Assembly (NCBI RefSeq): GCF_900169365.1
Contig: NZ_FXZH01000011.1
Span: forward strand, 62,001 to 126,000
Direction of reading: 5' to 3'
DNA length: 64,000 bases
From: Brevibacterium sp. 239c
GTDB lineage: Bacteria; Actinomycetota; Actinomycetes; Actinomycetales; Brevibacteriaceae
Below are positions 1 to 64,000 of the stretch, in pieces. The translations under genes were made by a program, and so were the position numbers. The notes below the pieces were generated by a model. The model saw nothing but the letters and a program-made list of their open reading frames with translations. It searched no databases and had not been told where the DNA came from. How positions within the stretch are numbered: position 1 is the first letter of the stretch; every line of letters begins with the position of its first letter.

Positions 1-310
1 GACCCGCGGTCGGTGGGGACGAGGCAGCCGGCAACGACTCGAGCCTCATTCGACAAAACCGGCGTAACTCGTGGTCGGACCGATCTCGGCGCTGGTCCCT
101 CCACTCGCCTCGAACAGGTCGTGTCCGATCGAGGCCGGAGGTTGCCCGTATCAACCTGGGGCGAACGCTTTCGCATCGGCAGTGATATCGGCTGCGGTCT
201 TTGTGACGACCAGTCTGGTGCCGGCCTGGGCCTTCACTCCGGCCCTTGTGAGGTCATGGCCGAGTGATCGGAATTCGCTTGCGTCGAACGCTTTGCCACC
301 ACTTCCTCAT
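1..310 (-). pseudogene. HK97 gp10-like phage tail protein remnant
   Basis: Read on the minus strand, this stretch translates in broken frames into the hallmark of HK97 gp10-family tail-completion proteins: a run with TAADITADAKAFAP, then VDTGNLR one frame away, then SIGHDLF and IGPTTSYAGFVE followed by a TGA where family members have a tyrosine. One frameshift and at least one in-frame stop show it is dead. It continues past the left window edge. The upstream phage fragment ends in an ATGA overlap with its start, which is typical of phage structural cassettes. The family assignment is from recognised motif pattern only. Confidence 0.6.
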
Positions 311-433
311 GCCGCCACCTTCTGTCCGTTGATGTTCTGGCACAGGTAGTCCCTGGTCCAGTTCGTGGTCCCGGACTCAGCCACAAGCACTTGAAGCTCG
401 CGCTCCTTGAGGTGTGGCTCGTCGGGATTGTCG
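307..433 (-). pseudogene. C-terminal fragment of an unidentified phage gene
   Basis: An open minus-strand stretch of about 42 codons ending in the residues NWTRDYLCQNINGQKVAA, with its TGA overlapping the ATG of the gp10-like remnant. Position and overlap suggest the end of a head-tail joining gene. No functional domain can be named. It is fused on its left to integrase sequence read from the other strand, so the rest of the gene was lost in a deletion. Confidence 0.35.
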
Positions 434-461
434 ATGGTCTGGATGGTGTCTCCGCGGTGTC

Positions 462-609
462 GGCCCGCGCCTCGGTGAAGGTGGTTCAGAACATGCTCGG
501 GCACTCGTCGGCGGCCATGACGTTGGATGTGTATTCGGATCTGTTCGACACGGACGTGGATGATGTTGCCGAAAGGATTGATGCAGCTCGCAGTGCGCGG
601 CTCGCGTGA
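462..609 (+). pseudogene. Tyrosine recombinase (phage integrase) C-terminal fragment
   Basis: The last 49 or so codons match the catalytic C-terminus of phage-type tyrosine recombinases: VKVVQNMLGHSSAAMTLD with the LGH motif histidine, then VYSDLF, where Y is the usual nucleophile position, and a helical tail. The N-terminal and core parts are missing, and the sequence directly upstream belongs to phage structural genes on the other strand. This is best explained as an internal deletion of a prophage that left only its two ends. Confidence 0.65.
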
Positions 610-630
610 AGCCTTCACCATAGATAGAGT

Positions 631-667
631 GGGCGTGAGAACGAAGTGCGAATTCGTTCTCACGCCC
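631..667. terminator. Perfect 15-bp hairpin after the integrase fragment
   Basis: Inverted repeat GGGCGTGAGAACGAA (631-645) and its exact complement (653-667) with a 7-nt loop. It lies 22 bp after the integrase stop and 30 bp from the convergent small gene, so it can stop transcription from both sides. A role as part of an old attachment site is possible but not shown. Confidence 0.55.
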
Positions 668-696
668 GGATGGGGATCCTGCAGAGGGATCAGTAC

Positions 697-807
697 TTAC
701 TTCTTCTTGGGCTTATGAACGACGGTCGTCCGCGGGTTGCGGGCGGCCGTCGACATCTTCACAAAGCGTCCAGTGATAGCACTGCGAGCATGTCCTTTCT
801 TAGCCAA
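697..807 (-). CDS. 36-residue basic small protein (AKKGHARSAITGRFV type)
   Basis: A short gene recognised by its product, which contains the motif ARSAITGRFVKMSTAARNPRTT and ends in KPKKK. Very short proteins of this pattern (SAITGR(F/Y)V, AARxPxTT) are recalled in actinobacterial genomes and phages; the function is unknown. I place the start at the TTG at 807 because a strong GGAGGT lies 9 nt before it. An in-frame TTG 6 nt upstream would be only 3 nt from that site. The protein is strongly basic with no hydrophobic segment, so it is probably cytosolic and may bind nucleic acid (inference). It sits between the phage remnant and the nrd genes. Confidence 0.6.
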   Translation of the reverse strand: MAKKGHARSAITGRFVKMSTAARNPRTTVVHKPKKK

Positions 808-891
808 TCTCAATTCACCTCCCCTCGAGCTGAAATGTGGGCAAAAATTGGGCAGACCGATCTCGGCCAGCCCAAGTCTTCGCATACAGTG

Positions 892-930
892 CGGGCCTGC
901 CTTCCTCTCAAATCGAGGCGAGCAGGCCCG
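892..930 (-). terminator. Terminator hairpin after nrdF
   Basis: Arms CGGGCCTGC (892-900) and GCAGGCCCG (922-930), with a second short pairing inside the loop (CCTC/GAGG). It begins 13 nt after the nrdF stop codon on the minus strand. No long T-run follows, as is common for actinobacterial terminators. Confidence 0.55.
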
Positions 931-942
931 TCACCAGCAGTT

Positions 943-2022
<1,080 letters not shown>

Positions 2023-2024
2023 TC

Positions 2025-2066
2025 ATGAGTTCAGCGGGCCGGTTGTCACCGGCCCGCTGAACTCAT
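2025..2066 (-). terminator. 19-bp perfect hairpin between nrdE and nrdF
   Basis: ATGAGTTCAGCGGGCCGGT (2025-2043) and its exact complement (2048-2066) enclose a 4-nt loop. It starts 3 nt after the nrdE stop (minus strand) and lies about 100 nt before nrdF. It may act as a terminator or partial attenuator that sets nrdE and nrdF apart, or as an mRNA-stabilising end. Confidence 0.7.
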
Positions 2067-2069
2067 CGG

Positions 2070-4232
2070 TCACAGCATGCAGGAAACGCAGCCATCGACC
2101 TCGGTACCTTCCAGCGCGAGCTGGCGCAGCCGGATGTAGTAGATGGTCTTGATGCCCTTGCGCCATGCGTAGATCTGCGCCTTGTTGATGTCACGAGTTG
2201 TGGCCGTGTCCATGAAGAACAAGGTCAGCGACAGTCCCTGGTCCACGTGCTTCGTGGCCTCGGCGTAGGTGTCGATGATCTTCTCATAGCCGATCTCGTA
2301 AGCATCCTGGTAGTACTTCAGGTTGTCGTTATCCATGAAGGGAGCCGGGTAGTAAACGCGCCCGATCTTGCCCTCCTTGCGGATCTCGACCTTCGAAGCC
2401 ACGGGGTGGATCGATGACGTCGAGTTGTTGATGTAGGAGATCGACCCTGTGGGCGGAACAGCCTGCAGGTTCTGGTTGTAGATGCCGTGCTCAGCAACTG
2501 CAGCCTTGAGCTCACGCCAATCGTCCTGAGTGGGGATGTGCACGCCCGCCTCGGTGAACATCTCGGCCACACGCGAAGTGCGTGGTTCCCACACTTCGTC
2601 GGTGTACTTATCGAAGTACTCACCGCTTGCATACTTCGACCGCTCGAAGCCGGCGAAGGCGGACTTGCGTTCCTTCGCGATCTCCATCGACGCCCGCACA
2701 CAGTGGTAGGCGACGGTGTAGAAGTACATGTTCGTGAAGTCGAGGCCCTCATCGGAGCCATAGTAGATATGCTCACGAGCGAGGTAGCCGTGGAGGTTCA
2801 TCTGCCCGAGTCCGATGGCGTGAGACATGTCGTTGCCGCGAGCGATCGAAGGAACCGACTGGATGTCAGAGGTTTCCGCGACAGCAGTCAGTCCGCGAAT
2901 CGCGGTCTCAATGGTCTGCCCGAAGCTATCGGAATCCATTGTGAGCGCGATGTTGAGAGAACCGAGGTTGCAGGAGATGTCCTTGCCGATGACATCATAG
3001 CCGAGATCGGAGTCGTACTGGCTGGGCTCGGAGACCTGAAGGATCTCGGAGCACAGGTTCGACATGATGATCTTGCCGTCGATCGGGTTGGCACGGTTGA
3101 CCGTGTCTTCGAACATGACGTACGGGTAGCCGGACTCGAACTGGATCTCCGCCAAGGTCTGGAAGAACTCACGTGCGCTGATCTTGCTCTTCTTGATGGC
3201 GGCGTTGTCGACCATCTCTTCGTACTTCTCTGTCACGTTGACGTCAGAGAAGGGCATGCCGTAGACGCGTTCGACGTCGTAGGGGCTGAAGAGGTACATG
3301 TCCTCATTGCGCTTGGCCAACTCGAAGGTGATGTCCGGGATGACGACGCCCAGTGACAGGGTCTTGATCCGGATCTTCTCGTCGGCGTTCTCGCGCTTGG
3401 TATCGAGGAACTTGTAGATATCGGGGTGGTGAGCGTGGAGGTACACGGCACCGGCGCCCTGGCGCGCGCCCAACTGGTTGGCATAGGAGAAAGAGTCTTC
3501 GAGCAGCTTCATGACTGGGATGACACCTGAGGACTGGTTCTCGATCTTCTTGATCGGTGCACCGGACTCGCGGATGTTCGTCAGAGCGAAGGCCACACCG
3601 CCGCCGCGCTTGGACAGCTGCAGTGCGGAGTTGATGGAGCGGCCGATCGACTCCATGTTGTCTTCGATGCGCAGCAGGAAGCAGGAGACGAGTTCACCGC
3701 GCTGCTTCTTGCCTGCGTTGAGGAAGGTCGGCGTGGCCGGCTGGAAACGGCCGGCGATGATCTCGTCGACGAGCTGGGTGGCCAGCTTCTCGTCGCCGCG
3801 AGCCAAGAACAGTGCGACCATGACGACGCGATCCTCGAAGCGTTCGAGGTAGCGCTTTCCGTCAAAGGTCTTCAGCGTGTAAGAGGTGTAGAACTTGAAA
3901 GCACCGAGGAAGGTCTGGAACCGGAACTTAGCCGAGTAGGCGCGCTTCGAGAGCTCTTCGACGAAGTTGAAGGAGTACTGATCGAGGACTTCGGGTTCGT
4001 AGTATTCCTTCTCGACGAGGTAGTCGAGCTTCTCCTTGAGGTCATGGAAGAAGACGGTGTTGTTGTTGACATGCTGCAAGAAGTACTGCCTGGCAGCCTG
4101 TTTGTCACGCTCGAACTGGATACGACCATCCTGGTCGTACAGGTTCAGCATGGCGTTGAGCGCATGGTAGTCAAGATCCGTCTCTTCGCGGATGATGTCT
4201 TCTACATTGCGGTCTTCAGCGAGCTCGCGCAC
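2070..4232 (-). CDS. nrdE: Class Ib ribonucleotide reductase alpha subunit NrdE
   Basis: Catalytic subunit of class Ib ribonucleotide reductase. The sequence follows mycobacterial NrdE closely throughout, including [14 protein letters not shown]-like N-terminus (here [14 protein letters not shown]), [27 protein letters not shown] with the first active-site cysteine, [12 protein letters not shown] with the radical cysteine and glutamate, [11 protein letters not shown], and the C-terminal shuttle motif CVSCML, whose cysteine pair accepts electrons from NrdH. The open frame runs further upstream, but residues before the chosen GTG (4232) look non-native; this start gives 720 aa, close to the roughly 720-725 aa of relatives, and overlaps the end of nrdI by 31 bp, implying translational coupling. 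Confidence 0.93.
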
Positions 4233-4615
4233 AGTTTGTCCAATCCTAAATTCACTGCTTCGACTTCCTCTGGGGTTCCGAGGAGTTCGACACGGTACAG
4301 CACGGGTACATTGCATTTTGCGGCCACCTTGTGTGCCGCGCGACAGTATTCTTCGCCGAAACTCGTATTTCCAGCGCCGACGACGCCGACGAGATGGCGT
4401 CGATTCGATTCGATATTGAGGAACTTGATCACTTGCTTGGGAACGGCACCTCTGTTGGCACCGGCACCGTAGGTGGGAGTCACGAGGACGAACGGTTCGT
4501 CGATCGTCAGCGTCTCTTCTTTCGTCAGGAGGGGAAGCCGGCGCGAGGGGTGCCTCAGCTTACTGACGAAGCGGTCGGTGTACTCAGAGCTGCTCGAGTA
4601 GTAGACCAGGAGCAT
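4202..4615 (-). CDS. nrdI: Flavodoxin-like NrdI
   Basis: Small flavoprotein (137 aa) that supplies the oxidant for assembling the Mn2-tyrosyl radical cofactor of NrdF. The flavodoxin-like features are [15 protein letters not shown] at the N-terminus (FMN phosphate loop), VTPTYGAG, and [14 protein letters not shown] near residue 85. The ATG at 4615 lies one base after the nrdH stop and the gene overlaps nrdE, so nrdH-nrdI-nrdE form one tight transcript. A longer open frame upstream is shadow sequence inside nrdH. Confidence 0.93.
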
Positions 4616-4616
4616 G

Positions 4617-4865
4617 TCAGGCCACGACGGAAACCGAGGTCTGCTCGCCGGCCAGAGTGGCGATCTTGTCCGGGCGGAAACCTGACCAGTGGTCGTTGTC
4701 GGTGACAACGACGGGAGCCTGCATGTAGCCCATGGCCTTGACGACATCCAAGGCGTTCTCATCGACACTGAGATCGACCGATTTGTACTTCAGCCCTTTG
4801 GCATCAAGCGCACGGTACGTGGCGTTGCACTGGACGCAAGCTGGCTTGGTGTACACGGTGATCAT
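4617..4865 (-). CDS. nrdH: Glutaredoxin-like electron donor NrdH
   Basis: An 82-aa redoxin that reduces the NrdE C-terminal disulphide, drawing electrons from thioredoxin reductase. The redox motif is CVQC at residues 10-13, and WSGFRPDKI near the C-terminus is the NrdH signature. GAGGAG lies about 5 nt before the ATG. It is the first gene of the nrdHIE transcript. Confidence 0.95.
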   Translation of the reverse strand: MITVYTKPACVQCNATYRALDAKGLKYKSVDLSVDENALDVVKAMGYMQAPVVVTDNDHWSGFRPDKIATLAGEQTSVSVVA

Positions 4866-4970
4866 CGCGACTCCTCATTTCTGCACTTCGGCTTAGATTT
4901 CACGGTATGTCCACGCCGGATCCTTGACCTTGACAATGACGAATATCACGTCAAGCAGGCCCGGGCATGA

Positions 4971-5017
4971 CCACTAGATGTTGTGTTCGGGTTCGACTCT
5001 ACCCCTATATCCAGTGT
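4971..5017 (-). promoter_or_regulatory. Two NrdR-type boxes upstream of nrdH
   Basis: Box 1 at 4971-4986 reads CCACTAGATGTTGTGT (13 of 16 positions match the NrdR consensus ACACTATATATTGTGT). Box 2 at 5002-5017 reads CCCCTATATCCAGTGT (about 12 of 16, counting A or T at the degenerate position). They are 31 bp apart start to start, three helical turns, which is the classical NrdR tandem spacing. NrdR represses nrd operons when dATP is high. nrdR itself is not in the window. Confidence 0.7.
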
Positions 5018-5433
5018 TACACCAGTGTTGTTTCGACCGTCCACACCCTGTGTTCAAACCGTCCACAGTCATCCACAAGTCATGAGTGACACCGATGTAG
5101 TTCGATCACCTGCGAGGACACTGGGCAGAGCGGTCGAAAAGCCACTTCCGGGCACCTCCCCCGACCCCGTTTTCCACACCTGTCCACAGATAAATTTTTC
5201 ACCTGTGGGTGTTTTTTCGGCGTGTCACATTCGCTTCTGCTTCCACATGCCCGGGGTCCGTCTGCACTGTCGATTCCGCCTCCTTCTGCGCCCCTATTCC
5301 ACGCCGTCACCCACTCCTGCAAGCCGGTCTCCTAAGGGTATGTGTCGGTACTGACACGACAGAGTCCAGTCCCGTGTCAGACTCAGCCCATATGCTTGTC
5401 TTGTCAGCCAGTTGAGATTCGAGAGGCCCCACC
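5018..5433. promoter_or_regulatory. Intergenic region between nrdH and moxR: DnaA-like repeats and an inverted repeat
   Basis: A 416-bp non-coding stretch between divergent operons. Several sequences resemble relaxed DnaA boxes (GTCCACA or ATCCACA cores near 5038, 5061, 5069 and 5182; TTCCACACC near 5171), though none is the perfect TTATCCACA. Nearer moxR, CTGACACG (5351-5358) and CGTGTCAG (5373-5380) form an inverted repeat with a 14-bp spacer, and TATGCT at 5391 could be a -10 element for moxR. No convincing gene is present. Confidence 0.4.
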
Positions 5434-6429
5434 ATGACGGCAACGGCACCCGCCAACACCCAAGAGATCGCACACGCTCAATCGATCCTCGGCGGTCTGG
5501 AATCCTATCTGGATCATTTCGTCGTCGGTCAGCAGCGCCTGCGCGAAAGCCTGCTCATCGGCCTCCTCTCCGGCGGTCATCTTCTCCTGGAGAGTGTTCC
5601 CGGCCTGGCCAAGACGACCGCGGCGGCAGCGCTGGCCAATGCTGTGGACGGTGAGTTCTCCCGCATCCAGTGCACACCCGACCTGCTTCCCGCCGACATC
5701 ATCGGTTCTCAGATCTACAACGCCCACGAAGGCTCGTTCAATACAGTCCTGGGCCCCGTCCACGCCAACATCGTCCTCCTCGATGAGATCAACCGGTCGT
5801 CTGCGAAGACGCAGAGTGCCATGCTTGAAGCAATGCAGGAGAAGCAGACGACGATCGGCGGCCAACGGTTCGAACTTCCCCGCCCCTTCCTGGTCCTGGC
5901 CACTCAGAACCCGATCGAGCAGGAAGGCACCTATCAGCTTCCCGAAGCGCAGCTCGATCGGTTCATGATCAAGGACCTCCTCACCCATCCGAGCCCCAAT
6001 GAGGAGATGGAGATCCTGGCCCGCCTCGATTCGGGCGTCTTCGACCGCGACTCCGTTCCGAAGCCCTCCTGCAACCTCGAGGACGTCGAGACGCTCCAGA
6101 ACTATGCACGCACCATCTATGTCGACCCTTCGATCACCCGGTACCTTGTCGAGCTCGTCCATGCGACCAGGAACACCGCCAAGTATCTGGGCCGACTCGC
6201 CCCGTTCATCGAATATGGTGCCAGCCCCCGCGCCTCGATCGCCTTCACCAACGCGGGACGGTCCCTGGCGATGATCCGGGGTCGCAACTACGTCATCCCC
6301 GAAGACATCAAGGATCTGGCTCACCGCATTCTCGATCACCGCATCCAACTCAACTTCGAAGCCGCAGCGGAGAACATCACGAGCGCCCAAATCGTCGATG
6401 CCCTCCTCATGGCTGTCCCCACTCCCTGA
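5434..6429 (+). CDS. MoxR-family AAA+ ATPase
   Basis: A 331-aa ATPase of the MoxR class, which with DUF58 and vWA proteins acts as a chaperone-like system for folding, metal insertion or stress responses at the membrane. The Walker A region is the MoxR-type GLAKTT around K60, Walker B is LLDEINR near residue 115, and a sensor-like ATQNP lies near residue 155, followed by the PEAQLDRF box. GAGAGG precedes the ATG by about 7 nt. It heads an operon of six tightly packed genes ending at 10597. The exact substrate cannot be read from the sequence. Confidence 0.93.
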   Translation: MTATAPANTQEIAHAQSILGGLESYLDHFVVGQQRLRESLLIGLLSGGHLLLESVPGLAKTTAAAALANAVDGEFSRIQCTPDLLPADIIGSQIYNAHEGSFNTVLGPVHANIVLLDEINRSSAKTQSAMLEAMQEKQTTIGGQRFELPRPFLVLATQNPIEQEGTYQLPEAQLDRFMIKDLLTHPSPNEEMEILARLDSGVFDRDSVPKPSCNLEDVETLQNYARTIYVDPSITRYLVELVHATRNTAKYLGRLAPFIEYGASPRASIAFTNAGRSLAMIRGRNYVIPEDIKDLAHRILDHRIQLNFEAAAENITSAQIVDALLMAVPTP

Positions 6430-6441
6430 TCGGGTGCATCG

Positions 6442-7326
6442 ATGACTGCTCTGCTCAATCGGATCAAAGCGCGGCTGACCATCCACGCGCACCGCCGGAC
6501 CCGGCGGCTCCTCGATGGGGACTATTCTTCTGTCTTCCACGGCCACAGCCTCGACTTCGATGATCTGCGCGACTACATCCCCGGCGACGAGATTCGCGAC
6601 ATCGACTGGAAGGCCACGGCTCGACATTCGAACCCCCTGGTCAAACGCTACGTCGCCCATCGCAGACATATTCTTGCCCTCGTCGTCGACTCCTCTCGGA
6701 ACTTCGACGCAGTAACCTCAGCCGGGGTCGACAAACGCCAGCTCGCGATCCTCATGGCCGGAATGACCGGCTATCTCGCCGTCCGCCATGGCGATGACGT
6801 GATGCTCATCCACGGCAGCGCAAAGCGCACCACGGCCTCCCCGCGAAAGGGCAGCGAGGCCCATCTGGAGAACCTGCTCCAGCAGATCCTTGCCGAAGCA
6901 GGTGCAGACGGCGAGGGTTCGATCGATAAGCAGCTGCAGTGGATCGCCACTCACGTCAACCACCGGATGCTCGTTGTCGTCATCTCCGACCAGGCGCCGC
7001 TCGGCGCGAAGGAAGAGGCCACGATCAAACGGCTGCGGGTACAGCACGAAATCCTGTGGATCACGATCACCGACGCGGACCTGGCACAGCTTCCGGCCGC
7101 CTCGGCCCCGTTCGACGTCTCCCGACCAGACGTCGGTCTGCCCACCTCTGTGATGGCCAACCCACACGTGCGCGCCGAATTCATGGCCGCCGAAGCGAAC
7201 CGCAAGCAGCATCGGATCGATCTGCTCTCGAAACTCGGAATCTCCCACACCGAAATCGCCCACCCGGACCATGCGCTGGGAAGCCTCCACACTCTTCTGC
7301 TGAGGCACCGCCGTGGGCCCCGCTGA
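6442..7326 (+). CDS. DUF58 domain protein
   Basis: A 294-aa soluble protein with the DUF58 hallmark G-(x)-DFDDLRDYIPGDEIRDIDW-K-TAR near residues 35-60, which is the usual partner of MoxR. The C-terminal half has a vWA-like fold in family members. It begins 12 bp after moxR and its end overlaps the next gene by 14 bp. It probably couples the ATPase to the membrane vWA proteins that follow (family knowledge). Confidence 0.9.
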   Translation: MTALLNRIKARLTIHAHRRTRRLLDGDYSSVFHGHSLDFDDLRDYIPGDEIRDIDWKATARHSNPLVKRYVAHRRHILALVVDSSRNFDAVTSAGVDKRQLAILMAGMTGYLAVRHGDDVMLIHGSAKRTTASPRKGSEAHLENLLQQILAEAGADGEGSIDKQLQWIATHVNHRMLVVVISDQAPLGAKEEATIKRLRVQHEILWITITDADLAQLPAASAPFDVSRPDVGLPTSVMANPHVRAEFMAAEANRKQHRIDLLSKLGISHTEIAHPDHALGSLHTLLLRHRRGPR

Positions 7327-7765
7327 GCTCGTCGGGCCGCTGGAGATCTCGGTCTGGTGGTATGTTGCCGCCGCATTCGTTCTTCTCGCCGCCGTCTTGA
7401 ATCTGTTTGCCCCGCTGCTGCGTGTGGCGGCCGGATCGGGAGAGAAGTCCCAGCCGCGGATTCCCATTCCTGTCCGCAGCACCTACATGTCCCGGATCGC
7501 GACAGTCGAGTCGAAATTGGGTGCAGGCGACGCCGATGTCCGAGACTCGGCTCGGGAATTGGCGAAGATCGTGCGTGAGTTCGCTCGTGACGCATGGGGA
7601 GTCAAAGCCGAACACCTCACCTACCGAGATGCGGCAGTGGCCGGACTCGACGACCTCGCCGAGTCCTTGTCAGGTCTTTACGAAGCAGAATTCGCTGAGA
7701 ACGACGCCCATGATCTGGGCCCCCAGATCGCCGATGCCAGAAAGTTGGTGGCTCGATGGTCCTGA
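7313..7765 (+). CDS. Small membrane-anchored protein of the MoxR operon
   Basis: A 150-aa product beginning with GTG inside the end of the DUF58 gene and overlapping the next gene by 10 bp. One transmembrane segment (about residues 13-37, WWYVAAAFVLLAAVLNLFAPLL) is followed by a helical cytoplasmic domain. Its position matches the DUF4381-like or BatD-type slot of such operons, but I do not recognise the family with certainty. The tight overlaps argue that it is a subunit of the same complex. Confidence 0.75.
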   Translation: MGPAELVGPLEISVWWYVAAAFVLLAAVLNLFAPLLRVAAGSGEKSQPRIPIPVRSTYMSRIATVESKLGAGDADVRDSARELAKIVREFARDAWGVKAEHLTYRDAAVAGLDDLAESLSGLYEAEFAENDAHDLGPQIADARKLVARWS

Positions 7766-8730
7766 TGTTCTGGTGGCTGGCCCTCGTCCTCCTTGTGCTT
7801 GCTGGGGCCACAGTCTTCTTCTTTCGCAGACCCAAGGCCACCGCGTCATCACTGGCCGTGGCTCACAGCGCACGCATGACGAGCCTGCCCAGCTTCCGCA
7901 AAGCCATGCGGACCCGTCTGCTCACGACGGTCGCATTCCTCGCAGTCATCGCCCTCACCGGACTCTCCACTCTCGCCGGAATCTCCCGACCTGCATGGGT
8001 CGAAACAGTCAATCCGGAGAAGAAACTGCGTGACGTCATGCTCTGCCTCGACGTGTCCGGCTCGATGCTCGGATACGACGCCGACCTCCTTGAGGCCTAC
8101 CAGGAGCTCGTCGACCGGTTCGACGGTGAACGCATCGGCATGACCGTTTTCAACGCAACCGCGGTTTCCGCGTTCCCGCTCACCGATGACTACGACATGG
8201 TCCAGAACTATCTCAAGGAAGCCGAAGAAGGGTTCCGCACATGGGGCTCGGAAGGCACCGACTACTCATGGTCGACCTCACCGCCCAACATCGGCGGCTC
8301 CTCCCTCATCGGAGACGGACTCGTCTCCTGCATAGACAACTTCGACCGACAAGATGAGAAGCGTTCTCGTTCGATCATCTTCGCCACCGACAACATGCTC
8401 GCCGGTGACCCGTTGTTCGAGCTCGACGAGGCGACCGACGTTGCAGTGGAGTCCAAGGTTCGGGTCTACAGCCTCTCTCCCCCATCGGTGCTGGCGAAAA
8501 CGCAGACCAAGGAACTGAAATCGGTCTCCGATCGCACCCGAGGCAAACAGTTCGACATGGGGTCGGCCTCAACGATCGATCGCATCGTCGCCGAGATCCA
8601 GAGCCAGGAGGCTGAGAACACTCCGGGCCGTTCCTACACCATCGTCCATGACATGCCGGCTGTCCCCCTCGGGATCGCGGTCTTCGGCCTCGCCGGTGTC
8701 TTCGTTCTGGCGTGGAGGACGAAATCATGA
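7756..8730 (+). CDS. Membrane vWA-domain protein (BatA type)
   Basis: A 324-aa protein with an N-terminal hydrophobic segment (residues 3-22), a second one about 55-75, a vWA domain from about residue 92, and a C-terminal transmembrane helix (about 300-320). The metal-ion-dependent adhesion site is intact: DVSGS from D99, then an SSLIGDG threonine/serine loop and TDN. This is the BatA/BatB arrangement, in which the vWA domain sits between membrane anchors. It overlaps the next gene through ATGA. Confidence 0.88.
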   Translation: MVLMFWWLALVLLVLAGATVFFFRRPKATASSLAVAHSARMTSLPSFRKAMRTRLLTTVAFLAVIALTGLSTLAGISRPAWVETVNPEKKLRDVMLCLDVSGSMLGYDADLLEAYQELVDRFDGERIGMTVFNATAVSAFPLTDDYDMVQNYLKEAEEGFRTWGSEGTDYSWSTSPPNIGGSSLIGDGLVSCIDNFDRQDEKRSRSIIFATDNMLAGDPLFELDEATDVAVESKVRVYSLSPPSVLAKTQTKELKSVSDRTRGKQFDMGSASTIDRIVAEIQSQEAENTPGRSYTIVHDMPAVPLGIAVFGLAGVFVLAWRTKS

Positions 8731-9809
8731 TCTTTGATCCCGTCTTCACCTGGTTCGGCTGGGGGTTCCTCGTCCTCGCCCTGCTGACCGTGTGCATCAT
8801 TCCGACTGTGCGCGGTGATGGTCCCCGCTGGAAATGGTTCGCACGCATTGGCATCGTCGCCGTGCTCGCACTCGCCCTGGCCCGACCGGGCATTCCCATC
8901 AAATCCTCGACCGAGGAATACGAGGCGGCCGCCGATGTCTATTTCCTCGTCGATACGACGACGTCCATGGCTGCCGAGGACTATGACGGTGACAAGACCC
9001 GCCTCGAAGGTGTGAAGAAGGACATGCTCGAGCTGGCCAAGCAGTTCCCCGGCACCAGACTGAGCATCATCACTTTCGCTTCGACCGCCTCGACGGTCAT
9101 GCCTCTGACCACGGATCATGCGGCGTTCGCCTCCGCTGTGGACGTGCTCAGCCCAGAGTTGTCCTTGAATTCGAATGGGTCCTCCATCACCGAAGCGGGT
9201 GCTGAACTGGATAAACGAATGAAATCCAACGACGAGGATCGTCCCGAGAACAAGAACCTCGTCTTCTACTTCGGTGACGGTGAGCAGACCGCTCAAACCT
9301 CCGTCGATTCGTGGTCGTCATTCGCCTCCCGCATCGACAGCGGTGCAGTGTTCGGATATGGCACTTCTCAGGGCGGGAAGATGAAGGAGCCCCAACCTTT
9401 CGGATACGGGTCGAGCCCCGGCGATGAACCCGGACTCGGCGATCCGAATGATCCCGGCGGGGCCGGAGATGGTGACGGGTCCGCGGGAACGAACGATGAG
9501 TACATTCGCGATGGCCAGAGCAATCCCGGGATCTCAAAGATCGACGAGGCCAACCTCAAACAGCTCGCAACCGACCTCGGGGAGAAATACCACCACCGTG
9601 ATGGCGAAGCTTCGATGTCGAGTGTGTACACAGCACCGAAGTACGATCAGACACTGGTCAAGAAGGACGGACGGGTCACCGTCGACGAATACTTCTGGGT
9701 CCCCCTGATCCTCGTGTTCGCCTGGATCGCGGTCGAAATGGTCTTCGGAGTCCGCGAACTCCTTCGGCTGCGGACCATTGCTCTCACACGGAAAGGAGGC
9801 CGTCCATGA
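8727..9809 (+). CDS. Second membrane vWA-domain protein with a variant MIDAS
   Basis: A 360-aa paralogue of the preceding protein: transmembrane segments at about 6-26 and 34-54, a vWA domain, and a C-terminal anchor near residue 330. The MIDAS motif is DTTTS (from D76) instead of DxSxS, so one serine ligand is replaced by threonine. A glycine/aspartate/proline-rich insert (about residues 220-260) interrupts the domain. I chose the ATG at 8727, which shares ATGA with the preceding stop and has GGAGG 8 nt before it, over the GTG five codons upstream. Confidence 0.85.
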   Translation: MIFDPVFTWFGWGFLVLALLTVCIIPTVRGDGPRWKWFARIGIVAVLALALARPGIPIKSSTEEYEAAADVYFLVDTTTSMAAEDYDGDKTRLEGVKKDMLELAKQFPGTRLSIITFASTASTVMPLTTDHAAFASAVDVLSPELSLNSNGSSITEAGAELDKRMKSNDEDRPENKNLVFYFGDGEQTAQTSVDSWSSFASRIDSGAVFGYGTSQGGKMKEPQPFGYGSSPGDEPGLGDPNDPGGAGDGDGSAGTNDEYIRDGQSNPGISKIDEANLKQLATDLGEKYHHRDGEASMSSVYTAPKYDQTLVKKDGRVTVDEYFWVPLILVFAWIAVEMVFGVRELLRLRTIALTRKGGRP

Positions 9810-10597
9810 ACCGGATCACTCGCACCTGGTCGACGATGCGCCGCCTTTCTCGCATCAACCTCATCATCGGGTCCGCCCTTCTGCTCGTCTTCGGCTATGT
9901 GGCTGTGACCCTCTACTTCGGGGCAGCCTCGCAGGTCCGGTACGTGTCCAACGATTTCCCCGGAGCGAAGAAGGCCTCTACCGCGTTCCTCACACTCAGC
10001 CCGATTCAACGCCATATCGGCTACTACAATCGCGGTACTGCGGAAGCGGCAGTCGGCGACTTCGAAGTGGCTGAGACCGACCTCGAATCCGCCCTCGAGA
10101 TCGCTCCCCTTCGTGACGAGTGCGCCGTGCGAATCAACCTGTCCTACGTGTATGAGAAACGCGCCGACGAAGTCGCAGATCAGGATCCTGATCAGTCGGA
10201 CGAACTCTACGACCAATCCCTGAAGACTCTGAAAGACGCTCCCAAGGAGTGCCAGCCCAAGAAGAGCGAAGAGAAGCACAAGAGCGACGAAGCCAAGAAG
10301 CGCGTCGAGGACAAGAAAGCGGGAGAGAAGTCGAAGCAGGAAGGCTCCGACAGCGACGACACCGATAGCTCCGAGGACGAGGATCAGCAGAACGGCGACT
10401 CCGGAGATGACTCGAAGAAGGACGAGAAGCAGGACTCCGGCGAAGACGATGAGAAATCAGATGACTCTGAAGGGAAATCTGAGAAGGAGAAGAAGCGCGA
10501 GGAGCTGAAGAAGCGCGGCGAAAGCTCGGAGCGCGACCAGCAACAGCAGGGCCCGGGTGGACAGGGCGGTCGCTCTGCCCCGGACAAGCCGTGGTGA
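9806..10597 (+). CDS. TPR-containing membrane protein with long acidic/basic tail (BatC-like)
   Basis: A 263-aa product, last of the MoxR operon, starting 4 bp inside the preceding gene. Residues about 18-38 form a transmembrane helix; residues about 65-125 look like tetratricopeptide repeats (YYNRGTAEAAVGDFEVAETDLESALEIAP); the last 120 residues are almost entirely K, E, D, S and Q, ending in a Q/G-rich tip. BatC proteins of Bat operons combine TPRs with the same operon partners. The disordered tail is unusually long. Confidence 0.8.
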   Translation: MNRITRTWSTMRRLSRINLIIGSALLLVFGYVAVTLYFGAASQVRYVSNDFPGAKKASTAFLTLSPIQRHIGYYNRGTAEAAVGDFEVAETDLESALEIAPLRDECAVRINLSYVYEKRADEVADQDPDQSDELYDQSLKTLKDAPKECQPKKSEEKHKSDEAKKRVEDKKAGEKSKQEGSDSDDTDSSEDEDQQNGDSGDDSKKDEKQDSGEDDEKSDDSEGKSEKEKKREELKKRGESSERDQQQQGPGGQGGRSAPDKPW

Positions 10598-10620
10598 GGC
10601 AACTGTGAAATCATGAGGCC

Positions 10621-11730
10621 ATGAACTCTCCGGACAACTCAGCTGGCAGCACTTCGACCCCGCGACTGCGGGCCTCGCTGGAGACATTCCCGCCGTATGT
10701 TCCGGGGAAGGCTCCCAAGCGAATCGACGGACTCGTCCCGTTCAAGCTCTCCTCGAACGAGAACTACCTTCAGCCGCTGCCAGCGGTCACCGACGCCATG
10801 GTCACTCACGCGCAAAACCCTGCTCTGTACCCCGATGATGGCGCACTGCGTCTGCGCACGGAACTGGCCGACCGTCTCGGAGTCAGCATCGATGAACTCG
10901 TTGTGACCACCGGCGCCAGCGAACTACTCGTGGCACTGACCCAGATCACTTCTGACTCCACCACAGAAGCGATCTATCCCTGGCCGTCATTTGAAATGTA
11001 TCCCCAGACCACCGGGCTGGCCGGATCGAAACGGATCGAAGTGCCGGTGCGCACCGACGGTCGACACGACCTCGACGCCATGGCAGCGGCGATCACCGAT
11101 CGGACCAGCCTCATCATTCTCTGCTCCCCGAACAATCCGACGGGACCGGCTCTTCGCGACGACGAGGTCCGTCAGTTCCTCACCCAGGTGCCCGAGCATG
11201 TGCTCGTCGCCCTCGACGAGGCCTATTGGGAGTTCGCTACCGCCGAGGGAGTCGTCAACGGCGTTGACCTTGTGGCCGATTTCCCCAATGTCGTCCTGGT
11301 CAGGACGTTCTCCAAGGCTCACGCGCTGGCTGGATTGCGGGTCGGATACGGCCTCGCTCATAAAGCTGTGATCCAAGGGCTGCTGAAAGCGGTCATTCCC
11401 TTCGGAGTCACCGACATGAGTCAGGCTGCTGCACTGGAGTCGCTGCGTCACAGCGATGAGGTCGACGTTCGTGCTAAGGAGATCGCGGCTGTTCGCGACG
11501 ACTTCGCACACGCGCTGCGCGAGCAGGGCTGGGACGTTCCTGAGGCGCAGGGCAATTTTGTGTGGCTGCCGCTGGGGCCGCTGTCCTCAACCTTTGAAGA
11601 TGCCTGCGTGGAGCAGGCTGTTGCGGTGCGCAACCTCGGCGATGGGGTGCGAATCAGCATTGGGGAACGGGAAGGACTCGACCGGGTGCTCGCAGTCGCC
11701 TCCGCTTTCTACGCCGAGCATTTCAGCTGA
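10621..11730 (+). CDS. HisC/Pat-type PLP aminotransferase
   Basis: A class I/II fold aminotransferase of 369 aa, either histidinol-phosphate aminotransferase or the aromatic amino acid transaminase Pat of Actinobacteria. Visible motifs are LSSNENYLQP near residue 42, TTGASELL, SPNNPTGPA, DEAYWEF, and the PLP lysine K232 in TFSKAHALAGLRVGYG. No his genes are adjacent, which favours the Pat role (transamination of phenylpyruvate or 4-hydroxyphenylpyruvate), but this is inference. GAGG precedes the ATG. It follows the MoxR operon by 23 bp and may be cotranscribed. Confidence 0.88.
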   Translation: MNSPDNSAGSTSTPRLRASLETFPPYVPGKAPKRIDGLVPFKLSSNENYLQPLPAVTDAMVTHAQNPALYPDDGALRLRTELADRLGVSIDELVVTTGASELLVALTQITSDSTTEAIYPWPSFEMYPQTTGLAGSKRIEVPVRTDGRHDLDAMAAAITDRTSLIILCSPNNPTGPALRDDEVRQFLTQVPEHVLVALDEAYWEFATAEGVVNGVDLVADFPNVVLVRTFSKAHALAGLRVGYGLAHKAVIQGLLKAVIPFGVTDMSQAAALESLRHSDEVDVRAKEIAAVRDDFAHALREQGWDVPEAQGNFVWLPLGPLSSTFEDACVEQAVAVRNLGDGVRISIGEREGLDRVLAVASAFYAEHFS

Positions 11731-11846
11731 GTAGCTTGGGTCGGCTGAGCACCTTGAGTTGGCTGGTCAGCTGAGTGAGGCGAGCTGAATCGGCTGTGCT
11801 GGTTTGCCCTGGTCCCCGAAAAATGGGCCGGGGTAGCTTATGCTTC

Positions 11847-13400
11847 TCAGAGTTCTGCGAGCTCAAGGGCCAGGGCCACGGCCTGGACCGATTCTGCCCG
11901 TGTGAGGTCGCGGCCCAACAGTGTCTCGATCTTCGCCATTCGTGCACGCACCGTGTGCCGGTGGATGCCGAGCTCGGCCGCGACCGCATCTCGCACTCCC
12001 CCAGCAGCGATGAAGGAACGCAGCGTCAGCAGCAGGTCCTGCTCGTCGCGCGAAGCCAGGAGCGTGCCCAGGACTCGGTCGACGAACCTCTGCGCCGCTG
12101 ACCCATCGATCGACGACAGCAGAGCACGCACATCCGAGTTCGCGCTTTCGTGCTGCGTCCGCCACACGGTCCATGTGTGGTGGACTTTTGTCAACGGGAT
12201 CATCTTCGCAAACAGCCGATCCAGTCCGGTGACGTCCGCAACCCGGTCGACCGCGCTAGTCTCATCGACCGCGTTGACGTCCTGGACTGTGCGAACCTCA
12301 TCGACCGCACTCCTTTGACCGGCTGCACCCACCTCATCGACTGCACTCTCAAATTCGGCGGCGGGTTCGCCAGCATCCAAATGGCTGAGATCCGCGTTCC
12401 GAGTGCTGGCTTCGATGACGCCGAGCATCGCACCAGCACGAACCAGAAGCGTCCCGGCACCCAGGTCCCCCATCAGCGTCTCTGGAACCTCACCGCGCAC
12501 GTTGCCGAAGACGCTGAGCTTCACACGCGCGACCGGAGCCAGACCAGTCTGCTCAACCCACTCGGCGCGGGCCTCTCCAGCCGCCAAGGGAGTGGTGAAT
12601 AGCTGAGACTCCGATCGCCGAGGCGACACCTCAGTGATGCTCAGACTCAGCAATGCAGCTGCAGTGGAGAGCAACAGGGTGCGGGTACGGGAATTGCCGG
12701 CCACCTCGGCGGGGGCAAGGATCCACCCCCGCACCTGCTCGTCTCCGACCGGAACGGCCTCGACGATTCCCGCCTCGGTGCGCAGAAGACGTGGTGCCAT
12801 GGAGGGTTTGAGAGACTCCGCAATCAGCTCATGACGCACCAGATTCTCTGCATCGGTTCCGGTCAGCCCCCTTCCTGTGGGTGAGACGAATCGAACGTCC
12901 GTGCCCAGAGTGCTGGCCAGATCAGCGACGAGCGCGGCAGGGCCTTGGTGAGCGAGGTCGGTGGCGAATCGACGTCCGGCGTTGCTGGCCCGCGTGAGCT
13001 CTCGAGTCGTCTCCTCCTCACGCATCCGGGTGAAGGCATCGACGACGGCGACGAAGGGGACAGGCTCTGGGACCCCGAAGAGTGGAAGACCCTGAGCCCT
13101 GGCGTGCTCGATCAGCACCGGTGGGATCTCCTGCCACGGCAAGGCGGAGCCAAGACCGATGCCAAGTGCATGGACGCCCACACGTTTGAGACGAGTGACA
13201 TAGTCGCCCACGCCGTCACCGCCGAGGTCTTGGCCGACACCGATCGTGAGCAGGACCTCTCCCCCGGCCAACCATTCGTCGACCGCGGGCAGCTCCGAGG
13301 AGTGCACGATCGTGACGTCATCTGATCGGGCGCTCGGCGAATCGACGACGACGTCGAGCGCGAGTTCTTGACGTGCCCAGAGCTGACCCAAAGTGACCAT
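11847..13400 (-). CDS. PucR-family transcriptional regulator with a repeat-bearing insert
   Basis: A 517-aa regulator divergent from the guanidino-catabolic operon and probably its regulator. The N-terminal PucR sensing domain begins MVTLGQLWARQELALDVVV and includes SSELPAVDEWLAGGEVLLTIG; the C-terminus carries the PucR-type helix-turn-helix (GGVRDAVAAELGIHRHTVRARMAKIE, about residues 470-495). The ATG at 13400 is chosen because it fits the PucR N-terminus and a TAGTAT -10-like hexamer lies 7 nt upstream, so the mRNA may be leaderless; the open frame extends to 13475. Between the central and HTH parts is an insert with four copies of (S/N)AVD(E/R), absent from ordinary relatives as far as I recall. 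Confidence 0.85.
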   Translation of the reverse strand: MVTLGQLWARQELALDVVVDSPSARSDDVTIVHSSELPAVDEWLAGGEVLLTIGVGQDLGGDGVGDYVTRLKRVGVHALGIGLGSALPWQEIPPVLIEHARAQGLPLFGVPEPVPFVAVVDAFTRMREEETTRELTRASNAGRRFATDLAHQGPAALVADLASTLGTDVRFVSPTGRGLTGTDAENLVRHELIAESLKPSMAPRLLRTEAGIVEAVPVGDEQVRGWILAPAEVAGNSRTRTLLLSTAAALLSLSITEVSPRRSESQLFTTPLAAGEARAEWVEQTGLAPVARVKLSVFGNVRGEVPETLMGDLGAGTLLVRAGAMLGVIEASTRNADLSHLDAGEPAAEFESAVDEVGAAGQRSAVDEVRTVQDVNAVDETSAVDRVADVTGLDRLFAKMIPLTKVHHTWTVWRTQHESANSDVRALLSSIDGSAAQRFVDRVLGTLLASRDEQDLLLTLRSFIAAGGVRDAVAAELGIHRHTVRARMAKIETLLGRDLTRAESVQAVALALELAEL

Positions 13401-13411
13401 GAAATCCATAC

Positions 13412-13456
13412 TATCCGCGGTGGATACTCGATTCACCAATTCATCCATGATGGATA
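13412..13456. promoter_or_regulatory. Two 15-bp palindromic operators (TATCC-N5-GGATA)
   Basis: TATCCGCGGTGGATA at 13412-13426 and CATCCATGATGGATA at 13442-13456 share the same half-sites and lie 30 bp apart start to start, on the same helix face. They occupy the presumed promoter of the pucR gene and are about 140-180 bp upstream of the divergent ureohydrolase. The likely ligand is the adjacent PucR protein; binding itself is inferred. Confidence 0.6.
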
Positions 13457-13530
13457 TCGGTGTTGTGTGAGCCACGTCCTAGGCTGATGGCAATCACAAA
13501 CCACTGAGAATAACCATGCACTGCCGATTG

Positions 13531-13577
13531 CAGTCAGTCACTACAGAGCGCAGTCAGTCACTACAGAGCGCAGTCAC
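13531..13577 (+). repeat. Tandem 20-bp repeat in the ureohydrolase leader
   Basis: CAGTCAGTCACTACAGAGCG occurs twice in direct succession (13531-13550, 13551-13570) followed by CAGTCAC, ending 18 bp before the ATG. It lies in the 5' leader between the operators and the ribosome-binding site. It may be a recent slippage duplication or alter leader length; no protein is encoded. Confidence 0.8.
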
Positions 13578-13595
13578 GATTTCGAAGGAGAGCCA

Positions 13596-14606
13596 ATGTC
13601 GACTCAACCCCTAGGGCCAGCCGATTACAGCCAGACACCACGCTTCGCGGGACCACCGACCTTCGGTCTGCTGCCGCGCATCGACGAGGTCGAAGCGCAG
13701 CGGCCGGGCGAGAAGATCGATGTCAAGATCCTCGGCGTCCCCTTCGATGCCGGTGTCAGCTACCGTCCGGGTGCCCGTTTCGGTCCCGCTCACATCCGTC
13801 AGTCCTCGAAGCTGCTGCGCCCCTACAACCAGGCCACGAACGTCCACCCATTCACCTGGCAACAGGTTGCCGACTGCGGTGACTTGGGTGTCAATCCCTT
13901 CGACATCGAAGAGGCCATCACCGAAGTCGAACGCACCTCCGATGAGATGCGCGCCGATGGAGCGAAGCTGCTCACCCTTGGCGGCGACCACACCCTGGCC
14001 CTGCCGAACCTGCGTTCCCTGCACAAGACACACGGCAAGATCGCGGTCCTGCACTTCGACGCACACCTCGACACGTGGGACACCTACTTCGGTGCTCCCT
14101 ACACGCACGGGACTCCGTTCCGCCGCGCCAGCGAAGAAGGCCTGCTCGACCTCGAATCCTGCATGCATGTGGGCATCCGCGGACCTCTCTACGGCAAAAA
14201 GGACCTGGAGGACGATGCGGTGCTCGGCTTCCAGATCATCCGCAGCGACGACTATCAGTTCACATCTGTCCAGGAAGTCGTGGCCCGGATCCGCAAACGC
14301 CTCGGCGATGCACCTGTCTACCTGTCCGTCGACATCGATGTCCTCGACCCTGCTGCTGCGCCGGGCACCGGAACCCCTGAGGCCGGGGGCATGACGAGCC
14401 GTGAATTGCTCAACTCGATTCGCGGGCTGCAAGGGCTCAATGTCGTCGGTGCCGAGATCGTCGAAGTGGCACCTGCCTACGACCATGCCGAAATCACCGG
14501 GCTCGCTGCGGCCCACGTCGGCTACGAAATGCTCTCCCTGTGGGCTGCCGAGGCCAATGGTCTCACCGGCCCCACGGGTCCCAGCGGCGAAGCCCTCGGA
14601 GTCTGA
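13596..14606 (+). CDS. Ureohydrolase: agmatinase or guanidinobutyrase
   Basis: A 336-aa Mn2+ enzyme of the arginase/agmatinase family that hydrolyses a guanidino group to urea plus an amine. The binuclear metal motifs are GGDHT (about residues 128-132), DAHLDTWD (about 155-162) and SVDIDVLDP (about 243-251), and the family signature includes [14 protein letters not shown] precedes the ATG. Agmatine, 4-guanidinobutyrate and related substrates cannot be told apart by eye; the ThDP decarboxylase next door would suit 4-guanidinobutyrate from the 2-ketoarginine route. Confidence 0.88.
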
Positions 14607-16330
14607 TGATGGCAGATGACAACAAAGACATCGCTGGCGAGGAATTCCGCAACGGCGGTCGGGCCATCGTCGCGACCCTGGCCGCCCACGGGGTCGACAC
14701 GATCTTCGGGATCCCCGGCACTCACAACCTTGAGTTCTACCGGCACCTGAACGGATTCGGCATCCGTGCCATCACGCCCCGCCACGAACAGGGCGCCGGC
14801 TACGGTGCCGACGGGTATTTCCTCGTCTCCGGCAAACCCGGGGTCGTCATCACCACCTCGGGCCCGGGCCTGACGAATGTCATCACGGCTGCGGCGACCG
14901 CCTATGCGGAGTCCCGCCCGATGCTCATCCTCTCCCCCGGTGTTCCCACCGGAATGGAGCGCGCCGACGTCGGAATGCTGCATGAGACGAAGGACTCGTC
15001 CGGGGCACTGAACCGCCTGCTGGTCTCCTCCCAGCGCACCCGCACGGCCGAAGGTGCCGCCCAGGCCGTCGCCGAGGCGTTCGCCATGTTCTCCTCTTCT
15101 CGCCCGGGACCCGTCCACATCGAGGTTCCCCTCGACGTGCTCGAAGGTGTCTGGAACGGCAGCGTGCCGACTCAGATCCCGGGTCGTCGTCCGGGTCTTG
15201 ATGCTCATGTCATCTCCCGTGCCGCCGAGGCGGTCGGCAGTGCAGCTCGTCCGTTCATCGTCGCCGGCGGCGGGGCGCGCAGAGCAAGTGCGGAGGTCAG
15301 GGCCTTTGCTGAGCTTCTCGATGCGCCCGTGGCCACGACCGCCAACGGTAAGGGCATCGTCTCCGAGGACCATCCTCTGTCCTTGGGCTCCAACGTCCGC
15401 TTCCCCAGCGTCCAGGCAGAGTCCGCGGCCGCCGATGTGCTCATCGTCCTCGGTTCTGAACTCGCCGACTCCGACCTGTGGGGCGGACTCATCGGAGCCC
15501 AGACCTCGGCCGGGATCCGTGATGAGAACTCCGAGCAGATCGTCATCCGCTGCGACATCGATCCTGATCAGTTGGGCAAGAACCTAGGTGGGGACATCCT
15601 CGCCTGCGCAGACGTGGGGGAATTCCTCACCGCGCTGAGGACCGAGCTGAAGCAGGATATGGCCACAGCCACCTCGGCGGGATCGGACGATCCCAACGGC
15701 AGCACCACCTCGGCGAGGGAACAGGGTGCAACGCGCAGCGGAGCCAAACGTGTCGCTGACATCCGCGGCTCTTGGGGTTCGGACTTCGACTTCGAATCCA
15801 TCGGTGCTCGCGTCACGCGCCTCGTCGAACAAGGTGCAGGTTCAAACGTGGTGGTCGCCGGGGACTCGTCCCAGGTGACGTACGACGGATCGGTGCATGC
15901 GCTCAATGCGAGCACACCCGATCAACTGCTCTACATGCCCGGCTTCGCGACCTTGGGCTACGGGATCCCCGCAGCCATCGGAGCGAAACTGGCCGACAAT
16001 GCTCGCCCTGTGACCTGCATCCTCGGAGACGGGGCGGCCATGTTCTCGATCCAGGAGCTGATGACAGCCAGCGAACTGGGGTTGGGGATTCCCTTCGTCA
16101 TCGTCGACAACGGCGGATACGCCGAAATCGAGGCTCAGATGGTCGACCGGAGCATGGAGCCGTTCGCGGTCAAGCTCGCCCGTCCCGACTTCGCGGCCCT
16201 GGGCCAGTCCATGGGCGGGGCCGGAATCACGATCGCTGAGGCCGATATCGACGAACAGCTTCCGGCTGCCGTCGCCGAGGCGCTCGCACGAACCGTGCCC
16301 ACCACCATTCACATCACTGCCGGGTGCTGA
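14606..16330 (+). CDS. ThDP-dependent decarboxylase, AruI-like
   Basis: A 574-aa thiamine diphosphate enzyme of the acetolactate synthase/benzoylformate decarboxylase superfamily. The catalytic glutamate is E61 in PRHEQGAGYGADGY, and the cofactor motif runs GDGAAMFSIQEL to VDNGGY near the C-terminus. In Pseudomonas the related AruI decarboxylates 2-ketoarginine to 4-guanidinobutyraldehyde, and a guanidinobutyrase acts later in the same route, so the pairing here is suggestive. A Ser/Gly/Thr-rich stretch (about residues 350-378), with two copies of ACCACCTCGGCG-type DNA nearby, looks like a low-complexity insert. The first ATG shares a base with the ureohydrolase stop; the next ATG (14609) is equally possible. 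Confidence 0.75.
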   Translation: MMADDNKDIAGEEFRNGGRAIVATLAAHGVDTIFGIPGTHNLEFYRHLNGFGIRAITPRHEQGAGYGADGYFLVSGKPGVVITTSGPGLTNVITAAATAYAESRPMLILSPGVPTGMERADVGMLHETKDSSGALNRLLVSSQRTRTAEGAAQAVAEAFAMFSSSRPGPVHIEVPLDVLEGVWNGSVPTQIPGRRPGLDAHVISRAAEAVGSAARPFIVAGGGARRASAEVRAFAELLDAPVATTANGKGIVSEDHPLSLGSNVRFPSVQAESAAADVLIVLGSELADSDLWGGLIGAQTSAGIRDENSEQIVIRCDIDPDQLGKNLGGDILACADVGEFLTALRTELKQDMATATSAGSDDPNGSTTSAREQGATRSGAKRVADIRGSWGSDFDFESIGARVTRLVEQGAGSNVVVAGDSSQVTYDGSVHALNASTPDQLLYMPGFATLGYGIPAAIGAKLADNARPVTCILGDGAAMFSIQELMTASELGLGIPFVIVDNGGYAEIEAQMVDRSMEPFAVKLARPDFAALGQSMGGAGITIAEADIDEQLPAAVAEALARTVPTTIHITAGC

Positions 16331-16379
16331 AGCACCCACTGAACCGATTGCTCGCGCAATCAATCAAGAAAGGGTCGAC

Positions 16380-17870
16380 GTGGACTCTCTAGTCGTCATC
16401 ATCTACCTCGCTGCCATGGTGGGATTCGGAATCTGGGGCCGGTACAAGGCGAAGAACCAGGACGATTTCCTCGTCGCCGGCCGGCGTCTGGGTGGATGGC
16501 TGTACACGGGCACGATGTCCGCAGTCGTCCTCGGCGGCGCCTCAACGATCGGCGGCGTCGGTCTGGGCTACACCTCGGGGCTGTCGGGCATGTGGCTCGT
16601 CTTCAGCATCGGCCTAGGCATCATCCTGCTCTCGCTGCTGTTCGCTCCACGGATTCAGAAACTGGAGATCTACACGGTCTCGCAGATGCTGGAGCTGCGT
16701 TACGGGAAGGGCTCCCGCCTGGTTTCGGGCGCGATCATGACCGCCTACGGACTGATGATCTCGACGACGTCGACGGTCGCCTATGCCACGATCTTCCACG
16801 CACTCTTCGACCTCAATAAGTTCTGGTCGGTGCTCATCGGCGGTGGCATCGTCATCCTCTATTCGATGCTCGGCGGCATGTGGTCGATCACGCTGACCGA
16901 CTTCGTGCAGTTCTTCATCCAGACCATCGGCATCTTCCTCATCATGCTGCCGATCGTGCTGAGCAAGTCCGGCGGCATCACAGAATTGTTCGCATCACTG
17001 CCAGCCGAACAGACCAGTCCGGTGGGCATCGGCTGGGAGGCGATCCTGGGCTACATCCTCATCTACACGCTGGGACTGCTCATCGGCCAGGATATCTGGC
17101 AGCGCGTGTTCACCGCACGCAGCCCGGGGGTGGCCAGGTGGGGCGGGCTCTCCGCCGGCGTCTACTGCCTCTTCTACGCGGTGGCCGGTGCACTCATCGG
17201 AATGGCCGCGACCAAGATCGTGCCCGGCATCGAAGTCCAAGATGATGTCTTCGTCGCCGTCGTCGATGCCGCAATGTCACCTCTGATGGGCGGACTCGTC
17301 CTCGCCGCGGCACTGGCGGCCATGATGTCCACGGCCTCGGGCTCGCTCATGGCGGCTGCAACTGTCTGCCGCCAAGACATTGTCGAGCCGGTGCTGGCTC
17401 GTAAGGATGTCACACCGGTGACCGGCGGTTCGGGTGCGGGCGACAGTGCCGCCGCGGGTGGCGCGAAGTCGACACTGGTGAAGTCCCTGGTGCGCGAGAC
17501 CGGCGACGAGATCCGCGATTCGCGCATCTACCTCATCGGCCTCGGCCTCGTCACCCTCATCCTCGCCATGATCATGCCCAGCGTCGTCGAGGCCTTGACG
17601 GTTGCCTACAACCTGCTGGTGGCGGGCCTGTTCATTCCCATCCTCGGCGGCCTGATCTTCAAGCGCGGCACCATCGTCGGAGTCATGGCCGGCATGATCT
17701 TGGGTGCGATCACCACGATCGTCATCATGATCACGATGGGCATCTACTCAAGCGAGGCCATCTACCTGGGTCTCATCGCGTCACTTCTCGGCTACGTCAT
17801 CGGTTCCCTGGCATCGAAGCCGACACCACCGGAGGTCATGGCTGCATGGAAGGAACGCCTGAACCGCTAG
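16380..17870 (+). CDS. Sodium:solute symporter (SSS family)
   Basis: A 496-aa polytopic membrane protein with about 13 hydrophobic segments. SSS features include the N-terminal YKAKNQDDFLVAGRRLGGW, GGASTIGGVGLGYTSG around residues 50-65, and the GQDIWQRVFTAR loop. It starts with GTG behind AAAGGG and follows the ThDP gene by 49 bp, so it most likely imports the guanidino compound used by the two enzymes upstream. A Gly/Ala-rich cytoplasmic loop near residues 345-365 is the only irregularity. Confidence 0.88.
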   Translation: MDSLVVIIYLAAMVGFGIWGRYKAKNQDDFLVAGRRLGGWLYTGTMSAVVLGGASTIGGVGLGYTSGLSGMWLVFSIGLGIILLSLLFAPRIQKLEIYTVSQMLELRYGKGSRLVSGAIMTAYGLMISTTSTVAYATIFHALFDLNKFWSVLIGGGIVILYSMLGGMWSITLTDFVQFFIQTIGIFLIMLPIVLSKSGGITELFASLPAEQTSPVGIGWEAILGYILIYTLGLLIGQDIWQRVFTARSPGVARWGGLSAGVYCLFYAVAGALIGMAATKIVPGIEVQDDVFVAVVDAAMSPLMGGLVLAAALAAMMSTASGSLMAAATVCRQDIVEPVLARKDVTPVTGGSGAGDSAAAGGAKSTLVKSLVRETGDEIRDSRIYLIGLGLVTLILAMIMPSVVEALTVAYNLLVAGLFIPILGGLIFKRGTIVGVMAGMILGAITTIVIMITMGIYSSEAIYLGLIASLLGYVIGSLASKPTPPEVMAAWKERLNR

Positions 17871-17935
17871 GGCCTTCGCCCTGCCAACCGCCGGCCATCA
17901 GTCACCCACATGCTGGTCCGCAGCGCGGCCCGCCA

Positions 17936-17986
17936 TCAAAGAACGCACGCTGCATCGAAACACTCATGCACGCGTGCGTTCTTTGA
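17936..17986 (+). terminator. Long hairpin after the symporter gene
   Basis: TCAAAGAACGCACGC (17936-17950) pairs perfectly with GCGTGCGTTCTTTGA (17972-17986), and TGCAT/ATGCA inside extends the stem by five pairs past one bulge. It lies 66 bp after the symporter stop and separates that operon from the second ThDP gene. A smaller GGGC-CTTC-GCCC hairpin directly follows the stop codon. Confidence 0.65.
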
Positions 17987-18164
17987 CGCTCGTCCCAGTT
18001 TTCGACGCAGCCACTGCCTTGTGGCCCAGCGCAACTTGGCTGGCTGGCCTAATGTCATCTATATTCGATGATGTCAGGCCGGTACCAACGTCGAATCCGG
18101 TTGCTGCCGAACAGCCGGCGCTCGAAAAAGGAGCGCGAAGCCGCGGAGACCGCGTGTGAGACAT

Positions 18165-18187
18165 ATATGGATCCCCTTTTTCCATAT
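18165..18187. promoter_or_regulatory. Inverted repeat upstream of the second ThDP gene
   Basis: ATATGGA and TCCATAT arms with a 9-bp spacer lie 28 bp before the ATG of the next gene. The AT-rich setting suits a promoter/operator. The half-site resembles but does not match the TATCC/GGATA operators near pucR. The remainder of 17987-18164 shows no gene. Confidence 0.35.
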
Positions 18188-18214
18188 CTCTATCTCATAC
18201 TCGAAAGGTCTCTC

Positions 18215-19867
18215 ATGGCGCACACTTCCGCGCACGTCGCACACACTCTGGCCCGCCACATCGATGAGGTCTTCGGACTTATGGGCAACGGCAACGCCTA
18301 CTTCCTCGATGCCCTGCTCACCTCCACCTCGGCGACCTACACCGCTGTGCGGCACGAAGCCGGTGCCGTCGTCGCCGCAGATGCACACTTCCGCACCTCG
18401 GGACGGATCGCCGCCGCGACCACCACGTACGGTGCCGGGTTCACGAACACACTCACCGCGCTGGCCGAAGCTGCGCAGGCCAAGGTTCCACTCGTCCTCG
18501 TCGTCGGTGATGAGCCCACCTCCGGCCCCCGCCCCTGGGATGTCGACCAGATCGCCATGGCTTCGGCCGTGGGCGTGCGCACCTACACCGTGGGTCGCGT
18601 CGATGCCGCGGCGGCGGCGGTCACCGCCATCGAGCACGCGCTGACCTACCGAGTGCCCGTTGTCCTCGCAATCCCCTACGATGTTGCAACCCTCGACATC
18701 GGCGAGATCCCCTCGGTTCCGGGACCCGGGCGCCCTGCTCCCTTGGCGCCGACATCCGAGTTCTCACGGACCTCGCTCGATCGTCTGACGACAGCCCTCG
18801 CCGAGGCGAAACGACCACTCCTGTTAGCCGGTCGAGGTGCGTGGTTGGCAGGGGCCGAGGTCGAACTCGGCGCGTTGGCTAAGGCCACCGGGGCATTGAC
18901 GGCGACTACTGCTCTGGGCCGCAACATCTTCCCAGATGCCGACCACGACCTCGGCGTGGCCGGAGGATTTGGCGCCCCTGAAGCCATGGAGCGAATCCGT
19001 GAAGCCGATGTAGCTGTCGTCTTCGGAGGTTCGCTCAACCAGTTCACAATGCGCTTCGGTGAGCTGTTCCACCCATCGACTGAAGTCTGGCAGGTCGACA
19101 CCGACGATCGGGCGACGCATGCCCGGGTCGGCGGTTTCATCCGCTCAGACGTTCGCCTTGCGGCCGGCGAACTGGTCTCTCGTCTGGAGTCCTCTGGTGC
19201 GGAGTCGAGTGGCTGGCGCGAGAGCGTGGATACAGCCGCTGACCGGGCCTATGAAATGGGCACAGAATTCGCTGAGGACGGTCGCCTTGACCCTCGCGCT
19301 GCCGCTGCGCGACTCGGTGAACTGATGCCAGAGGACCGAGTCGTAGTCTCCGACGGCGGGCACTTCATCGCGTGGGCGAACATGTTCTGGGAGCCCAGCG
19401 CACCCGATCGTCTGGCGATGGTCGGCACCGCGTTCCAGTCGATCGGCCTCGGCTGGCACAGCGTTGCAGGTGCGGCACGAGCCAACCAGGATGCGACGAT
19501 CGTTCTCACCACGGGTGACGGTGGCGGAGCAATGGCACTGTCCGATCTCGACACGGCCATCCGTTCAGCCGGTGGGCGGGGCATGGCGGTAGTTTTCAAC
19601 GATGCGGCCTACGGTGCCGAGGTGAACCTCTACGGTCTCAAGGGTCTGGATAAGACTCCGATGCTCATCGATGAGATCGACTTCGCGGCCCTGGGCAGCG
19701 CTGCCGGAGGGTTCGGTGTTGCCGTTCGTTCGCTGGCCGACCTCGAGGTGGTCAACGAGTGGAAGGCGACACCGGTCGCCGAACGGAAGTTCCTGGTCCT
19801 CGATCTGCGGATCTCGGGCGCGGTCATTGCGCCATATCAGGAGGAAGTCATTCGCGTGAACTCCTGA
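18215..19867 (+). CDS. ThDP-dependent enzyme, acetolactate-synthase-like
   Basis: A 550-aa member of the ThDP superfamily, only distantly like the AruI-type enzyme upstream. The catalytic glutamate is E48 in VRHEAGAVVAADA; the cofactor motif is GDGGGAMALSDL, ending VVFNDAAYGAE, where the usual NN is ND. The open frame extends to 18068, but GAAAGG sits before the ATG at 18215 and earlier codons read as non-protein. The substrate is unknown; position after the guanidino operon suggests a related 2-oxo acid. Its end overlaps the convergent DUF418 gene by 31 bp. Confidence 0.78.
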   Translation: MAHTSAHVAHTLARHIDEVFGLMGNGNAYFLDALLTSTSATYTAVRHEAGAVVAADAHFRTSGRIAAATTTYGAGFTNTLTALAEAAQAKVPLVLVVGDEPTSGPRPWDVDQIAMASAVGVRTYTVGRVDAAAAAVTAIEHALTYRVPVVLAIPYDVATLDIGEIPSVPGPGRPAPLAPTSEFSRTSLDRLTTALAEAKRPLLLAGRGAWLAGAEVELGALAKATGALTATTALGRNIFPDADHDLGVAGGFGAPEAMERIREADVAVVFGGSLNQFTMRFGELFHPSTEVWQVDTDDRATHARVGGFIRSDVRLAAGELVSRLESSGAESSGWRESVDTAADRAYEMGTEFAEDGRLDPRAAAARLGELMPEDRVVVSDGGHFIAWANMFWEPSAPDRLAMVGTAFQSIGLGWHSVAGAARANQDATIVLTTGDGGGAMALSDLDTAIRSAGGRGMAVVFNDAAYGAEVNLYGLKGLDKTPMLIDEIDFAALGSAAGGFGVAVRSLADLEVVNEWKATPVAERKFLVLDLRISGAVIAPYQEEVIRVNS

Positions 19868-20880
19868 GGCTGGCGGGAAATGCGCTCAGACCCCCACGTG
19901 ACGTTCCGCCACAGCTTCTCCAGCGGGCCTTGGCCGAAGCGACGCAGCCACAGGCTTGAGACCACGACCTGCAGAACGAGGATTCCCAAGCAGACGACCA
20001 GGCCTGCGGCATAGCCTCCCTGAGAGTCGAAGCGGCTGAGGTCGGGCAGGAACGTGCGGACGGCGATGATGAGGATTGTGGCTCCGACATAGTTGCTCAG
20101 TGCCATCCGCCCCAGCGGGGAGAGCGCTCGGCGCAGCACCGCCTCGGCGGGGGTCCGCAGAAGCATCAGGACGACGACGATATAGGTCAGTGCCATGGCG
20201 ATCCCCAGGCCTGCATTGATCCACTGGTTCACCTGACGGGTCACGTAGTCCGTGACCGCGAACCCAATGACCGAGATGACCACTGCACCGGCCCCCACGA
20301 GAGCCAGACGGCCGGGGTGGCGGAGGACCGAGTGGAGAAATCCGCTCCAGCTGATTGCGAAGCCGAGGAGGAAGAGCCCGGGGATCAGTGCGAGGCCTCC
20401 CCCGGTGAGGATGCCGACTATCAGCAGGACGCTTCCGATGACCGAGGCGATCGGTGCGAGCAGTCGGACGGGAATCCACGTCGAAGGCAGGAGGACGACG
20501 ATTCCGGCGAGGGCGTAGGGCAGCAGGGCCTCCCCCGGCTGCAGGAACTGATGGAGGAGTCCGATGACTGCCAGGAAGAGGAAACGGCGGAGCAGCGCCA
20601 GCCGAGGCCGCGGGCTGCGCTTGGAGGCGGTCAGCCACATCAGCCCGAACCCGATTCCGAAGAGGAAGGAGAAGATCGGGAAGAAGCGGTTCTGCACGAA
20701 GTCCTCGTAGAACCTGTAGAAGGCCAGCGGGTCACCGTGGGCGTCGACGGCGCCCAATTGGAGCATGGGCGGCAGGTTGACCAGGAGGATTCCGCAGAGG
20801 GCGAAGCCGCGGATGACGTCGAGGGCGACGATTCGGCGGCGGGTTGCCGGGCGGGCTGATTGTGTCAGTTGTGTGTTCAT
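19837..20880 (-). CDS. DUF418 family membrane protein
   Basis: A 347-aa protein with about nine transmembrane helices and the family opening RRRIVALDVIRGFALCGILLVNLP, then FPIFSFLFGIGFGLM and, near the C-terminus, RALSPLGRMALSNYVGATI, LWLRRFGQGPLEKLWR. DUF418 proteins are uncharacterised; some relatives belong to the acyltransferase/heparan N-acetyltransferase-like membrane group. The ATG at 20880 is preferred because GGATG lies before it; an ATG nine bases upstream is possible. Confidence 0.85.
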   Translation of the reverse strand: MNTQLTQSARPATRRRIVALDVIRGFALCGILLVNLPPMLQLGAVDAHGDPLAFYRFYEDFVQNRFFPIFSFLFGIGFGLMWLTASKRSPRPRLALLRRFLFLAVIGLLHQFLQPGEALLPYALAGIVVLLPSTWIPVRLLAPIASVIGSVLLIVGILTGGGLALIPGLFLLGFAISWSGFLHSVLRHPGRLALVGAGAVVISVIGFAVTDYVTRQVNQWINAGLGIAMALTYIVVVLMLLRTPAEAVLRRALSPLGRMALSNYVGATILIIAVRTFLPDLSRFDSQGGYAAGLVVCLGILVLQVVVSSLWLRRFGQGPLEKLWRNVTWGSERISRQPQEFTRMTSS

Positions 20881-20948
20881 AACATCCATCGTCGGTGTTC
20901 GGCGGTGTCTGTGGCATCGGCCATGGGGCCGAAAGTCAGCCTCAGGGG

Positions 20949-21593
20949 TCAGCCATTCGGCCGATTCATCACTCCCGATTCCCACATCCGTGCGGCGATC
21001 TCGACCCGGTTGCGCGCCTCGAGGCGATTCTGGATGCTGCCGAGGTGGGTCTTGACGGTGCCGAGCGAGATATAGAGTTCCTGGCAGATCTCCTGATTGG
21101 TCCTCCCGTCGGCGACGAGCTTCGCCACCTCGATCTCGCGCCCGCTCAGTCTCTCGACGGCATGGGTCTGTCGGGTCGGAGTCGAGCGGCGCCGTTTGAG
21201 CAGGTCGAGGGTGAGCGAAGGAGAGATGAGAGCGTCTCCGTTCGCCGCGGCCCTGACACCGACGATGAGGAGGTCGGCTCCGGCGTCCTTGAGCAGGAAT
21301 CCGCTGGCGCCTCCGTCCAGTGCGGCATCGACGTAGTCATCATCGTCGAACGTGGTGACCATGATGACCTTCGAGTGCGGACTGATCTTCGGCAGGGCCG
21401 CGAGCCCGTCGAGTCGCGGCATGCGAATGTCGAGGAGGACGACATCGGGCGCCTCCCGCCGAGCCAGGTCGATCGCCTCGGCACCGTCGGCGGCCTGCCC
21501 GATCACGCTGATCGTCTCCTCGGCGTCGAGGATGAGAGAGAACCCCATCCGCACCATCTCCTGGTCATCGACCACGGCGACTGTAATATCCAT
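20949..21593 (-). CDS. NarL/LuxR-family response regulator
   Basis: A 214-aa two-component regulator: receiver domain with acidic DD at residues 9-10, phosphoacceptor D in VVLLDIRMP (about residue 54), T in MVTTFDD and K in FLLKD; then a LuxR-type HTH (LSGREIEVAKLVADGRTNQEICQELYISLGTVKTHL). Its start overlaps the end of the histidine kinase gene by 29 bp, so the two are translationally coupled. The targets may include the DUF418 gene just downstream (inference). Confidence 0.93.
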   Translation of the reverse strand: MDITVAVVDDQEMVRMGFSLILDAEETISVIGQAADGAEAIDLARREAPDVVLLDIRMPRLDGLAALPKISPHSKVIMVTTFDDDDYVDAALDGGASGFLLKDAGADLLIVGVRAAANGDALISPSLTLDLLKRRRSTPTRQTHAVERLSGREIEVAKLVADGRTNQEICQELYISLGTVKTHLGSIQNRLEARNRVEIAARMWESGVMNRPNG

Positions 21594-22671
21594 CGTCTCT
21601 CTTCATCGTCAGCGGGAGCCGGGTGCGGACCATCCATCCGCCCTCGTGGACTCCGGCATCGATCGACCCGCCGAGGTGGCTGACCCGGGTGCGCAGACTG
21701 CTCAGCCCCGTACCGCTGCCGGCACCGATTCCGCCGGAGCCCGGACCGTTGGCCACGGTCATCAGCAGTGTCGTCGGCCGCTCCTCGCTCATCGTGAGAC
21801 TCACGGTCACCGGTGCGTCGGGGCCGGCATGTCGGCGCACATTGGTCAGGGATTCGACGAGCACACGGTCGAGTACCGGCCATACAGCCTCGTCGTCGAT
21901 CTCACCGGTATCGATCGAGATCTGTGCTCGTTGCCCGTAGGCCTCGACGCGGTCGCGCAGCGCCTGCGGCCCCTCGGCGATCGGAGTCCGCGATGCGGCC
22001 TCGGTGCGCGTTTCGGAGACGAGCCGTCGGATCTCCTCGAGGGCACGGGTACCGGAGGCCTCGATCTTCTGCAGTGCCGTGGAGGTCAGCTGCGCATTGT
22101 CGCTGCGCCCGGCGGCCTGGGCAAGAACGACGATCCCGGTCACCTCGTGGGCGATGACATCGTGGAGTTCGGTGGCGATGCGACGGCGCTCCGCCTCGGC
22201 GGCGGTGGCCTTTCGTTCGACAAACGACCGGTCGGTGAAACGCAGCATCAGGCCGATCGAGATCGCGACGATGATGACAGTGGTGAAGGCGAGGCCGAAG
22301 ATCAAGCCATCGGGCAGCAGACTGGGGACGATGATGTTCGCGACGGCGAGGACCGCGATGAGCGCGATTGGGCCTGGTCCCGATCCGAAGCGACCGAGCA
22401 TCGCCAAGGTGACGAGGCTCAGCCACAGCACCGTCAGGCTCATCGATGCGGCAATGGCCACAAGGCCCAGGGCGACGAACACCCCAAGGACGGCGATTCC
22501 CAGCATGCGTGCAGACGTCCGGCCCAGTTGGATGCGGATGAGGATGGGCAGGACCGCCGCCACTGGGAGCACGGCACCTGTGATCAGCGGCCACCCCGTG
22601 CTGGTGAGCAGATCGATCCCGAATGCCAGGGGCACCGGGATCAACCACAGCCATGCGATGAGTCGTCTCAT
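21565..22671 (-). CDS. Sensor histidine kinase (HisKA_3 type)
   Basis: A 368-aa kinase with about five N-terminal transmembrane helices (residues 5-150) and no large sensing domain, then a HisKA_3 dimerisation box RRRIATELHDVIAHEVTGIVVLAQ with the phospho-histidine in ELHD, and an HATPase domain with LTNVRRHA, GSGTGLSSLR. This DesK/NarL-class layout suggests sensing of membrane or envelope state. The ATG at 22671 is the first whose residues fit; the open frame to 22845 reads as junk. Confidence 0.9.
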   Translation of the reverse strand: MRRLIAWLWLIPVPLAFGIDLLTSTGWPLITGAVLPVAAVLPILIRIQLGRTSARMLGIAVLGVFVALGLVAIAASMSLTVLWLSLVTLAMLGRFGSGPGPIALIAVLAVANIIVPSLLPDGLIFGLAFTTVIIVAISIGLMLRFTDRSFVERKATAAEAERRRIATELHDVIAHEVTGIVVLAQAAGRSDNAQLTSTALQKIEASGTRALEEIRRLVSETRTEAASRTPIAEGPQALRDRVEAYGQRAQISIDTGEIDDEAVWPVLDRVLVESLTNVRRHAGPDAPVTVSLTMSEERPTTLLMTVANGPGSGGIGAGSGTGLSSLRTRVSHLGGSIDAGVHEGGWMVRTRLPLTMKRDDGYYSRRGR

Positions 22672-22702
22672 TGGCTCCCAGTTTAGTCTGTACGGCACAG
22701 AC

Positions 22703-23257
22703 TCAGCGGCAGCTGCTCGGGGCGTACTCGACTTCGACGCCGTCTCCGCAATCGGTGGCGGACACGTTCCTGACCGAGGCTGACTGCGGCAGGCTGACTT
22801 CCCCGGCCTCGCGGCCATCGGCGAACATCCGCACAGCGGCGGCATCGGTCTCGGCAGGGAACGTCACCGCCGTACCGCCGATCGTCGCCGAGTCCGAGAA
22901 CGAACCGTCGGACTCCTTGATCGAAATGGCCTCGGAGGGGTAGTCGAACGTGATGAAGCGAGTGAGGCGGTCGGCATCACCGTCGACAAGGCGGTGAACG
23001 AGGAGCTGGTCCTTGTTCGTGCCGGTCGCCGGAGTCGTGTCGACATAGGTGAGGTCGGCCCGGTCCTGTGCGGCGTACATGAGGTAGGGCCGACCGCGGA
23101 CCTCGATCGAGGTGGGCTCGACGCCGCAGTCATCAAGGTAGGCGGTGACCTGAGATTCGAGTTCGGCCTTGGCACGGAACTCCACAATGACGACGAGGCC
23201 GATGGCCCCGGCGTTGAGGGAGCAGGTGACGGCGAGAGCGATGATGGCTTTTTTCAT
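22703..23257 (-). CDS. Small exported or membrane-anchored protein, LmeA-like at best
   Basis: A 184-aa product with an N-terminal signal or anchor (MKKAIIALAVTCSLNAGAIGLVVIVEF) and an extracytoplasmic domain containing YLDDCGVEPTSIEVRGRPYL, loosely like the start of DUF2993/LmeA phospholipid-binding proteins. Three cysteines are present in the mature part, so a disulphide is possible. AGGA stands 8 nt before the ATG at 23257. It ends 31 bp before the histidine kinase start and may share its transcript. The function is not established. Confidence 0.6.
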   Translation of the reverse strand: MKKAIIALAVTCSLNAGAIGLVVIVEFRAKAELESQVTAYLDDCGVEPTSIEVRGRPYLMYAAQDRADLTYVDTTPATGTNKDQLLVHRLVDGDADRLTRFITFDYPSEAISIKESDGSFSDSATIGGTAVTFPAETDAAAVRMFADGREAGEVSLPQSASVRNVSATDCGDGVEVEYAPSSCR

Positions 23258-23445
23258 GGGGGTGTCCTTGTCGGATGCCAACGACTCTGCACCATCGATA
23301 CTTCCGGAACGGGGACTCTGCGACGTCGACCGAACGGCCAGTCAGGCTCGGCCGATCGGCCACAATCGCCGACGGGCGAATCAGGCGAGCTCGCCGATGG
23401 CGGCGATGCGCATGAGAGTCACGACATGACGGTTGCGAACGCAGA

Positions 23446-23478
23446 AGCGCCCAGGAACCGTTTCCGGTCCTGGGCGCT
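23446..23478 (-). terminator. Terminator of ssrA
   Basis: GCGCCCAGGA (23447-23456) pairs with TCCTGGGCGC (23468-23477), extended past one bulge by CCG/CGG; loop about 4 nt. It begins 7 nt beyond the tmRNA 3' end on the minus strand, with TTTT between. Confidence 0.8.
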
Positions 23479-23484
23479 CAAAAG

Positions 23485-23858
23485 TGGAGATGGCGGGAAT
23501 CGAACCCGCGTCCGTCGGCAGATTGTCAGGACTTCTCCGGGCGCAGTTCGTGAAGTAGTTTCTTAGGTTCTGGCCCTCACACGAACATGTGGACCAACGA
23601 ACGGAGTTGAGTAGAAGTCCCTCAGATACCCTCAACGAATATCTGAAGCAGTGGCTCCCTAAGCGACGCCAGGACCTAGAGTGGAAGCAACTCTAGACTG
23701 ACGGATTCGCAGCTCGGCCTAATCAGGCAGCGAGGGCGAAATCGGTGCGGTTATTAGACTTAGCACCTATTGTTTTGCAGAGGACATTAACGAGATGACT
23801 CTGCATTCTCGGCCCGCTTCTCCCGTCGCAGTGTCCGACGTCGAAACCGATCATCCCC
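23485..23858 (-). ncRNA. ssrA: Transfer-messenger RNA
   Basis: tmRNA rescues ribosomes stalled on broken mRNAs together with SmpB. The 5' end GGGGATGATCGG pairs with the 3' CATCTCC, and the T-arm GCGGGTTCGATTCCCGC is intact. The resume codon is read as GCT, and the tag frame encodes AKSNNRTDFALAA before TGA, with the protease-recognised end ALAA. CCA is not encoded. The 374-nt length is normal. It lies downstream of smpB in the same direction. Confidence 0.95.
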
Positions 23859-24011
23859 ATATTCTGTTACCAACCCTGTCCAACTCATTCACCTGCGCAA
23901 GCAGGCTCATGCGCTGACCAGAATCACCAGCATACTCGTAGAACACCAGCCGATCCAATTGCATTCCCAAGGACAGGGCCTAGTCAGACCGATGGTGTCA
24001 GACGAGCAGAC

Positions 24012-24482
24012 TCAGAGGAATTGTTTGGACTTGATAGCGCGCTCAGCCTCACGTTTGTCCTGCGCTTCACGCAGAGCCTGACGCTTGTCCCATTCGCGCT
24101 TACCCTTAGCCAGAGCAATCTCGACCTTGACCCGCGATCCGTCGAAGTACAGCTCCAGCGGGACGAGTGTGCGTCCCGATTCCTTGACCTTCTGCGACAG
24201 ACGGAGGATCTCCTCGCGGTGCAGCAGCAGCTTTCGACGTCGACGAGCGGTGTGGTTCGTCCACGTCCCCTGTGCGTATTCGGGAATGTAGACGCCCTCA
24301 AGCCACGCTTCATTCTGGAAGATCAATGCGAAACCGTCTGTCAGCGACGCCCTGCCCTCTCGCAGTGACTTCACTTCGGTTCCGCTCAGCACGAGACCGG
24401 CCTCCCACGTATCTTCGATGAGATAGTCGTGGCGTGCCTTGCGGTTCCTCGCAATGACTTTCTTGCCAGTTTCCTTCGGCAT
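24012..24482 (-). CDS. smpB: SsrA-binding protein SmpB
   Basis: A 156-aa basic RNA-binding protein that delivers tmRNA to stalled ribosomes. Typical sequence: [38 protein letters not shown] at the N-terminus and the basic C-terminal tail [28 protein letters not shown] lies 6 nt before the ATG at 24482; the open frame to 24512 is rejected as upstream read-through. Its partner RNA gene lies 150 bp downstream. Confidence 0.95.
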
Positions 24483-24602
24483 GTCCGGCCTCCTTCCTGT
24501 GTCTCGGTTCACTGTGTCCAGCCACGATTGTCAGCCTCTGAAGACCGCCCAATCGAGTAGACACGCAGACCAACTACTCTAGCTCAATGATATCGCGTAC
24601 GA

Positions 24603-24620
24603 AAGGCCGGGTTGACCGGC
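24603..24620 (-). terminator. Hairpin between the M23 peptidase gene and smpB
   Basis: GGCCGG-GTTGA-CCGGCC forms a 6-bp GC-only stem; on the minus strand it is followed by TTTCGT. It lies about 75 bp after the M23 stop and may partly uncouple smpB from ftsEX. A single copy of the 11-mer CCACCTCGGCG (24653-24663) is also in this gap. Confidence 0.45.
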
Positions 24621-24693
24621 CCAAAAAGGCCACGCTGACGGCTGCTCAAGGCCCACCTCGGCGAGGCCAGGTCCCTAAAAACGCTGACCAACG

Positions 24694-25923
24694 TCAGGAG
24701 ATGTAGGGCATCGGGTTGACGTAGCCGCCGTTCTTCATGATCTCGAAGTGCAGGTGGCAGCCGGTGGAGGCGCCGGTCGTACCCGAATCCGAGATGACCT
24801 GGCCCTTCTTCACCTTCTGCCCATCATGGACCTTCAGGTCCGTGTTGTGGTTGTACGTCGAGGCGATCGAACTCCCCTTGATCTTTCCGTGCGAGATCAC
24901 AACGCGGTTGCCGTAGCCCCCGGTCCAACCGGAGGTCACGACGATCCCGTCACCGGCAGCACGGATCGGGGTGCCGCAGGGAACACCGAAGTCGGTGCCG
25001 GAGTGCAGCTTCTTCGCCCCGGTGATCGGGTGGATGCGGTAACCGAAGGGTGAGGTGATGGGATAGCCCTTGGCGGGGTTGGCCAGCGCGCCGTCACCAT
25101 AGACGAACTTGCCCTTCTTCTCCTGCTCCTTCTCCCATTCACGGACCTTCTTCGCCAACCGGTCCTGCTCGTCCTGTTCCTTCTGCAGCTGAGCTTCGGT
25201 TTTGTCCTTGTTGTCGGAGATGGTCTTCTCCGCATCGTCCTTCGCGGAGATGATGTCGTTGAGGCTGTCGGACTTCTTCTTCGCATCGATCTGTGCGGCC
25301 TCTTTGGCCAGCACAGCCTCGGCGGCTTCGTCCTTGAGGTCCGAGATCTCATCGGTCACACCCGACAGGCGCTCTTCGTTGTTCTTATTCACCGCGCGCT
25401 GCTCGGAAAGGTTGTCGATCGTGCGCTGCTGTGACCGCACGGCGGAGTCCACTCGCCCGATGCCACCGTCGGCGCTTGTGCCCTCGGCCATCTGCAGCAG
25501 CATCGCCAGGTCGGAGGTGATGCCCGAGTTCTGGTACGCCTGACGCCCGATGCGCGCGGCCGAGGTCTTGTGCTTGTCGATCTCCTCCGCGCCGTCTTCG
25601 ATCGAAGACTTCAGATCCTTCTGCGCGTTCTCCGCCGAGGTCAGGCGAGCGGCCATGGCATCATCCTTCTCGATGGCAGCGCCCAGAGCGTCATCAGCCT
25701 TCTTCGACGCGGCTTCAGCGTCGGGCAGCTTCTCCTGCGCCGCGTCGCGTTCTGCGATGACGCGGGCCAGGTCCTCGTCAAGTCCTTCGAACTCCTGCTG
25801 GAGCTCCTTGACCCGGTCATCGACCTTGCTCTTATCGTCACGGGGATTGGCTCCCGCCGAGGTGACGGGCAAGATGACGGCCAACACCGCCGCTGTGATG
25901 ACTAAACCGAGTCTGCGCTTCAT
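24694..25923 (-). CDS. Secreted coiled-coil M23 (LytM) peptidase
   Basis: A 409-aa murein hydrolase or activator, the actinobacterial counterpart of EnvC-type partners of FtsEX. Signal peptide at residues 1-25 (MKRRLGLVITAAVLAVILPVTSAGA), a long coiled coil from about 30 to 270 rich in Lys/Glu/Asp/Ala, then an M23 domain with zinc ligands in HSGTDFG and HLHFE. The second conserved His-containing loop reads TYNHNT where catalytic members usually have YxHL, but the histidine is present. It lies 1 bp after ftsX, which supports function in the divisome. Confidence 0.9.
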   Translation of the reverse strand: MKRRLGLVITAAVLAVILPVTSAGANPRDDKSKVDDRVKELQQEFEGLDEDLARVIAERDAAQEKLPDAEAASKKADDALGAAIEKDDAMAARLTSAENAQKDLKSSIEDGAEEIDKHKTSAARIGRQAYQNSGITSDLAMLLQMAEGTSADGGIGRVDSAVRSQQRTIDNLSEQRAVNKNNEERLSGVTDEISDLKDEAAEAVLAKEAAQIDAKKKSDSLNDIISAKDDAEKTISDNKDKTEAQLQKEQDEQDRLAKKVREWEKEQEKKGKFVYGDGALANPAKGYPITSPFGYRIHPITGAKKLHSGTDFGVPCGTPIRAAGDGIVVTSGWTGGYGNRVVISHGKIKGSSIASTYNHNTDLKVHDGQKVKKGQVISDSGTTGASTGCHLHFEIMKNGGYVNPMPYIS

Positions 25924-25924
25924 C

Positions 25925-26839
25925 TCAGACCTTCGTGTACTTATTCAAGGTGATCAGAGACGATGCCCCGGCCATGATCACACCGATGGCAATGAGGATC
26001 GGAGCCACGATGAGGACATTGACTCCCGAGATCAGGCTGAAGCCCGTCGCCTGGCCCTCCAGCCAACCGCTGACACCGAAGTGGACGAGCAGTCCCAGGG
26101 CACCGGCGGACAGGGTCGCACCGATCGCCGAGGCGATGACGCCCTCAAGCAGGAACGGGAGTTGGATGAAGGTGTTCGACGCACCCACCAGGCGCATGAT
26201 TCCGGTCTCGCGCCGCCGGGAGAATGCGGACAGGCGGATGGTCGTGGCGATGAGCAGCATGGCACACAGCAGCATGATTCCGGCGATCGCGACCGCAACG
26301 ACGGTGGCGATGTTAAGGACACCGAAGAGACGGTCGAGCAGCTGGTTCTGGTCAACGACCTCTTCGACACCTTGGGTCGAGGAGAACGATTCCTTGATGA
26401 TGTCGTACTTCTCGGCGTCCTTGAGCTTGACCCTGAACGACTCGTTCATCTCATCTTCAGGCACGGTGCCTTCGAGGCTGGTGCCCTTGAACTGGTCCTG
26501 GAAGTGCTCGAATGCCTCGCCCTTGTCTTCGAAGTAGACCTCGTCGACGTAGGGGGCAAGCTCCGAGCTGTTGAGCTGATCTTCGATGTTCTTTTTCTGC
26601 GTATCGGTGGCTTCGCCCTCGACACAGTTGGTGGCCTCAGAATCCGGTGGGCACAGGAACACGGAGACCTGGACGCGGTCATACCAGTAGTCCTTCATCT
26701 GCCCGACCTGCATCTGCAGCAGGATTGCGGCGCCGACGAAGAGCAGGGACACGAAGGTCACGAGCACCACGGACAGGACCATGGAGACATTCTTGCGCAG
26801 CCCCGACCAGACCTCGGAGAGGATGAATCCGGCCCTCAT
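25925..26839 (-). CDS. ftsX: Cell-division ABC transporter permease FtsX
   Basis: A 304-aa membrane protein with one N-terminal helix (about residues 21-45), an extracytoplasmic domain of about 130 residues containing two cysteines, and three C-terminal helices. FtsX transmits ATP hydrolysis by FtsE to peptidoglycan hydrolases such as the M23 protein downstream. It overlaps ftsE by 4 bp (ATGA). Confidence 0.94.
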
Positions 26840-27525
26840 GAGGCGACTCCGTAGGTACCCTCTTCGACGTCTCGGACGATGACTCCGTCGGAGAGTTCAA
26901 TGACTCGCTTGCGCATCCGGTTGACGATCTCGCCGTCATGAGTGGCCATGAGCACCGTGGTTCCGTTGCGGTTGATCTTCTCCAGCACCGACATGATGTC
27001 AGCACTGGTGCTCGGGTCGAGGTTGCCTGTGGGCTCATCGGCGAGCAGGATTCCCGGTTTGTTCACCACCGCGCGGGCAATCGCCACGCGCTGCTGTTCA
27101 CCACCGGAGAGTTCGTTGGGGTAGCGCTTCTCTTTGCCAGCCAGTCCCACGGTCTCGAGCACATCGGGGACCAGGGTCGACATGGCCGCCCGGGATTTGC
27201 CGATGACCTGGAGTGCGAAGGCGACGTTGGCGAATACGGTCTTGTTCGGCAGCAGACGGAAGTCCTGGAACACGGTGCCGATCCCCCGGCGCAGATAGGG
27301 CACCTTCCAGCTGGGCATCTTCACGACCGATTTTCCGGCGATGTGGATCCGCCCATTGCTGGGTACCTCTTCGCGGAGGATGAGTCGGATGACCGTGGAT
27401 TTGCCCGAGCCCGAAGCGCCGACGAGGAACACGAATTCTCCGCGCTCGGCCTCGAACGAAATGTCGTCGAGTGCTCTGCGGGATCGTGCGTCGTAGGACT
27501 TCGAAACTGAGTCGAATTTGATCAA
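26836..27525 (-). CDS. ftsE: Cell-division ATPase FtsE
   Basis: A 229-aa ABC ATPase: Walker [11 protein letters not shown]-loop QDFRLLPN, signature [14 protein letters not shown], Walker [13 protein letters not shown] and the switch histidine in MATHDGE. FtsE partners FtsX at the division septum. I choose the TTG at 27525, which makes the product begin (M)[11 protein letters not shown] as in relatives; a TTG four codons earlier is an alternative. Neither has a strong ribosome-binding site. Confidence 0.93.
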
Positions 27526-27712
27526 GAGGGTCTTCAATCATGTCGCGGATGGCTCGGCCGCTTCCACTGTACGTAACAGCCCCGTGATGATCCGGGAGGC
27601 TTAAGGGCGTGTGTTGCGCATTGGAGGAAGTTCACAGCGACACAGGAAGTTCACACAGCCGCCGAGGTGGTACTTGAACCAGCCGTGCAACCGCGCAGCC
27701 GCAGAAGAAGAA

Positions 27713-28831
27713 TCAGGAGTCGTCTTCGGCCATTTCCTGTTCCTTGCGCCAGCGGATTCCCGCTTCGATGAGGCCGTCGAGGTCACCGTCGAAGACGTTC
27801 GAGGGATTGTTGACCTCGTAGCCGGTGCGCAAGTCCTTGACCATCTGGTACGGGTGGGTGACGTAGGAACGCATCTGGTCGCCCCAGCTGGCCTTGATGT
27901 CGCCGGCCAGTTCCTTCTTCTGAGCCGCCTCTTCCTTGCGTTTGAGGTCAAGCAGGCGTGACTGGAGCACGCGCATCGCGGCTTCGCGGTTCTGGATCTG
28001 GGACTTCTCGTTCTGCATGCTCACGACGACGCCGGTGGGTTCGTGCGTGATGCGCACGGCCGAGTCGGTCGTGTTCACGGACTGACCGCCGGGGCCCGAT
28101 GACCGGTAGACGTCGATGCGCAGATCGTTCTCATCGATATCGACATGGTCGGTGGATTCGATCAGCGGCACGACTTCGACGGCGGCGAAGGAGGTCTGGC
28201 GACGTCCCTGGTTGTCGAAGGGGCTGATGCGCACGAGGCGGTGGGTGCCGGCCTCCACGGACAGTGTGCCGTAGGCGTAGGGGGCGTTGACCTGGATCGT
28301 TGCGGACTTGATGCCCGCGCCCTCGGCGTAGGAGGTATCGAGCTGCTGCACGTTGTATCCGCGGTTCTCGCCCCAGCGGATGTACATGCGGATGAGCATC
28401 TGTGCCCAGTCGGTGGCGTCGTCGCCGCCGGCACCGGAGCGCACGGTCACGACGGCTGAACGCTCATCGTATTCGTGGTTGAGCAGCGTCGAGATCTCGA
28501 GTTCGGCCAGCTGGTCGTGCAGCTTCTTGAGGTCGCGTTCGGCCTCAACCTTCGAGTCCTCATCGCCCTCGTCCTCGGACATCTCGATGAGCAGCTCGGC
28601 ATCGTCAATGCGCTCACCGAACTTCTCGAGCTTCTCCAGGGTTCCCTGTTTATGCGAGAGCGTGGCCGAGATCTTCTGAGCCGAGTCCGGATCGTCCCAG
28701 AAGGACGGCGCCGATGCCTGCTCCGTCATCTCAGCGACCTCGGAGCGGAGATTATCCAGATCGGACACGTCCAGGATCGCTTTGTAGGTCTGACGGAGGT
28801 TGGCGATTTCAGCAGAATAATCAGTGGGCAT
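27713..28831 (-). CDS. prfB: Peptide chain release factor 2
   Basis: RF2 (372 aa) terminates translation at UGA and UAA. The stop-recognition motif is SPF (RISPFDNQG) and the peptidyl-tRNA hydrolysis motif is GGQ ([11 protein letters not shown]). The coding frame is continuous through the N-terminus, so the autoregulatory +1 frameshift seen in many bacteria is absent, as is usual in high-GC Actinobacteria. It precedes ftsE in the common actinobacterial order. Confidence 0.95.
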
Positions 28832-28901
28832 AATGATGCAATCCTAGTGCATGGCGGCCCTCAGGCTTGAATCCTCAGCCTTCACCCCCATCGATGACCG
28901 A

Positions 28902-28937
28902 CGCCGAGGTGGTACGTGAAGTCGTACCACCTCGGCG
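28902..28937. terminator. Hairpin of paired CGCCGAGGTGG motifs after hmp
   Basis: CGCCGAGGTGGTAC (28902-28915) and GTACCACCTCGGCG (28924-28937) form a perfect 14-bp stem with an 8-nt loop, 55 bp downstream of the hmp stop and 71 bp upstream of prfB. It probably terminates hmp transcription. A half-copy (GCCGAGGTGGTACTTGAA, 27661-27678) occurs downstream of prfB. Confidence 0.7.
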
Positions 28938-28991
28938 CCGGTTCGGTTGGGTGCAGAACCCGGGAATGAGGCTGGGCTGCTGTTTTGCGGA

Positions 28992-30218
28992 TCAGGCCGA
29001 CACAGGCTCTGCGGCAGCGCTCCAGGTGTCGGGTCCGAAGACCTCGAAATGGACATTGTCGGCGGGAATGTCGAGTACTGCCAGACCGCGTCGCACGGCG
29101 TTCATGAACGGTGGTGGCCCGCACAGGTACACCTGCGCGTTCGCGGCGATGGGGACCTCACCGAGATCGATGAAACCTTCATGGACAGTGTCGGTGACCG
29201 TCCGGGCCCCAAGCTGTTCGTACCAGTGATGCATCTGCGCCCCGGGCAGCTGGTTCACCAGCTGCCCCATCTCGCGGCGGTGCGCGTGGGAGGCCATCGA
29301 CTCGTCGGCGTGCAGGACCATGACGGGCCGCGTCGATTCGGTCTGCACCAGGTGGTTGAGTGCTCCGATGATCGGCGTGCATCCGATCCCGGCCGAGACG
29401 AGGAGGAGCGGCTCATCGGACTCTTCGACGACCAGGTCGCCGTAGGGCAGGGAGCAGCGCACGGTGTCGCCTTCGAAAATGTTGTCGTGGATGAAGTTCG
29501 AGACTTCGCCGGCCGGGACACCGGAGTCGGCGCAGCCGGGTTCGGCCTTGACCGTCACGGCCCATGAGGTGCGGTTCGAGGCTCTGGTCAGCGAATACTG
29601 GCGGATCTGCTGGGCCCCGTCGGGAAGTGTCACCTGCACGGAGAGGTACTGGCCCGGCTGCGCGGCGGGCAGTGCCGCGCAGTCTTCGCGGGCGAGTTCG
29701 AGGCTGACGGTGGTCGGGGATTCCTGGTTGCGGGAGGTCACGACGAGTTCGTTCCACACATCACCGGGCGCCACGTCGAAACGGGCGTAGAGGTTCTTCT
29801 CCGCCGCGATCAATCCGTCGGCCATGTCCCAGTAGACCGCGGTCCAGGCATCGACGACCTCCGGGGTGGCGGCCTCGCCGAGGACCTCGGCGATGGCGGC
29901 GAAGAGATGCTCGTAGACGATGGCGTACTGGTCTTCGGTGATCCCCAGCGAGGCGTGCTTGTTCGAGATCCGACTCATCATGGCATCGATGTTCGGTGCG
30001 TCCTCGGAGACGAGCAGGCTCGCGTATGCGGCAATTGCTCCGGCCAGAGCCTTCTGCTGTTCTCCCTGTGCCTGGTTGCCGCGGTTGAAGAGGTCGCTCT
30101 CCAGGTCAGGACGGGCAGCGAACATGCGCTCGTAGAAGATCGGGGTGATCTCACCGATCGAGGCGCCGACTGCCGGCAGGGTCTCGCGGATGACGGAAAG
30201 TGCGGGTTGGGAAATCAC
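28992..30218 (-). CDS. hmp: Flavohaemoglobin (nitric oxide dioxygenase)
   Basis: A 408-aa protein converting NO to nitrate with O2 and NAD(P)H. The N-terminal globin domain holds the proximal haem histidine in SRISNKHASLGI (about residue 88); the FAD domain has RQYSLTRAS; the NAD-binding domain has AGIGCTPIIGAL and YLCGPPPFM. It begins with GTG behind AAGGGG. The downstream-neighbour relation to a nitrite reductase gene suggests a nitrosative-stress or denitrification setting. Confidence 0.94.
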   Translation of the reverse strand: MISQPALSVIRETLPAVGASIGEITPIFYERMFAARPDLESDLFNRGNQAQGEQQKALAGAIAAYASLLVSEDAPNIDAMMSRISNKHASLGITEDQYAIVYEHLFAAIAEVLGEAATPEVVDAWTAVYWDMADGLIAAEKNLYARFDVAPGDVWNELVVTSRNQESPTTVSLELAREDCAALPAAQPGQYLSVQVTLPDGAQQIRQYSLTRASNRTSWAVTVKAEPGCADSGVPAGEVSNFIHDNIFEGDTVRCSLPYGDLVVEESDEPLLLVSAGIGCTPIIGALNHLVQTESTRPVMVLHADESMASHAHRREMGQLVNQLPGAQMHHWYEQLGARTVTDTVHEGFIDLGEVPIAANAQVYLCGPPPFMNAVRRGLAVLDIPADNVHFEVFGPDTWSAAAEPVSA

Positions 30219-30311
30219 ATCTGCCCCTTTCGTGATGCCAGTGCACCACGTGGCTGCAACGGCCTGTCCAGGTCGCTATTTTGGTTGGCGTCTGCGACAT
30301 TACTACGCTGT

Positions 30312-30328
30312 GTAGAATTTCTTTCTAC
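30312..30328. promoter_or_regulatory. Palindrome GTAGAA-N5-TTCTAC upstream of hmp
   Basis: A perfect 6-bp inverted repeat with a 5-bp spacer, in an otherwise unremarkable intergenic region, about 95 bp upstream of the hmp GTG. Size and place suit an operator for an NO-sensing regulator such as an Rrf2/NsrR protein, but it does not match a motif I can name. Confidence 0.4.
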
Positions 30329-30455
30329 CGGTCGCAACCGTGAGAAATCTCAAGCCGAAATATGGACATCCGGTGGCTCGCAGCCGTTTCGCTGATACGT
30401 CACCCGTGTCGCTCTGGGCTTGAAGATCCGGGCTTGAAGATCCGGGCCCGGCATT

Positions 30456-32335
30456 TCACTTACTGACATCGACCATTCCGTGGGCTCCCCGCTCGGCGTC
30501 GACCATCTTGTGGGAGACGAACGGGTAGTGTCCAGCCTCGGCGAATTCGAGTTCGACGAACCCACCCTGTGCGGCTTCGAGGTCGAGAGTCTGGCTTGCC
30601 CCCTTCTCGGAATTGTCGGGGCGGAGCACGTATGCGCCTTCCTTATAGACGGTGTCGAACTGTCCGCCGATGATGTGGAAGGCACTCGATCGGTTCGGAC
30701 CGACGTTGAGCACCCAGATCCGCACCCGCTCTCCGACGTGAGCGGTGAGCGGTTCATGGTCGTACTGGCTGGCGAAGCCGTTGAAGACCACGGCGTCGGG
30801 TTCTTCCCGACGCACCTTCTCTGAGTCGACGACCCCGCCCTGGGGTCCGAGGTAGAACTCGGATTGGACGAACACGAATTCCTTGTCCACGGCCGGCAGC
30901 TCGGGTGGATCGATGATGACGGCACCGAACATGCCATTGGCGATGTGGGATGACATCGGCATGGTCGCGCAGTGGTACATCCAGATGCCGGAGTGGGTGG
31001 CTTTGAACGTGTAGGTGAGTGACTTCCCGGGCGCGATCGTGCGCATCGGCTTGTCCGGGGCCAGCTCACCGGCGTGGAAGTCGATCGAGTGCCCCATCGA
31101 CCCGTCGTTGACCAGGGTGATTTCGAAGACGTCGCCGACCTTGCCGCGCAGGGTCGGCCCGGGCATGGTGTCGTTGAACAGCCACAGTTTCTGCCTGACG
31201 TTCGCGGCCACCACCTGTTCGACCTCGGTGACGGTGAAGATCTCCTTGTGGGTCGTGCCTCCCGGTGCGGGTGGCAGTTCAGCGTCCTGTGCGCTGAAGT
31301 CCTTGCCCGGATCGGCCATGAAGTCCAGGCCCGAGGCCGCCGAGGCTGTGCCCTCATTCGCGGCATCATCGCCGGTGGATTGCGCAGAGTCGTGATCCAT
31401 TCCCGGCATCGCATCCGCCGATCCCCCATCTGCGGCATCATTGTCGCCTGCGTCCCTGGTGGCTGCGGCGCCGGTGGCGTTGACGGTGAAGACCATGCCC
31501 ATCTGCTTATGGCCGGCGATCGAGCACCACCCATCGATATCGGAGCCGATGATGCCGACGTCCAGGCTCGTCGACTCCCCCGGTGCAAGCCTGCCGCTGT
31601 CGTGCCCATCGGCGAGCACGAGGTCGTGGACATCCTCATCATCCGTGTTCTTCAGGTCGATGATCAATCGGTTGCCCGCGGGCACATCGACGCTCGCCGG
31701 GGTGAAGCGCATATCTTTGGCTTCGACGCTCACGCGCGTCGTCTCACCTGTGGCGGCCACTCCCGCCGAGGTGGATGAGGCGTTGATCGCAGTCGTGGCA
31801 CTCGGGTCAAGGGCGACGCCGCCGGCAACGGCGAACAGCACCGCTGCCACACCTGCTGCTGCGAGGCCCAGACTGTTTCGGTTCTCCTGCTTCTGCTGGG
31901 CCGCGCGCTCTTCCTTCGTCGCACGAACCTGGGCCTTCCGGTTGCCCGTCACGGGTTCGGGCGGGTTCTTCTTCGCCCGTCGTGAGGCCCTGATTCCGCG
32001 GAAGATCAGGGGCAGGAACGCAGCCAGGCCCAGCGCCACCAGTCCAGAGCACAGCACGCGGACCCAGCTGGGAACCGGGAGCAGGCAGATCGCCAGCCCG
32101 AGGTTGATGATCGTGATCCGCAGCGCACCGAAACGCGCGAACTCAGTGTTGGCGGCACGCACTGCGGCCGGTCCCCCGCCGAGGACGACCGGGAGGAGAT
32201 AGGACAGCGCCCCGAAGAGCACCTGGGCGGTGAACCCGGCAGCCAAGGCGGGCACCAGCCACGTGAAGCCTTGCGTAGCTTCGGCCCAGGTGGCGGAGGT
32301 GAAGAAGACCCAGGTGGTGGCAATCAGGCAGATGT
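30456..32335 (-). pseudogene. nirK: NirK-type copper nitrite reductase fused to a membrane domain, 5'-truncated
   Basis: Copper nitrite reductase reduces nitrite to NO. The surviving part holds the end of an N-terminal membrane domain (hydrophobic segments roughly in the first 130 residues), a cupredoxin domain with type-1 copper ligands (DVHDLV, WCSIAGHKQMGM), and the two-domain NirK core: MGHSIDFHA, IWMYHCATMPMSSH (type-1 Cys-His-Met and type-2 His) and SAFHIIGGQF (third type-2 His). The frame stays open to about 32338, where a stop is reached and IS630-derived sequence begins on the other strand; no true start is present. The longest internal start is a GTG at 32255. All copper ligands survive, so the loss is of the membrane part and the promoter. 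Confidence 0.8.
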
Positions 32336-32898
32336 GTGGTGCTCAGTGTCGATGAAAAGTCCCAGATCCAGGCCCTGGACCGTACGGCACCGTTGTTGCC
32401 GATGCGCATGGGTGATGCCGAGAAGCGCACTCATGACTACCACCGACATGGAACCTCAACTCTGTTCGCCGCTCTTGAGGCCGCCACGGGACAGGTTACC
32501 GGCGCGGTGAAGCCTCGGCATCGGTGGCAGGAGTTTCTGTCGTTTCTCCGCCAGATCAATCGAGCATATCCGGATCAGGAGCTGCATTTGGTGATGGACA
32601 ACGACGCTACTCACAAGACAGCCGAAGTGCGTCAGTGGCTGGACGAGCATCCGCGTTTCCATGTGCATTTCACCCCGACGTCAGGGTCGTGGCTGAGCCT
32701 GGTGGAGGTCTGGTTCGGCATCATCGATCGCCAAGCGATCAAGAGTGGGGTGTTCACATCGGTGAAGGATCTCAACGCGAAGATCCGAGCATTCATCACT
32801 GGGTGGAACAAACGCAAGCACCCTTCGTGTGGACAAAGACACCAGAGCAGGTGCTGGAAAAAGCGAAACCCAAAGCAACTTCAGAAACGCGACACTAG
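32336..32898 (+). pseudogene. IS630-family transposase, N-terminally truncated and frameshifted
   Basis: The DDE catalytic half of an IS630 transposase: LSVDEKSQIQALDRT (first Asp), LVMDNDATHKT (second Asp) and TPTSGSWLSLVEVWFG (Glu). The N-terminal helix-turn-helix part is missing: the reading frame begins at the junction with nirK. Near 32823 a one-base loss moves the C-terminal motif (HPFVWTKTPEQVLEKAK) into the next frame. No terminal inverted repeats were recognised. It cannot be active. Confidence 0.85.
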
Positions 32899-32911
32899 AT
32901 ACCGAAAAATA

Positions 32912-32951
32912 GCGCCACCGGCGGGAGATCAAGTCATCCCGCCGGTGGCGC
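32912..32951 (-). terminator. Perfect 15-bp hairpin at the island's left side
   Basis: GCGCCACCGGCGGGA (32912-32926) and its complement (32937-32951) enclose a 10-nt loop; on the minus strand it is followed by TATTTTTCGG, a good T-run. It would have stopped minus-strand transcription entering from the right, but no such gene remains. The rest of 32952-33215 has no gene; it holds one perfect DnaA box TTATCCACA at 33106-33114. Confidence 0.6.
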
Positions 32952-33215
32952 GGTCTATGGTGCGCAGGCCCGTCGTCGCAGGCGGCTGCAATGGTGATGA
33001 GAATCTATACCCGAACACGCAAATGTGCAATGCGGATGCAGTGGTGTTCCGCCCCCTGGTCTTCACCTGAAACTACTCGCAGGGCATTCAGCTTTCTACA
33101 CAGAGTTATCCACAGATTCGAGAAATTGCTGGATTCTTCAGTCGACTACAGATAGGTTAAAAACAAATCCAGCTGTTGGAAATGGGTTTCGTTTTCTGTC
33201 TGCCAGGGGTTCAAT

Positions 33216-33431
33216 GTGGAAGCCACCGAGGTCATCAAGAGCGAAGTGCACAAGAGGATCAGGGACCTCGATGTGGACCCTCGCACCGATATGCAGCGCT
33301 CTCGCGAGGTCATTCGCACGGTCATCTCCGAGTATGACGAGCGCAGTCTGGTCGCGGATCTTCCGCCGATAGAAGATAAGGAGGCGACGATCCGATCGCT
33401 CGACAATCAACCCTCCGGATTCGGCATGTAG
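33216..33431 (+). pseudogene. CpaF/TadA secretion ATPase, N-terminal stub
   Basis: A 71-codon frame starting at GTG behind AGGGG, whose product (IKSEVHKRIRDLDVDP, REVIRTVISEYDERSL, ADLPPIEDKE, ending QPSGFGM) matches the N-terminal helical domain of actinobacterial CpaF/TadA pilus-assembly ATPases up to the GFGPL-like motif, where it stops. The entire ATPase domain is absent. It is a remnant of a tad locus, or its start was carried here during island formation. Confidence 0.6.
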
Positions 33432-33528
33432 AGAGTATCCTCGGCCCCTTGTCCGCGGCGAGACCTCAGACCAAACTGGCGAGAGAAGAACGAGCTCGTA
33501 GGTAGGTAGGTTATGAGAGAATTGAGCT

Positions 33529-34779
33529 ATGTCTGAAACTGAACCAGTTGTATGGTCGTTCTTCTCAGGAGCGATGGGCCTCGACCTGGGATTGGAAGCT
33601 GAGGGGTGGCGTCCCTCATTGGCCGTGGAGATGGAACCTAAATTCTGCGCGACTATTCGAAATAACCGTCCAGACATCCAAGTAGTCGAATCTGATGTCG
33701 CTGACCTAACTGGCGCAGGGCTCAAAAAACTGTGTGACGTGAATGAAGTGGACGTAATGGTAGGTGGTCCTCCTTGCCAGAGCTTCTCTACCGGTGGAAA
33801 TCGTGCCGCTTTGAACGACCCTCGAGGCAACGCCATATTCGAGTACTTACGACTAATAGCAGAGACACAACCACGCCTTTTCGTGCTTGAGAATGTGGCA
33901 AACCTCGTTACTGCTGCCGCACGTCACCGTCCGATCGCTGCGCGCCCGGGAAATTCCTGGAACCTGTCGTCATACAGTGCGAGTCAATCAGCACTATTCG
34001 ATATTGACAGCGAGTTTCCGCCTCTCGAACCTGACGAGCTATCCGGGAGCGCAATTCGATACCTGTTGGACACCGTCATAGCGGATCTCGGCTATCAGGT
34101 CCGCTTCGCGGTTTTAGACTCAGCCAACTATGGGGCACCGCAGAAGCGCCTACGGTTCGTGATGGTCGGTTCTCGCGATGGAGTCCCTCCGGAATTCATA
34201 CAACCTACGCATGGAACCGGGGAACGCCCGCTAGTGACAGTAGCGGATGCTATTAGTGATCTTGAGAAAAACCCGGGTCCTGGAGCCCTCTATACGGAGA
34301 TTACGCGAGGCTATTTCGATCTCGTCCCAGAGGGGGGCAACTGGCGCAACTTGCCTCACGAAGTCGCGGCCCTTGCAATGGGAGAACGGAGTCTTCGTGC
34401 CGGCGGGGGAAAGACAGGCTTCTTTCGTCGGCTCAGTTGGGACGGGCAGTCCCCGACAATCACCGGCAAAGCTAACCGCAAAGGATCTGCCATGTGTCAT
34501 CCATCGGAAAGCCGACCGCTGTCGGTACATGAGTGCGCCAGACTGCAAGGCTTCCCAGATTCGTGGAAAATCAATGGGTCCATCGCCGATCAATACACGC
34601 AAATCGGGAACGCTGTACCAGTTGCGCTCGGAAAAGCCATCGGCGCAACCATCAAACAGCCCGTAGTCAGGGGGGCACAACCGGACATTGACACAATGCT
34701 CACTGACGCAATCGAACTACTGCGAATGTCCGCAACAAACAAACGGCGACGCAGCGCCAAAGAAGTCATTACCAAATGA
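33529..34779 (+). CDS. DNA (cytosine-5) methyltransferase
   Basis: A 416-aa C5 methyltransferase protecting host DNA in a type II restriction-modification pair. Ordered motifs: I VWSFFSGAMGLDLG (SAM), IV GGPPCQSFS with catalytic C83, VI ENVANL, VIII QKRLRFVMVG, X QIGNAVPVALGKA. The target-recognition region lies about residues 230-330, and the recognised site cannot be predicted by eye. The gene overlaps the endonuclease gene by 4 bp (ATGA). Codon and base composition are more AT-rich than the flanks, indicating acquisition by transfer. Confidence 0.93.
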   Translation: MSETEPVVWSFFSGAMGLDLGLEAEGWRPSLAVEMEPKFCATIRNNRPDIQVVESDVADLTGAGLKKLCDVNEVDVMVGGPPCQSFSTGGNRAALNDPRGNAIFEYLRLIAETQPRLFVLENVANLVTAAARHRPIAARPGNSWNLSSYSASQSALFDIDSEFPPLEPDELSGSAIRYLLDTVIADLGYQVRFAVLDSANYGAPQKRLRFVMVGSRDGVPPEFIQPTHGTGERPLVTVADAISDLEKNPGPGALYTEITRGYFDLVPEGGNWRNLPHEVAALAMGERSLRAGGGKTGFFRRLSWDGQSPTITGKANRKGSAMCHPSESRPLSVHECARLQGFPDSWKINGSIADQYTQIGNAVPVALGKAIGATIKQPVVRGAQPDIDTMLTDAIELLRMSATNKRRRSAKEVITK

Positions 34780-35921
34780 CCTACCGCGACCGTCTCTCCG
34801 GACTGAACCCACGTGTCCTCACCCGAATCGACGAAACTCAACTCGAAGTCGATTGGATCCGTTCAGCAACGGCACAACAACTCCTAGATCTCGCGACTGA
34901 TCAACTTGGCCTCAAGCCCCTCACGAACGTTGCGTTACCGCATCAGACCGCGCTTGAGCTCGGAAATCTGACTCGCGCCGAGCTATTCAACCTCCTAGAG
35001 CCACATTTCGACTCAGGTACCTCCACTGCAAAGGATCTCGCTGATCAAGTCCAGCTGTGCCGCGCGTTCGCAAACCCGAGGCAGGTTACACGCGAGGTAG
35101 CCAACTACGTTGAGGCCCAGGTGCAGAAGTTCCCGACCAAGGCTGACCATCTGCGCGTGGGCAGCAATGCAGGCGACGTGCTTGATCCATTCATACTTGC
35201 TGCAAACTTCGAATTACTCAGTGAACAAAGTCTCCAACAGACGATCGAACATACGGCATCTCACAAAGTACTTATGAAGATCGAAGATCTAGTTGGTCAT
35301 CTCCACGAGAACGTGATTGGTGAGATGCGCGGTAATTTCCGCGTCCCCGAGCCTCAGGGCAAAGGCGGGAAAGAGAAAATGGACCCGCTTTTCAATCCCT
35401 TCCCAGGTGCGGACGTGGGTCAAGTTCCGCTATCTGAGAAACAAGCTGCGCTCCGTCTATTTCAGGTCAAAAGCAAAACTGGATCTGCGAAAGGCGGTGA
35501 TGGGAAGCGCTTAGGCGACCAACTAATCGCACTCGAGGAAAGCTATTTCGCTGATACTTACTATGTCGCGATAGTCGGAAACACTCTTCGAGGGCACCGG
35601 TCACGTGGGGCAGTAGCAAAAGCCTCGCCTCGCACTGCCATTCTTGTCGGGTCGTCTGCTCTAAATGAACTGACACAATCAGCAGTGGGTGCAGAACTTC
35701 TCCTGCGCGTATACCAGCGGGCATTCCGGACAGCATCCGAGGAGACGGGGTACCGGTTCTCGGAACTTGCTGTAAATATGGCCGCTGATTTTGAAGAACG
35801 AGCGAATCTGCATGGTACAGATTTCTTGTCCGCCTGGCTGCACGATGCCGTCGATGGACCCTCAGAAGAACAGGACTCACGTCGGCAATCCAAGAAAACT
35901 CGCAGGCACAAACTAGAGTAG
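34776..35921 (+). CDS. Probable type II restriction endonuclease of unknown family
   Basis: A 381-aa protein translationally coupled to the methyltransferase, hence the expected restriction partner. I do not recognise a named family. The N-terminal 150 residues are mostly helical and may bind DNA. A PD-(D/E)xK-like core is suggested by NPFPGADVGQVP followed by LRLFQVKSKTGSAKGGDGKRLGDQL (about residues 205-250), with QVK in place of the usual ExK, then a conserved-looking hydrophobic strand YYVAIVGNTLRGH. The tail is charged. The gene lies in the low-GC island. Active-site assignment is inference. Confidence 0.6.
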   Translation: MTYRDRLSGLNPRVLTRIDETQLEVDWIRSATAQQLLDLATDQLGLKPLTNVALPHQTALELGNLTRAELFNLLEPHFDSGTSTAKDLADQVQLCRAFANPRQVTREVANYVEAQVQKFPTKADHLRVGSNAGDVLDPFILAANFELLSEQSLQQTIEHTASHKVLMKIEDLVGHLHENVIGEMRGNFRVPEPQGKGGKEKMDPLFNPFPGADVGQVPLSEKQAALRLFQVKSKTGSAKGGDGKRLGDQLIALEESYFADTYYVAIVGNTLRGHRSRGAVAKASPRTAILVGSSALNELTQSAVGAELLLRVYQRAFRTASEETGYRFSELAVNMAADFEERANLHGTDFLSAWLHDAVDGPSEEQDSRRQSKKTRRHKLE

Positions 35922-36152
35922 CCACGGGTGCCAAAAGATGGCGCGACCGAGTTTTAAAGAGTCGTTACGTTCATTCTTCGAGGATTTTGTTTCATTTTAG
36001 GTGGCGTTTCTTATGGTGTGACTCGTGCTCATATGCCAGAGCTCGTCACGAACCTTTACAGCGCGCGTCCTAGGATTGCCAACGATCCTAACTATAGATG
36101 CCGGTCAAAACTCAAGAATAGTGGCGTAAAAGGCTTCCCCCGTGCACTAGCC

Positions 36153-36569
36153 TCAAAGACACAAACTGCTCGTGTTGCTATCCACGTCGTCTGTCAAAAA
36201 TACCGGTCTAACTTGAGTTGCACCCAGACGAATAGCAAGCTCAATCTTGAAGTCAATTGCCACATTGCCCGCGACATAACCAGCTACAAGCAAAACATGC
36301 AACCCATCAAGCCGGGCAGAAGTATCAACCGTTTTGAGGTCTGAGTCTAAGCTAAGTGCCGCTCCGATAATGCGCTCCCCAGTTCGATCAACCGCCAGAA
36401 GATACCACTCGCCTCGTTGCGACTGATCAACAACATGTTGCGCCACAGCACTGAGCGAGGGCCCGGCGAGTGCACTGTTTTTTGTCTGCGCTCGATAGAC
36501 CTGGCTAAGCAAACTCAACGAATTGGCCACGCTTACAGTATTGCGTGAAACCTGCAATAGCGGAACCAC
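36153..36569 (-). CDS. Unknown 138-aa protein of the kinase trio
   Basis: A minus-strand frame directly downstream of the 159-aa gene. The product contains ALAGPSLSAVAQHVVDQSQRGEWYLLAVD, then RIIGAALSLDSDL, LDGLHVLLVAGYVAGNVAID and RPVFLTDDVDSN; the hydrophobic strand plus small-residue loops faintly recall a phosphoribosyltransferase-like Rossmann fold, which is only a guess. The GTG start has no clear ribosome-binding site. The frame is continuous with that of the preceding gene except for its TAG stop, 11 codons upstream of the GTG. No transmembrane segment is obvious. Confidence 0.5.
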   Translation of the reverse strand: MVPLLQVSRNTVSVANSLSLLSQVYRAQTKNSALAGPSLSAVAQHVVDQSQRGEWYLLAVDRTGERIIGAALSLDSDLKTVDTSARLDGLHVLLVAGYVAGNVAIDFKIELAIRLGATQVRPVFLTDDVDSNTSSLCL

Positions 36570-36599
36570 CCAAGCCTGTGTGTTGCGGCAAAACAGATA

Positions 36600-37079
36600 C
36601 TAACGGTTGGCAACGAGCCCAGAAAGTGCCGCGGCAGTTGCTTCGCTGAACTTGCCACCTTTAATCTCGCTTGCGACCCTATCAAGATCAGCTTTATTGG
36701 TACCGTAATCCGACCCGCACTCTCTGCCGTTGCGGATCGTAGTACCGGCTACCAGCTGCTGGGCCGAACTCGTCAGGGCCCCCTCCATGAGCAGACGCAT
36801 ACGGGGACCTTCTGTGTTTGTTGGGCGAGCGGGTCGGTCGGCTCGCCGCACTGTGACGACATCTGGCTTCAGTCCTCGCAGACGACCAGAAAAGTTCTTG
36901 GCACAATCACCAAGCATGTTCGCCATCTCGTCCACGCCACTATTGATTTCAAACGTGGCCTCAACTCGTACATTTGAGACGTCAAGAGCCACGTCTCGAT
37001 CTCCGTCATCATTTAAAACCACGACGGTCGTATCTAACCGATTCTTCTTGACCTTCACTGCAAGTCCCATAGCGCGCAT
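36600..37079 (-). CDS. Unknown 159-aa protein divergent from the kinase
   Basis: A small acidic/basic mixed protein with the run GLKPDVVTVRRADRPAR, GPRMRLLMEGALTSSA, and NKADLDRVASEIKGG. The alternation of strands (LDTTVVVLNDDG, VVTVRRA) with a central Glu and a late Asp resembles the RNase H/RuvC fold used by resolvases, but the catalytic residues are not certain. It begins at ATG 37079 (or 37070) only 26 bp from the divergent kinase gene; CATAAT at 37091-37086 is a -10 element placed so the transcript would begin at the ATG. Confidence 0.6.
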   Translation of the reverse strand: MRAMGLAVKVKKNRLDTTVVVLNDDGDRDVALDVSNVRVEATFEINSGVDEMANMLGDCAKNFSGRLRGLKPDVVTVRRADRPARPTNTEGPRMRLLMEGALTSSAQQLVAGTTIRNGRECGSDYGTNKADLDRVASEIKGGKFSEATAAALSGLVANR

Positions 37080-37085
37080 ACTTCA

Positions 37086-37099
37086 ATTATGCCTACTAT
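37086..37099. promoter_or_regulatory. Overlapping divergent -10 elements giving leaderless transcripts
   Basis: In the 26-bp gap between the 159-aa gene and the kinase, CATAAT (minus strand, 37091-37086) and TACTAT (plus strand, 37094-37099) each end 6 nt before the respective ATG. With normal spacing the transcription start would be the A of both start codons. The two promoters therefore nearly abut and cannot easily be occupied together. Confidence 0.5.
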
Positions 37100-37105
37100 A
37101 GTCAG

Positions 37106-38140
37106 ATGACGCACCCCAGTCCCCCTGCAATCATCGCCGAAAGATACGAAGTACTCCGAAAAATTGGCGAGGGCAGTTTTGGCGAAGTATACGAAGTATA
37201 CGACCATAATATGCGACAGACGAGCGCATTGAAATTGTTGAAACGAACCTCAAAAAACATCTGGGAGGAAGCCCAGATTTTGCAATCGGTCGCCGGAGAA
37301 CATGTGCTTCAGGTACGTAATGCCGATCTTGTCTTGGGGCAACCTTACATTGTGACTGCGGTCGCGACACATGGCACGATCGCGGAGCAGATAACACCAA
37401 ACGTCGGAGTTCGCGTCGAGAAAGCTGTTCGGTGGGGACGGCAGTCCTGCCAGGGTGTCGCACGCTTGCATGATCTTGGCCTCTTGCACAGAGACCTAAA
37501 GCCGGAAAACATCTTCTTAGATGATCGAGGTGATGCGCTCATAGGCGACCTGGGGCTTTCCCAACTGCAAAACTCAGGCGGCTATGCAGAGGCTGGTGGC
37601 AGTCCGCCCACCATGGCACCAGAAGTAGCCGCCGGGTTCACAAATAATACCCGGGAGTGCTACACAGCACGCAGCGACGTATTCAGTCTTGGTGCTAGCT
37701 TGTATTGGATGTTAGCAGGTAGCCCGGCACTACCGTCCATGTCAGTTCAGGCAATAGCATTCACTCACGTACCAGACATTTGGAACCCTGCACCACATTT
37801 GCCTAAGGCACTACGGGATCTCGTCAACAGAGCTGTCCACTTCGACGCTTCCCAGCGCCCTTCTTCACCAGCAAATTTGGATGCTTCGCTTGCTAGTCTC
37901 AAAAGGATGAAGCGAGCGTGGAACCGGATCCCTCCACACTCCGGTCATCAAGACTGCTTTGAAGGCGAAAAATCCGGCTCCACTTCAGTTTCTGTCTGTG
38001 TTTCCGATATCGCTGGTGGTGCAAGCTCTGTGATTGACGTGCATCACCGAACATCAGGGCGCAAGCTGAAGGAACATTGTCGCCAAGTACCTTCAAGCGA
38101 AATTGGCCCCAAATTGCGTTCCATCTTCAGGAATGTTTGA
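37106..38140 (+). CDS. Soluble Ser/Thr protein kinase with a Cys/His C-terminal module
   Basis: A 344-aa Hanks-type kinase: G-loop IGEGSFGEVY, K43 (ALKLL), HRDLKPEN with catalytic D130, DLG (D148) in place of DFG, and MAPEV. The catalytic residues are all present, so it should be active. There is no transmembrane segment or PASTA domain, unlike PknA/PknB. The last 70 residues hold a spaced His/Cys pattern (PHSGHQDC, then HHRTSGRKLKEHC) that could bind zinc. Genes of this build inside R-M islands are good defence candidates, but the partner role is unproven. Confidence 0.85.
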   Translation: MTHPSPPAIIAERYEVLRKIGEGSFGEVYEVYDHNMRQTSALKLLKRTSKNIWEEAQILQSVAGEHVLQVRNADLVLGQPYIVTAVATHGTIAEQITPNVGVRVEKAVRWGRQSCQGVARLHDLGLLHRDLKPENIFLDDRGDALIGDLGLSQLQNSGGYAEAGGSPPTMAPEVAAGFTNNTRECYTARSDVFSLGASLYWMLAGSPALPSMSVQAIAFTHVPDIWNPAPHLPKALRDLVNRAVHFDASQRPSSPANLDASLASLKRMKRAWNRIPPHSGHQDCFEGEKSGSTSVSVCVSDIAGGASSVIDVHHRTSGRKLKEHCRQVPSSEIGPKLRSIFRNV

Positions 38141-38402
38141 CCACCTATAGATGTCAGCCCTGAATGTCTCGATGGGCAGTCGAATGAAGAATAGGTCACA
38201 CTTTCGATCAGATTCTCTAGTGGTCTGCTTCGATCTCGACCGACATGGATTCTCGAGTATAAGTTTCAGTTTCTCGGCCTATTGAATATGTGGCCTGCCG
38301 CCAAATCCGTAGGCTTCTGCATTTGCTCCGAACCATCTGTCGACAGAACATCGGTCGCGATTTGGTACACAACCAAACTGTCAGCTCGGGGCATGAGGAT
38401 GC

Positions 38403-38595
38403 TCACTTGAACTCTGTCCACACCTCAAGTTGAGTGGCTGTCCGCAGGATGTCCCAGAGTGTCTCGTAACGGTAGAGTTCGTTCGCCTGTCCCGCTTCCA
38501 CGAGGCGGTCAGCCAGTGCAGAAATCACTGGCATGCCACTTGTGACTTCGAGGACGACGTCTGCGTTGACGGAGAGTCGGGCCAGAACGTCGCCA
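38403..38595 (-). pseudogene. Duplicated C-terminal fragment of the GNAT gene
   Basis: The minus strand encodes DVLARLSVNADVVLEVTSGM...ALADRLVEAGQANELYRYETL before running into new sequence and TGA at 38403. This is nearly the same as the end of the GNAT gene at 40210-41211. The closest DNA match is about 135 bp (38457-38590 against 40231-40364). The copy has no start and marks the right edge of the island, just beyond the permease gene. The gap 38141-38402 shows no gene. Confidence 0.8.
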
Positions 38596-38659
38596 GAAGG
38601 CCGCGCGCGAGCCTGGTCTCGGTGGAGTTAGCCTGATCAATCGCGATTCGAGCTGGCGA

Positions 38660-40135
38660 TCAGTCAGTACTCGCGTTGTGCCTGCCTGCACGCAGTGGCT
38701 CGGTGTGGTCGATGAGCTGGTAGGGTCGGCGGCCCTCACCTCGGACGAAGGCGACGTAGGCCAGCCACAGCGCCGCGACCCAGAGAAGACCCACCCACAG
38801 TGCCGGACGGGAATCAGGCACGATTCCGACCATGACGATGACGAAGCCGATGAACGCCACCGTAGCCCAGGACCCCACGGGCCACAGCGGCATCGGGAAC
38901 TCACTGCGCAGTCGGTTCTCCTGCACCAGGACCCGTTTCATCCGAATATGAGCGGCGAGAATGACCAGCCACACCAGCACCGTCGCAAATGTTGCCAAGG
39001 CGCCGAGCAGGAACAGTGCCTGGTCGGGGTAGAGATAGTTGAGGAGCACCCCGACGAGCAGTGCCACGATCATCGTGATCACCGTCATCACCGGGACCCC
39101 GTTGCGCGTGGTGTGGGCGAAGGAACGCGGCGCCTGCCCTTGTTCTGCCAGACCGTGGAGCATCCGACCGGCACCGAAGATATCGGCGTTGATGGCCGAG
39201 AGCGCCGCCGTGATGAGCACAACCTGCAGGATTGCAGCTGCCGCACTGAAGCCGACCGAGTCGAAGATCGCGACGAAGGGACTGATCTCCGAGGTGATCT
39301 GGTTCCAGGGCAGGATGCACATGATCACGCCGAGGGTGAGCACATAGAAGAGCAGGATACGTACCGGCACCGAGTTGATGGCGGCCGGCAGCACCTTCTT
39401 CGGGTTCTGTGCTTCACCGGCAGTGACTCCGATGATCTCGATGCCGCCGAAGGCGAACATCACGATCGTGAACGATGAGAGAAGCCCCCAGAATCCGTGC
39501 GGGAACGCTCCGCCGTGGTCGAACAATGCACGCGGACCCATCTGATCGTGGTCGGCGATGCCGAAGCCGAAGATGATGATGGCCACTCCGGCCGCGATGA
39601 GTGCGATGATCGCGACGATTTTGATGAGCGCGAACCAGAACTCCAGCTCACCGAATACCTTGACGCCGATCATATTGATTGCGGCAATGAAGAGCACCAC
39701 GGCCAGCACCCAGATCCAGCGCAGTACTCCAGGGAACCAGAAGCCCATGTACACGCCGACGGCGGTGGCATCGAAGACTGCGACAAGGACCATCTCGAAG
39801 ACGAAGGTCCAGCCGACGAGAAAACCGGCGAATGGGTGGAGATAGCTCGATGCGAATTGGCCGAAGGATCCTGAGACGGGGTGGCGGACGAGCATTTCGC
39901 CCAGCGCACGCATCACCATGAAGACGGCGGCACCGCCGATGATGTAGGCCAACAGAACGGACGGACCTGCGGTCTGGATCGACTCCGAGGACCCCATGAA
40001 CAGCCCTGTCCCGATGGCCGACCCCAAGGCCATGAAGCGAATGTGCCGGGCGGTCAGCCCCCTGCGTAGGCCCACGTTCTCTGTGTGATTGTCATGGGTC
40101 GTCGCCTCTCCGCTCCCACTGTCGGCTGAAGACAT
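38660..40135 (-). CDS. Amino-acid permease (APC family, ProY/GabP-like)
   Basis: A 491-aa transporter with 12 predicted helices, opening GLRRGLTARHIRFMALGSAIGTGLFMGSSESIQTAGPSVLLAYI, the hallmark of the AAT branch of the APC superfamily (proline, GABA, aromatic or histidine permeases); later FAFGGIEIIGVTAGEAQNPKK. The substrate is not resolvable by eye. AGGA lies 5-6 nt before the ATG at 40135. It is flanked by direct repeats of the GNAT gene's end. Confidence 0.9.
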   Translation of the reverse strand: MSSADSGSGEATTHDNHTENVGLRRGLTARHIRFMALGSAIGTGLFMGSSESIQTAGPSVLLAYIIGGAAVFMVMRALGEMLVRHPVSGSFGQFASSYLHPFAGFLVGWTFVFEMVLVAVFDATAVGVYMGFWFPGVLRWIWVLAVVLFIAAINMIGVKVFGELEFWFALIKIVAIIALIAAGVAIIIFGFGIADHDQMGPRALFDHGGAFPHGFWGLLSSFTIVMFAFGGIEIIGVTAGEAQNPKKVLPAAINSVPVRILLFYVLTLGVIMCILPWNQITSEISPFVAIFDSVGFSAAAAILQVVLITAALSAINADIFGAGRMLHGLAEQGQAPRSFAHTTRNGVPVMTVITMIVALLVGVLLNYLYPDQALFLLGALATFATVLVWLVILAAHIRMKRVLVQENRLRSEFPMPLWPVGSWATVAFIGFVIVMVGIVPDSRPALWVGLLWVAALWLAYVAFVRGEGRRPYQLIDHTEPLRAGRHNASTD

Positions 40136-40209
40136 GGGTGTCCTACTTTCTCTCAAATTCTCCCGGCAAGCCGGCCCCAGACATTGTGCACCCTCGGTGC
40201 AACGTCGGC

Positions 40210-41211
40210 TCAGCGAGCGTCGGTGGGAGGTCTCGTGAGAGTTTCGTAGCGGTAGAGTTCGGTGGCCTGTCCCGCTTCGACGAGTCGGTCGGCCAGAGCG
40301 GAAACCACTGGCATGCCACTCGTGACTTCGAGGACGACGTCGGCATCGACGGAGAGTCGGGCGAGGAGGAGTTCGGCATCGGCGACCGCTGCCTTGAACA
40401 GCTCACTCGTGGTGTCGGCAGCTTCCTCGCGAGTTTCGAACATCGACCCGATGATGAGCTCGGTGGGTGCCTCTTCGTCATCACCTGGTGCCGGCATCGC
40501 GTCCGTGATCTCGGCGCCTGACTGGTCGGCTTCGCGGGCGTAGGAGACGGCGAAAGCGCTCAGTCCTGCGTCCTCGGCAGCTCCAGCGTCACCGTTGAGC
40601 AATGCCGCACCATGGGCGCCGACTGCTTCGGAGAGGAACGCATTGTTGACCTGACCGATCGTCAGAGGACCGACAGCATCGTCCTTGTTCACAGCCGTGT
40701 ACCAGGCGAGGAACGCCTTCGTCAGCTTCACCGAACCAGTGGCCACGATCTCGAGATCCTCGGCACGTCCGCCACCGCTGGGAGGCAGAGCGCCGGCGGC
40801 AACCTTGATCACCCGTGTCGTCGTCAGAGGCGTGAAGCCGAGTGCCTGCGCGAATCCGGCGCCCGGGCTGCCGGCCTGCACACGTGTGCGCAGGTCAAGT
40901 CCTTCCAGCGCGGTGCCCACGGTCTCGGCACAGACGGCTTCGAAGAGTTCCCGTCCCTGACCATGGCCCTGTTCTTCGCTCGCGACCTCAACATGGACCC
41001 ATGCCCGATGGGGGTGCAGCGGGGACTCCGCAATCGCGGCGGCACCGACGGGAACCTCAGCGACCACCTCGGCGATGACGGACCGCAGCAGGGGCGAATC
41101 CGAGGATGGACGGAACAGGGACCTGGCCATATGAGCGGCCGGCGTATCGGCGTCGGCGAACACCTCGTTCAACCGCAGGTCGTCACCTTCGGTCAGGTCT
41201 CTGATCGGCAT
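40210..41211 (-). CDS. GNAT acetyltransferase-like protein
   Basis: A 333-aa protein with an acetyl-CoA-binding loop of GNAT type (VEVASEEQGHGQGRELFEAV, about residues 75-95) and a second, weaker half with AFLAWYTAVNK and RLSVDADVVLEVTSGMPVVSALADRLVEAG, suggesting a tandem GNAT with one degenerate copy. The acetylated substrate is unknown. GGAG stands 8 nt before the ATG at 41211. It diverges from the nucleoside phosphorylase gene across 46 bp. Confidence 0.75.
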   Translation of the reverse strand: MPIRDLTEGDDLRLNEVFADADTPAAHMARSLFRPSSDSPLLRSVIAEVVAEVPVGAAAIAESPLHPHRAWVHVEVASEEQGHGQGRELFEAVCAETVGTALEGLDLRTRVQAGSPGAGFAQALGFTPLTTTRVIKVAAGALPPSGGGRAEDLEIVATGSVKLTKAFLAWYTAVNKDDAVGPLTIGQVNNAFLSEAVGAHGAALLNGDAGAAEDAGLSAFAVSYAREADQSGAEITDAMPAPGDDEEAPTELIIGSMFETREEAADTTSELFKAAVADAELLLARLSVDADVVLEVTSGMPVVSALADRLVEAGQATELYRYETLTRPPTDAR

Positions 41212-41257
41212 TGTGTGCGCTCCTTGAACGGGTCGATAACTTGATAATCTTGGCGTC

Positions 41258-42067
41258 ATGACTGACTTAAGCGATCCTACCGCCGCCGCCCGCGCCGCGG
41301 CCACGACCATCAACTCCAAAGCCGGCATCGAGGCCCATGACATTGCTCTCGTTCTCGGCTCGGGATGGGGCGGGGCAGCCGAGCTCCTCGGCGAGACGAT
41401 CAGCGAGATCCCTGCCTCCGAGGTCCCCGGCTTCCACGCTCCCGCCGTCGAAGGACACGGAGCCACCCTGCGCACGATCCGGATCGAAGCCAGCGGCAAG
41501 CACGCCCTCGTCCTGGGCTCTCGCACCCACTACTACGAAGGCAAGGGCGTGCGCGCCGTGGCCCACGGCGTCCGCACCGCCGCTGCCGCCGGATGCGCCA
41601 GCCTCGTGCTGACCAACGGCTGTGGCGGACTCAACCGCAACTGGGTCGCCGGCACCCCGGTCCTCATCTCCGACCACATCAACCTCACCGGCACCTCCCC
41701 CATCGAAGGCGCGAACTTCGTTGACCTCACCGACCTGTACTCCCCGCGCATGCGAGCCATCGCGAGGGACATCGACCCCAGCCTCGACGAAGGTGTCTAC
41801 GCCCAGTTCCGCGGGCCCCACTACGAGACCCCCGCCGAGGTGCGCATGGCAGGAGTCCTCGGCGCCGACCTCGTCGGAATGTCGACCTCGTTGGAGGCCA
41901 TCGCCGCACGTCAGGCCGGTATGGAACTGATGGGCATCTCCCTGGTGACGAACCTCGCCGCCGGCATCCAGGAAACACCGCTCTCCCACGCAGAGGTCAT
42001 CGAGGCCGGAGTCGCGGCAGCCCCACGCATCTCCGGGCTGCTCGCCGACATCGTCGCGAGACTCTGA
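41258..42067 (+). CDS. Purine nucleoside phosphorylase
   Basis: A 269-aa trimeric-type PNP splitting inosine/guanosine (and deoxy forms) to base plus (deoxy)ribose 1-phosphate. Motifs: VLGSGWGG at the phosphate site, GSRTHYYEG, LTNGCGGLN, and YAQFRGPHYETPAEV, then GMSTSLEAIAARQAGM. GATAAT lies 9 nt before the ATG and no ribosome-binding site is seen, so the mRNA may be almost leaderless. The mutase that uses its product follows 100 bp downstream. Confidence 0.93.
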   Translation: MTDLSDPTAAARAAATTINSKAGIEAHDIALVLGSGWGGAAELLGETISEIPASEVPGFHAPAVEGHGATLRTIRIEASGKHALVLGSRTHYYEGKGVRAVAHGVRTAAAAGCASLVLTNGCGGLNRNWVAGTPVLISDHINLTGTSPIEGANFVDLTDLYSPRMRAIARDIDPSLDEGVYAQFRGPHYETPAEVRMAGVLGADLVGMSTSLEAIAARQAGMELMGISLVTNLAAGIQETPLSHAEVIEAGVAAAPRISGLLADIVARL

Positions 42068-42169
42068 GCACTTCCAGCGTTCCTTTCACCAATCGCATTC
42101 CCCTCCCCAACGGGGGCTCACCCGTTCCGACAGCACTCCTTTCACCAACAGCACTGGACAAGGACAGAC

Positions 42170-44038
42170 ATGACCGATGTAGCCGATCGCTTCACCAACG
42201 GATTCGACGCCGGCATCGTCGAGGCGTGGATTGCCGATGACCCCGATCAGCAGACCGCAACCACGCTGAGCAACATCCTGGCCTCAGCGAAGTCCGGTGA
42301 CGAGGCGGCATTGGCCGACCTGGAGGATCGCTTCGCCGGCCCCCTGGAGTTTGGAACGGCGGGCCTGCGCGGAGAGATCGCCGCCGGACCCAACCGGATG
42401 AACCGTGCTGTCGTCATTCGTGCCGCCGCCGGGCTCTCTCGTTTCCTGCAGAACACCGTGGGCGAGGGATTCACCGTCGTCATCGGCTGCGATGCTCGCT
42501 ACAAGTCCTCCGACTTCGCAGCCGACACCGCCGCCGTTGTCACAGCCGCCGGTGGAACGGCCATCCAGTTGCCTGATCAGCTGCCCACCCCACTATTGGC
42601 ATTCGCCCTGTCTCATTTGAAAGCCGATGCCGGGGTCATGGTCACGGCGTCCCACAACCCGCCAGCGGACAATGGCTACAAGGTCTACCTCGGTCAGCGT
42701 CCGTTGCAGTCCATCGAGTCAGACCTAAGTGCTGCTGAAGCAGGTGCCGGTGCGCAGATCGTCAGTCCCGCCGATGCTCTCATCGCCGAACAGATCGCGG
42801 CCGTGTCATCCGTAGCCTCGGTGCCGCGAGCCGAATCCGGGTGGGAGCACCTGGATGAGACGATCGTCGAGACCTACCTGGCTCGCATCGTTGCCCTGGA
42901 TGTACGTGCGAGTGCTGATCTGAGCATCGTGCACACCTCCCTGCACGGAGTCGGAGCCTCCGTCGCCGAGGCGGCCCTGGCCCGCACCGGTTTCACGAAC
43001 GTGCATCCAGTTCCGTCCCAACAGGCACCCGACCCGGACTTCCCGACGGTGGCCTTCCCAAACCCCGAAGAGGCCGGTGCCCTCGATGAGTCGTACGCCC
43101 TGGCCAAGGAGGTCGGCGCCGAACTCATCATCGCCAATGACCCGGATGCCGACAGGTTCTCCGCAGCCATCCCGGATGCTTCGCTTGCCGCCGGCTACCG
43201 GCAGCTCTCCGGCGACGAGGTGGGCCTCCTCCTCGGCGAGGACATCGCAACCCGTCTGGCACAGGGCACCCATCATTCGACGCACGAAGACATCGCCGGC
43301 AGCGCCACGGCTTCCGGAGACGTTGACGCCGCGTCGCCGATATTCGCGAACTCGATCGTCTCCTCCCGAGGCCTAGCGGCGGCCGCTGCAAGCCACGGGC
43401 TCACAGCGAAGAACACACTCACGGGCTTCAAGTGGATTTCCCGTGCCCCAGGCCTGGTCTTCGGCTACGAAGAGGCCCTGGGCTACTGCGTCGACCCAAG
43501 CGCGGTCAGGGACAAGGACGGAATCTCCACGGCCGTGACTTTTGCTGCGCTGACCTCACGCCTCAAGGAATCGGGTTCGAGCATCGATGCCGAACTCGAC
43601 CGGATCCGCAACCGCGACGGATACTTCGCGACCGCACCCTTAAGCTTCCGCCTCGACGACGTGTCGCTCATTGCCGCGGCCATGGCGAAGCTGCGGGAGA
43701 ACCCGCCGACTACCCTGGCCGGCTCCCCGGTCACCGAGGCCCATGACCTGTCGCAGGGTTACGACGGTCTGCCTCCCACCGATGGCATTCTGCTGCTTTC
43801 CGAGGCGAACTCACGGGTGATCGTCCGCCCCTCGGGCACCGAACCGAAACTCAAGTGCTACCTCGAGGTCGTCGCCGATCCCGAGGGGCTCTCTGCGGCT
43901 GCGGCCGCCGATCAACGGGCAGTGGCTGCTGCCGGGCTGAGAGTCTCCACAGCCTCGGCGAGTGCTGCTCTGAAGCCGGCGCTCAATGAACGACTGAAGT
44001 CGATCACCACCGAGCTCAAGGCGTTCTTCGGTCTCTGA
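42170..44038 (+). CDS. Phosphopentomutase/phosphomannomutase-type sugar phosphate mutase
   Basis: A 622-aa member of the alpha-D-phosphohexomutase family. The phosphoserine is S161 in VTASHNPPADNGYK; metal loop DPDADRF (about 325-330), sugar loop GYEEALGY and phosphate loop RPSGTEPKLK are all intact. Its place after PNP suggests conversion of (deoxy)ribose 1-phosphate to the 5-phosphate, as PGM2-type enzymes do. AAGGA precedes the ATG. A decayed partial copy lies at 49480-50065. Confidence 0.9.
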   Translation: MTDVADRFTNGFDAGIVEAWIADDPDQQTATTLSNILASAKSGDEAALADLEDRFAGPLEFGTAGLRGEIAAGPNRMNRAVVIRAAAGLSRFLQNTVGEGFTVVIGCDARYKSSDFAADTAAVVTAAGGTAIQLPDQLPTPLLAFALSHLKADAGVMVTASHNPPADNGYKVYLGQRPLQSIESDLSAAEAGAGAQIVSPADALIAEQIAAVSSVASVPRAESGWEHLDETIVETYLARIVALDVRASADLSIVHTSLHGVGASVAEAALARTGFTNVHPVPSQQAPDPDFPTVAFPNPEEAGALDESYALAKEVGAELIIANDPDADRFSAAIPDASLAAGYRQLSGDEVGLLLGEDIATRLAQGTHHSTHEDIAGSATASGDVDAASPIFANSIVSSRGLAAAAASHGLTAKNTLTGFKWISRAPGLVFGYEEALGYCVDPSAVRDKDGISTAVTFAALTSRLKESGSSIDAELDRIRNRDGYFATAPLSFRLDDVSLIAAAMAKLRENPPTTLAGSPVTEAHDLSQGYDGLPPTDGILLLSEANSRVIVRPSGTEPKLKCYLEVVADPEGLSAAAAADQRAVAAAGLRVSTASASAALKPALNERLKSITTELKAFFGL

Positions 44039-44697
44039 CCCGGCAGACGGCGTATAGGGAGCCTCAAGCCAATTCGTTCATTGCCCTTTCAGAATTTCGC
44101 GTCGAGCCATCGTCGATAGGCTGGCTCCTCGTTGAACAAATCGGCACCGAGCTAGACGGGCACTGAGTCAGATACCCAGAGCGCGAACTGTTCACCTGTC
44201 CCGGATGAGATGGCAAACAATACAAACCCTGATCAGGGTACGTGCCCCGAGTGTTGGGAGCGCCTCCACTGGTCCGGAAGCGACTGACCGCGCCAGACGA
44301 GCCCGCCCTGTGCCTCTTCGGCTTCAATTCACCGATGAGTACCGGAGCGGGGTGGGGATCGGATTTCAGTCTGGGTTCGAGTTCCCGGACATCCCACAAT
44401 GTGGGCCTCGCTGCCCACAGCATTCCACCCAGGAGTCGTCTCAACTGGCCTGAGATGGCTGGTCTGTCAAGCCCCTTCAGACTGTGGTGATCTGTCCAGC
44501 TCCGTGAGTAGCCTCCCCCACCCGATCTCCCCCGGCCACAGCCTGGGGTAAGTGCCCGACGAATTTCTAGGCTGTCCGTCCCCCGGTCAGGATGGCTGCT
44601 GCTCCAATGAGATTGAATGCAATGAAGGCCAGCGCCGGTACAGAAATTGGCTCGAAACTGCCTGACACACGTTAGAAGCAGCACAGCCATATCTGAG
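44039..44697. other. 659-bp gap between the mutase gene and bioD, no intact gene
   Basis: No frame here has convincing codon use. On the minus strand 44574-44670 would encode a hydrophobic tail (EPISVPALAFIAFNLIGAAAILTG, then GRTA and TAG), possibly the last helix of a lost transporter. A long minus-strand frame crossing into bioD antisense is discounted. No hairpin or known RNA was recognised. Confidence 0.5.
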
Positions 44698-45465
44698 TCA
44701 CCAAGGCAGATGGAGCCAGCCGGGTGCTTGTGCAGTGAACTCGCCGCGCCCGAGGCGTTGACCGGATCCCGCGGGAACTGCACCGAGGATGGGGGCAATA
44801 GCGGACAGCGCGCAGCGATTGTCACGGTCGACCGGCGGCGCAGGCTCGGGCCACGAACCAATGATGATGCCGGTGACCGAAATCTGCCGACTCTCGAGCG
44901 CTTCGGCGGTCAGAGCGGTGTGGTTGAGGGTGCCCAGGCGTGAGCGGGCGACGATGACGGCACCGATGGAGTCTCTGTCGGCCGATAGGCAGGCGGCGAC
45001 GTCGGCGGCGGTGTGGCCTCCGAAGTCGACGAGCACTCCCCCTGCACCTTCGATGAGGACGTGATCAGCACTGGTGTGTTCGGCAACGGTGCGGATGAAC
45101 TCTGCATGCTCGGCTGGGCTGGGCAGGATCGAGGCTGCGTCGGTAGTGGAAGACATGGATCCGGCCGACTCCACGCGGGCAGCTGGAAGCGGAGCCATCG
45201 GCAGACGCAGCGTGATGTTCGTGAACGTATGGATTCCGGTCAGCCTAGCGACGATCTGGGCGTCGGATTCGGTGACGACATCGCTGTAGTCGGCTTCAAG
45301 CTGCTCGCGCTGAGGATCGTCAGGGCTGATGTGCCCCGTCTGGATCGGCTTGCACATGACGACCCGCCGCCCGGCAGCTGTCAGCGCTGCAGCCAGCGCC
45401 GCGGTAGCGGTAGTCTTGCCGACGCCGGTGTCCGTTCCCGTGACGAGCAGGCAGCGCGGAATCAC
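44698..45465 (-). CDS. bioD: Dethiobiotin synthetase
   Basis: A 255-aa ATP-dependent enzyme closing the ureido ring of biotin (7,8-diaminopelargonate + CO2 to dethiobiotin). The P-loop is GTDTGVGKTT at the N-terminus; VMCKPIQTGH holds the substrate-binding lysine; VLIEGAGGVLVDFG matches the family. The GTG start overlaps the bioF stop as GTGA, so the four bio genes are a single coupled unit in the order bioB-bioA-bioF-bioD. Confidence 0.93.
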   Translation of the reverse strand: MIPRCLLVTGTDTGVGKTTATAALAAALTAAGRRVVMCKPIQTGHISPDDPQREQLEADYSDVVTESDAQIVARLTGIHTFTNITLRLPMAPLPAARVESAGSMSSTTDAASILPSPAEHAEFIRTVAEHTSADHVLIEGAGGVLVDFGGHTAADVAACLSADRDSIGAVIVARSRLGTLNHTALTAEALESRQISVTGIIIGSWPEPAPPVDRDNRCALSAIAPILGAVPAGSGQRLGRGEFTAQAPGWLHLPW

Positions 45466-46595
45466 CCTGCTGCCGCCGAAACGCAAGCGTCGGTAATCGC
45501 GCGGATCCGCTCACAGGCATAGGCCAGCTCATCAGGGTTCAGACCCGCACGCGCGGTCGGCCGCACCCGCGTGATTCCGTCAGGAACCGATGGCGGGCGG
45601 AAGCAGCCGACAAGGATCCCCTCCTTGCGCAGCAGAGCGCGGACTCGGACTCCGGATTCAGGAGTCGGCATCGGCACTGAGAGCACAGCGCCGGCAGGAA
45701 TCGGCACCTCAAGCGCGGTTGCGAGTTCGGCGCGCGCAGCTGCCATGGATGCCACTCTGTCGCGAGTGATGAGACCAAGCGCTGCATGGGCGGCTGCCGC
45801 GTTGGCCGGTGCGAGACCGGTGTCGAAGATGAAGGAGCGTGCAGTGTTGACGGCGGCATCGCGGATGAGCTCGGATCCCAGCAGTGCTCCTCCCTGGGAG
45901 CCGAGCGACTTCGACAGGGTCGCGGTGACGACGAGCCGATCGCGGTGTTCTGCCAGGTCTGCGGCGGCGCCCATACCGCTGTGTTCCTCGACACCGGCCA
46001 CGCCGATTCCGTGGGCCTCGTCAACGAGCAGCAGAGCATCATAGCGGGCGCAGAGTTGAAGCAGTCGCGGCAGATCGGCTGCGTCGCCGAGGACGGAGTA
46101 GACCGATTCGACGATCACGAGCGCCTCGGCCTGCTCACGATCGGCCAAGGCGGTTTCGACGGCGGTCGGATCGTTGTGGGTAACGACGGCTAACGAAGCC
46201 TTCGTCAGGCGACAGGCGTCGATCAGTGAGGCGTGGTTATGGGCGTCGGAGACGATGAGGGTGTCCGGCCCGGCCAATGTGGTGACTGCGGCGATGTTGG
46301 CCAGATAACCGCTTGAGAACGTCACACATGCCGGGTGGCGCAGCCGTTCGGCCAGCGCGGCCTCGAGCCGGTGATGGGCGCCCGTTGTCCCGGTGACGAG
46401 GCGAGACGCCCGGGCTGAGGTGCCATAGCATTGGGTCGCGTCGATCGCCGCCGCACGTACGATCGGGTGCTGTGAAAGGCCGAGGTAATCGTTGGAGGCG
46501 AGGTCGAGTCCGTTGAGCACCAGATCATTGCGGCCCATATCGGTGGCCCTGCGGCGTTCGGCTGCAGCGGCAAGGCGAGAGGCAATGACGTTCAC
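45462..46595 (-). CDS. bioF: 8-amino-7-oxononanoate synthase
   Basis: A 377-aa PLP enzyme condensing pimeloyl thioester with L-alanine. Motifs: LDLASNDYLGLSQHP, TGTTGAHHRLE, SDAHNHASLIDACRL, VDEAHGIGV, and the PLP lysine in ATLSKSLGSQGG. The GTG at 46595 overlaps the bioA stop as GTGA; an upstream open stretch is shadow within bioA. Confidence 0.93.
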   Translation of the reverse strand: MNVIASRLAAAAERRRATDMGRNDLVLNGLDLASNDYLGLSQHPIVRAAAIDATQCYGTSARASRLVTGTTGAHHRLEAALAERLRHPACVTFSSGYLANIAAVTTLAGPDTLIVSDAHNHASLIDACRLTKASLAVVTHNDPTAVETALADREQAEALVIVESVYSVLGDAADLPRLLQLCARYDALLLVDEAHGIGVAGVEEHSGMGAAADLAEHRDRLVVTATLSKSLGSQGGALLGSELIRDAAVNTARSFIFDTGLAPANAAAAHAALGLITRDRVASMAAARAELATALEVPIPAGAVLSVPMPTPESGVRVRALLRKEGILVGCFRPPSVPDGITRVRPTARAGLNPDELAYACERIRAITDACVSAAAG

Positions 46596-47926
46596 TGCAG
46601 ATCTCTTTCGGAGTGTGCCGCAGCGGCAGCCACCATCGCCGTGGTGATCGTCGCTATCGTCTCCGGAGTCGAAATGTAGGGCGGCATCGTGTAGATGTGC
46701 TGCCGGAAGGGCCGCAGCCACACGCCGTGCTCGGCGGCGATGCGCGTGGTGAGTCCGACATCGACCGGGCGGTCGAGTTCGATGACGCCGATGCCACCGG
46801 TCACACGCGCCTCGGTGACGTGTGCCAGCTCTCGAACCGGGGAGAGACCGGATTCGAGGGTCGGAGAGATACGGGCGATGGCCTGCTCCCAGCCGCTCGT
46901 ATCATCGGCGAAAAGCAGTCCGACCGAGGCGGTGGCTGCCGCGCAGGCCAGCGGATTGGCCATGAAGGTCGGTCCGTGCATGAGCGCCCGGTGGGAGGAG
47001 GCGGTGATGACCTCGGCTATCGGGCCGCTGCACATGAGGGCTGCCAGCGTAAGATAGCCGCCGGTCAGCGCTTTGCCCAGGCACATGACATCCGGGGTGA
47101 TGCCGGCCGACCGGCAGGCGAAATCGGCGCCGGTGCGTCCGAATCCGGTGGCGATCTCATCGGCGATGAGCACGGCGTCGATCTCGTTGGCCAGTCGCCG
47201 GAGCGCCCACAAGGCGGCTGGGTGATAGGCGCGCATGCCGCCAGCGCCCTGAAAGAGAGGTTCAACGATGATACCAGCGAGTTCGGACCCATGCGCGTCG
47301 ACGAGGTTCTCAGCCAGGACTACCCATGCATCGACTTCGGCGGTGGAAGCCTCCGGCAGCGGAGGACGCGGCAGGAACAGCTGAGAGGCCAGCAGCCCGG
47401 CGAAATCGGCGTGCATCCCGCCGACCGGATCGCACACGCTCATCGCTCCGCTCGTGTCACCGTGATAGGCGCCTTCGAGGGCGAGGAAGCGTCCGCGGTC
47501 ACGTCCGCGAGCCTGTTGATACTGGATGGCGAGCTTGAGCGCGACTTCGACCGAGACCGAGCCTGAGTCGGCCAGGTAGACATGGTCGAGTCCGGCAGGT
47601 GTGACCGCGACGAGACGCTCGGCCAGGTCGACGGCCGGCCCATGAGTCAGACCGCCGAACATGACATGCGAGAACGAGCGAACTTGGGCTGTCAGTGCCG
47701 CGTCCATGACCGGGTGGCGGTAGCCGTGGACAACCGCCCACCACGAGCTCATTCCGTCCAGGAGCCGATGCGTCGTGCCGGACGCATCACACAGTTCCAC
47801 ATGGGGACCGGCTGCACCGGTGACTGAAAAATGCGCCCCAGAATCGAGCGGACCATAGGGGTGCCACAGGAGACCAGCATCCCTCTCCAGGGTACTTTGG
47901 GGGCCTGATCGTGCCGACTCAGGCAT
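46592..47926 (-). CDS. bioA: Adenosylmethionine-8-amino-7-oxononanoate aminotransferase
   Basis: A 444-aa PLP transaminase making 7,8-diaminopelargonate with S-adenosylmethionine as amino donor. Motifs: LWHPYGPL, LLDGMSSWWAVVHGY (substrate pocket), EGAYHGDTSGAMSV, IADEIATGFGRTG, and the PLP lysine in CLGKALTGGY. I chose the ATG at 47926, which overlaps the bioB end by 8 bp and has GAGG 9 nt before it, over a GTG at 47950. Confidence 0.93.
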   Translation of the reverse strand: MPESARSGPQSTLERDAGLLWHPYGPLDSGAHFSVTGAAGPHVELCDASGTTHRLLDGMSSWWAVVHGYRHPVMDAALTAQVRSFSHVMFGGLTHGPAVDLAERLVAVTPAGLDHVYLADSGSVSVEVALKLAIQYQQARGRDRGRFLALEGAYHGDTSGAMSVCDPVGGMHADFAGLLASQLFLPRPPLPEASTAEVDAWVVLAENLVDAHGSELAGIIVEPLFQGAGGMRAYHPAALWALRRLANEIDAVLIADEIATGFGRTGADFACRSAGITPDVMCLGKALTGGYLTLAALMCSGPIAEVITASSHRALMHGPTFMANPLACAAATASVGLLFADDTSGWEQAIARISPTLESGLSPVRELAHVTEARVTGGIGVIELDRPVDVGLTTRIAAEHGVWLRPFRQHIYTMPPYISTPETIATITTAMVAAAAAHSERDLQ

Positions 47927-49169
47927 TGGGAGAAACCTCTGTGCCAGCACCGCGGCGACGGATCGTCGGAATCGTCACGCCCGAGTTGCCTGCCTCGTAA
48001 CCGACAGGCGCCAGTGGTTTGCCGCACGGCAGTGTGCCGGCTGAGACTGGTACCGATGCAGCCTCGCTCGATGCGCCGGTGCCGGCAGCGAACGCACCTT
48101 CGCCGTTCGCGTGGCCGGGTGCTTCGCTGTCGAAGGCAGCGTGATGGGCTGCCCGGTGGGCCTTGAGCTCGTCACGCAGCTGCTGGGCACTCTCGGTGCC
48201 GACAATCTCGAACCCGCCATCGACGATCATGTCGAGATCCTCTTCGGCAGCCTGGCCCTCCGAAGTGAGGTAGTCGCCGAGGAACAGGGAATTGGCCACA
48301 TTCAGCGACAGCGACTGCAGCGAACGCAGGTGCATTTCGCGGCCGCCGGCGATGCGCAGTTCGCGATCCGGGCACAGGAAGCGCACAGCGCACAGAATCC
48401 TCACACAGTGCTGCGGGGTCAACGTGTTGGTGCCCTCCAAAGGAGTGCCGTCGAAAGGGATGAGGAAGTTGACCGGGATCGAGTCGGAGTCGACAGCCTT
48501 GAGCGATTCGATCGCCTCGATGATCTGGTCGTTCGTCTCGCCCAAGCCGACGAGGAGTCCCGAGCATGGGGAGAGGCCGGCGCCGCGAGCCCTGTCGACG
48601 GTGTCGACCCGGTCGGCGAAGGTGTGCGTCGAGCAGATGTCGGCGTAGTGGGACTCAGCGGTGTTGAGGTTGTGGTTATAAGCATCGACTCCGGCCTCTT
48701 TGAGGCGCTGCGCCTGGCCATCCTTGAGGAATCCGAGACAAGCGCAGACCTCGACGTCGGGAGTGGCAGATTTGATTTCCTCAACCATTCCCGAGACGCG
48801 CTCGACATCCCGGTTCGACGGACCGCGGCCGGAAGCCACGAGACAGACGCGCGAGGCACCTCCGGCCAGGCCGAATTCCGCCTGGCGCTTGGCCTCTTCC
48901 TTGGGCAGCCAGGAATACTTGAGGATCTCCGCTTCGGAGCCTAGGCGCTGCGAACAATAGCTGCAGTCCTCCGGGCACAGCCCGGACTTGAGGTTGACGA
49001 GGTAGTTGACCTTGATGCGCTTGCCGAAGTGCTCGCGCCGCAGCCGGGCTGCGGCTGCGACGAGGTCGAGCAGATCCTCATTCGGGGACGACAGGATCGC
49101 GCGGGCATCGGAGGCAGTGGCCGGGGTGCCGGAGAGCACACTCTCGGCGAGTGACAAGTAGTTAACCAT
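47919..49169 (-). CDS. bioB: Biotin synthase with an extended C-terminus
   Basis: A 416-aa radical SAM enzyme inserting sulphur into dethiobiotin. The [4Fe-4S] motif is CPEDCSYC; YNHNLNTAESHY and the [2Fe-2S] ligand regions follow. After the normal end near residue 340 there is a tail of about 70 residues rich in Ala/Gly/Ser, longer than the roughly 350-aa typical size. The ATG at 49169 is chosen because AATAAT, a good -10, ends 6 nt before it, which makes the message leaderless. Confidence 0.92.
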   Translation of the reverse strand: MVNYLSLAESVLSGTPATASDARAILSSPNEDLLDLVAAAARLRREHFGKRIKVNYLVNLKSGLCPEDCSYCSQRLGSEAEILKYSWLPKEEAKRQAEFGLAGGASRVCLVASGRGPSNRDVERVSGMVEEIKSATPDVEVCACLGFLKDGQAQRLKEAGVDAYNHNLNTAESHYADICSTHTFADRVDTVDRARGAGLSPCSGLLVGLGETNDQIIEAIESLKAVDSDSIPVNFLIPFDGTPLEGTNTLTPQHCVRILCAVRFLCPDRELRIAGGREMHLRSLQSLSLNVANSLFLGDYLTSEGQAAEEDLDMIVDGGFEIVGTESAQQLRDELKAHRAAHHAAFDSEAPGHANGEGAFAAGTGASSEAASVPVSAGTLPCGKPLAPVGYEAGNSGVTIPTIRRRGAGTEVSPNA

Positions 49170-49175
49170 AATCCA

Positions 49176-49193
49176 ATTATTGAACACCGTTCA
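49176..49193 (-). promoter_or_regulatory. BioQ-type operator overlapping the bioB promoter
   Basis: TGAACACCGTTCA at 49181-49193 is a perfect 5-bp palindrome with 3-bp centre, matching the TGAAC-N3-GTTCA pattern of BioQ (TetR-family biotin repressor of Actinobacteria). On the minus strand it abuts the -10 hexamer AATAAT (49181-49176), so bound repressor would block polymerase. bioQ is not in the window. Confidence 0.75.
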
Positions 49194-49479
49194 GGAGAGA
49201 GCAAAATCGAGCTCTCCGGACGCAGCCGCATCCGCCACCTCCAGACGTCCTCCACCTTCGGAATGATCAATGGCCGGAAGAACGGCTTACAATGACACTT
49301 GAGCGCTTCGACGGACTCGTCACTTTCATCCCCTGGCTACGTGGCAGCACTCGACCCGGCACCCAGGTGAGCAAAGCGCCACTCGGCTCACCTCCGGTGG
49401 TGATAGTCTCCATCCGCCTGATGGCGTGGCAGCTCGGAGTGGGCGGCTCCCTGAAGCGAACTGAAGATCTGGTTGACTT

Positions 49480-50065
49480 CGCCAGTCATATACCATCCGA
49501 TCACCTCACAGCAGCAGGATCCTGACCAGGGTCTCCCGATCGTGATCCTCTCGAAGCCGGAAGAGGCTGGTGCCCTGGATGAGTCGTATGAGCTGGCCCG
49601 AGAGGTCGGTGCCGAACTCATCATCGCCAACGCCCCGGATGCCGACAGGTTCTCCGCAGCTATCTCGGATTCTGCACTCGCGGCCGACTACAGTCAGCTA
49701 TCCGGCGACGAGGCGGGCCCGCTGCTGGGCGAGGACATCACGAGCAGGCAGACCGGAGCTCCGGACGGCAGTGTCTTTACGAACTCCATCGTGTCCTCGC
49801 GTGGTCTCGCCGCTGCCGCACGTGCTCACGACATCCGTGCCTTCAACCCTCTCACTGGTTTCAAATGGATCTCCCGCGTTCCCGGCCTGCCCTTCGGCTT
49901 TGAAGAAGCCTTGAGCTACTGCGTGGATCCGACCGTCGTCCGCGACAAGGACGGTAATTTCTCCACCGCACCCCCTGAGCTTCCGCCTCGAGGACGTCTC
50001 ACTCATCGCCGAAGCGATGACCCGTCTGTGAGAGAATCCGCCGACCACGCTGACCGGTTCATCTG
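49480..50065 (+). pseudogene. Decayed partial copy of the sugar phosphate mutase gene
   Basis: The translation aligns with the middle of the intact mutase: PEEAGALDESYELAREVGAELIIA, then APDADRF (first metal Asp changed to Ala), SIVSSRGLAAAA, LTGFKWISR, GFEEALSYCVDP. About 34 residues after RDKDG are missing, and a frameshift plus TGA end the frame near the motif ENPPTTL. Neither end of the gene is present. It lies in the same orientation as the intact gene, with the bio operon between them. The 286 bp upstream of it hold no gene. Confidence 0.85.
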
Positions 50066-50123
50066 TCGTCGATCACCGGCGATCGCCTGACCGATTCGGA
50101 CATCCCTCAGGTCGCTTCCCTGA

Positions 50124-51659
50124 CTACCTCCGCAGCAGTTCGGCAGCCTTTTCACCGATGACGACCGTCGGCGCATGAGTATGGCCGCGAATGATCTCCG
50201 GCATCACGGACGCGTCAGCAACGCGAAGCCCACTGACCCCCCGAACCCGCAGCTGCGGGTCGACGACCGATGACGTGTCGGTGCCCATCCTGGCTGTCGA
50301 AGTCGGGTGATAGAGCGTATGCGAGGTACCCTCGAGTGCGGCGGAGAGCCGCTCTTCAGCAGGAAGGCGTTCAGCACCGAGCGGCGCTATGTAGCGGCCG
50401 CTGGTGACAGCGGAGATCGACGGGGAGGCGATGATGTCGCTGACTATGCCCAGAGCCCGCAGCATCGTCGCCCGATCAGCACCTTCGGGATCGGAGAGGT
50501 ACCCCGCATCGATGATGACCTTGTCGCCAGGATCGGCTGAAGCCAAGGTGATGCTGCCTCGGCTCTGTGGCTGCAGAAGAACCGGGCCGAGAGAAACTCC
50601 GTGGCTAGGGATCCCATTGAGCCCCTCCTGCACGTATGCGACCGGTGCGAAGATCACTTCGATGTCCGGAAGGGCCAGAGACTCTTTCGAACGTACGAAT
50701 CCATATGCCTCAGCAACGTTCGATGTCAGCATCCCCTTACGCCGAACGAGGTAGTTGAGGACACTGCGGAGCTTTGTCGCGTCCTTGAGAGTACCGCTTT
50801 CAACCTCGAGGCAGAACAGACTCGAGAGATGATCTCGCATGTTCTTCCCCACCTCGGGAGCATCAACGAGGACCGGAATTCCGTGTGAATTCAGCTGTGC
50901 GGGGTCCCCGATACCGGAGAGCATAAGCAGCTGGGGGGTATTGACAGCACCAGCGCTGAGGACGACTTCGCGCCTGGCCTTCGTTTCGAAGCGCGCTCCA
51001 TCGACCACATAGGAGACTCCAGTGGCGCTGTGCCCGTCAAAGAGCACCTTCTCAACCAATGCCTCGGTGCGCACCGTAAGGTTCGCCCGTCCCTTGGCTG
51101 GCTTCAAGTATGCCTGTGAAGTGTTGTGGCGAGCCCCTCTGAGCTGGGTCACCTGAGCCTGTGTGAAGCCTTCGGGCCGCGCAGAATTCGCTTCCTCGAT
51201 TCGATAACCTGCCTCGGCCGCGGCGTTGAGGAAGGTTCGAGTCAGAGGTCGAGGGGCAATTTGAGCGGTGACGCTGATATCGGTGGCTTCGAAGGTCGGT
51301 GCCAATGCTTCCCACCCCCACGCAGGTCCGGCCAATGCGGCCCAGTTCTCATAATCAGCAGCGTACCCTGGCACCCACATCATTGCGTTGAGCGAAGAAG
51401 AACCGCCGAGTACTTTTCCACGCGGCCAGTACACAGTGCGGCCGTCCAGACCTGGTTGCGGAGTTGTCTCGTAGTTCCAATCGACAGAAGACTTGAACAG
51501 CTGGGAGAACGCGGCCGGGATCGAGATTTTGGAGTCCGTGTCCGCTGGGCCGGCTTCAAGCAGCAGCACCGAGACATCGGGGTCTTCGGACAGGCGCGAG
51601 GCGATGACGGCTCCGGACGAACCGGCGCCGACGACGATGTAATCAAATTGATCAGTCAT
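50124..51659 (-). CDS. GMC-family FAD-dependent oxidoreductase (choline-dehydrogenase-like)
   Basis: A 511-aa flavoprotein oxidising an alcohol to an aldehyde. FAD motif YIVVGAGSSGAVIASRL at residues 7-23, GGSSSLNAMMWVPG near 80, ARHNTSQAYLKP, and the C-terminal active-site part HTLYHPTSTARMG and IIRGHTHAPTVVIGEKAA, where many relatives have GNTNAP. GGAG lies 8 nt before the ATG at 51659. The adjacent aldehyde dehydrogenase would take the product further. The alcohol is unknown; choline is not implied by the context. Confidence 0.88.
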   Translation of the reverse strand: MTDQFDYIVVGAGSSGAVIASRLSEDPDVSVLLLEAGPADTDSKISIPAAFSQLFKSSVDWNYETTPQPGLDGRTVYWPRGKVLGGSSSLNAMMWVPGYAADYENWAALAGPAWGWEALAPTFEATDISVTAQIAPRPLTRTFLNAAAEAGYRIEEANSARPEGFTQAQVTQLRGARHNTSQAYLKPAKGRANLTVRTEALVEKVLFDGHSATGVSYVVDGARFETKARREVVLSAGAVNTPQLLMLSGIGDPAQLNSHGIPVLVDAPEVGKNMRDHLSSLFCLEVESGTLKDATKLRSVLNYLVRRKGMLTSNVAEAYGFVRSKESLALPDIEVIFAPVAYVQEGLNGIPSHGVSLGPVLLQPQSRGSITLASADPGDKVIIDAGYLSDPEGADRATMLRALGIVSDIIASPSISAVTSGRYIAPLGAERLPAEERLSAALEGTSHTLYHPTSTARMGTDTSSVVDPQLRVRGVSGLRVADASVMPEIIRGHTHAPTVVIGEKAAELLRR

Positions 51660-51707
51660 AGGTGATGCTCCTTTGTGCACAGTGCACGATGACGGTCTGG
51701 AAAGTGT

Positions 51708-53474
51708 TCAGGCTTGGAATGCGTGGAAGAATATGCTGGGCAGCTTTGCCCAGCTGGGGCTGGCGGCGAATTCAGTCAGAGCCCGGCCAGTGCGGGCTGC
51801 GCTGCGTGCTGTGACGAACCACGGTGGTTTGGGAAACAGTGAGAACTCCCCACCGAGGACTGACCGGGGGAAGGGGCGGAACGGCCCGGAGACAACGGTC
51901 CGCTCGGTCTGCGGGATGAGCAGCATGTTGTGCACGACGCCGATCCCGCTCTGCACGTCTTTCAGCGAGTGCCCGGGGAAGGCGCCCCACGTGGCCTTGG
52001 GAGTGAGGAAAGCCAGGCCGGTCCACACATTGATTCCGATCGACCCGTAGCGCAGCCGTTCGATCTCGGCGTCGAATCGTGATCCCAACGCTTTGTGTGT
52101 GCCGGGGGCGATGATGACGTTCGCCCCCAGGGTGCCAGCGAGCCTGTCGTTGGCATAGTCAACAGCCGAACGGAGGAAAGCTGCGCTGTTTTCGCTCCGA
52201 TGCTCGGCAGTGCTGTTTCCGGCAGAGATGATTTTGATGCCGAGAACCGCAGCGAAGTATTCGGTGGTTTCCACATCGGCAGGCTGATCAGAATCGATTG
52301 TGACCAGAAGTCGCTGCCCGTGGGAAAAGGACTCGACGTTCTCATGATCAGCCGCCGCCTGGTGCAGTCTGTTCTGGCTGCCTGCGTACCACGGAGTTCG
52401 CGAGTCGATGCGCTCCAGCGCATCTTTGAGCGCATGAAGGAACTCGTCACGTTGGCTCCAGTGCGCGTCGATGATGATTGTCTGAGCGGCGATGCAATTG
52501 TGGCCGGCATTGTGCAACCGCATAGTGGCGATGTTCTCCGCCTGGAATCTCAGGTCCGCTTTCGACCATGCGCCGGGCACAACGATGATAGGAGAGACTC
52601 CGCCGAGTTCGCTGGTGATGGGTTTGCCAAGGACCGGCGCATCGGAATGGTCGCTGCCGTGTTCGCCCCAGACGATTCGGTCATGGGTGGTGATGCTGCC
52701 GGTGATATGCACATGAGAGATGTCGGGATGTTCGCTCAGGTACTGACCGACCTCGGCGCCGCCTTGGACGATCCTCAGAAGATCGGCGTCGATAAGAGGG
52801 CCCAGCGCTTCCCGGTACACCGACAGGAGCGGCGCCAAGGAGGGGTTGATCTTGAGGAGACTGGCTCGATTGTGAGCGATGAGTTCCGTCAGCACATCCA
52901 AGGGCCCGATCGAGGTAATGTTGCCAGCTCCGAGGACGAGGCTGATCCCACCGGCCCTGCCGAGTTGCCTGGCTCCCAGCCCGGCGCCCGTACGCACTTC
53001 CTCGGCAGTGACACCAGGTAGGGTCCACACCCTCGCGGAGAAACCGTGGAACAGGACCGACTCGAGAAGATCGGCTGGCAGCACCTTCCAGGTCAGTCTG
53101 CCTCCGGCTGTCTTCGCCGGTTCGATCCCGTCCACCGGAGAGCTGCCAGCTGCCAACCGTCGCAGGCTCGCAGCGGCGGAAGAGAATCCAGCCAGAGCAG
53201 CGTACGGGCCGGACATCCATTCCTCACCGACCAGCTGAGACTCGGGGTCCACCCCTTTGATATCCGCAGCCGTACGAGTCCACCGAGTCACATTCCGGGC
53301 GATCGACTCATGTGTGCGTTCGAGCAGGCGTGAGCGTTGGGCCAACGACATGTCCGCCCAGGCCCGCACTCCTGAACCCAATGAGGTGATCGCGTCGTCC
53401 AGACGAACGGTATCCAAGGGATAGGCGGGCGCGCCGAGCCTCGCATGCGGCTGCGCAATATTGCCGGTAGTCAT
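51708..53474 (-). CDS. Aldehyde dehydrogenase superfamily protein, long form
   Basis: A 588-aa member of the ALDH superfamily, about 100 residues longer than usual. NAD-site and catalytic features: ISLVLGAGNITSIGPLDVL, KINPSLAPLL, HVHITGSI, the general-base glutamate in TSELGGVSPII and the nucleophile cysteine in NAGHNCIAAQTI. The C-terminal 90 residues (after IGVVHNMLL) extend beyond the normal fold. GAGGAG precedes the ATG at 53474. It lies 48 bp upstream of the GMC gene on the same strand and is likely cotranscribed with it. Confidence 0.85.
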   Translation of the reverse strand: MTTGNIAQPHARLGAPAYPLDTVRLDDAITSLGSGVRAWADMSLAQRSRLLERTHESIARNVTRWTRTAADIKGVDPESQLVGEEWMSGPYAALAGFSSAAASLRRLAAGSSPVDGIEPAKTAGGRLTWKVLPADLLESVLFHGFSARVWTLPGVTAEEVRTGAGLGARQLGRAGGISLVLGAGNITSIGPLDVLTELIAHNRASLLKINPSLAPLLSVYREALGPLIDADLLRIVQGGAEVGQYLSEHPDISHVHITGSITTHDRIVWGEHGSDHSDAPVLGKPITSELGGVSPIIVVPGAWSKADLRFQAENIATMRLHNAGHNCIAAQTIIIDAHWSQRDEFLHALKDALERIDSRTPWYAGSQNRLHQAAADHENVESFSHGQRLLVTIDSDQPADVETTEYFAAVLGIKIISAGNSTAEHRSENSAAFLRSAVDYANDRLAGTLGANVIIAPGTHKALGSRFDAEIERLRYGSIGINVWTGLAFLTPKATWGAFPGHSLKDVQSGIGVVHNMLLIPQTERTVVSGPFRPFPRSVLGGEFSLFPKPPWFVTARSAARTGRALTEFAASPSWAKLPSIFFHAFQA

Positions 53475-53648
53475 GTTCTCTGCTCCTCGTTGAGCCAGTT
53501 CGCTCGCAGGTTCCATCCTGCTCTGGCCGCTTCATTGCCTTCAGTGATGCCAGCATATCCACGACCGGTCGTCTTCCCCTATGGGCGGCGACCTAGACCT
53601 TGAGCGAAACCATTGTGCCTGCGCACAAGCAACAGTCACCCTGGCTTG

Positions 53649-54800
53649 ATGAACCTCAACGGTGAGCAGAGCGGCTCCAGTCCAGCATCAGTCGGCACTC
53701 ACCCTGCCTCGAGGCTGGATATCGACTGCCTTGCTCGCCTGATCGCCGATGACATCATCACCGGAGACCAAGCTTACGCAGAGAAGCACATCCCGATCGA
53801 GATTCTGGTCGACCTCATCACACCGAACATCCATTCCCTCCTCAACTATTTGGAAGGTGGGACTCTCGATCTCGGTCCTGCCTACAACACGGGACGGGTC
53901 AAGGCCGAACACGGGATGGAGCTGTCGGGTGTCCTCCATGCCTATCGCTTGGCCGGTTTGAGGTTGTGGCGGGAGCTGGCGATGACCCCGGATAGCGAGT
54001 ACAGCGGCAAGGACGTGTTCCCTCTGGGCGCCGAATTGTGGACGGCTCTCGACGATCTCTCCACAGCTGCGGCCGAAGCTCACCGAGAGGCCACCGGGGC
54101 GCGTGAGCGCTGGGCCGAACAGTCTCGCATCGCCGCCGTCATCGACTTGCTCTCATCGACCGTGACATCCGAACGCCGAAATACCGCAGCCCACCTGCTG
54201 CAACTTGACGATCACTCGCGCTTCTTCGTCATGCTGACCGATGCACAGGCTTCGGGCATCGAGGTCCTGGGCGCGTGCACACATTGGGCTGAGATCGATG
54301 GTGGCCGAGTGTGTCTTTTGGCTCTACGCGACAGAACGGAGTTTCTCTCCACGACCAGTGGCGCCAGAGCAGGATTCAGCGAGGAATTCCATTGCCTCGA
54401 TGATGCGGCCGAGGCCGCGCGTCAAGCTCGCATCGCGCTGAAGTGCCTGAATGATCGGGCCGAAGGCATTTATCACTTCGGACAATCTCCGACGGATACC
54501 CTCATCTGCTCCCAACCATCACAAGCCCGACAGTTGGTCAGACGAACCTTTGCCGAGTTGCGCACCCAGCCACAACCGAATCGTGACATGCTCCTCGACA
54601 CGTTCGAAGCGTGGGTCGAAAGTGGCGGCTCGCTCTCCAGAGCCAGCGAGGCTCTTTACTGCCACCGCAATACCGTGAACTATCGGCTGCGCAAATTCGA
54701 GACCTTGGCTTCTCGGTCGATTTCCGACCCTGCAGATCTGACAGCGCTGACCACCGCCTTGCGAACCATCCGCCTTTTGGATTGGCCAGAGTCTGCCTGA
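53649..54800 (+). CDS. PucR/CdaR-type transcriptional regulator
   Basis: A 383-aa regulator divergent from the ALDH-GMC pair. The N-terminal half is an all-helical RsbR/PucR-associated domain (LEGGTLDLGPAYNTGRVKAEHGMELSGVLHAYRLAGLRLW), the middle has GGDEF-like character, and the C-terminus carries the PucR HTH (ESGGSLSRASEALYCHRNTVNYRLRKFETL). It probably controls the dehydrogenase pair. The ATG at 53649 is preferred over the GTG at 53613, but no good ribosome-binding site precedes either. Confidence 0.82.
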   Translation: MNLNGEQSGSSPASVGTHPASRLDIDCLARLIADDIITGDQAYAEKHIPIEILVDLITPNIHSLLNYLEGGTLDLGPAYNTGRVKAEHGMELSGVLHAYRLAGLRLWRELAMTPDSEYSGKDVFPLGAELWTALDDLSTAAAEAHREATGARERWAEQSRIAAVIDLLSSTVTSERRNTAAHLLQLDDHSRFFVMLTDAQASGIEVLGACTHWAEIDGGRVCLLALRDRTEFLSTTSGARAGFSEEFHCLDDAAEAARQARIALKCLNDRAEGIYHFGQSPTDTLICSQPSQARQLVRRTFAELRTQPQPNRDMLLDTFEAWVESGGSLSRASEALYCHRNTVNYRLRKFETLASRSISDPADLTALTTALRTIRLLDWPESA

Positions 54801-54875
54801 GGCTGCCCGGGACGCCAAGATCTGCCTGAGACCGTGTCCCGCAATTGGACGTAGCCTCACGCGTCGTATCTGAGC

Positions 54876-55529
54876 TCAGTCGCTCAGCTCCGCGAGGATT
54901 CCAGCCGATCCCGACAGCCCCAGACGAGACGCTCCTGCGGTAATCATCTCTTCTGCAGCTTCCACGGTGCGAATTCCGCCTGAGGCCTTGACACCGAGGC
55001 GATCGCCCACGGCTTCGCGCATGAGCGAGACGGCATGTGCGCTGGCTCCGCCTGCGGGGTGGAAACCGGTCGAGGTCTTGACGAAACCTGCATCTGCAGC
55101 CTCGGCGCGGCGGCAGGCTTCGACGATCTGTTCATCGTTCAAAGCTGCGGTCTCGAGGATGACCTTGACCAGGGCGTTGCCGCTGGCCGCGACGACGCCA
55201 CGAATGTCAGCCTCGACTGCGTCGAAGTCACCGGCAATGACCTGACCGACGTTGATGACCATGTCGACTTCGTTCGCACCGTCGGAGACTGCACGGGCAG
55301 CCTCGGCGGCCTTGATCTCTGGCTTGACCTGTCCGCTGGGGAAACCGACGACCGTGGCGACGACGAGATCGCCGGAATCGGAGACGGGAAGCATCGACGG
55401 GGATACGCAGATCGCGAGCACACCAAGGTCCTTCGCCTCTGACACGAGTGCTTCCACATCTGCAGGCGTGGCTTCGGGCTTGAGCAGCGTGTGGTCGATG
55501 ATCGCTGCGACTTCGGCTCTGCTGGTCAT
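54876..55529 (-). CDS. deoC: Deoxyribose-phosphate aldolase
   Basis: A 217-aa class I aldolase cleaving 2-deoxyribose 5-phosphate to acetaldehyde and glyceraldehyde 3-phosphate. [11 protein letters not shown] near the N-terminus, [27 protein letters not shown] (proton-relay Lys), and the Schiff-base lysine in [10 protein letters not shown], then [14 protein letters not shown] lies 8 nt before the ATG at 55529. It completes deoxynucleoside breakdown after DeoA and the mutase. Confidence 0.94.
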
Positions 55530-55614
55530 GTGGTTGTCCTCCAAGGTGAATGGTGCGGTGTGATTCGTACTGCGTGAGTTGGTACTGCGGTGATGCAATG
55601 CGCGTGACGGCGAC

Positions 55615-56904
55615 TCAGGTGATCGTCTCAAGCACGATCGACGCGGAGACCGCGCTGAGGTCGCCTCCGATCTCGACGGCATCCTCGAGAGATTCGATCG
55701 CTCGGGCGAAGCGTTCTGGAGTCGCCGTGTGCAGGGTCATCAGCGGTTGGCCTTCGGCAACGGTGTCGCCAGGCTTGGCGTGGAGTTCGATGCCGGCCAC
55801 GTCCTGGACCGGGTCCTCCTTGCGTGTTCGTCCGGCACCCAGGCGCCAGGAGGCGACTCCCACGGACAATGCATCGAGCCGACTGAGGACGCCGGACGCA
55901 GGCGCCGTGATGACTTCGGTGTGCTCGGCGACGGGCAGAGCGGCGTCGGGGTCACCGTTCTGGGCCCGGATCATCTTCTTCCACACGTCCATGGCCCGGC
56001 CGTCACCCAAGGCGGCACGCACATCGACGTCGGTCTTCCCTGCCAGACGCAGCATCTCCTCGGCCAGGGCGACGGTGAGATCCACGACGTCGGAGGGGCC
56101 GCCGCCGGCGAGGACCTCGACAGACTCGCGGACCTCGAGGGCGTTGCCGACTGTGAGCCCCAGCGGGGTGGACATGTCGGTCAGCAGCGCCGAGGTCCTG
56201 ACCCCGGCCGCCTTGCCCAGGTCGACCATGGTCCGAGCCAACTTCTGGGCCTTGGCCAGGTCCTTCATGAATGCGCCGGATCCGACCTTGACGTCGAGGA
56301 CAAGTCCTTCGGTGCCTTCCGCGATCTTCTTCGACATGATCGATGAGGCGATGAGCGGAATGCAGTCGACCGTCGAGGTGGTGTCCCGCAGTGCGTAGAG
56401 CTTCTTATCCGCCGGCGCCAAACCGGACCCGGCAGCGCAGATGACGGCACCGAGGTCCTCAAGCTGGTCGAGGATCGCCTCGTTGCTCAGGCCAGCCTGC
56501 CAGCCCGGAATGGACTCGAGCTTGTCCAGGGTCCCCCCGGTGTGGCCCAAACCGCGACCCGAGAGCTGTGGGACGGCGACGTCGAAGACCGCGACCAGCG
56601 GGGCCAGAGGCAGGGTGATCTTGTCCCCGACTCCCCCTGTCGAGTGCTTATCCGAGGTCGGGCGGGACAGGGATGAGAAGTCCATCCGCTCGCCCGAGGC
56701 AATCATCGCCTGCGTCCAGTCCGCGATCTCACCAGGTTCCATGTCATTGATGAAGATCGCCATGGCCAGTGCGGCCATCTGCTCATCGGCGACGACACCG
56801 CGGGTATAGGCATCGATCACCCAGTCGATCTGCTCTCTGCTCAGGGTACGGCCATCGCGTTTGGCGGCGATGACGTCGACGGCATCGAATGCCTCTACGC
56901 TCAC
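55615..56904 (-). CDS. deoA: Thymidine/pyrimidine-nucleoside phosphorylase
   Basis: A 429-aa enzyme giving base plus deoxyribose 1-phosphate. The signature [20 protein letters not shown] is present, along with phosphate-site residues in [11 protein letters not shown] and [21 protein letters not shown]. The frame is open to 57024 across a 24-bp tandem repeat, but AAGGA lies 8 nt before the GTG at 56904, where family homology begins ([18 protein letters not shown]), so the upstream repeat is taken as untranslated. Confidence 0.93.
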
Positions 56905-56943
56905 AGTGTCAGTCCTTCGTTCTTCGAGTGTGGCCGACGACCC

Positions 56944-57015
56944 GGCCACTGGGGTGACCGATGTGGCGGCCACTGGGGTGACCGATGTGGCGGCCACTGG
57001 GGTGACCGTTCTGGT
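56944..57015. repeat. Three tandem 24-bp repeats upstream of deoA
   Basis: The unit begins GGCCACTGGGGTGACC and recurs three times without spacer (56944-56967, 56968-56991, 56992-57015). The first two are identical; the third differs at its end. It lies between deoA and the hairpin after cdd. As 24 is a multiple of three, the frame through it stays open, explaining a false N-terminal extension. Confidence 0.9.
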
Positions 57016-57026
57016 GGTCACCATTG

Positions 57027-57068
57027 ATCGCCGAGGTGGCGCTGGGATCGCGGGGCCACCTCGGCGAT
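57027..57068. terminator. Hairpin of paired CGCCGAGGTGG motifs after cdd
   Basis: ATCGCCGAGGTGGC (57027-57040) pairs perfectly with GCCACCTCGGCGAT (57055-57068); loop 14 nt. It lies 8 bp beyond the cdd stop on the minus strand and shares its core with the hairpin after hmp. It should reduce read-through from cdd into deoA. Confidence 0.7.
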
Positions 57069-57075
57069 ATCGGGG

Positions 57076-57570
57076 TCAGTGCTTGGCGGAGCCTGCGCCC
57101 GGCGCATCACCGCTCAGATGATCTGGTCCGAAGGCATCGGGCAGCACAACTGACATAGGAGCCCTGCCGCTGGGCATGTTGAGCATCATCTCGGTGCCGC
57201 CGTGTTCGAACAGGAGCTGCCGGCAGCGTCCGCACGGGGCCAGGGTCGCTCCCGCACCATCGACGCAGTCGAATGCCACGATCCGGCCTCCGCCGGACAT
57301 GAACAGATCGGAGACGAGTGAGCATTCTGCACACAGCGTCACCCCGAACGAGGCATTCTCAATATTGGCGCCGCTGACGATTCGACCGTCATCGACCAGT
57401 GCGGCCGCGCCCACGGGATAGGACGAATACGGAACGTATGCGCAGCGCATCGCTCTCATCGCCTCATCTCGCAGCAGCGACCAGGTGTCCTCGCTCAGGT
57501 CGTCGACCGAAACGGGGGTGGGTTCCACGCTCCACACGTGTTCAGAGGCTTCGACATCTGTGGAAGTCAT
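57076..57570 (-). CDS. cdd: Cytidine deaminase
   Basis: A 164-aa zinc enzyme deaminating cytidine/deoxycytidine to uridine/deoxyuridine. Zinc and catalytic residues: CAEC (Cys and Glu) around residue 80 and PCGRCRQ about 30 residues later; YSSYPVGAAAL and SGANIENASFG form the substrate site. About 30 extra N-terminal residues and 20 C-terminal residues exceed the usual core. GAGAGG precedes the ATG. It lies 27 bp after the ABC permease gene. Confidence 0.94.
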   Translation of the reverse strand: MTSTDVEASEHVWSVEPTPVSVDDLSEDTWSLLRDEAMRAMRCAYVPYSSYPVGAAALVDDGRIVSGANIENASFGVTLCAECSLVSDLFMSGGGRIVAFDCVDGAGATLAPCGRCRQLLFEHGGTEMMLNMPSGRAPMSVVLPDAFGPDHLSGDAPGAGSAKH

Positions 57571-57597
57571 AGGGGATACCTCTCTCTTAGGGTTGGA

Positions 57598-58896
57598 CTA
57601 TTTCACGTACGGCACGCCTTCGGCCGCCGGTGGGCGAACCCGGCCGACGAAACCGGCGACGGCGAGAACCGTGACGATGTAGGGAAGCATGAGCAGCAGC
57701 TCGTTGGCCACCGGAGTTCCGATGGACTGCAGAGTGTTGCCCAAGCTCTTGGAGAAGCCGAACAGCAGGGCAGCAAGCAGGGCACCCTTCGGGTTCCACT
57801 TGCCCAGGATCATCGCCGCAAGGGCGATGTATCCCTGTCCGGCCGACATCTCTTTGCCGAATGCCAGGCCCGATCCGACGGTGAAGAAGGCACCGCCGAG
57901 GCCTGCGATGGCACCGGCCATGAGGGTATTGCGCACGCGGGTGAAGTTGACCTTGATGCCCACTGTGTCGGCTGCCTTCGGGTGTTCGCCCACGGCCCGC
58001 ATCCGCAGCCCCCACTTTGAGCGGAACACGAAGATCTGGAGGGCGATGACGACGACGTACATGATGTAGACGAGGATGTTCTGGTCGAAGAGCACCCGTC
58101 CCAGGATGGGGATGTCCGAGAGCAGCGGGATCGGCAGGTTAGGCAGCTGCTGCCGGGAGTTCCACAGGCCCGGGTTCTGTGTGAGGACCGTCGAGTAGAG
58201 GAAGCTGGTGACTCCGACGACCAGGACGTTGAGCACGACGCCGATGATGATCTGGTTGACCCAGTACTTCACCGCGAAGAAGGTGAGAACCACAGCCACC
58301 AGCGCGCCGGCGATCGGGGCTGCCAGGAGACCCGCATAGGGGTTCTTGACCACTGAGGCGACGACTGCGGCAAGGAAGGCACCGGCCAGCAGCTGACCTT
58401 CGATGGCGATGTTGATGATGCCGGAGCGTTCGCCGACGAGCCCGCACATGGCGCCGAAGATCAGCGGCACGGACAGTGCCAGGGCGCCAGCCAGCAGCGT
58501 GGTCAGGGGGATCACGCCGCCGCTGCCGCCGCCTGCCCAGGCAAGGAAGGACACGACGAAGAGGATGCCGAAGACCATCGGGAACCATCCGGCCAGGGTG
58601 ATCCGCTTCAGGGCGAGGTAGATCGAGGCTGCGGCCATGACCACGAGGATGAGCGAAAGGACCAGTCCGGCTACGGTCGAGGACACGACGACATCCGGAA
58701 TGGCGAAGAGGTCTCCGCCGGTCGCGATCCGGAATGTCGTCTCTCCGTCACGGCCGATGAGGCCGAAGAAGATGAGCGAGACGAGGGCCAGGATCGAGTA
58801 GGTGATCGGGAACTTCCACGCGATCGGGGTCAGTGCCTTGAATTGTGCCGAGGACTTCGCTGCCGGTGTCGCAGCGGCGGTGTTCTGAGCGCTCAT
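57598..58896 (-). CDS. Nucleoside ABC transporter permease (second subunit, YufQ/NupQ type)
   Basis: A 432-aa membrane protein of the BPD_transp_2 family with about 10 helices; NIAIEGQLLAGAFLAAVVA and GLRMRAVGEHPKAADTVGI are typical. It begins one base after the first permease gene stops. Together with the ATPase and BmpA-like protein it forms the nucleoside importer (compare B. subtilis NupNOPQ). Confidence 0.92.
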   Translation of the reverse strand: MSAQNTAAATPAAKSSAQFKALTPIAWKFPITYSILALVSLIFFGLIGRDGETTFRIATGGDLFAIPDVVVSSTVAGLVLSLILVVMAAASIYLALKRITLAGWFPMVFGILFVVSFLAWAGGGSGGVIPLTTLLAGALALSVPLIFGAMCGLVGERSGIINIAIEGQLLAGAFLAAVVASVVKNPYAGLLAAPIAGALVAVVLTFFAVKYWVNQIIIGVVLNVLVVGVTSFLYSTVLTQNPGLWNSRQQLPNLPIPLLSDIPILGRVLFDQNILVYIMYVVVIALQIFVFRSKWGLRMRAVGEHPKAADTVGIKVNFTRVRNTLMAGAIAGLGGAFFTVGSGLAFGKEMSAGQGYIALAAMILGKWNPKGALLAALLFGFSKSLGNTLQSIGTPVANELLLMLPYIVTVLAVAGFVGRVRPPAAEGVPYVK

Positions 58897-58897
58897 G

Positions 58898-60130
58898 TCA
58901 GGCCTCCTTCCGCTTGAGCACCGGTGTGGGCAACCGGAAGATCGACCTCACGAGTGGTGGGGCCGCGATGAGCAGGACGATGACGGACTGCACGACGAGA
59001 ACGATGTCGATCGGCGTCCCGGTCTGGGACTGCATGAGGTAGCCGCCGGCCTTGAATGCGCCGAACAGGAGACCTGCCAGGAACGTCCCCAAGGGTTTGG
59101 ACCGTCCCAGCAGGGCCACGGTGATGGCGTCGAAGCCGATCGACCCGCTGATTCCGCCGGTGAGTTTGAATTCCGTGCCGAGTACCTGAGCCGCTCCGCC
59201 GAGTCCGGCGAGTGCGCCGGCAACGATCATCACGAGGATCGTCACCTTCGACACGGAGATACCTGCGGTTCGCGCCGCGTGCGGGTTGGCACCGACAGCC
59301 TTGAACTCGAAGCCGATGGTGGACCGTTCGAGCAGCCACCACACGAAGATCGTTGCCAGGATGGCGATGATGAAGCCGAAGTGCAGACGGAAGGGTGGCG
59401 GCAGCAGCAGGAACATCTGCGACGAATCGTCAAGCGTCCGCGACTGCGGGTTCGCCGAATCGGTGTGGGTGAACCAACTCTGCTTGAGCAGGTAGCCCAA
59501 CAGGTAGCCGGCGATGGAGTTGAGCATGATCGTCACGATCACCTCGTTGGCTCCGGTGCGTGCCTTGAGCACACCCGCGATGCCGGCCCAGATCGCACCG
59601 CCGATCATGCCGCCGATGGCTGCGATGAGCATATGCACGACGGGTGGCAGGTGGAGGGCATAGCCGAGGTAACCGGCGATGGTGGCACCGAGGATGACCT
59701 GGCCCTGACCGCCGATGTTGAACAGTCCCGAGCGGAAGGCCAGGGCGATGCCCAGGCCGGTGAGGATGAGCGGGGTGCCGCTGACCAGGGATTCGGTCAG
59801 GGGCCTGATGGCGCGCTCGGTGGTGCGGGCATCCCAGTCGAAGATCGCACCGCGAAACAGTGCGGAGTAGGCGTCGCCGACGGTGGAGAACAGGGTTGAG
59901 AAGAAGACCCCGGGGGCTGCGAAGATGTTCATCGCCGCTTCGACGACTTCGGCGTTGGACACGGCGATGAGGACACCACCGACGAGAAGGGCGACGACGA
60001 TGGCCAGCACCGAAACCAACCAGGAACCGGATAGGATTTCTTGCAGCAGATTCGGTTCTTTGTCCGGCTGGGCTTCGGCGCTCGGAGGCGGGGTCGCCGA
60101 CGGTGCCGCCGGGGAGATATCGGTTGTCAT
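58898..60130 (-). CDS. Nucleoside ABC transporter permease (first subunit, YufP/NupP type)
   Basis: A 410-aa permease with a Pro/Ala/Glu-rich cytoplasmic N-terminus of about 35 residues, then about nine helices. Characteristic run: RSGLFNIGGQGQVILGATIAGYLGY and GANPHAARTAGISV. It overlaps the ATPase gene by 4 bp (ATGA). Partner of the permease that follows. Confidence 0.92.
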   Translation of the reverse strand: MTTDISPAAPSATPPPSAEAQPDKEPNLLQEILSGSWLVSVLAIVVALLVGGVLIAVSNAEVVEAAMNIFAAPGVFFSTLFSTVGDAYSALFRGAIFDWDARTTERAIRPLTESLVSGTPLILTGLGIALAFRSGLFNIGGQGQVILGATIAGYLGYALHLPPVVHMLIAAIGGMIGGAIWAGIAGVLKARTGANEVIVTIMLNSIAGYLLGYLLKQSWFTHTDSANPQSRTLDDSSQMFLLLPPPFRLHFGFIIAILATIFVWWLLERSTIGFEFKAVGANPHAARTAGISVSKVTILVMIVAGALAGLGGAAQVLGTEFKLTGGISGSIGFDAITVALLGRSKPLGTFLAGLLFGAFKAGGYLMQSQTGTPIDIVLVVQSVIVLLIAAPPLVRSIFRLPTPVLKRKEA

Positions 60131-61725
60131 TTCGTCTCCTCCGCCGAGGTGGTGGCGCAGTTGTCATCGGATGCCGCGGTGGCGGCGTCGCTCTTCTCAG
60201 GTGCCGCGGTGGCGGCGAGAGCTTCATCGGCAGGGACGCCTGCCATCATCAGGCCCAGGGCTTCACGCGAGGTGTCGGCACCGACGATGCCGACGATGCG
60301 GCCCGAGTACATGACCGCGATCCGATCGGCGAGTCCGTAGACCTCGTCGAGTTCCGTCGAGACGATGAGGCAGGGTGTGCCGGCATCGCGTTCGGCGATG
60401 ACACGTTTGTGAACGAATTCGATCGAGCCGACGTCGAGGCCGCGGGTGGGCTGGCTGGCGATGAAGAGGCGCAGGTCGCGGCCGAGCTCACGGGAGAGGA
60501 CGACCTTCTGCTGGTTGCCTCCCGACAGAGTCGCAATCGGGTCGACGACGCTGCCGAGGCGGATGTCGAACTCCTCGACCTTCTTCTTCGCCTCGTCGTT
60601 GATGACAGCGGACTTGAGATTGAGGCCCTTGGCATACGGAGGACGGTCGTAGACGTCGAGGATCATGTTCTCGCGGATCGTGAACTCGGCGATGATGCCG
60701 TCGGTGGACCGATCTTCAGGAACGAACCCGATGCCGGAACCCAGACGGTCCTTGACGGACTTGCCGACGAGGTCCTTCCCATCGAGAGTGATCGAACCCA
60801 ACCTGGGGTCGGTCAACCCGATGATCGTTTCGGCCAACTCCGTCTGACCATTGCCCTGGACGCCGGCGACGGCGAGGATCTCACCACGGCGGACGTCGAA
60901 GCTGACATCGTCGACGACGACGTTCTCGGCCTTGTCGACGACGGTCAGGCCGCGGACCTGGAAGGTGGCGTCACCGGGATCGGCGTCATCCTTCTCCGTC
61001 GTCAGGGATACGTGACGGCCGACCATCTGGCTGGCCAGCTCCGCCTCGGTGGAATCAGGGGAGGCCTCACCGACGATCTTGCCGCGGCGGATGACGGTGA
61101 TGGAGTCCGCGATCGCCCGGACCTCACGCAGTTTGTGGGTGATGAACACGATCGAGGTGCCCTGCTCCTTGAGCTGGCGCATGATCGAGATGAGCTCGTC
61201 GGTCTCCTGCGGGGTGAGCACCGCGGTGGGCTCATCGAGGATGAGGATCTTCGCGTTGCGCGACAGTGCCTTGATGATCTCCACGCGCTGCTGGGCACCG
61301 ACCGGGAGGTCCTCGATGAGGGCGTCGGGGTCGATGTTGAAGTTGAAGCGGGCAGAGATCTCCCTGACCTTCTTCCGTGCCTCGGCGAGGTCGATGAGTC
61401 CCATGGACTTCGTCGGCTCATAGCCCAACGCCACCGACTCGGCGACGGTGAACACGGGCACAAGCATGAAGTGCTGATGGACCATGCCGATCCCGGCAGC
61501 CACAGCATCACCAGGACCGGCGAAGGTCACAGGCTTGTCGTCGAGGAGGATCTCTCCCCCGTCGGCGTCGTAGAGTCCATAGAGGACGTTCATCATGGTG
61601 GATTTTCCGGCGCCGTTCTCACCCAACAGGGCGTGGACTTCGCCCGGTTCGATGGTGAGATCGATGTGGTCGTTGGCCACGAACGATCCGAACACCTTAG
61701 TCATCCCGCGAAGCTCGAGTTTCAC
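60127..61725 (-). CDS. Nucleoside ABC transporter ATPase (tandem NBDs, YufO/NupO type)
   Basis: A 532-aa protein with two ATP-binding domains. The first has GENGAGKSTMMNVLYG, then LPVGAQQRVEIIKAL and LDEPTAVL; the second has the degenerate GVQGNGQTEL P-loop, a LSGGNQQKVVLSRE signature and no classical second Walker A, as in sugar/nucleoside transporters of this class. The C-terminus is an Ala/Asp/Ser-rich tail. It starts with GTG after GGAAG. Confidence 0.92.
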   Translation of the reverse strand: MKLELRGMTKVFGSFVANDHIDLTIEPGEVHALLGENGAGKSTMMNVLYGLYDADGGEILLDDKPVTFAGPGDAVAAGIGMVHQHFMLVPVFTVAESVALGYEPTKSMGLIDLAEARKKVREISARFNFNIDPDALIEDLPVGAQQRVEIIKALSRNAKILILDEPTAVLTPQETDELISIMRQLKEQGTSIVFITHKLREVRAIADSITVIRRGKIVGEASPDSTEAELASQMVGRHVSLTTEKDDADPGDATFQVRGLTVVDKAENVVVDDVSFDVRRGEILAVAGVQGNGQTELAETIIGLTDPRLGSITLDGKDLVGKSVKDRLGSGIGFVPEDRSTDGIIAEFTIRENMILDVYDRPPYAKGLNLKSAVINDEAKKKVEEFDIRLGSVVDPIATLSGGNQQKVVLSRELGRDLRLFIASQPTRGLDVGSIEFVHKRVIAERDAGTPCLIVSTELDEVYGLADRIAVMYSGRIVGIVGADTSREALGLMMAGVPADEALAATAAPEKSDAATAASDDNCATTSAEETK

Positions 61726-61752
61726 TGCTTCCGGTACTCCTCACAAATTCGA

Positions 61753-61788
61753 AAACTGCAGGGCCGAAAGGACTCGGCCCTGCAGTTT
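61753..61788 (-). terminator. 15-bp hairpin between the binding-protein and ATPase genes
   Basis: AAACTGCAGGGCCGA (61753-61767) and its exact complement (61774-61788) enclose a 6-nt loop, 12 bp after the stop of the binding-protein gene. Partial termination here would give more binding protein than membrane subunits, a frequent design in ABC importers. Confidence 0.75.
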
Positions 61789-61799
61789 AACCTATTCGC

Positions 61800-62867
61800 C
61801 TATTTGGGCGTGCTCTCAGATTCCACGGTCAGCGATCCGTCGATGATCTGCTTCTTGAGCTCTTCGACCTTCTTCTTCACGTCCTCAGGAACTTTGTCAT
61901 CGAAGTCGTGGAAAGGAGCCAGTCCAACGCCTTCGTTCTCCAGCGTGCCGACATAGGGCTCGGAGCTGAACTTGCCGTCCTTGTCCTCGGCTATGGTGTC
62001 CTCGACCGCATTGGCGATCTGCTTGACTACCGAGGTGAGGATGATGTCACCGTATTCTGTTGACTTGTAGCCGTCGGAGTCGACCCAGATGATCTTCACG
62101 TCTTTGGCGTCTTTTGCAGCAGAAGCTGCGCCGAGGCCGACAGGACCCGCCACAGGCATGATGATATCCGCCCCTTGGGAGATGAGCTGCTTGGTCAGCT
62201 CCTGTCCTTGGCTCTGATTGTCGAAGTCACCGGAGAACGATCCGTCCTGCTTCTCCTTGTTCCAGCCGAGGAGCTTGACGTTCTTCTTGTTCTCTTCGTT
62301 GAATTTCTTGACACCGTCAGCGAATCCGTCCATGAAGATGGTCACCGAGGGGATCTGGATGCCGCCGAAGGTGCCGACCTTGCCGGACTCGGACGTAGCC
62401 GCAGCCACATAGCCAGCGAGGTAAGCGGCCTCAGCGGTGTTGAATACGAGGGGTTTGGCATTGTCCAGCGTCACCGGCTTGCCGTCTGCATCGGAGAAGG
62501 TTGAGTCGATAAGAGCGAAGTTGAGGTCAGTGTTGGCTTCAGCTGCTTCTTGGATATTGTCTTCCAATTTGAAACCAACGCCGATTGTCATGTTGCAACC
62601 CTGCTGAACCATCGTGTCAACATTCGGCTGATAGTCGGCGTCAGATGTCGATTCGACTTCGCTGGTCTGAATCCCCAGGTTGTCTTTCGCAGCGTCCAAC
62701 CCATCTTTGCTCGATTGGTTGAACGATTGGTCGTCCCAGCCTCCGGCATCCGAAACCAAACAGCCGAGGTAATCATCCGCGCTATCCGACCCTTCGCCGG
62801 ATCCGCAGGCGGAGAGAACGAGGGCAGATGCGGCGACAATCGACACCGCAGATACGAGCTTCTTCAC
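61800..62867 (-). CDS. BmpA/Med-family nucleoside-binding lipoprotein
   Basis: A 355-aa solute receptor of the ABC importer. The lipobox LVLSAC at residues 15-20 gives a lipid-modified cysteine; the mature part begins GSGEGSDSADDYLGCLVSDAGGWDDQSFNQS, typical of Bmp proteins, with later GTFGGIQIPSVTIFMDGF. The GTG at 62867 is chosen since it starts the signal peptide (M)KKLVSAVSIVAASALVLSAC and GAGTAAAC precedes it; the open frame to 62963 is rejected. Confidence 0.92.
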   Translation of the reverse strand: MKKLVSAVSIVAASALVLSACGSGEGSDSADDYLGCLVSDAGGWDDQSFNQSSKDGLDAAKDNLGIQTSEVESTSDADYQPNVDTMVQQGCNMTIGVGFKLEDNIQEAAEANTDLNFALIDSTFSDADGKPVTLDNAKPLVFNTAEAAYLAGYVAAATSESGKVGTFGGIQIPSVTIFMDGFADGVKKFNEENKKNVKLLGWNKEKQDGSFSGDFDNQSQGQELTKQLISQGADIIMPVAGPVGLGAASAAKDAKDVKIIWVDSDGYKSTEYGDIILTSVVKQIANAVEDTIAEDKDGKFSSEPYVGTLENEGVGLAPFHDFDDKVPEDVKKKVEELKKQIIDGSLTVESESTPK

Positions 62868-63192
62868 GTTTACTCTTTTCTCAAGTTGCTCACGTCCAGC
62901 ACTGGCGTCGATCGGGCGCAGAGTCCTCCGCCGAAATTGTGAAACCACTGGATGATCACTCATATTTCAATGAATTTTCCGTCAGTCTAATTCACCTCAG
63001 ACCCAGAACAGGGTCCGCTAGCATCCGAATCGTCGACACCGATATGAAAACGCAACATAACTTCATGTTGACGTCAGCCCACCCCGACACTCGACCGCGG
63101 CGGACACCAGCTTCTGCTCCGGTCCCCGGCTGCCCGCTCGTTACCCGCGCATGCTGGTCCCAGGACCCTTGTGCACTAAACTGGAAGGCGAT
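62868..63192. promoter_or_regulatory. Divergent promoter region between the nucleoside receptor and ABC-F genes
   Basis: A 325-bp gap with no convincing gene. The part near 62960-63060 is AT-richer (ATTTCAATGAATTTTCC and GATATGAAAACGCAACATAAC) and should hold the promoter of the receptor-transporter-cdd operon. No operator could be named. Confidence 0.4.

Positions 63193-64000
<808 letters not shown>

Follow-up and report, generated by a model that had tools for sequence, protein, structure and literature searches.

A soluble Ser/Thr kinase and two predicted pseudoenzymes form a mobile gene unit of Actinobacteria with a possible role in genetic conflict

Results

The locus in Brevibacterium sp. 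239c

The window that we analyzed is a stretch of 64,000 nucleotides from Brevibacterium sp. 239c (contig NZ_FXZH01000011.1, positions 62,001 to 126,000 of the forward strand), and coordinates without a locus name refer to it. Loci in other genomes are given by L numbers. The window contains a gene for a Ser/Thr kinase, which we call K, and two smaller genes, B and C (Table 1). A preliminary description of this DNA had named these three open reading frames, and all of them are present where it placed them, with the start codons of K (37106, plus strand) and B (37079, minus strand) 26 bp apart. It had also placed them in a low-GC island. This agrees with the base composition (~53% GC in the island versus ~63% around it), and a comparison with related genomes sets the limits of the island.

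Table 1. Features of the K-B-C locus and its surroundings in the window.
Feature	Position	Strand	Evidence
K: soluble Hanks-type Ser/Thr kinase, 344 aa	37106-38140	+	Pkinase PF00069, E=1e-38
K C-terminal tail, H278-x2-H281-x2-C284-x13-C298, candidate zinc-binding module	37889-38137	+	12/12 conservation
B: 159-aa RuvC-fold protein without catalytic carboxylates (putative pseudo-resolvase)	36600-37079	-	AlphaFold2, Foldseek, alignment
C: 138-aa phosphoribosyltransferase-like protein, degenerate PRPP loop VLLVAGYVAGN	36153-36569	-	AlphaFold2, Foldseek, profile
Shared divergent start region of K and B, 26 bp	37080-37105	.	Sequence
-10-like TACTAT, 6 nt before K	37094-37099	+	Sequence; promoter role inferred
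-10-like CATAAT, 6 nt before B	37086-37091	-	Sequence; promoter role inferred
Acquired low-GC island: restriction-type genes and K-B-C	~33425 to ~38605	.	Comparison with relatives, GC content
C5-cytosine DNA methyltransferase (context, outside the K-B-C unit)	33529-34779	+	PF00145, E=1.5e-59; PADLOC MTase_II, 1.5e-91
381-aa protein (context, outside the K-B-C unit); overlaps the methyltransferase stop	34776-35921	+	Presumed restriction enzyme, by position only
tadA remnant, 71 codons, left island edge	33216-33431	+	Aligned to intact 407-aa TadA of relatives

The two genes beside the trio had been described as a restriction-modification pair, and this was only half verified. The C5 methyltransferase is clear. 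Its 381-aa partner has no significant match in Pfam, NCBIfam, PADLOC, or the PDB; given its position, it is a candidate for an uncharacterized cognate restriction enzyme.

Where this genome has the island, five relatives (L055-L059) keep a tad pilus operon. Judging by eye, the replaced tad/Flp operon spans from tadA, whose first codons remain at the left edge, to a gene for an FtsK/EssC-like protein of 1.2 kaa. Losing a surface pilus while gaining restriction genes may itself matter for phage sensitivity. At the right edge, a segment of ~146 bp (38440-38585) resembles the 3' end of a GNAT gene near 40210, beyond a permease gene. This similarity suggests that the island entered by recombination from a strain that lacks the permease.

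The three genes form one genetic unit

In a search of 60 genomes from the family, we found one further B, and there too the arrangement is a kinase, a divergent B, and then C. The unit is thus patchy within the family (2/60 genomes). Wider searches, against an order-level set and ~85,000 species genomes, added loci from Rhodococcus, Arthrobacter (two), Pedococcus, Oerskovia, Occultella, Actinoplanes, an Acidimicrobiales MAG, and Brevibacterium renqingii, as well as fragment loci at contig ends in Mycobacterium, Gordonia, and Tsukamurella. Altogether, the complete loci number 12 and represent nine or more genera of Actinobacteria; K is divergent from B in all of them. We disregarded a match to B in G309 (E=4.5e-4), which is a reading frame that overlaps a ROK-type gene.

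Of 396 genomes of the order, six matched a profile built from only the tail of the kinase. The profile of C identified the same six (four at 1e-45 or better, and two weaker hits that correspond to subtype II, described below), and B adjoins K in each. Elsewhere in the order, the profile of C gave weak matches in 31 more genomes (E from 1e-7 to 1e-3), which we take to be ordinary phosphoribosyltransferases (PRTases).

The three proteins have diverged in parallel: across the 12 loci, their distance matrices are congruent (Mantel r of 0.89 for K-B, 0.93 for K-C, and 0.81 for B-C; permutation p=2e-4). The preliminary description had supposed that the three genes are one unit and had proposed that their co-occurrence in other actinobacterial genomes be checked. 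Co-occurrence, fixed geometry, and congruent divergence all bear this out: K-B-C is a real genetic unit that is scattered across the Actinobacteria.

K is an apparently active kinase with a distinctive tail

K had been read as a Hanks-type kinase that is apparently active and has no membrane segment, and its sequence agrees with both points. Lys43, Glu55, His128, Asp130, Lys132, Asn135, Asp148, and Glu173 are invariant among the 12 homologs; these include the VAIK-type lysine, the HRD-type aspartate, the asparagine, the aspartate at the DFG position, and the glutamate of the APE motif. The arginine of HRD is variable. No 19-residue window exceeds 1.33 on the Kyte-Doolittle scale, so K has no membrane segment.

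The His/Cys-rich tail that had been noticed in K is conserved as well. Besides the two histidines and two cysteines (Table 1), W272 is kept in 11/12 homologs. The H-x2-H-x2-C...C arrangement makes the tail a candidate zinc site. This module appears to be confined to K's family of kinases, as all of the order genomes that matched the tail profile encode B and C too, and a sequence search of the PDB with the tail found no relative.

Among the PADLOC models, the best match to K is mad6 (4.4e-51), followed by PD-T4-6 (8.6e-39) and PglW (6.6e-22). The match to mad6 covers the kinase domain only.

B has a RuvC-like fold but not the catalytic residues

No family could be named for B or C from their sequences, and the databases gave the same answer: neither protein has a match in Pfam, NCBIfam, or PADLOC (at E ≤ 1), or a convincing one in PHROGs. 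Their folds (RuvC/RNase H for B and PRTase for C) were foretold from sequence before any structures were predicted. We then built AlphaFold2 models of both proteins from 11 homologs.

The model of B has a pLDDT of 91 and a pTM of 0.87. When it was compared to the PDB with Foldseek, RuvC was the top hit (7xhj, E=1.2e-7, TM 0.66), which supports a RuvC fold. In RuvC, the catalytic residues are an aspartate on strand 1, a glutamate on strand 4, and a C-terminal pair of aspartates. We aligned B with RuvC from the same and related genomes and found Ala7 where RuvC has its catalytic Asp7, and Arg78 where it has the catalytic glutamate. (The profile alignment of B with RuvC is weak, so the assignment of these residues leans on the common fold and the order of the elements.) Among the 12 homologs, the first catalytic position is never aspartate (it is A, T, C, S, G, or a gap), the second is arginine or lysine, and the last aspartate is mostly alanine.

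So, the preliminary guess that this protein is RNase H-like holds for the fold, but the suggestion that it might be a nuclease effector does not: the catalytic positions are replaced in every homolog, and we rejected B as an active nuclease. B shares its fold and the order of its elements with the Holliday junction resolvase RuvC, but the catalytic carboxylates are gone, and to judge from its sequence B is no resolvase.

C resembles phosphoribosyltransferases with a degenerate PRPP loop

The model of C is somewhat less confident (pLDDT 84.5, pTM 0.74). PRTases are its top hits from Foldseek, with probabilities of 0.9-1.0 and E-values of about 0.01, which are weak on their own. A PRTase fold is also indicated by the sequence profile of C, which matches a PRTase from Legionella (5esx, E=4.3e-5). 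This match spans the PRPP loop, where VLVVDDILDGG of the Legionella protein aligns with VLLVAGAIAGE. The PRPP loop of a type I phosphoribosyltransferase has an acidic pair and TGxT, and C does not have this combination. In subtype I, the loop is VLLVAGxxAG and the acidic pair is absent. In subtype II, a single aspartate is kept, along with ASGT. Because one aspartate and SGT of the loop are retained, C of subtype II may still bind a ligand or have activity.

Subtypes, a fourth gene, and the divergent starts

The loci can be divided into two subtypes. In subtype I, which includes the window, K and B are divergent and C follows B on B's strand. In subtype II, C is convergent with B; this subtype comprises L018 from Actinoplanes and L052 and L053 from another family of the order. 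B and C overlap at their ends in L052, in L053 and, to a marginal degree, in L018.

At some loci, B and C are separated by a fourth gene, which has the opposite orientation and encodes a protein of 147-157 aa with an N-terminal helix-turn-helix (HTH). Loci with this gene are those of Rhodococcus, Pedococcus, and the Acidimicrobiales MAG, as well as the three fragments; most loci, including the window, are without it. The HTH protein resembles excisionase/MerR-type domains (PHROG excisionase, 7e-5 to 9e-6), and it has a weak similarity, below the cut-off, to Rv2175c_wHTH. The HTH protein of L007 is also weakly similar to mad1 (3.4e-5).

The spacing between the start codons of K and B is 26-27 bp in all eight of the subtype I loci that we compared (L017, where the start of B is ambiguous, was left out, and the nearest GTG was taken as the start of K in L011, L013, and L014). 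In subtype II, the spacing is 17-23 bp. Starts that nearly overlap suggest that dosage is coupled. In the same eight subtype I loci, there are -10-like hexamers 5-7 nt before both starts. The hexamer before K fits TANNNT in 7/8 loci, and the hexamer before B is CATAAT-like. TANNNT is the -10 element of leaderless actinobacterial promoters (PMC3898074), and the start region probably consists of back-to-back promoters of the leaderless type. In M. tuberculosis, leaderless mRNAs are reported to predominate among toxin-antitoxin systems (PMC8485053).

K-B-C is usually found in mobile DNA

Five of the K-B-C loci adjoin a tRNA-Leu(CAG) and one adjoins a tRNA-Met. Tyrosine integrases are found near three of the loci; there is none near the copy in the window. 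The three fragment loci encode identical proteins even though they come from three genera, which we interpret as recent movement between genera.

These fragments (L008-L010, from Mycobacterium, Gordonia, and Tsukamurella) lie at contig ends, beside tRNA-Leu and fhaA, and consist of an identical truncated B, an IS481 transposase, the HTH gene, and C. All three copies are broken near the same point of B. More generally, the tRNA-Leu(CAG) upstream of fhaA-pstP-rodA-pbpA is a recurrent integration site in several actinobacterial genera, for K-B-C and for other accessory genes (L015, 19425-19508; L012, 15786-15869; L008-L010, near 4430-4635). At L012, the region 11602-14539 encodes a protein of 540 aa in which a nucleotide-kinase-like part is joined to an adenylosuccinate-synthetase-like part, as well as a MazG-like and a DarT-like protein (all identified by eye), and is reminiscent of nucleotide-modification genes.

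Searches with B and C found no copy among the plasmids of PLSDB, the phages of INPHARED, or IMG/VR, so a phage-borne role is without support.

Defense genes near K-B-C

Several loci have neighbors of defense type. These are the type II methyltransferase in the window, a type I restriction enzyme and specificity subunit (L053), AbiU (L007), PDC-S06 (L015), PDC-S32 (L011), a Tmn-like YobI NTPase (L013), and a NACHT-HEAT protein near L052. We examined 125 flanking genes with PADLOC at E ≤ 1e-25, which is an arbitrary cut-off. All of these neighbors except for the NACHT-HEAT protein pass it, and so does a WYL regulator. As a small control, we applied this cut-off to nine randomly chosen regions of these genomes (126 genes), which gave mad3 (two), SspA/DndA, mad8, and PolA. 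The control matches are mostly housekeeping look-alikes. The difference between flanks and control is one of kind, in a small sample. Half of the K-B-C loci lack a strong PADLOC neighbor. Within the limits of this control, defense or mobile islands are a recurrent location for K-B-C.

Comparison with known systems

The preliminary description knew of no system with this composition, and neither the family libraries nor the open-access literature that we searched contains one. Several known systems share parts with K-B-C. We considered MADS (methylation-associated defense system) because K's best PADLOC match is its kinase, MAD6, and the HTH protein of L007 is weakly similar to its HTH protein, MAD1. 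However, K scores only 112.4 bits against the MAD6 cut-off of 460, and there are no mad companions beside it: B and C match no PADLOC model, the best model for the methyltransferase is MTase_II, and the 381-aa gene is unmatched. Also, we know of no RuvC-fold or PRTase-fold partner that has been described for MADS. K does not belong to BREX/Pgl either, as it scores 73.9 bits against the PglW cut-off of 990 and has only 344 aa, whereas PglW is large. The stand-alone defense kinases PD-T4-6 and Stk2, as well as PglW, are, like K, soluble Hanks kinases in a defense context, but the similarity is that of kinase domains in general, and as modeled these systems lack the H/C tail, B, and C.

KKP (kinase-kinase-phosphatase) is another Ser/Thr kinase module on mobile DNA. 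It is reported to consist of two kinases, PfkA and PfkB, with a phosphatase, and to act in phage defense (PMC11341870). In the window, there is no second kinase and no PP2C-type phosphatase beside the trio, so K-B-C is not a KKP system.

The nearest analog for the pairing of a recombination-type protein with a PRTase is the DprA-PRTase anti-phage system, in which a phosphoribosyltransferase is combined with a DNA-binding protein that originates from recombination/transformation (PMC9122126). But DprA is not RuvC, that system has no kinase, and in K-B-C the PRTase loop is degenerate. Finally, the pair of PknL and Rv2175c provides an actinobacterial Ser/Thr kinase with a winged-HTH substrate that resembles the optional HTH protein (PMC4601284). 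That pair is thought to act on cell-envelope functions, though, and it has no B or C, while the window has no HTH gene.

Discussion

K-B-C is usually in mobile DNA and is often beside anti-virus genes, so it is probably a defense system or a toxin-like switch. Our best explanation, which we hold with moderate confidence, is that K-B-C spreads horizontally as a conflict module, for which an anti-phage or toxin-antitoxin-like role is the most likely. The kinase would be the effector and the two pseudoenzymes the sensors. As only K has an intact active site, it is likely to be the effector or the signal. It is the mobile and defense-island context that points to an anti-phage role.

How might such a module work? 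By descent from RuvC, B could bind a nucleic-acid structure, such as branched or junction DNA, and by descent from PRTases, C could bind a nucleotide or a phosphoribosyl metabolite, if the predicted folds are a guide. We speculate that B and C, along with the HTH protein where it is present, either restrain K or signal when it should fire. Infection would alter the structure of DNA or the nucleotide pools and so release K, which would phosphorylate proteins of the cell or of the phage and stop growth or phage production. The abutting promoters might couple the level of K to the levels of B and C, an arrangement that would suit a dangerous effector and the proteins that control it.

A more specific form of this idea is that K-B-C is an immune system not described before, whose cytosolic kinase is under the control of both a dead Holliday junction resolvase, which would perceive an infection-specific DNA structure, and a dead phosphoribosyltransferase, which would perceive nucleotide pools. 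We propose this only tentatively.

K-B-C could instead be a strict toxin-antitoxin system: K would be a toxin that arrests growth, B and C would act as its antitoxins or regulators and ensure that the genome retains the island, and there would be no dedicated sensor of phage. The intact active site in K alone, the tight coupling of the divergent starts, and the patchy, mobile distribution would all fit. There are precedents as well, namely the toxin-antitoxin-like DS-6, where a HipA-related kinase has a partner other than HipB (PMC13092281), and the PfkA/PfkB kinases and phosphatase of KKP (PMC11341870). But an antitoxin would not require two conserved pseudoenzymes with unrelated enzyme folds, and defense genes are frequent neighbors, so we consider a strict toxin-antitoxin system rather unlikely.

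The similarity of the HTH protein to excisionases and, weakly, to Rv2175c, which is a substrate of PknL (PMC4601284), raises another possibility: K might sense a signal and, by phosphorylating the HTH protein (alternatively B or C), control the excision, transfer, or gene expression of the island. The integrases near three loci are consistent with this. Yet most loci, including the window, lack the HTH gene, and the copy in the window has no integrase nearby, which makes regulation of the island an unlikely role.

It seems improbable that K-B-C has nothing to do with conflict and instead serves cellular signaling in nucleotide or phosphoribosyl metabolism. C is PRTase-like, and the adenylosuccinate-synthetase-like gene near L012 might be taken as a hint of such a role, but K-B-C is rare and patchy (6/396 genomes), it moves horizontally, and its neighbors differ at nearly every locus. 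Very little can be said for B as a nuclease effector that is switched on by phosphorylation, since its RuvC fold comes with replacements at Asp7 and the glutamate position in all of the aligned homologs. That K, B, and C are mere chance neighbors is already refuted by their co-occurrence with fixed geometry in 12 loci.

We regard the gene system K-B-C as new: two of the three protein families are undescribed, and none of the libraries that we searched contains their combination. Viewed as just another kinase-based defense, it would be a variation on a known type. If our favored explanation of K-B-C as a conflict module is correct, then the Actinobacteria gain a defense or conflict system with a kinase effector, along with two protein families (B and C) that are absent from all of the family libraries we used. 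It would also mean that two pseudoenzymes, one derived from a junction resolvase and the other from an enzyme of the nucleotide-salvage type, have been jointly reused as the sensors or controllers of a kinase.
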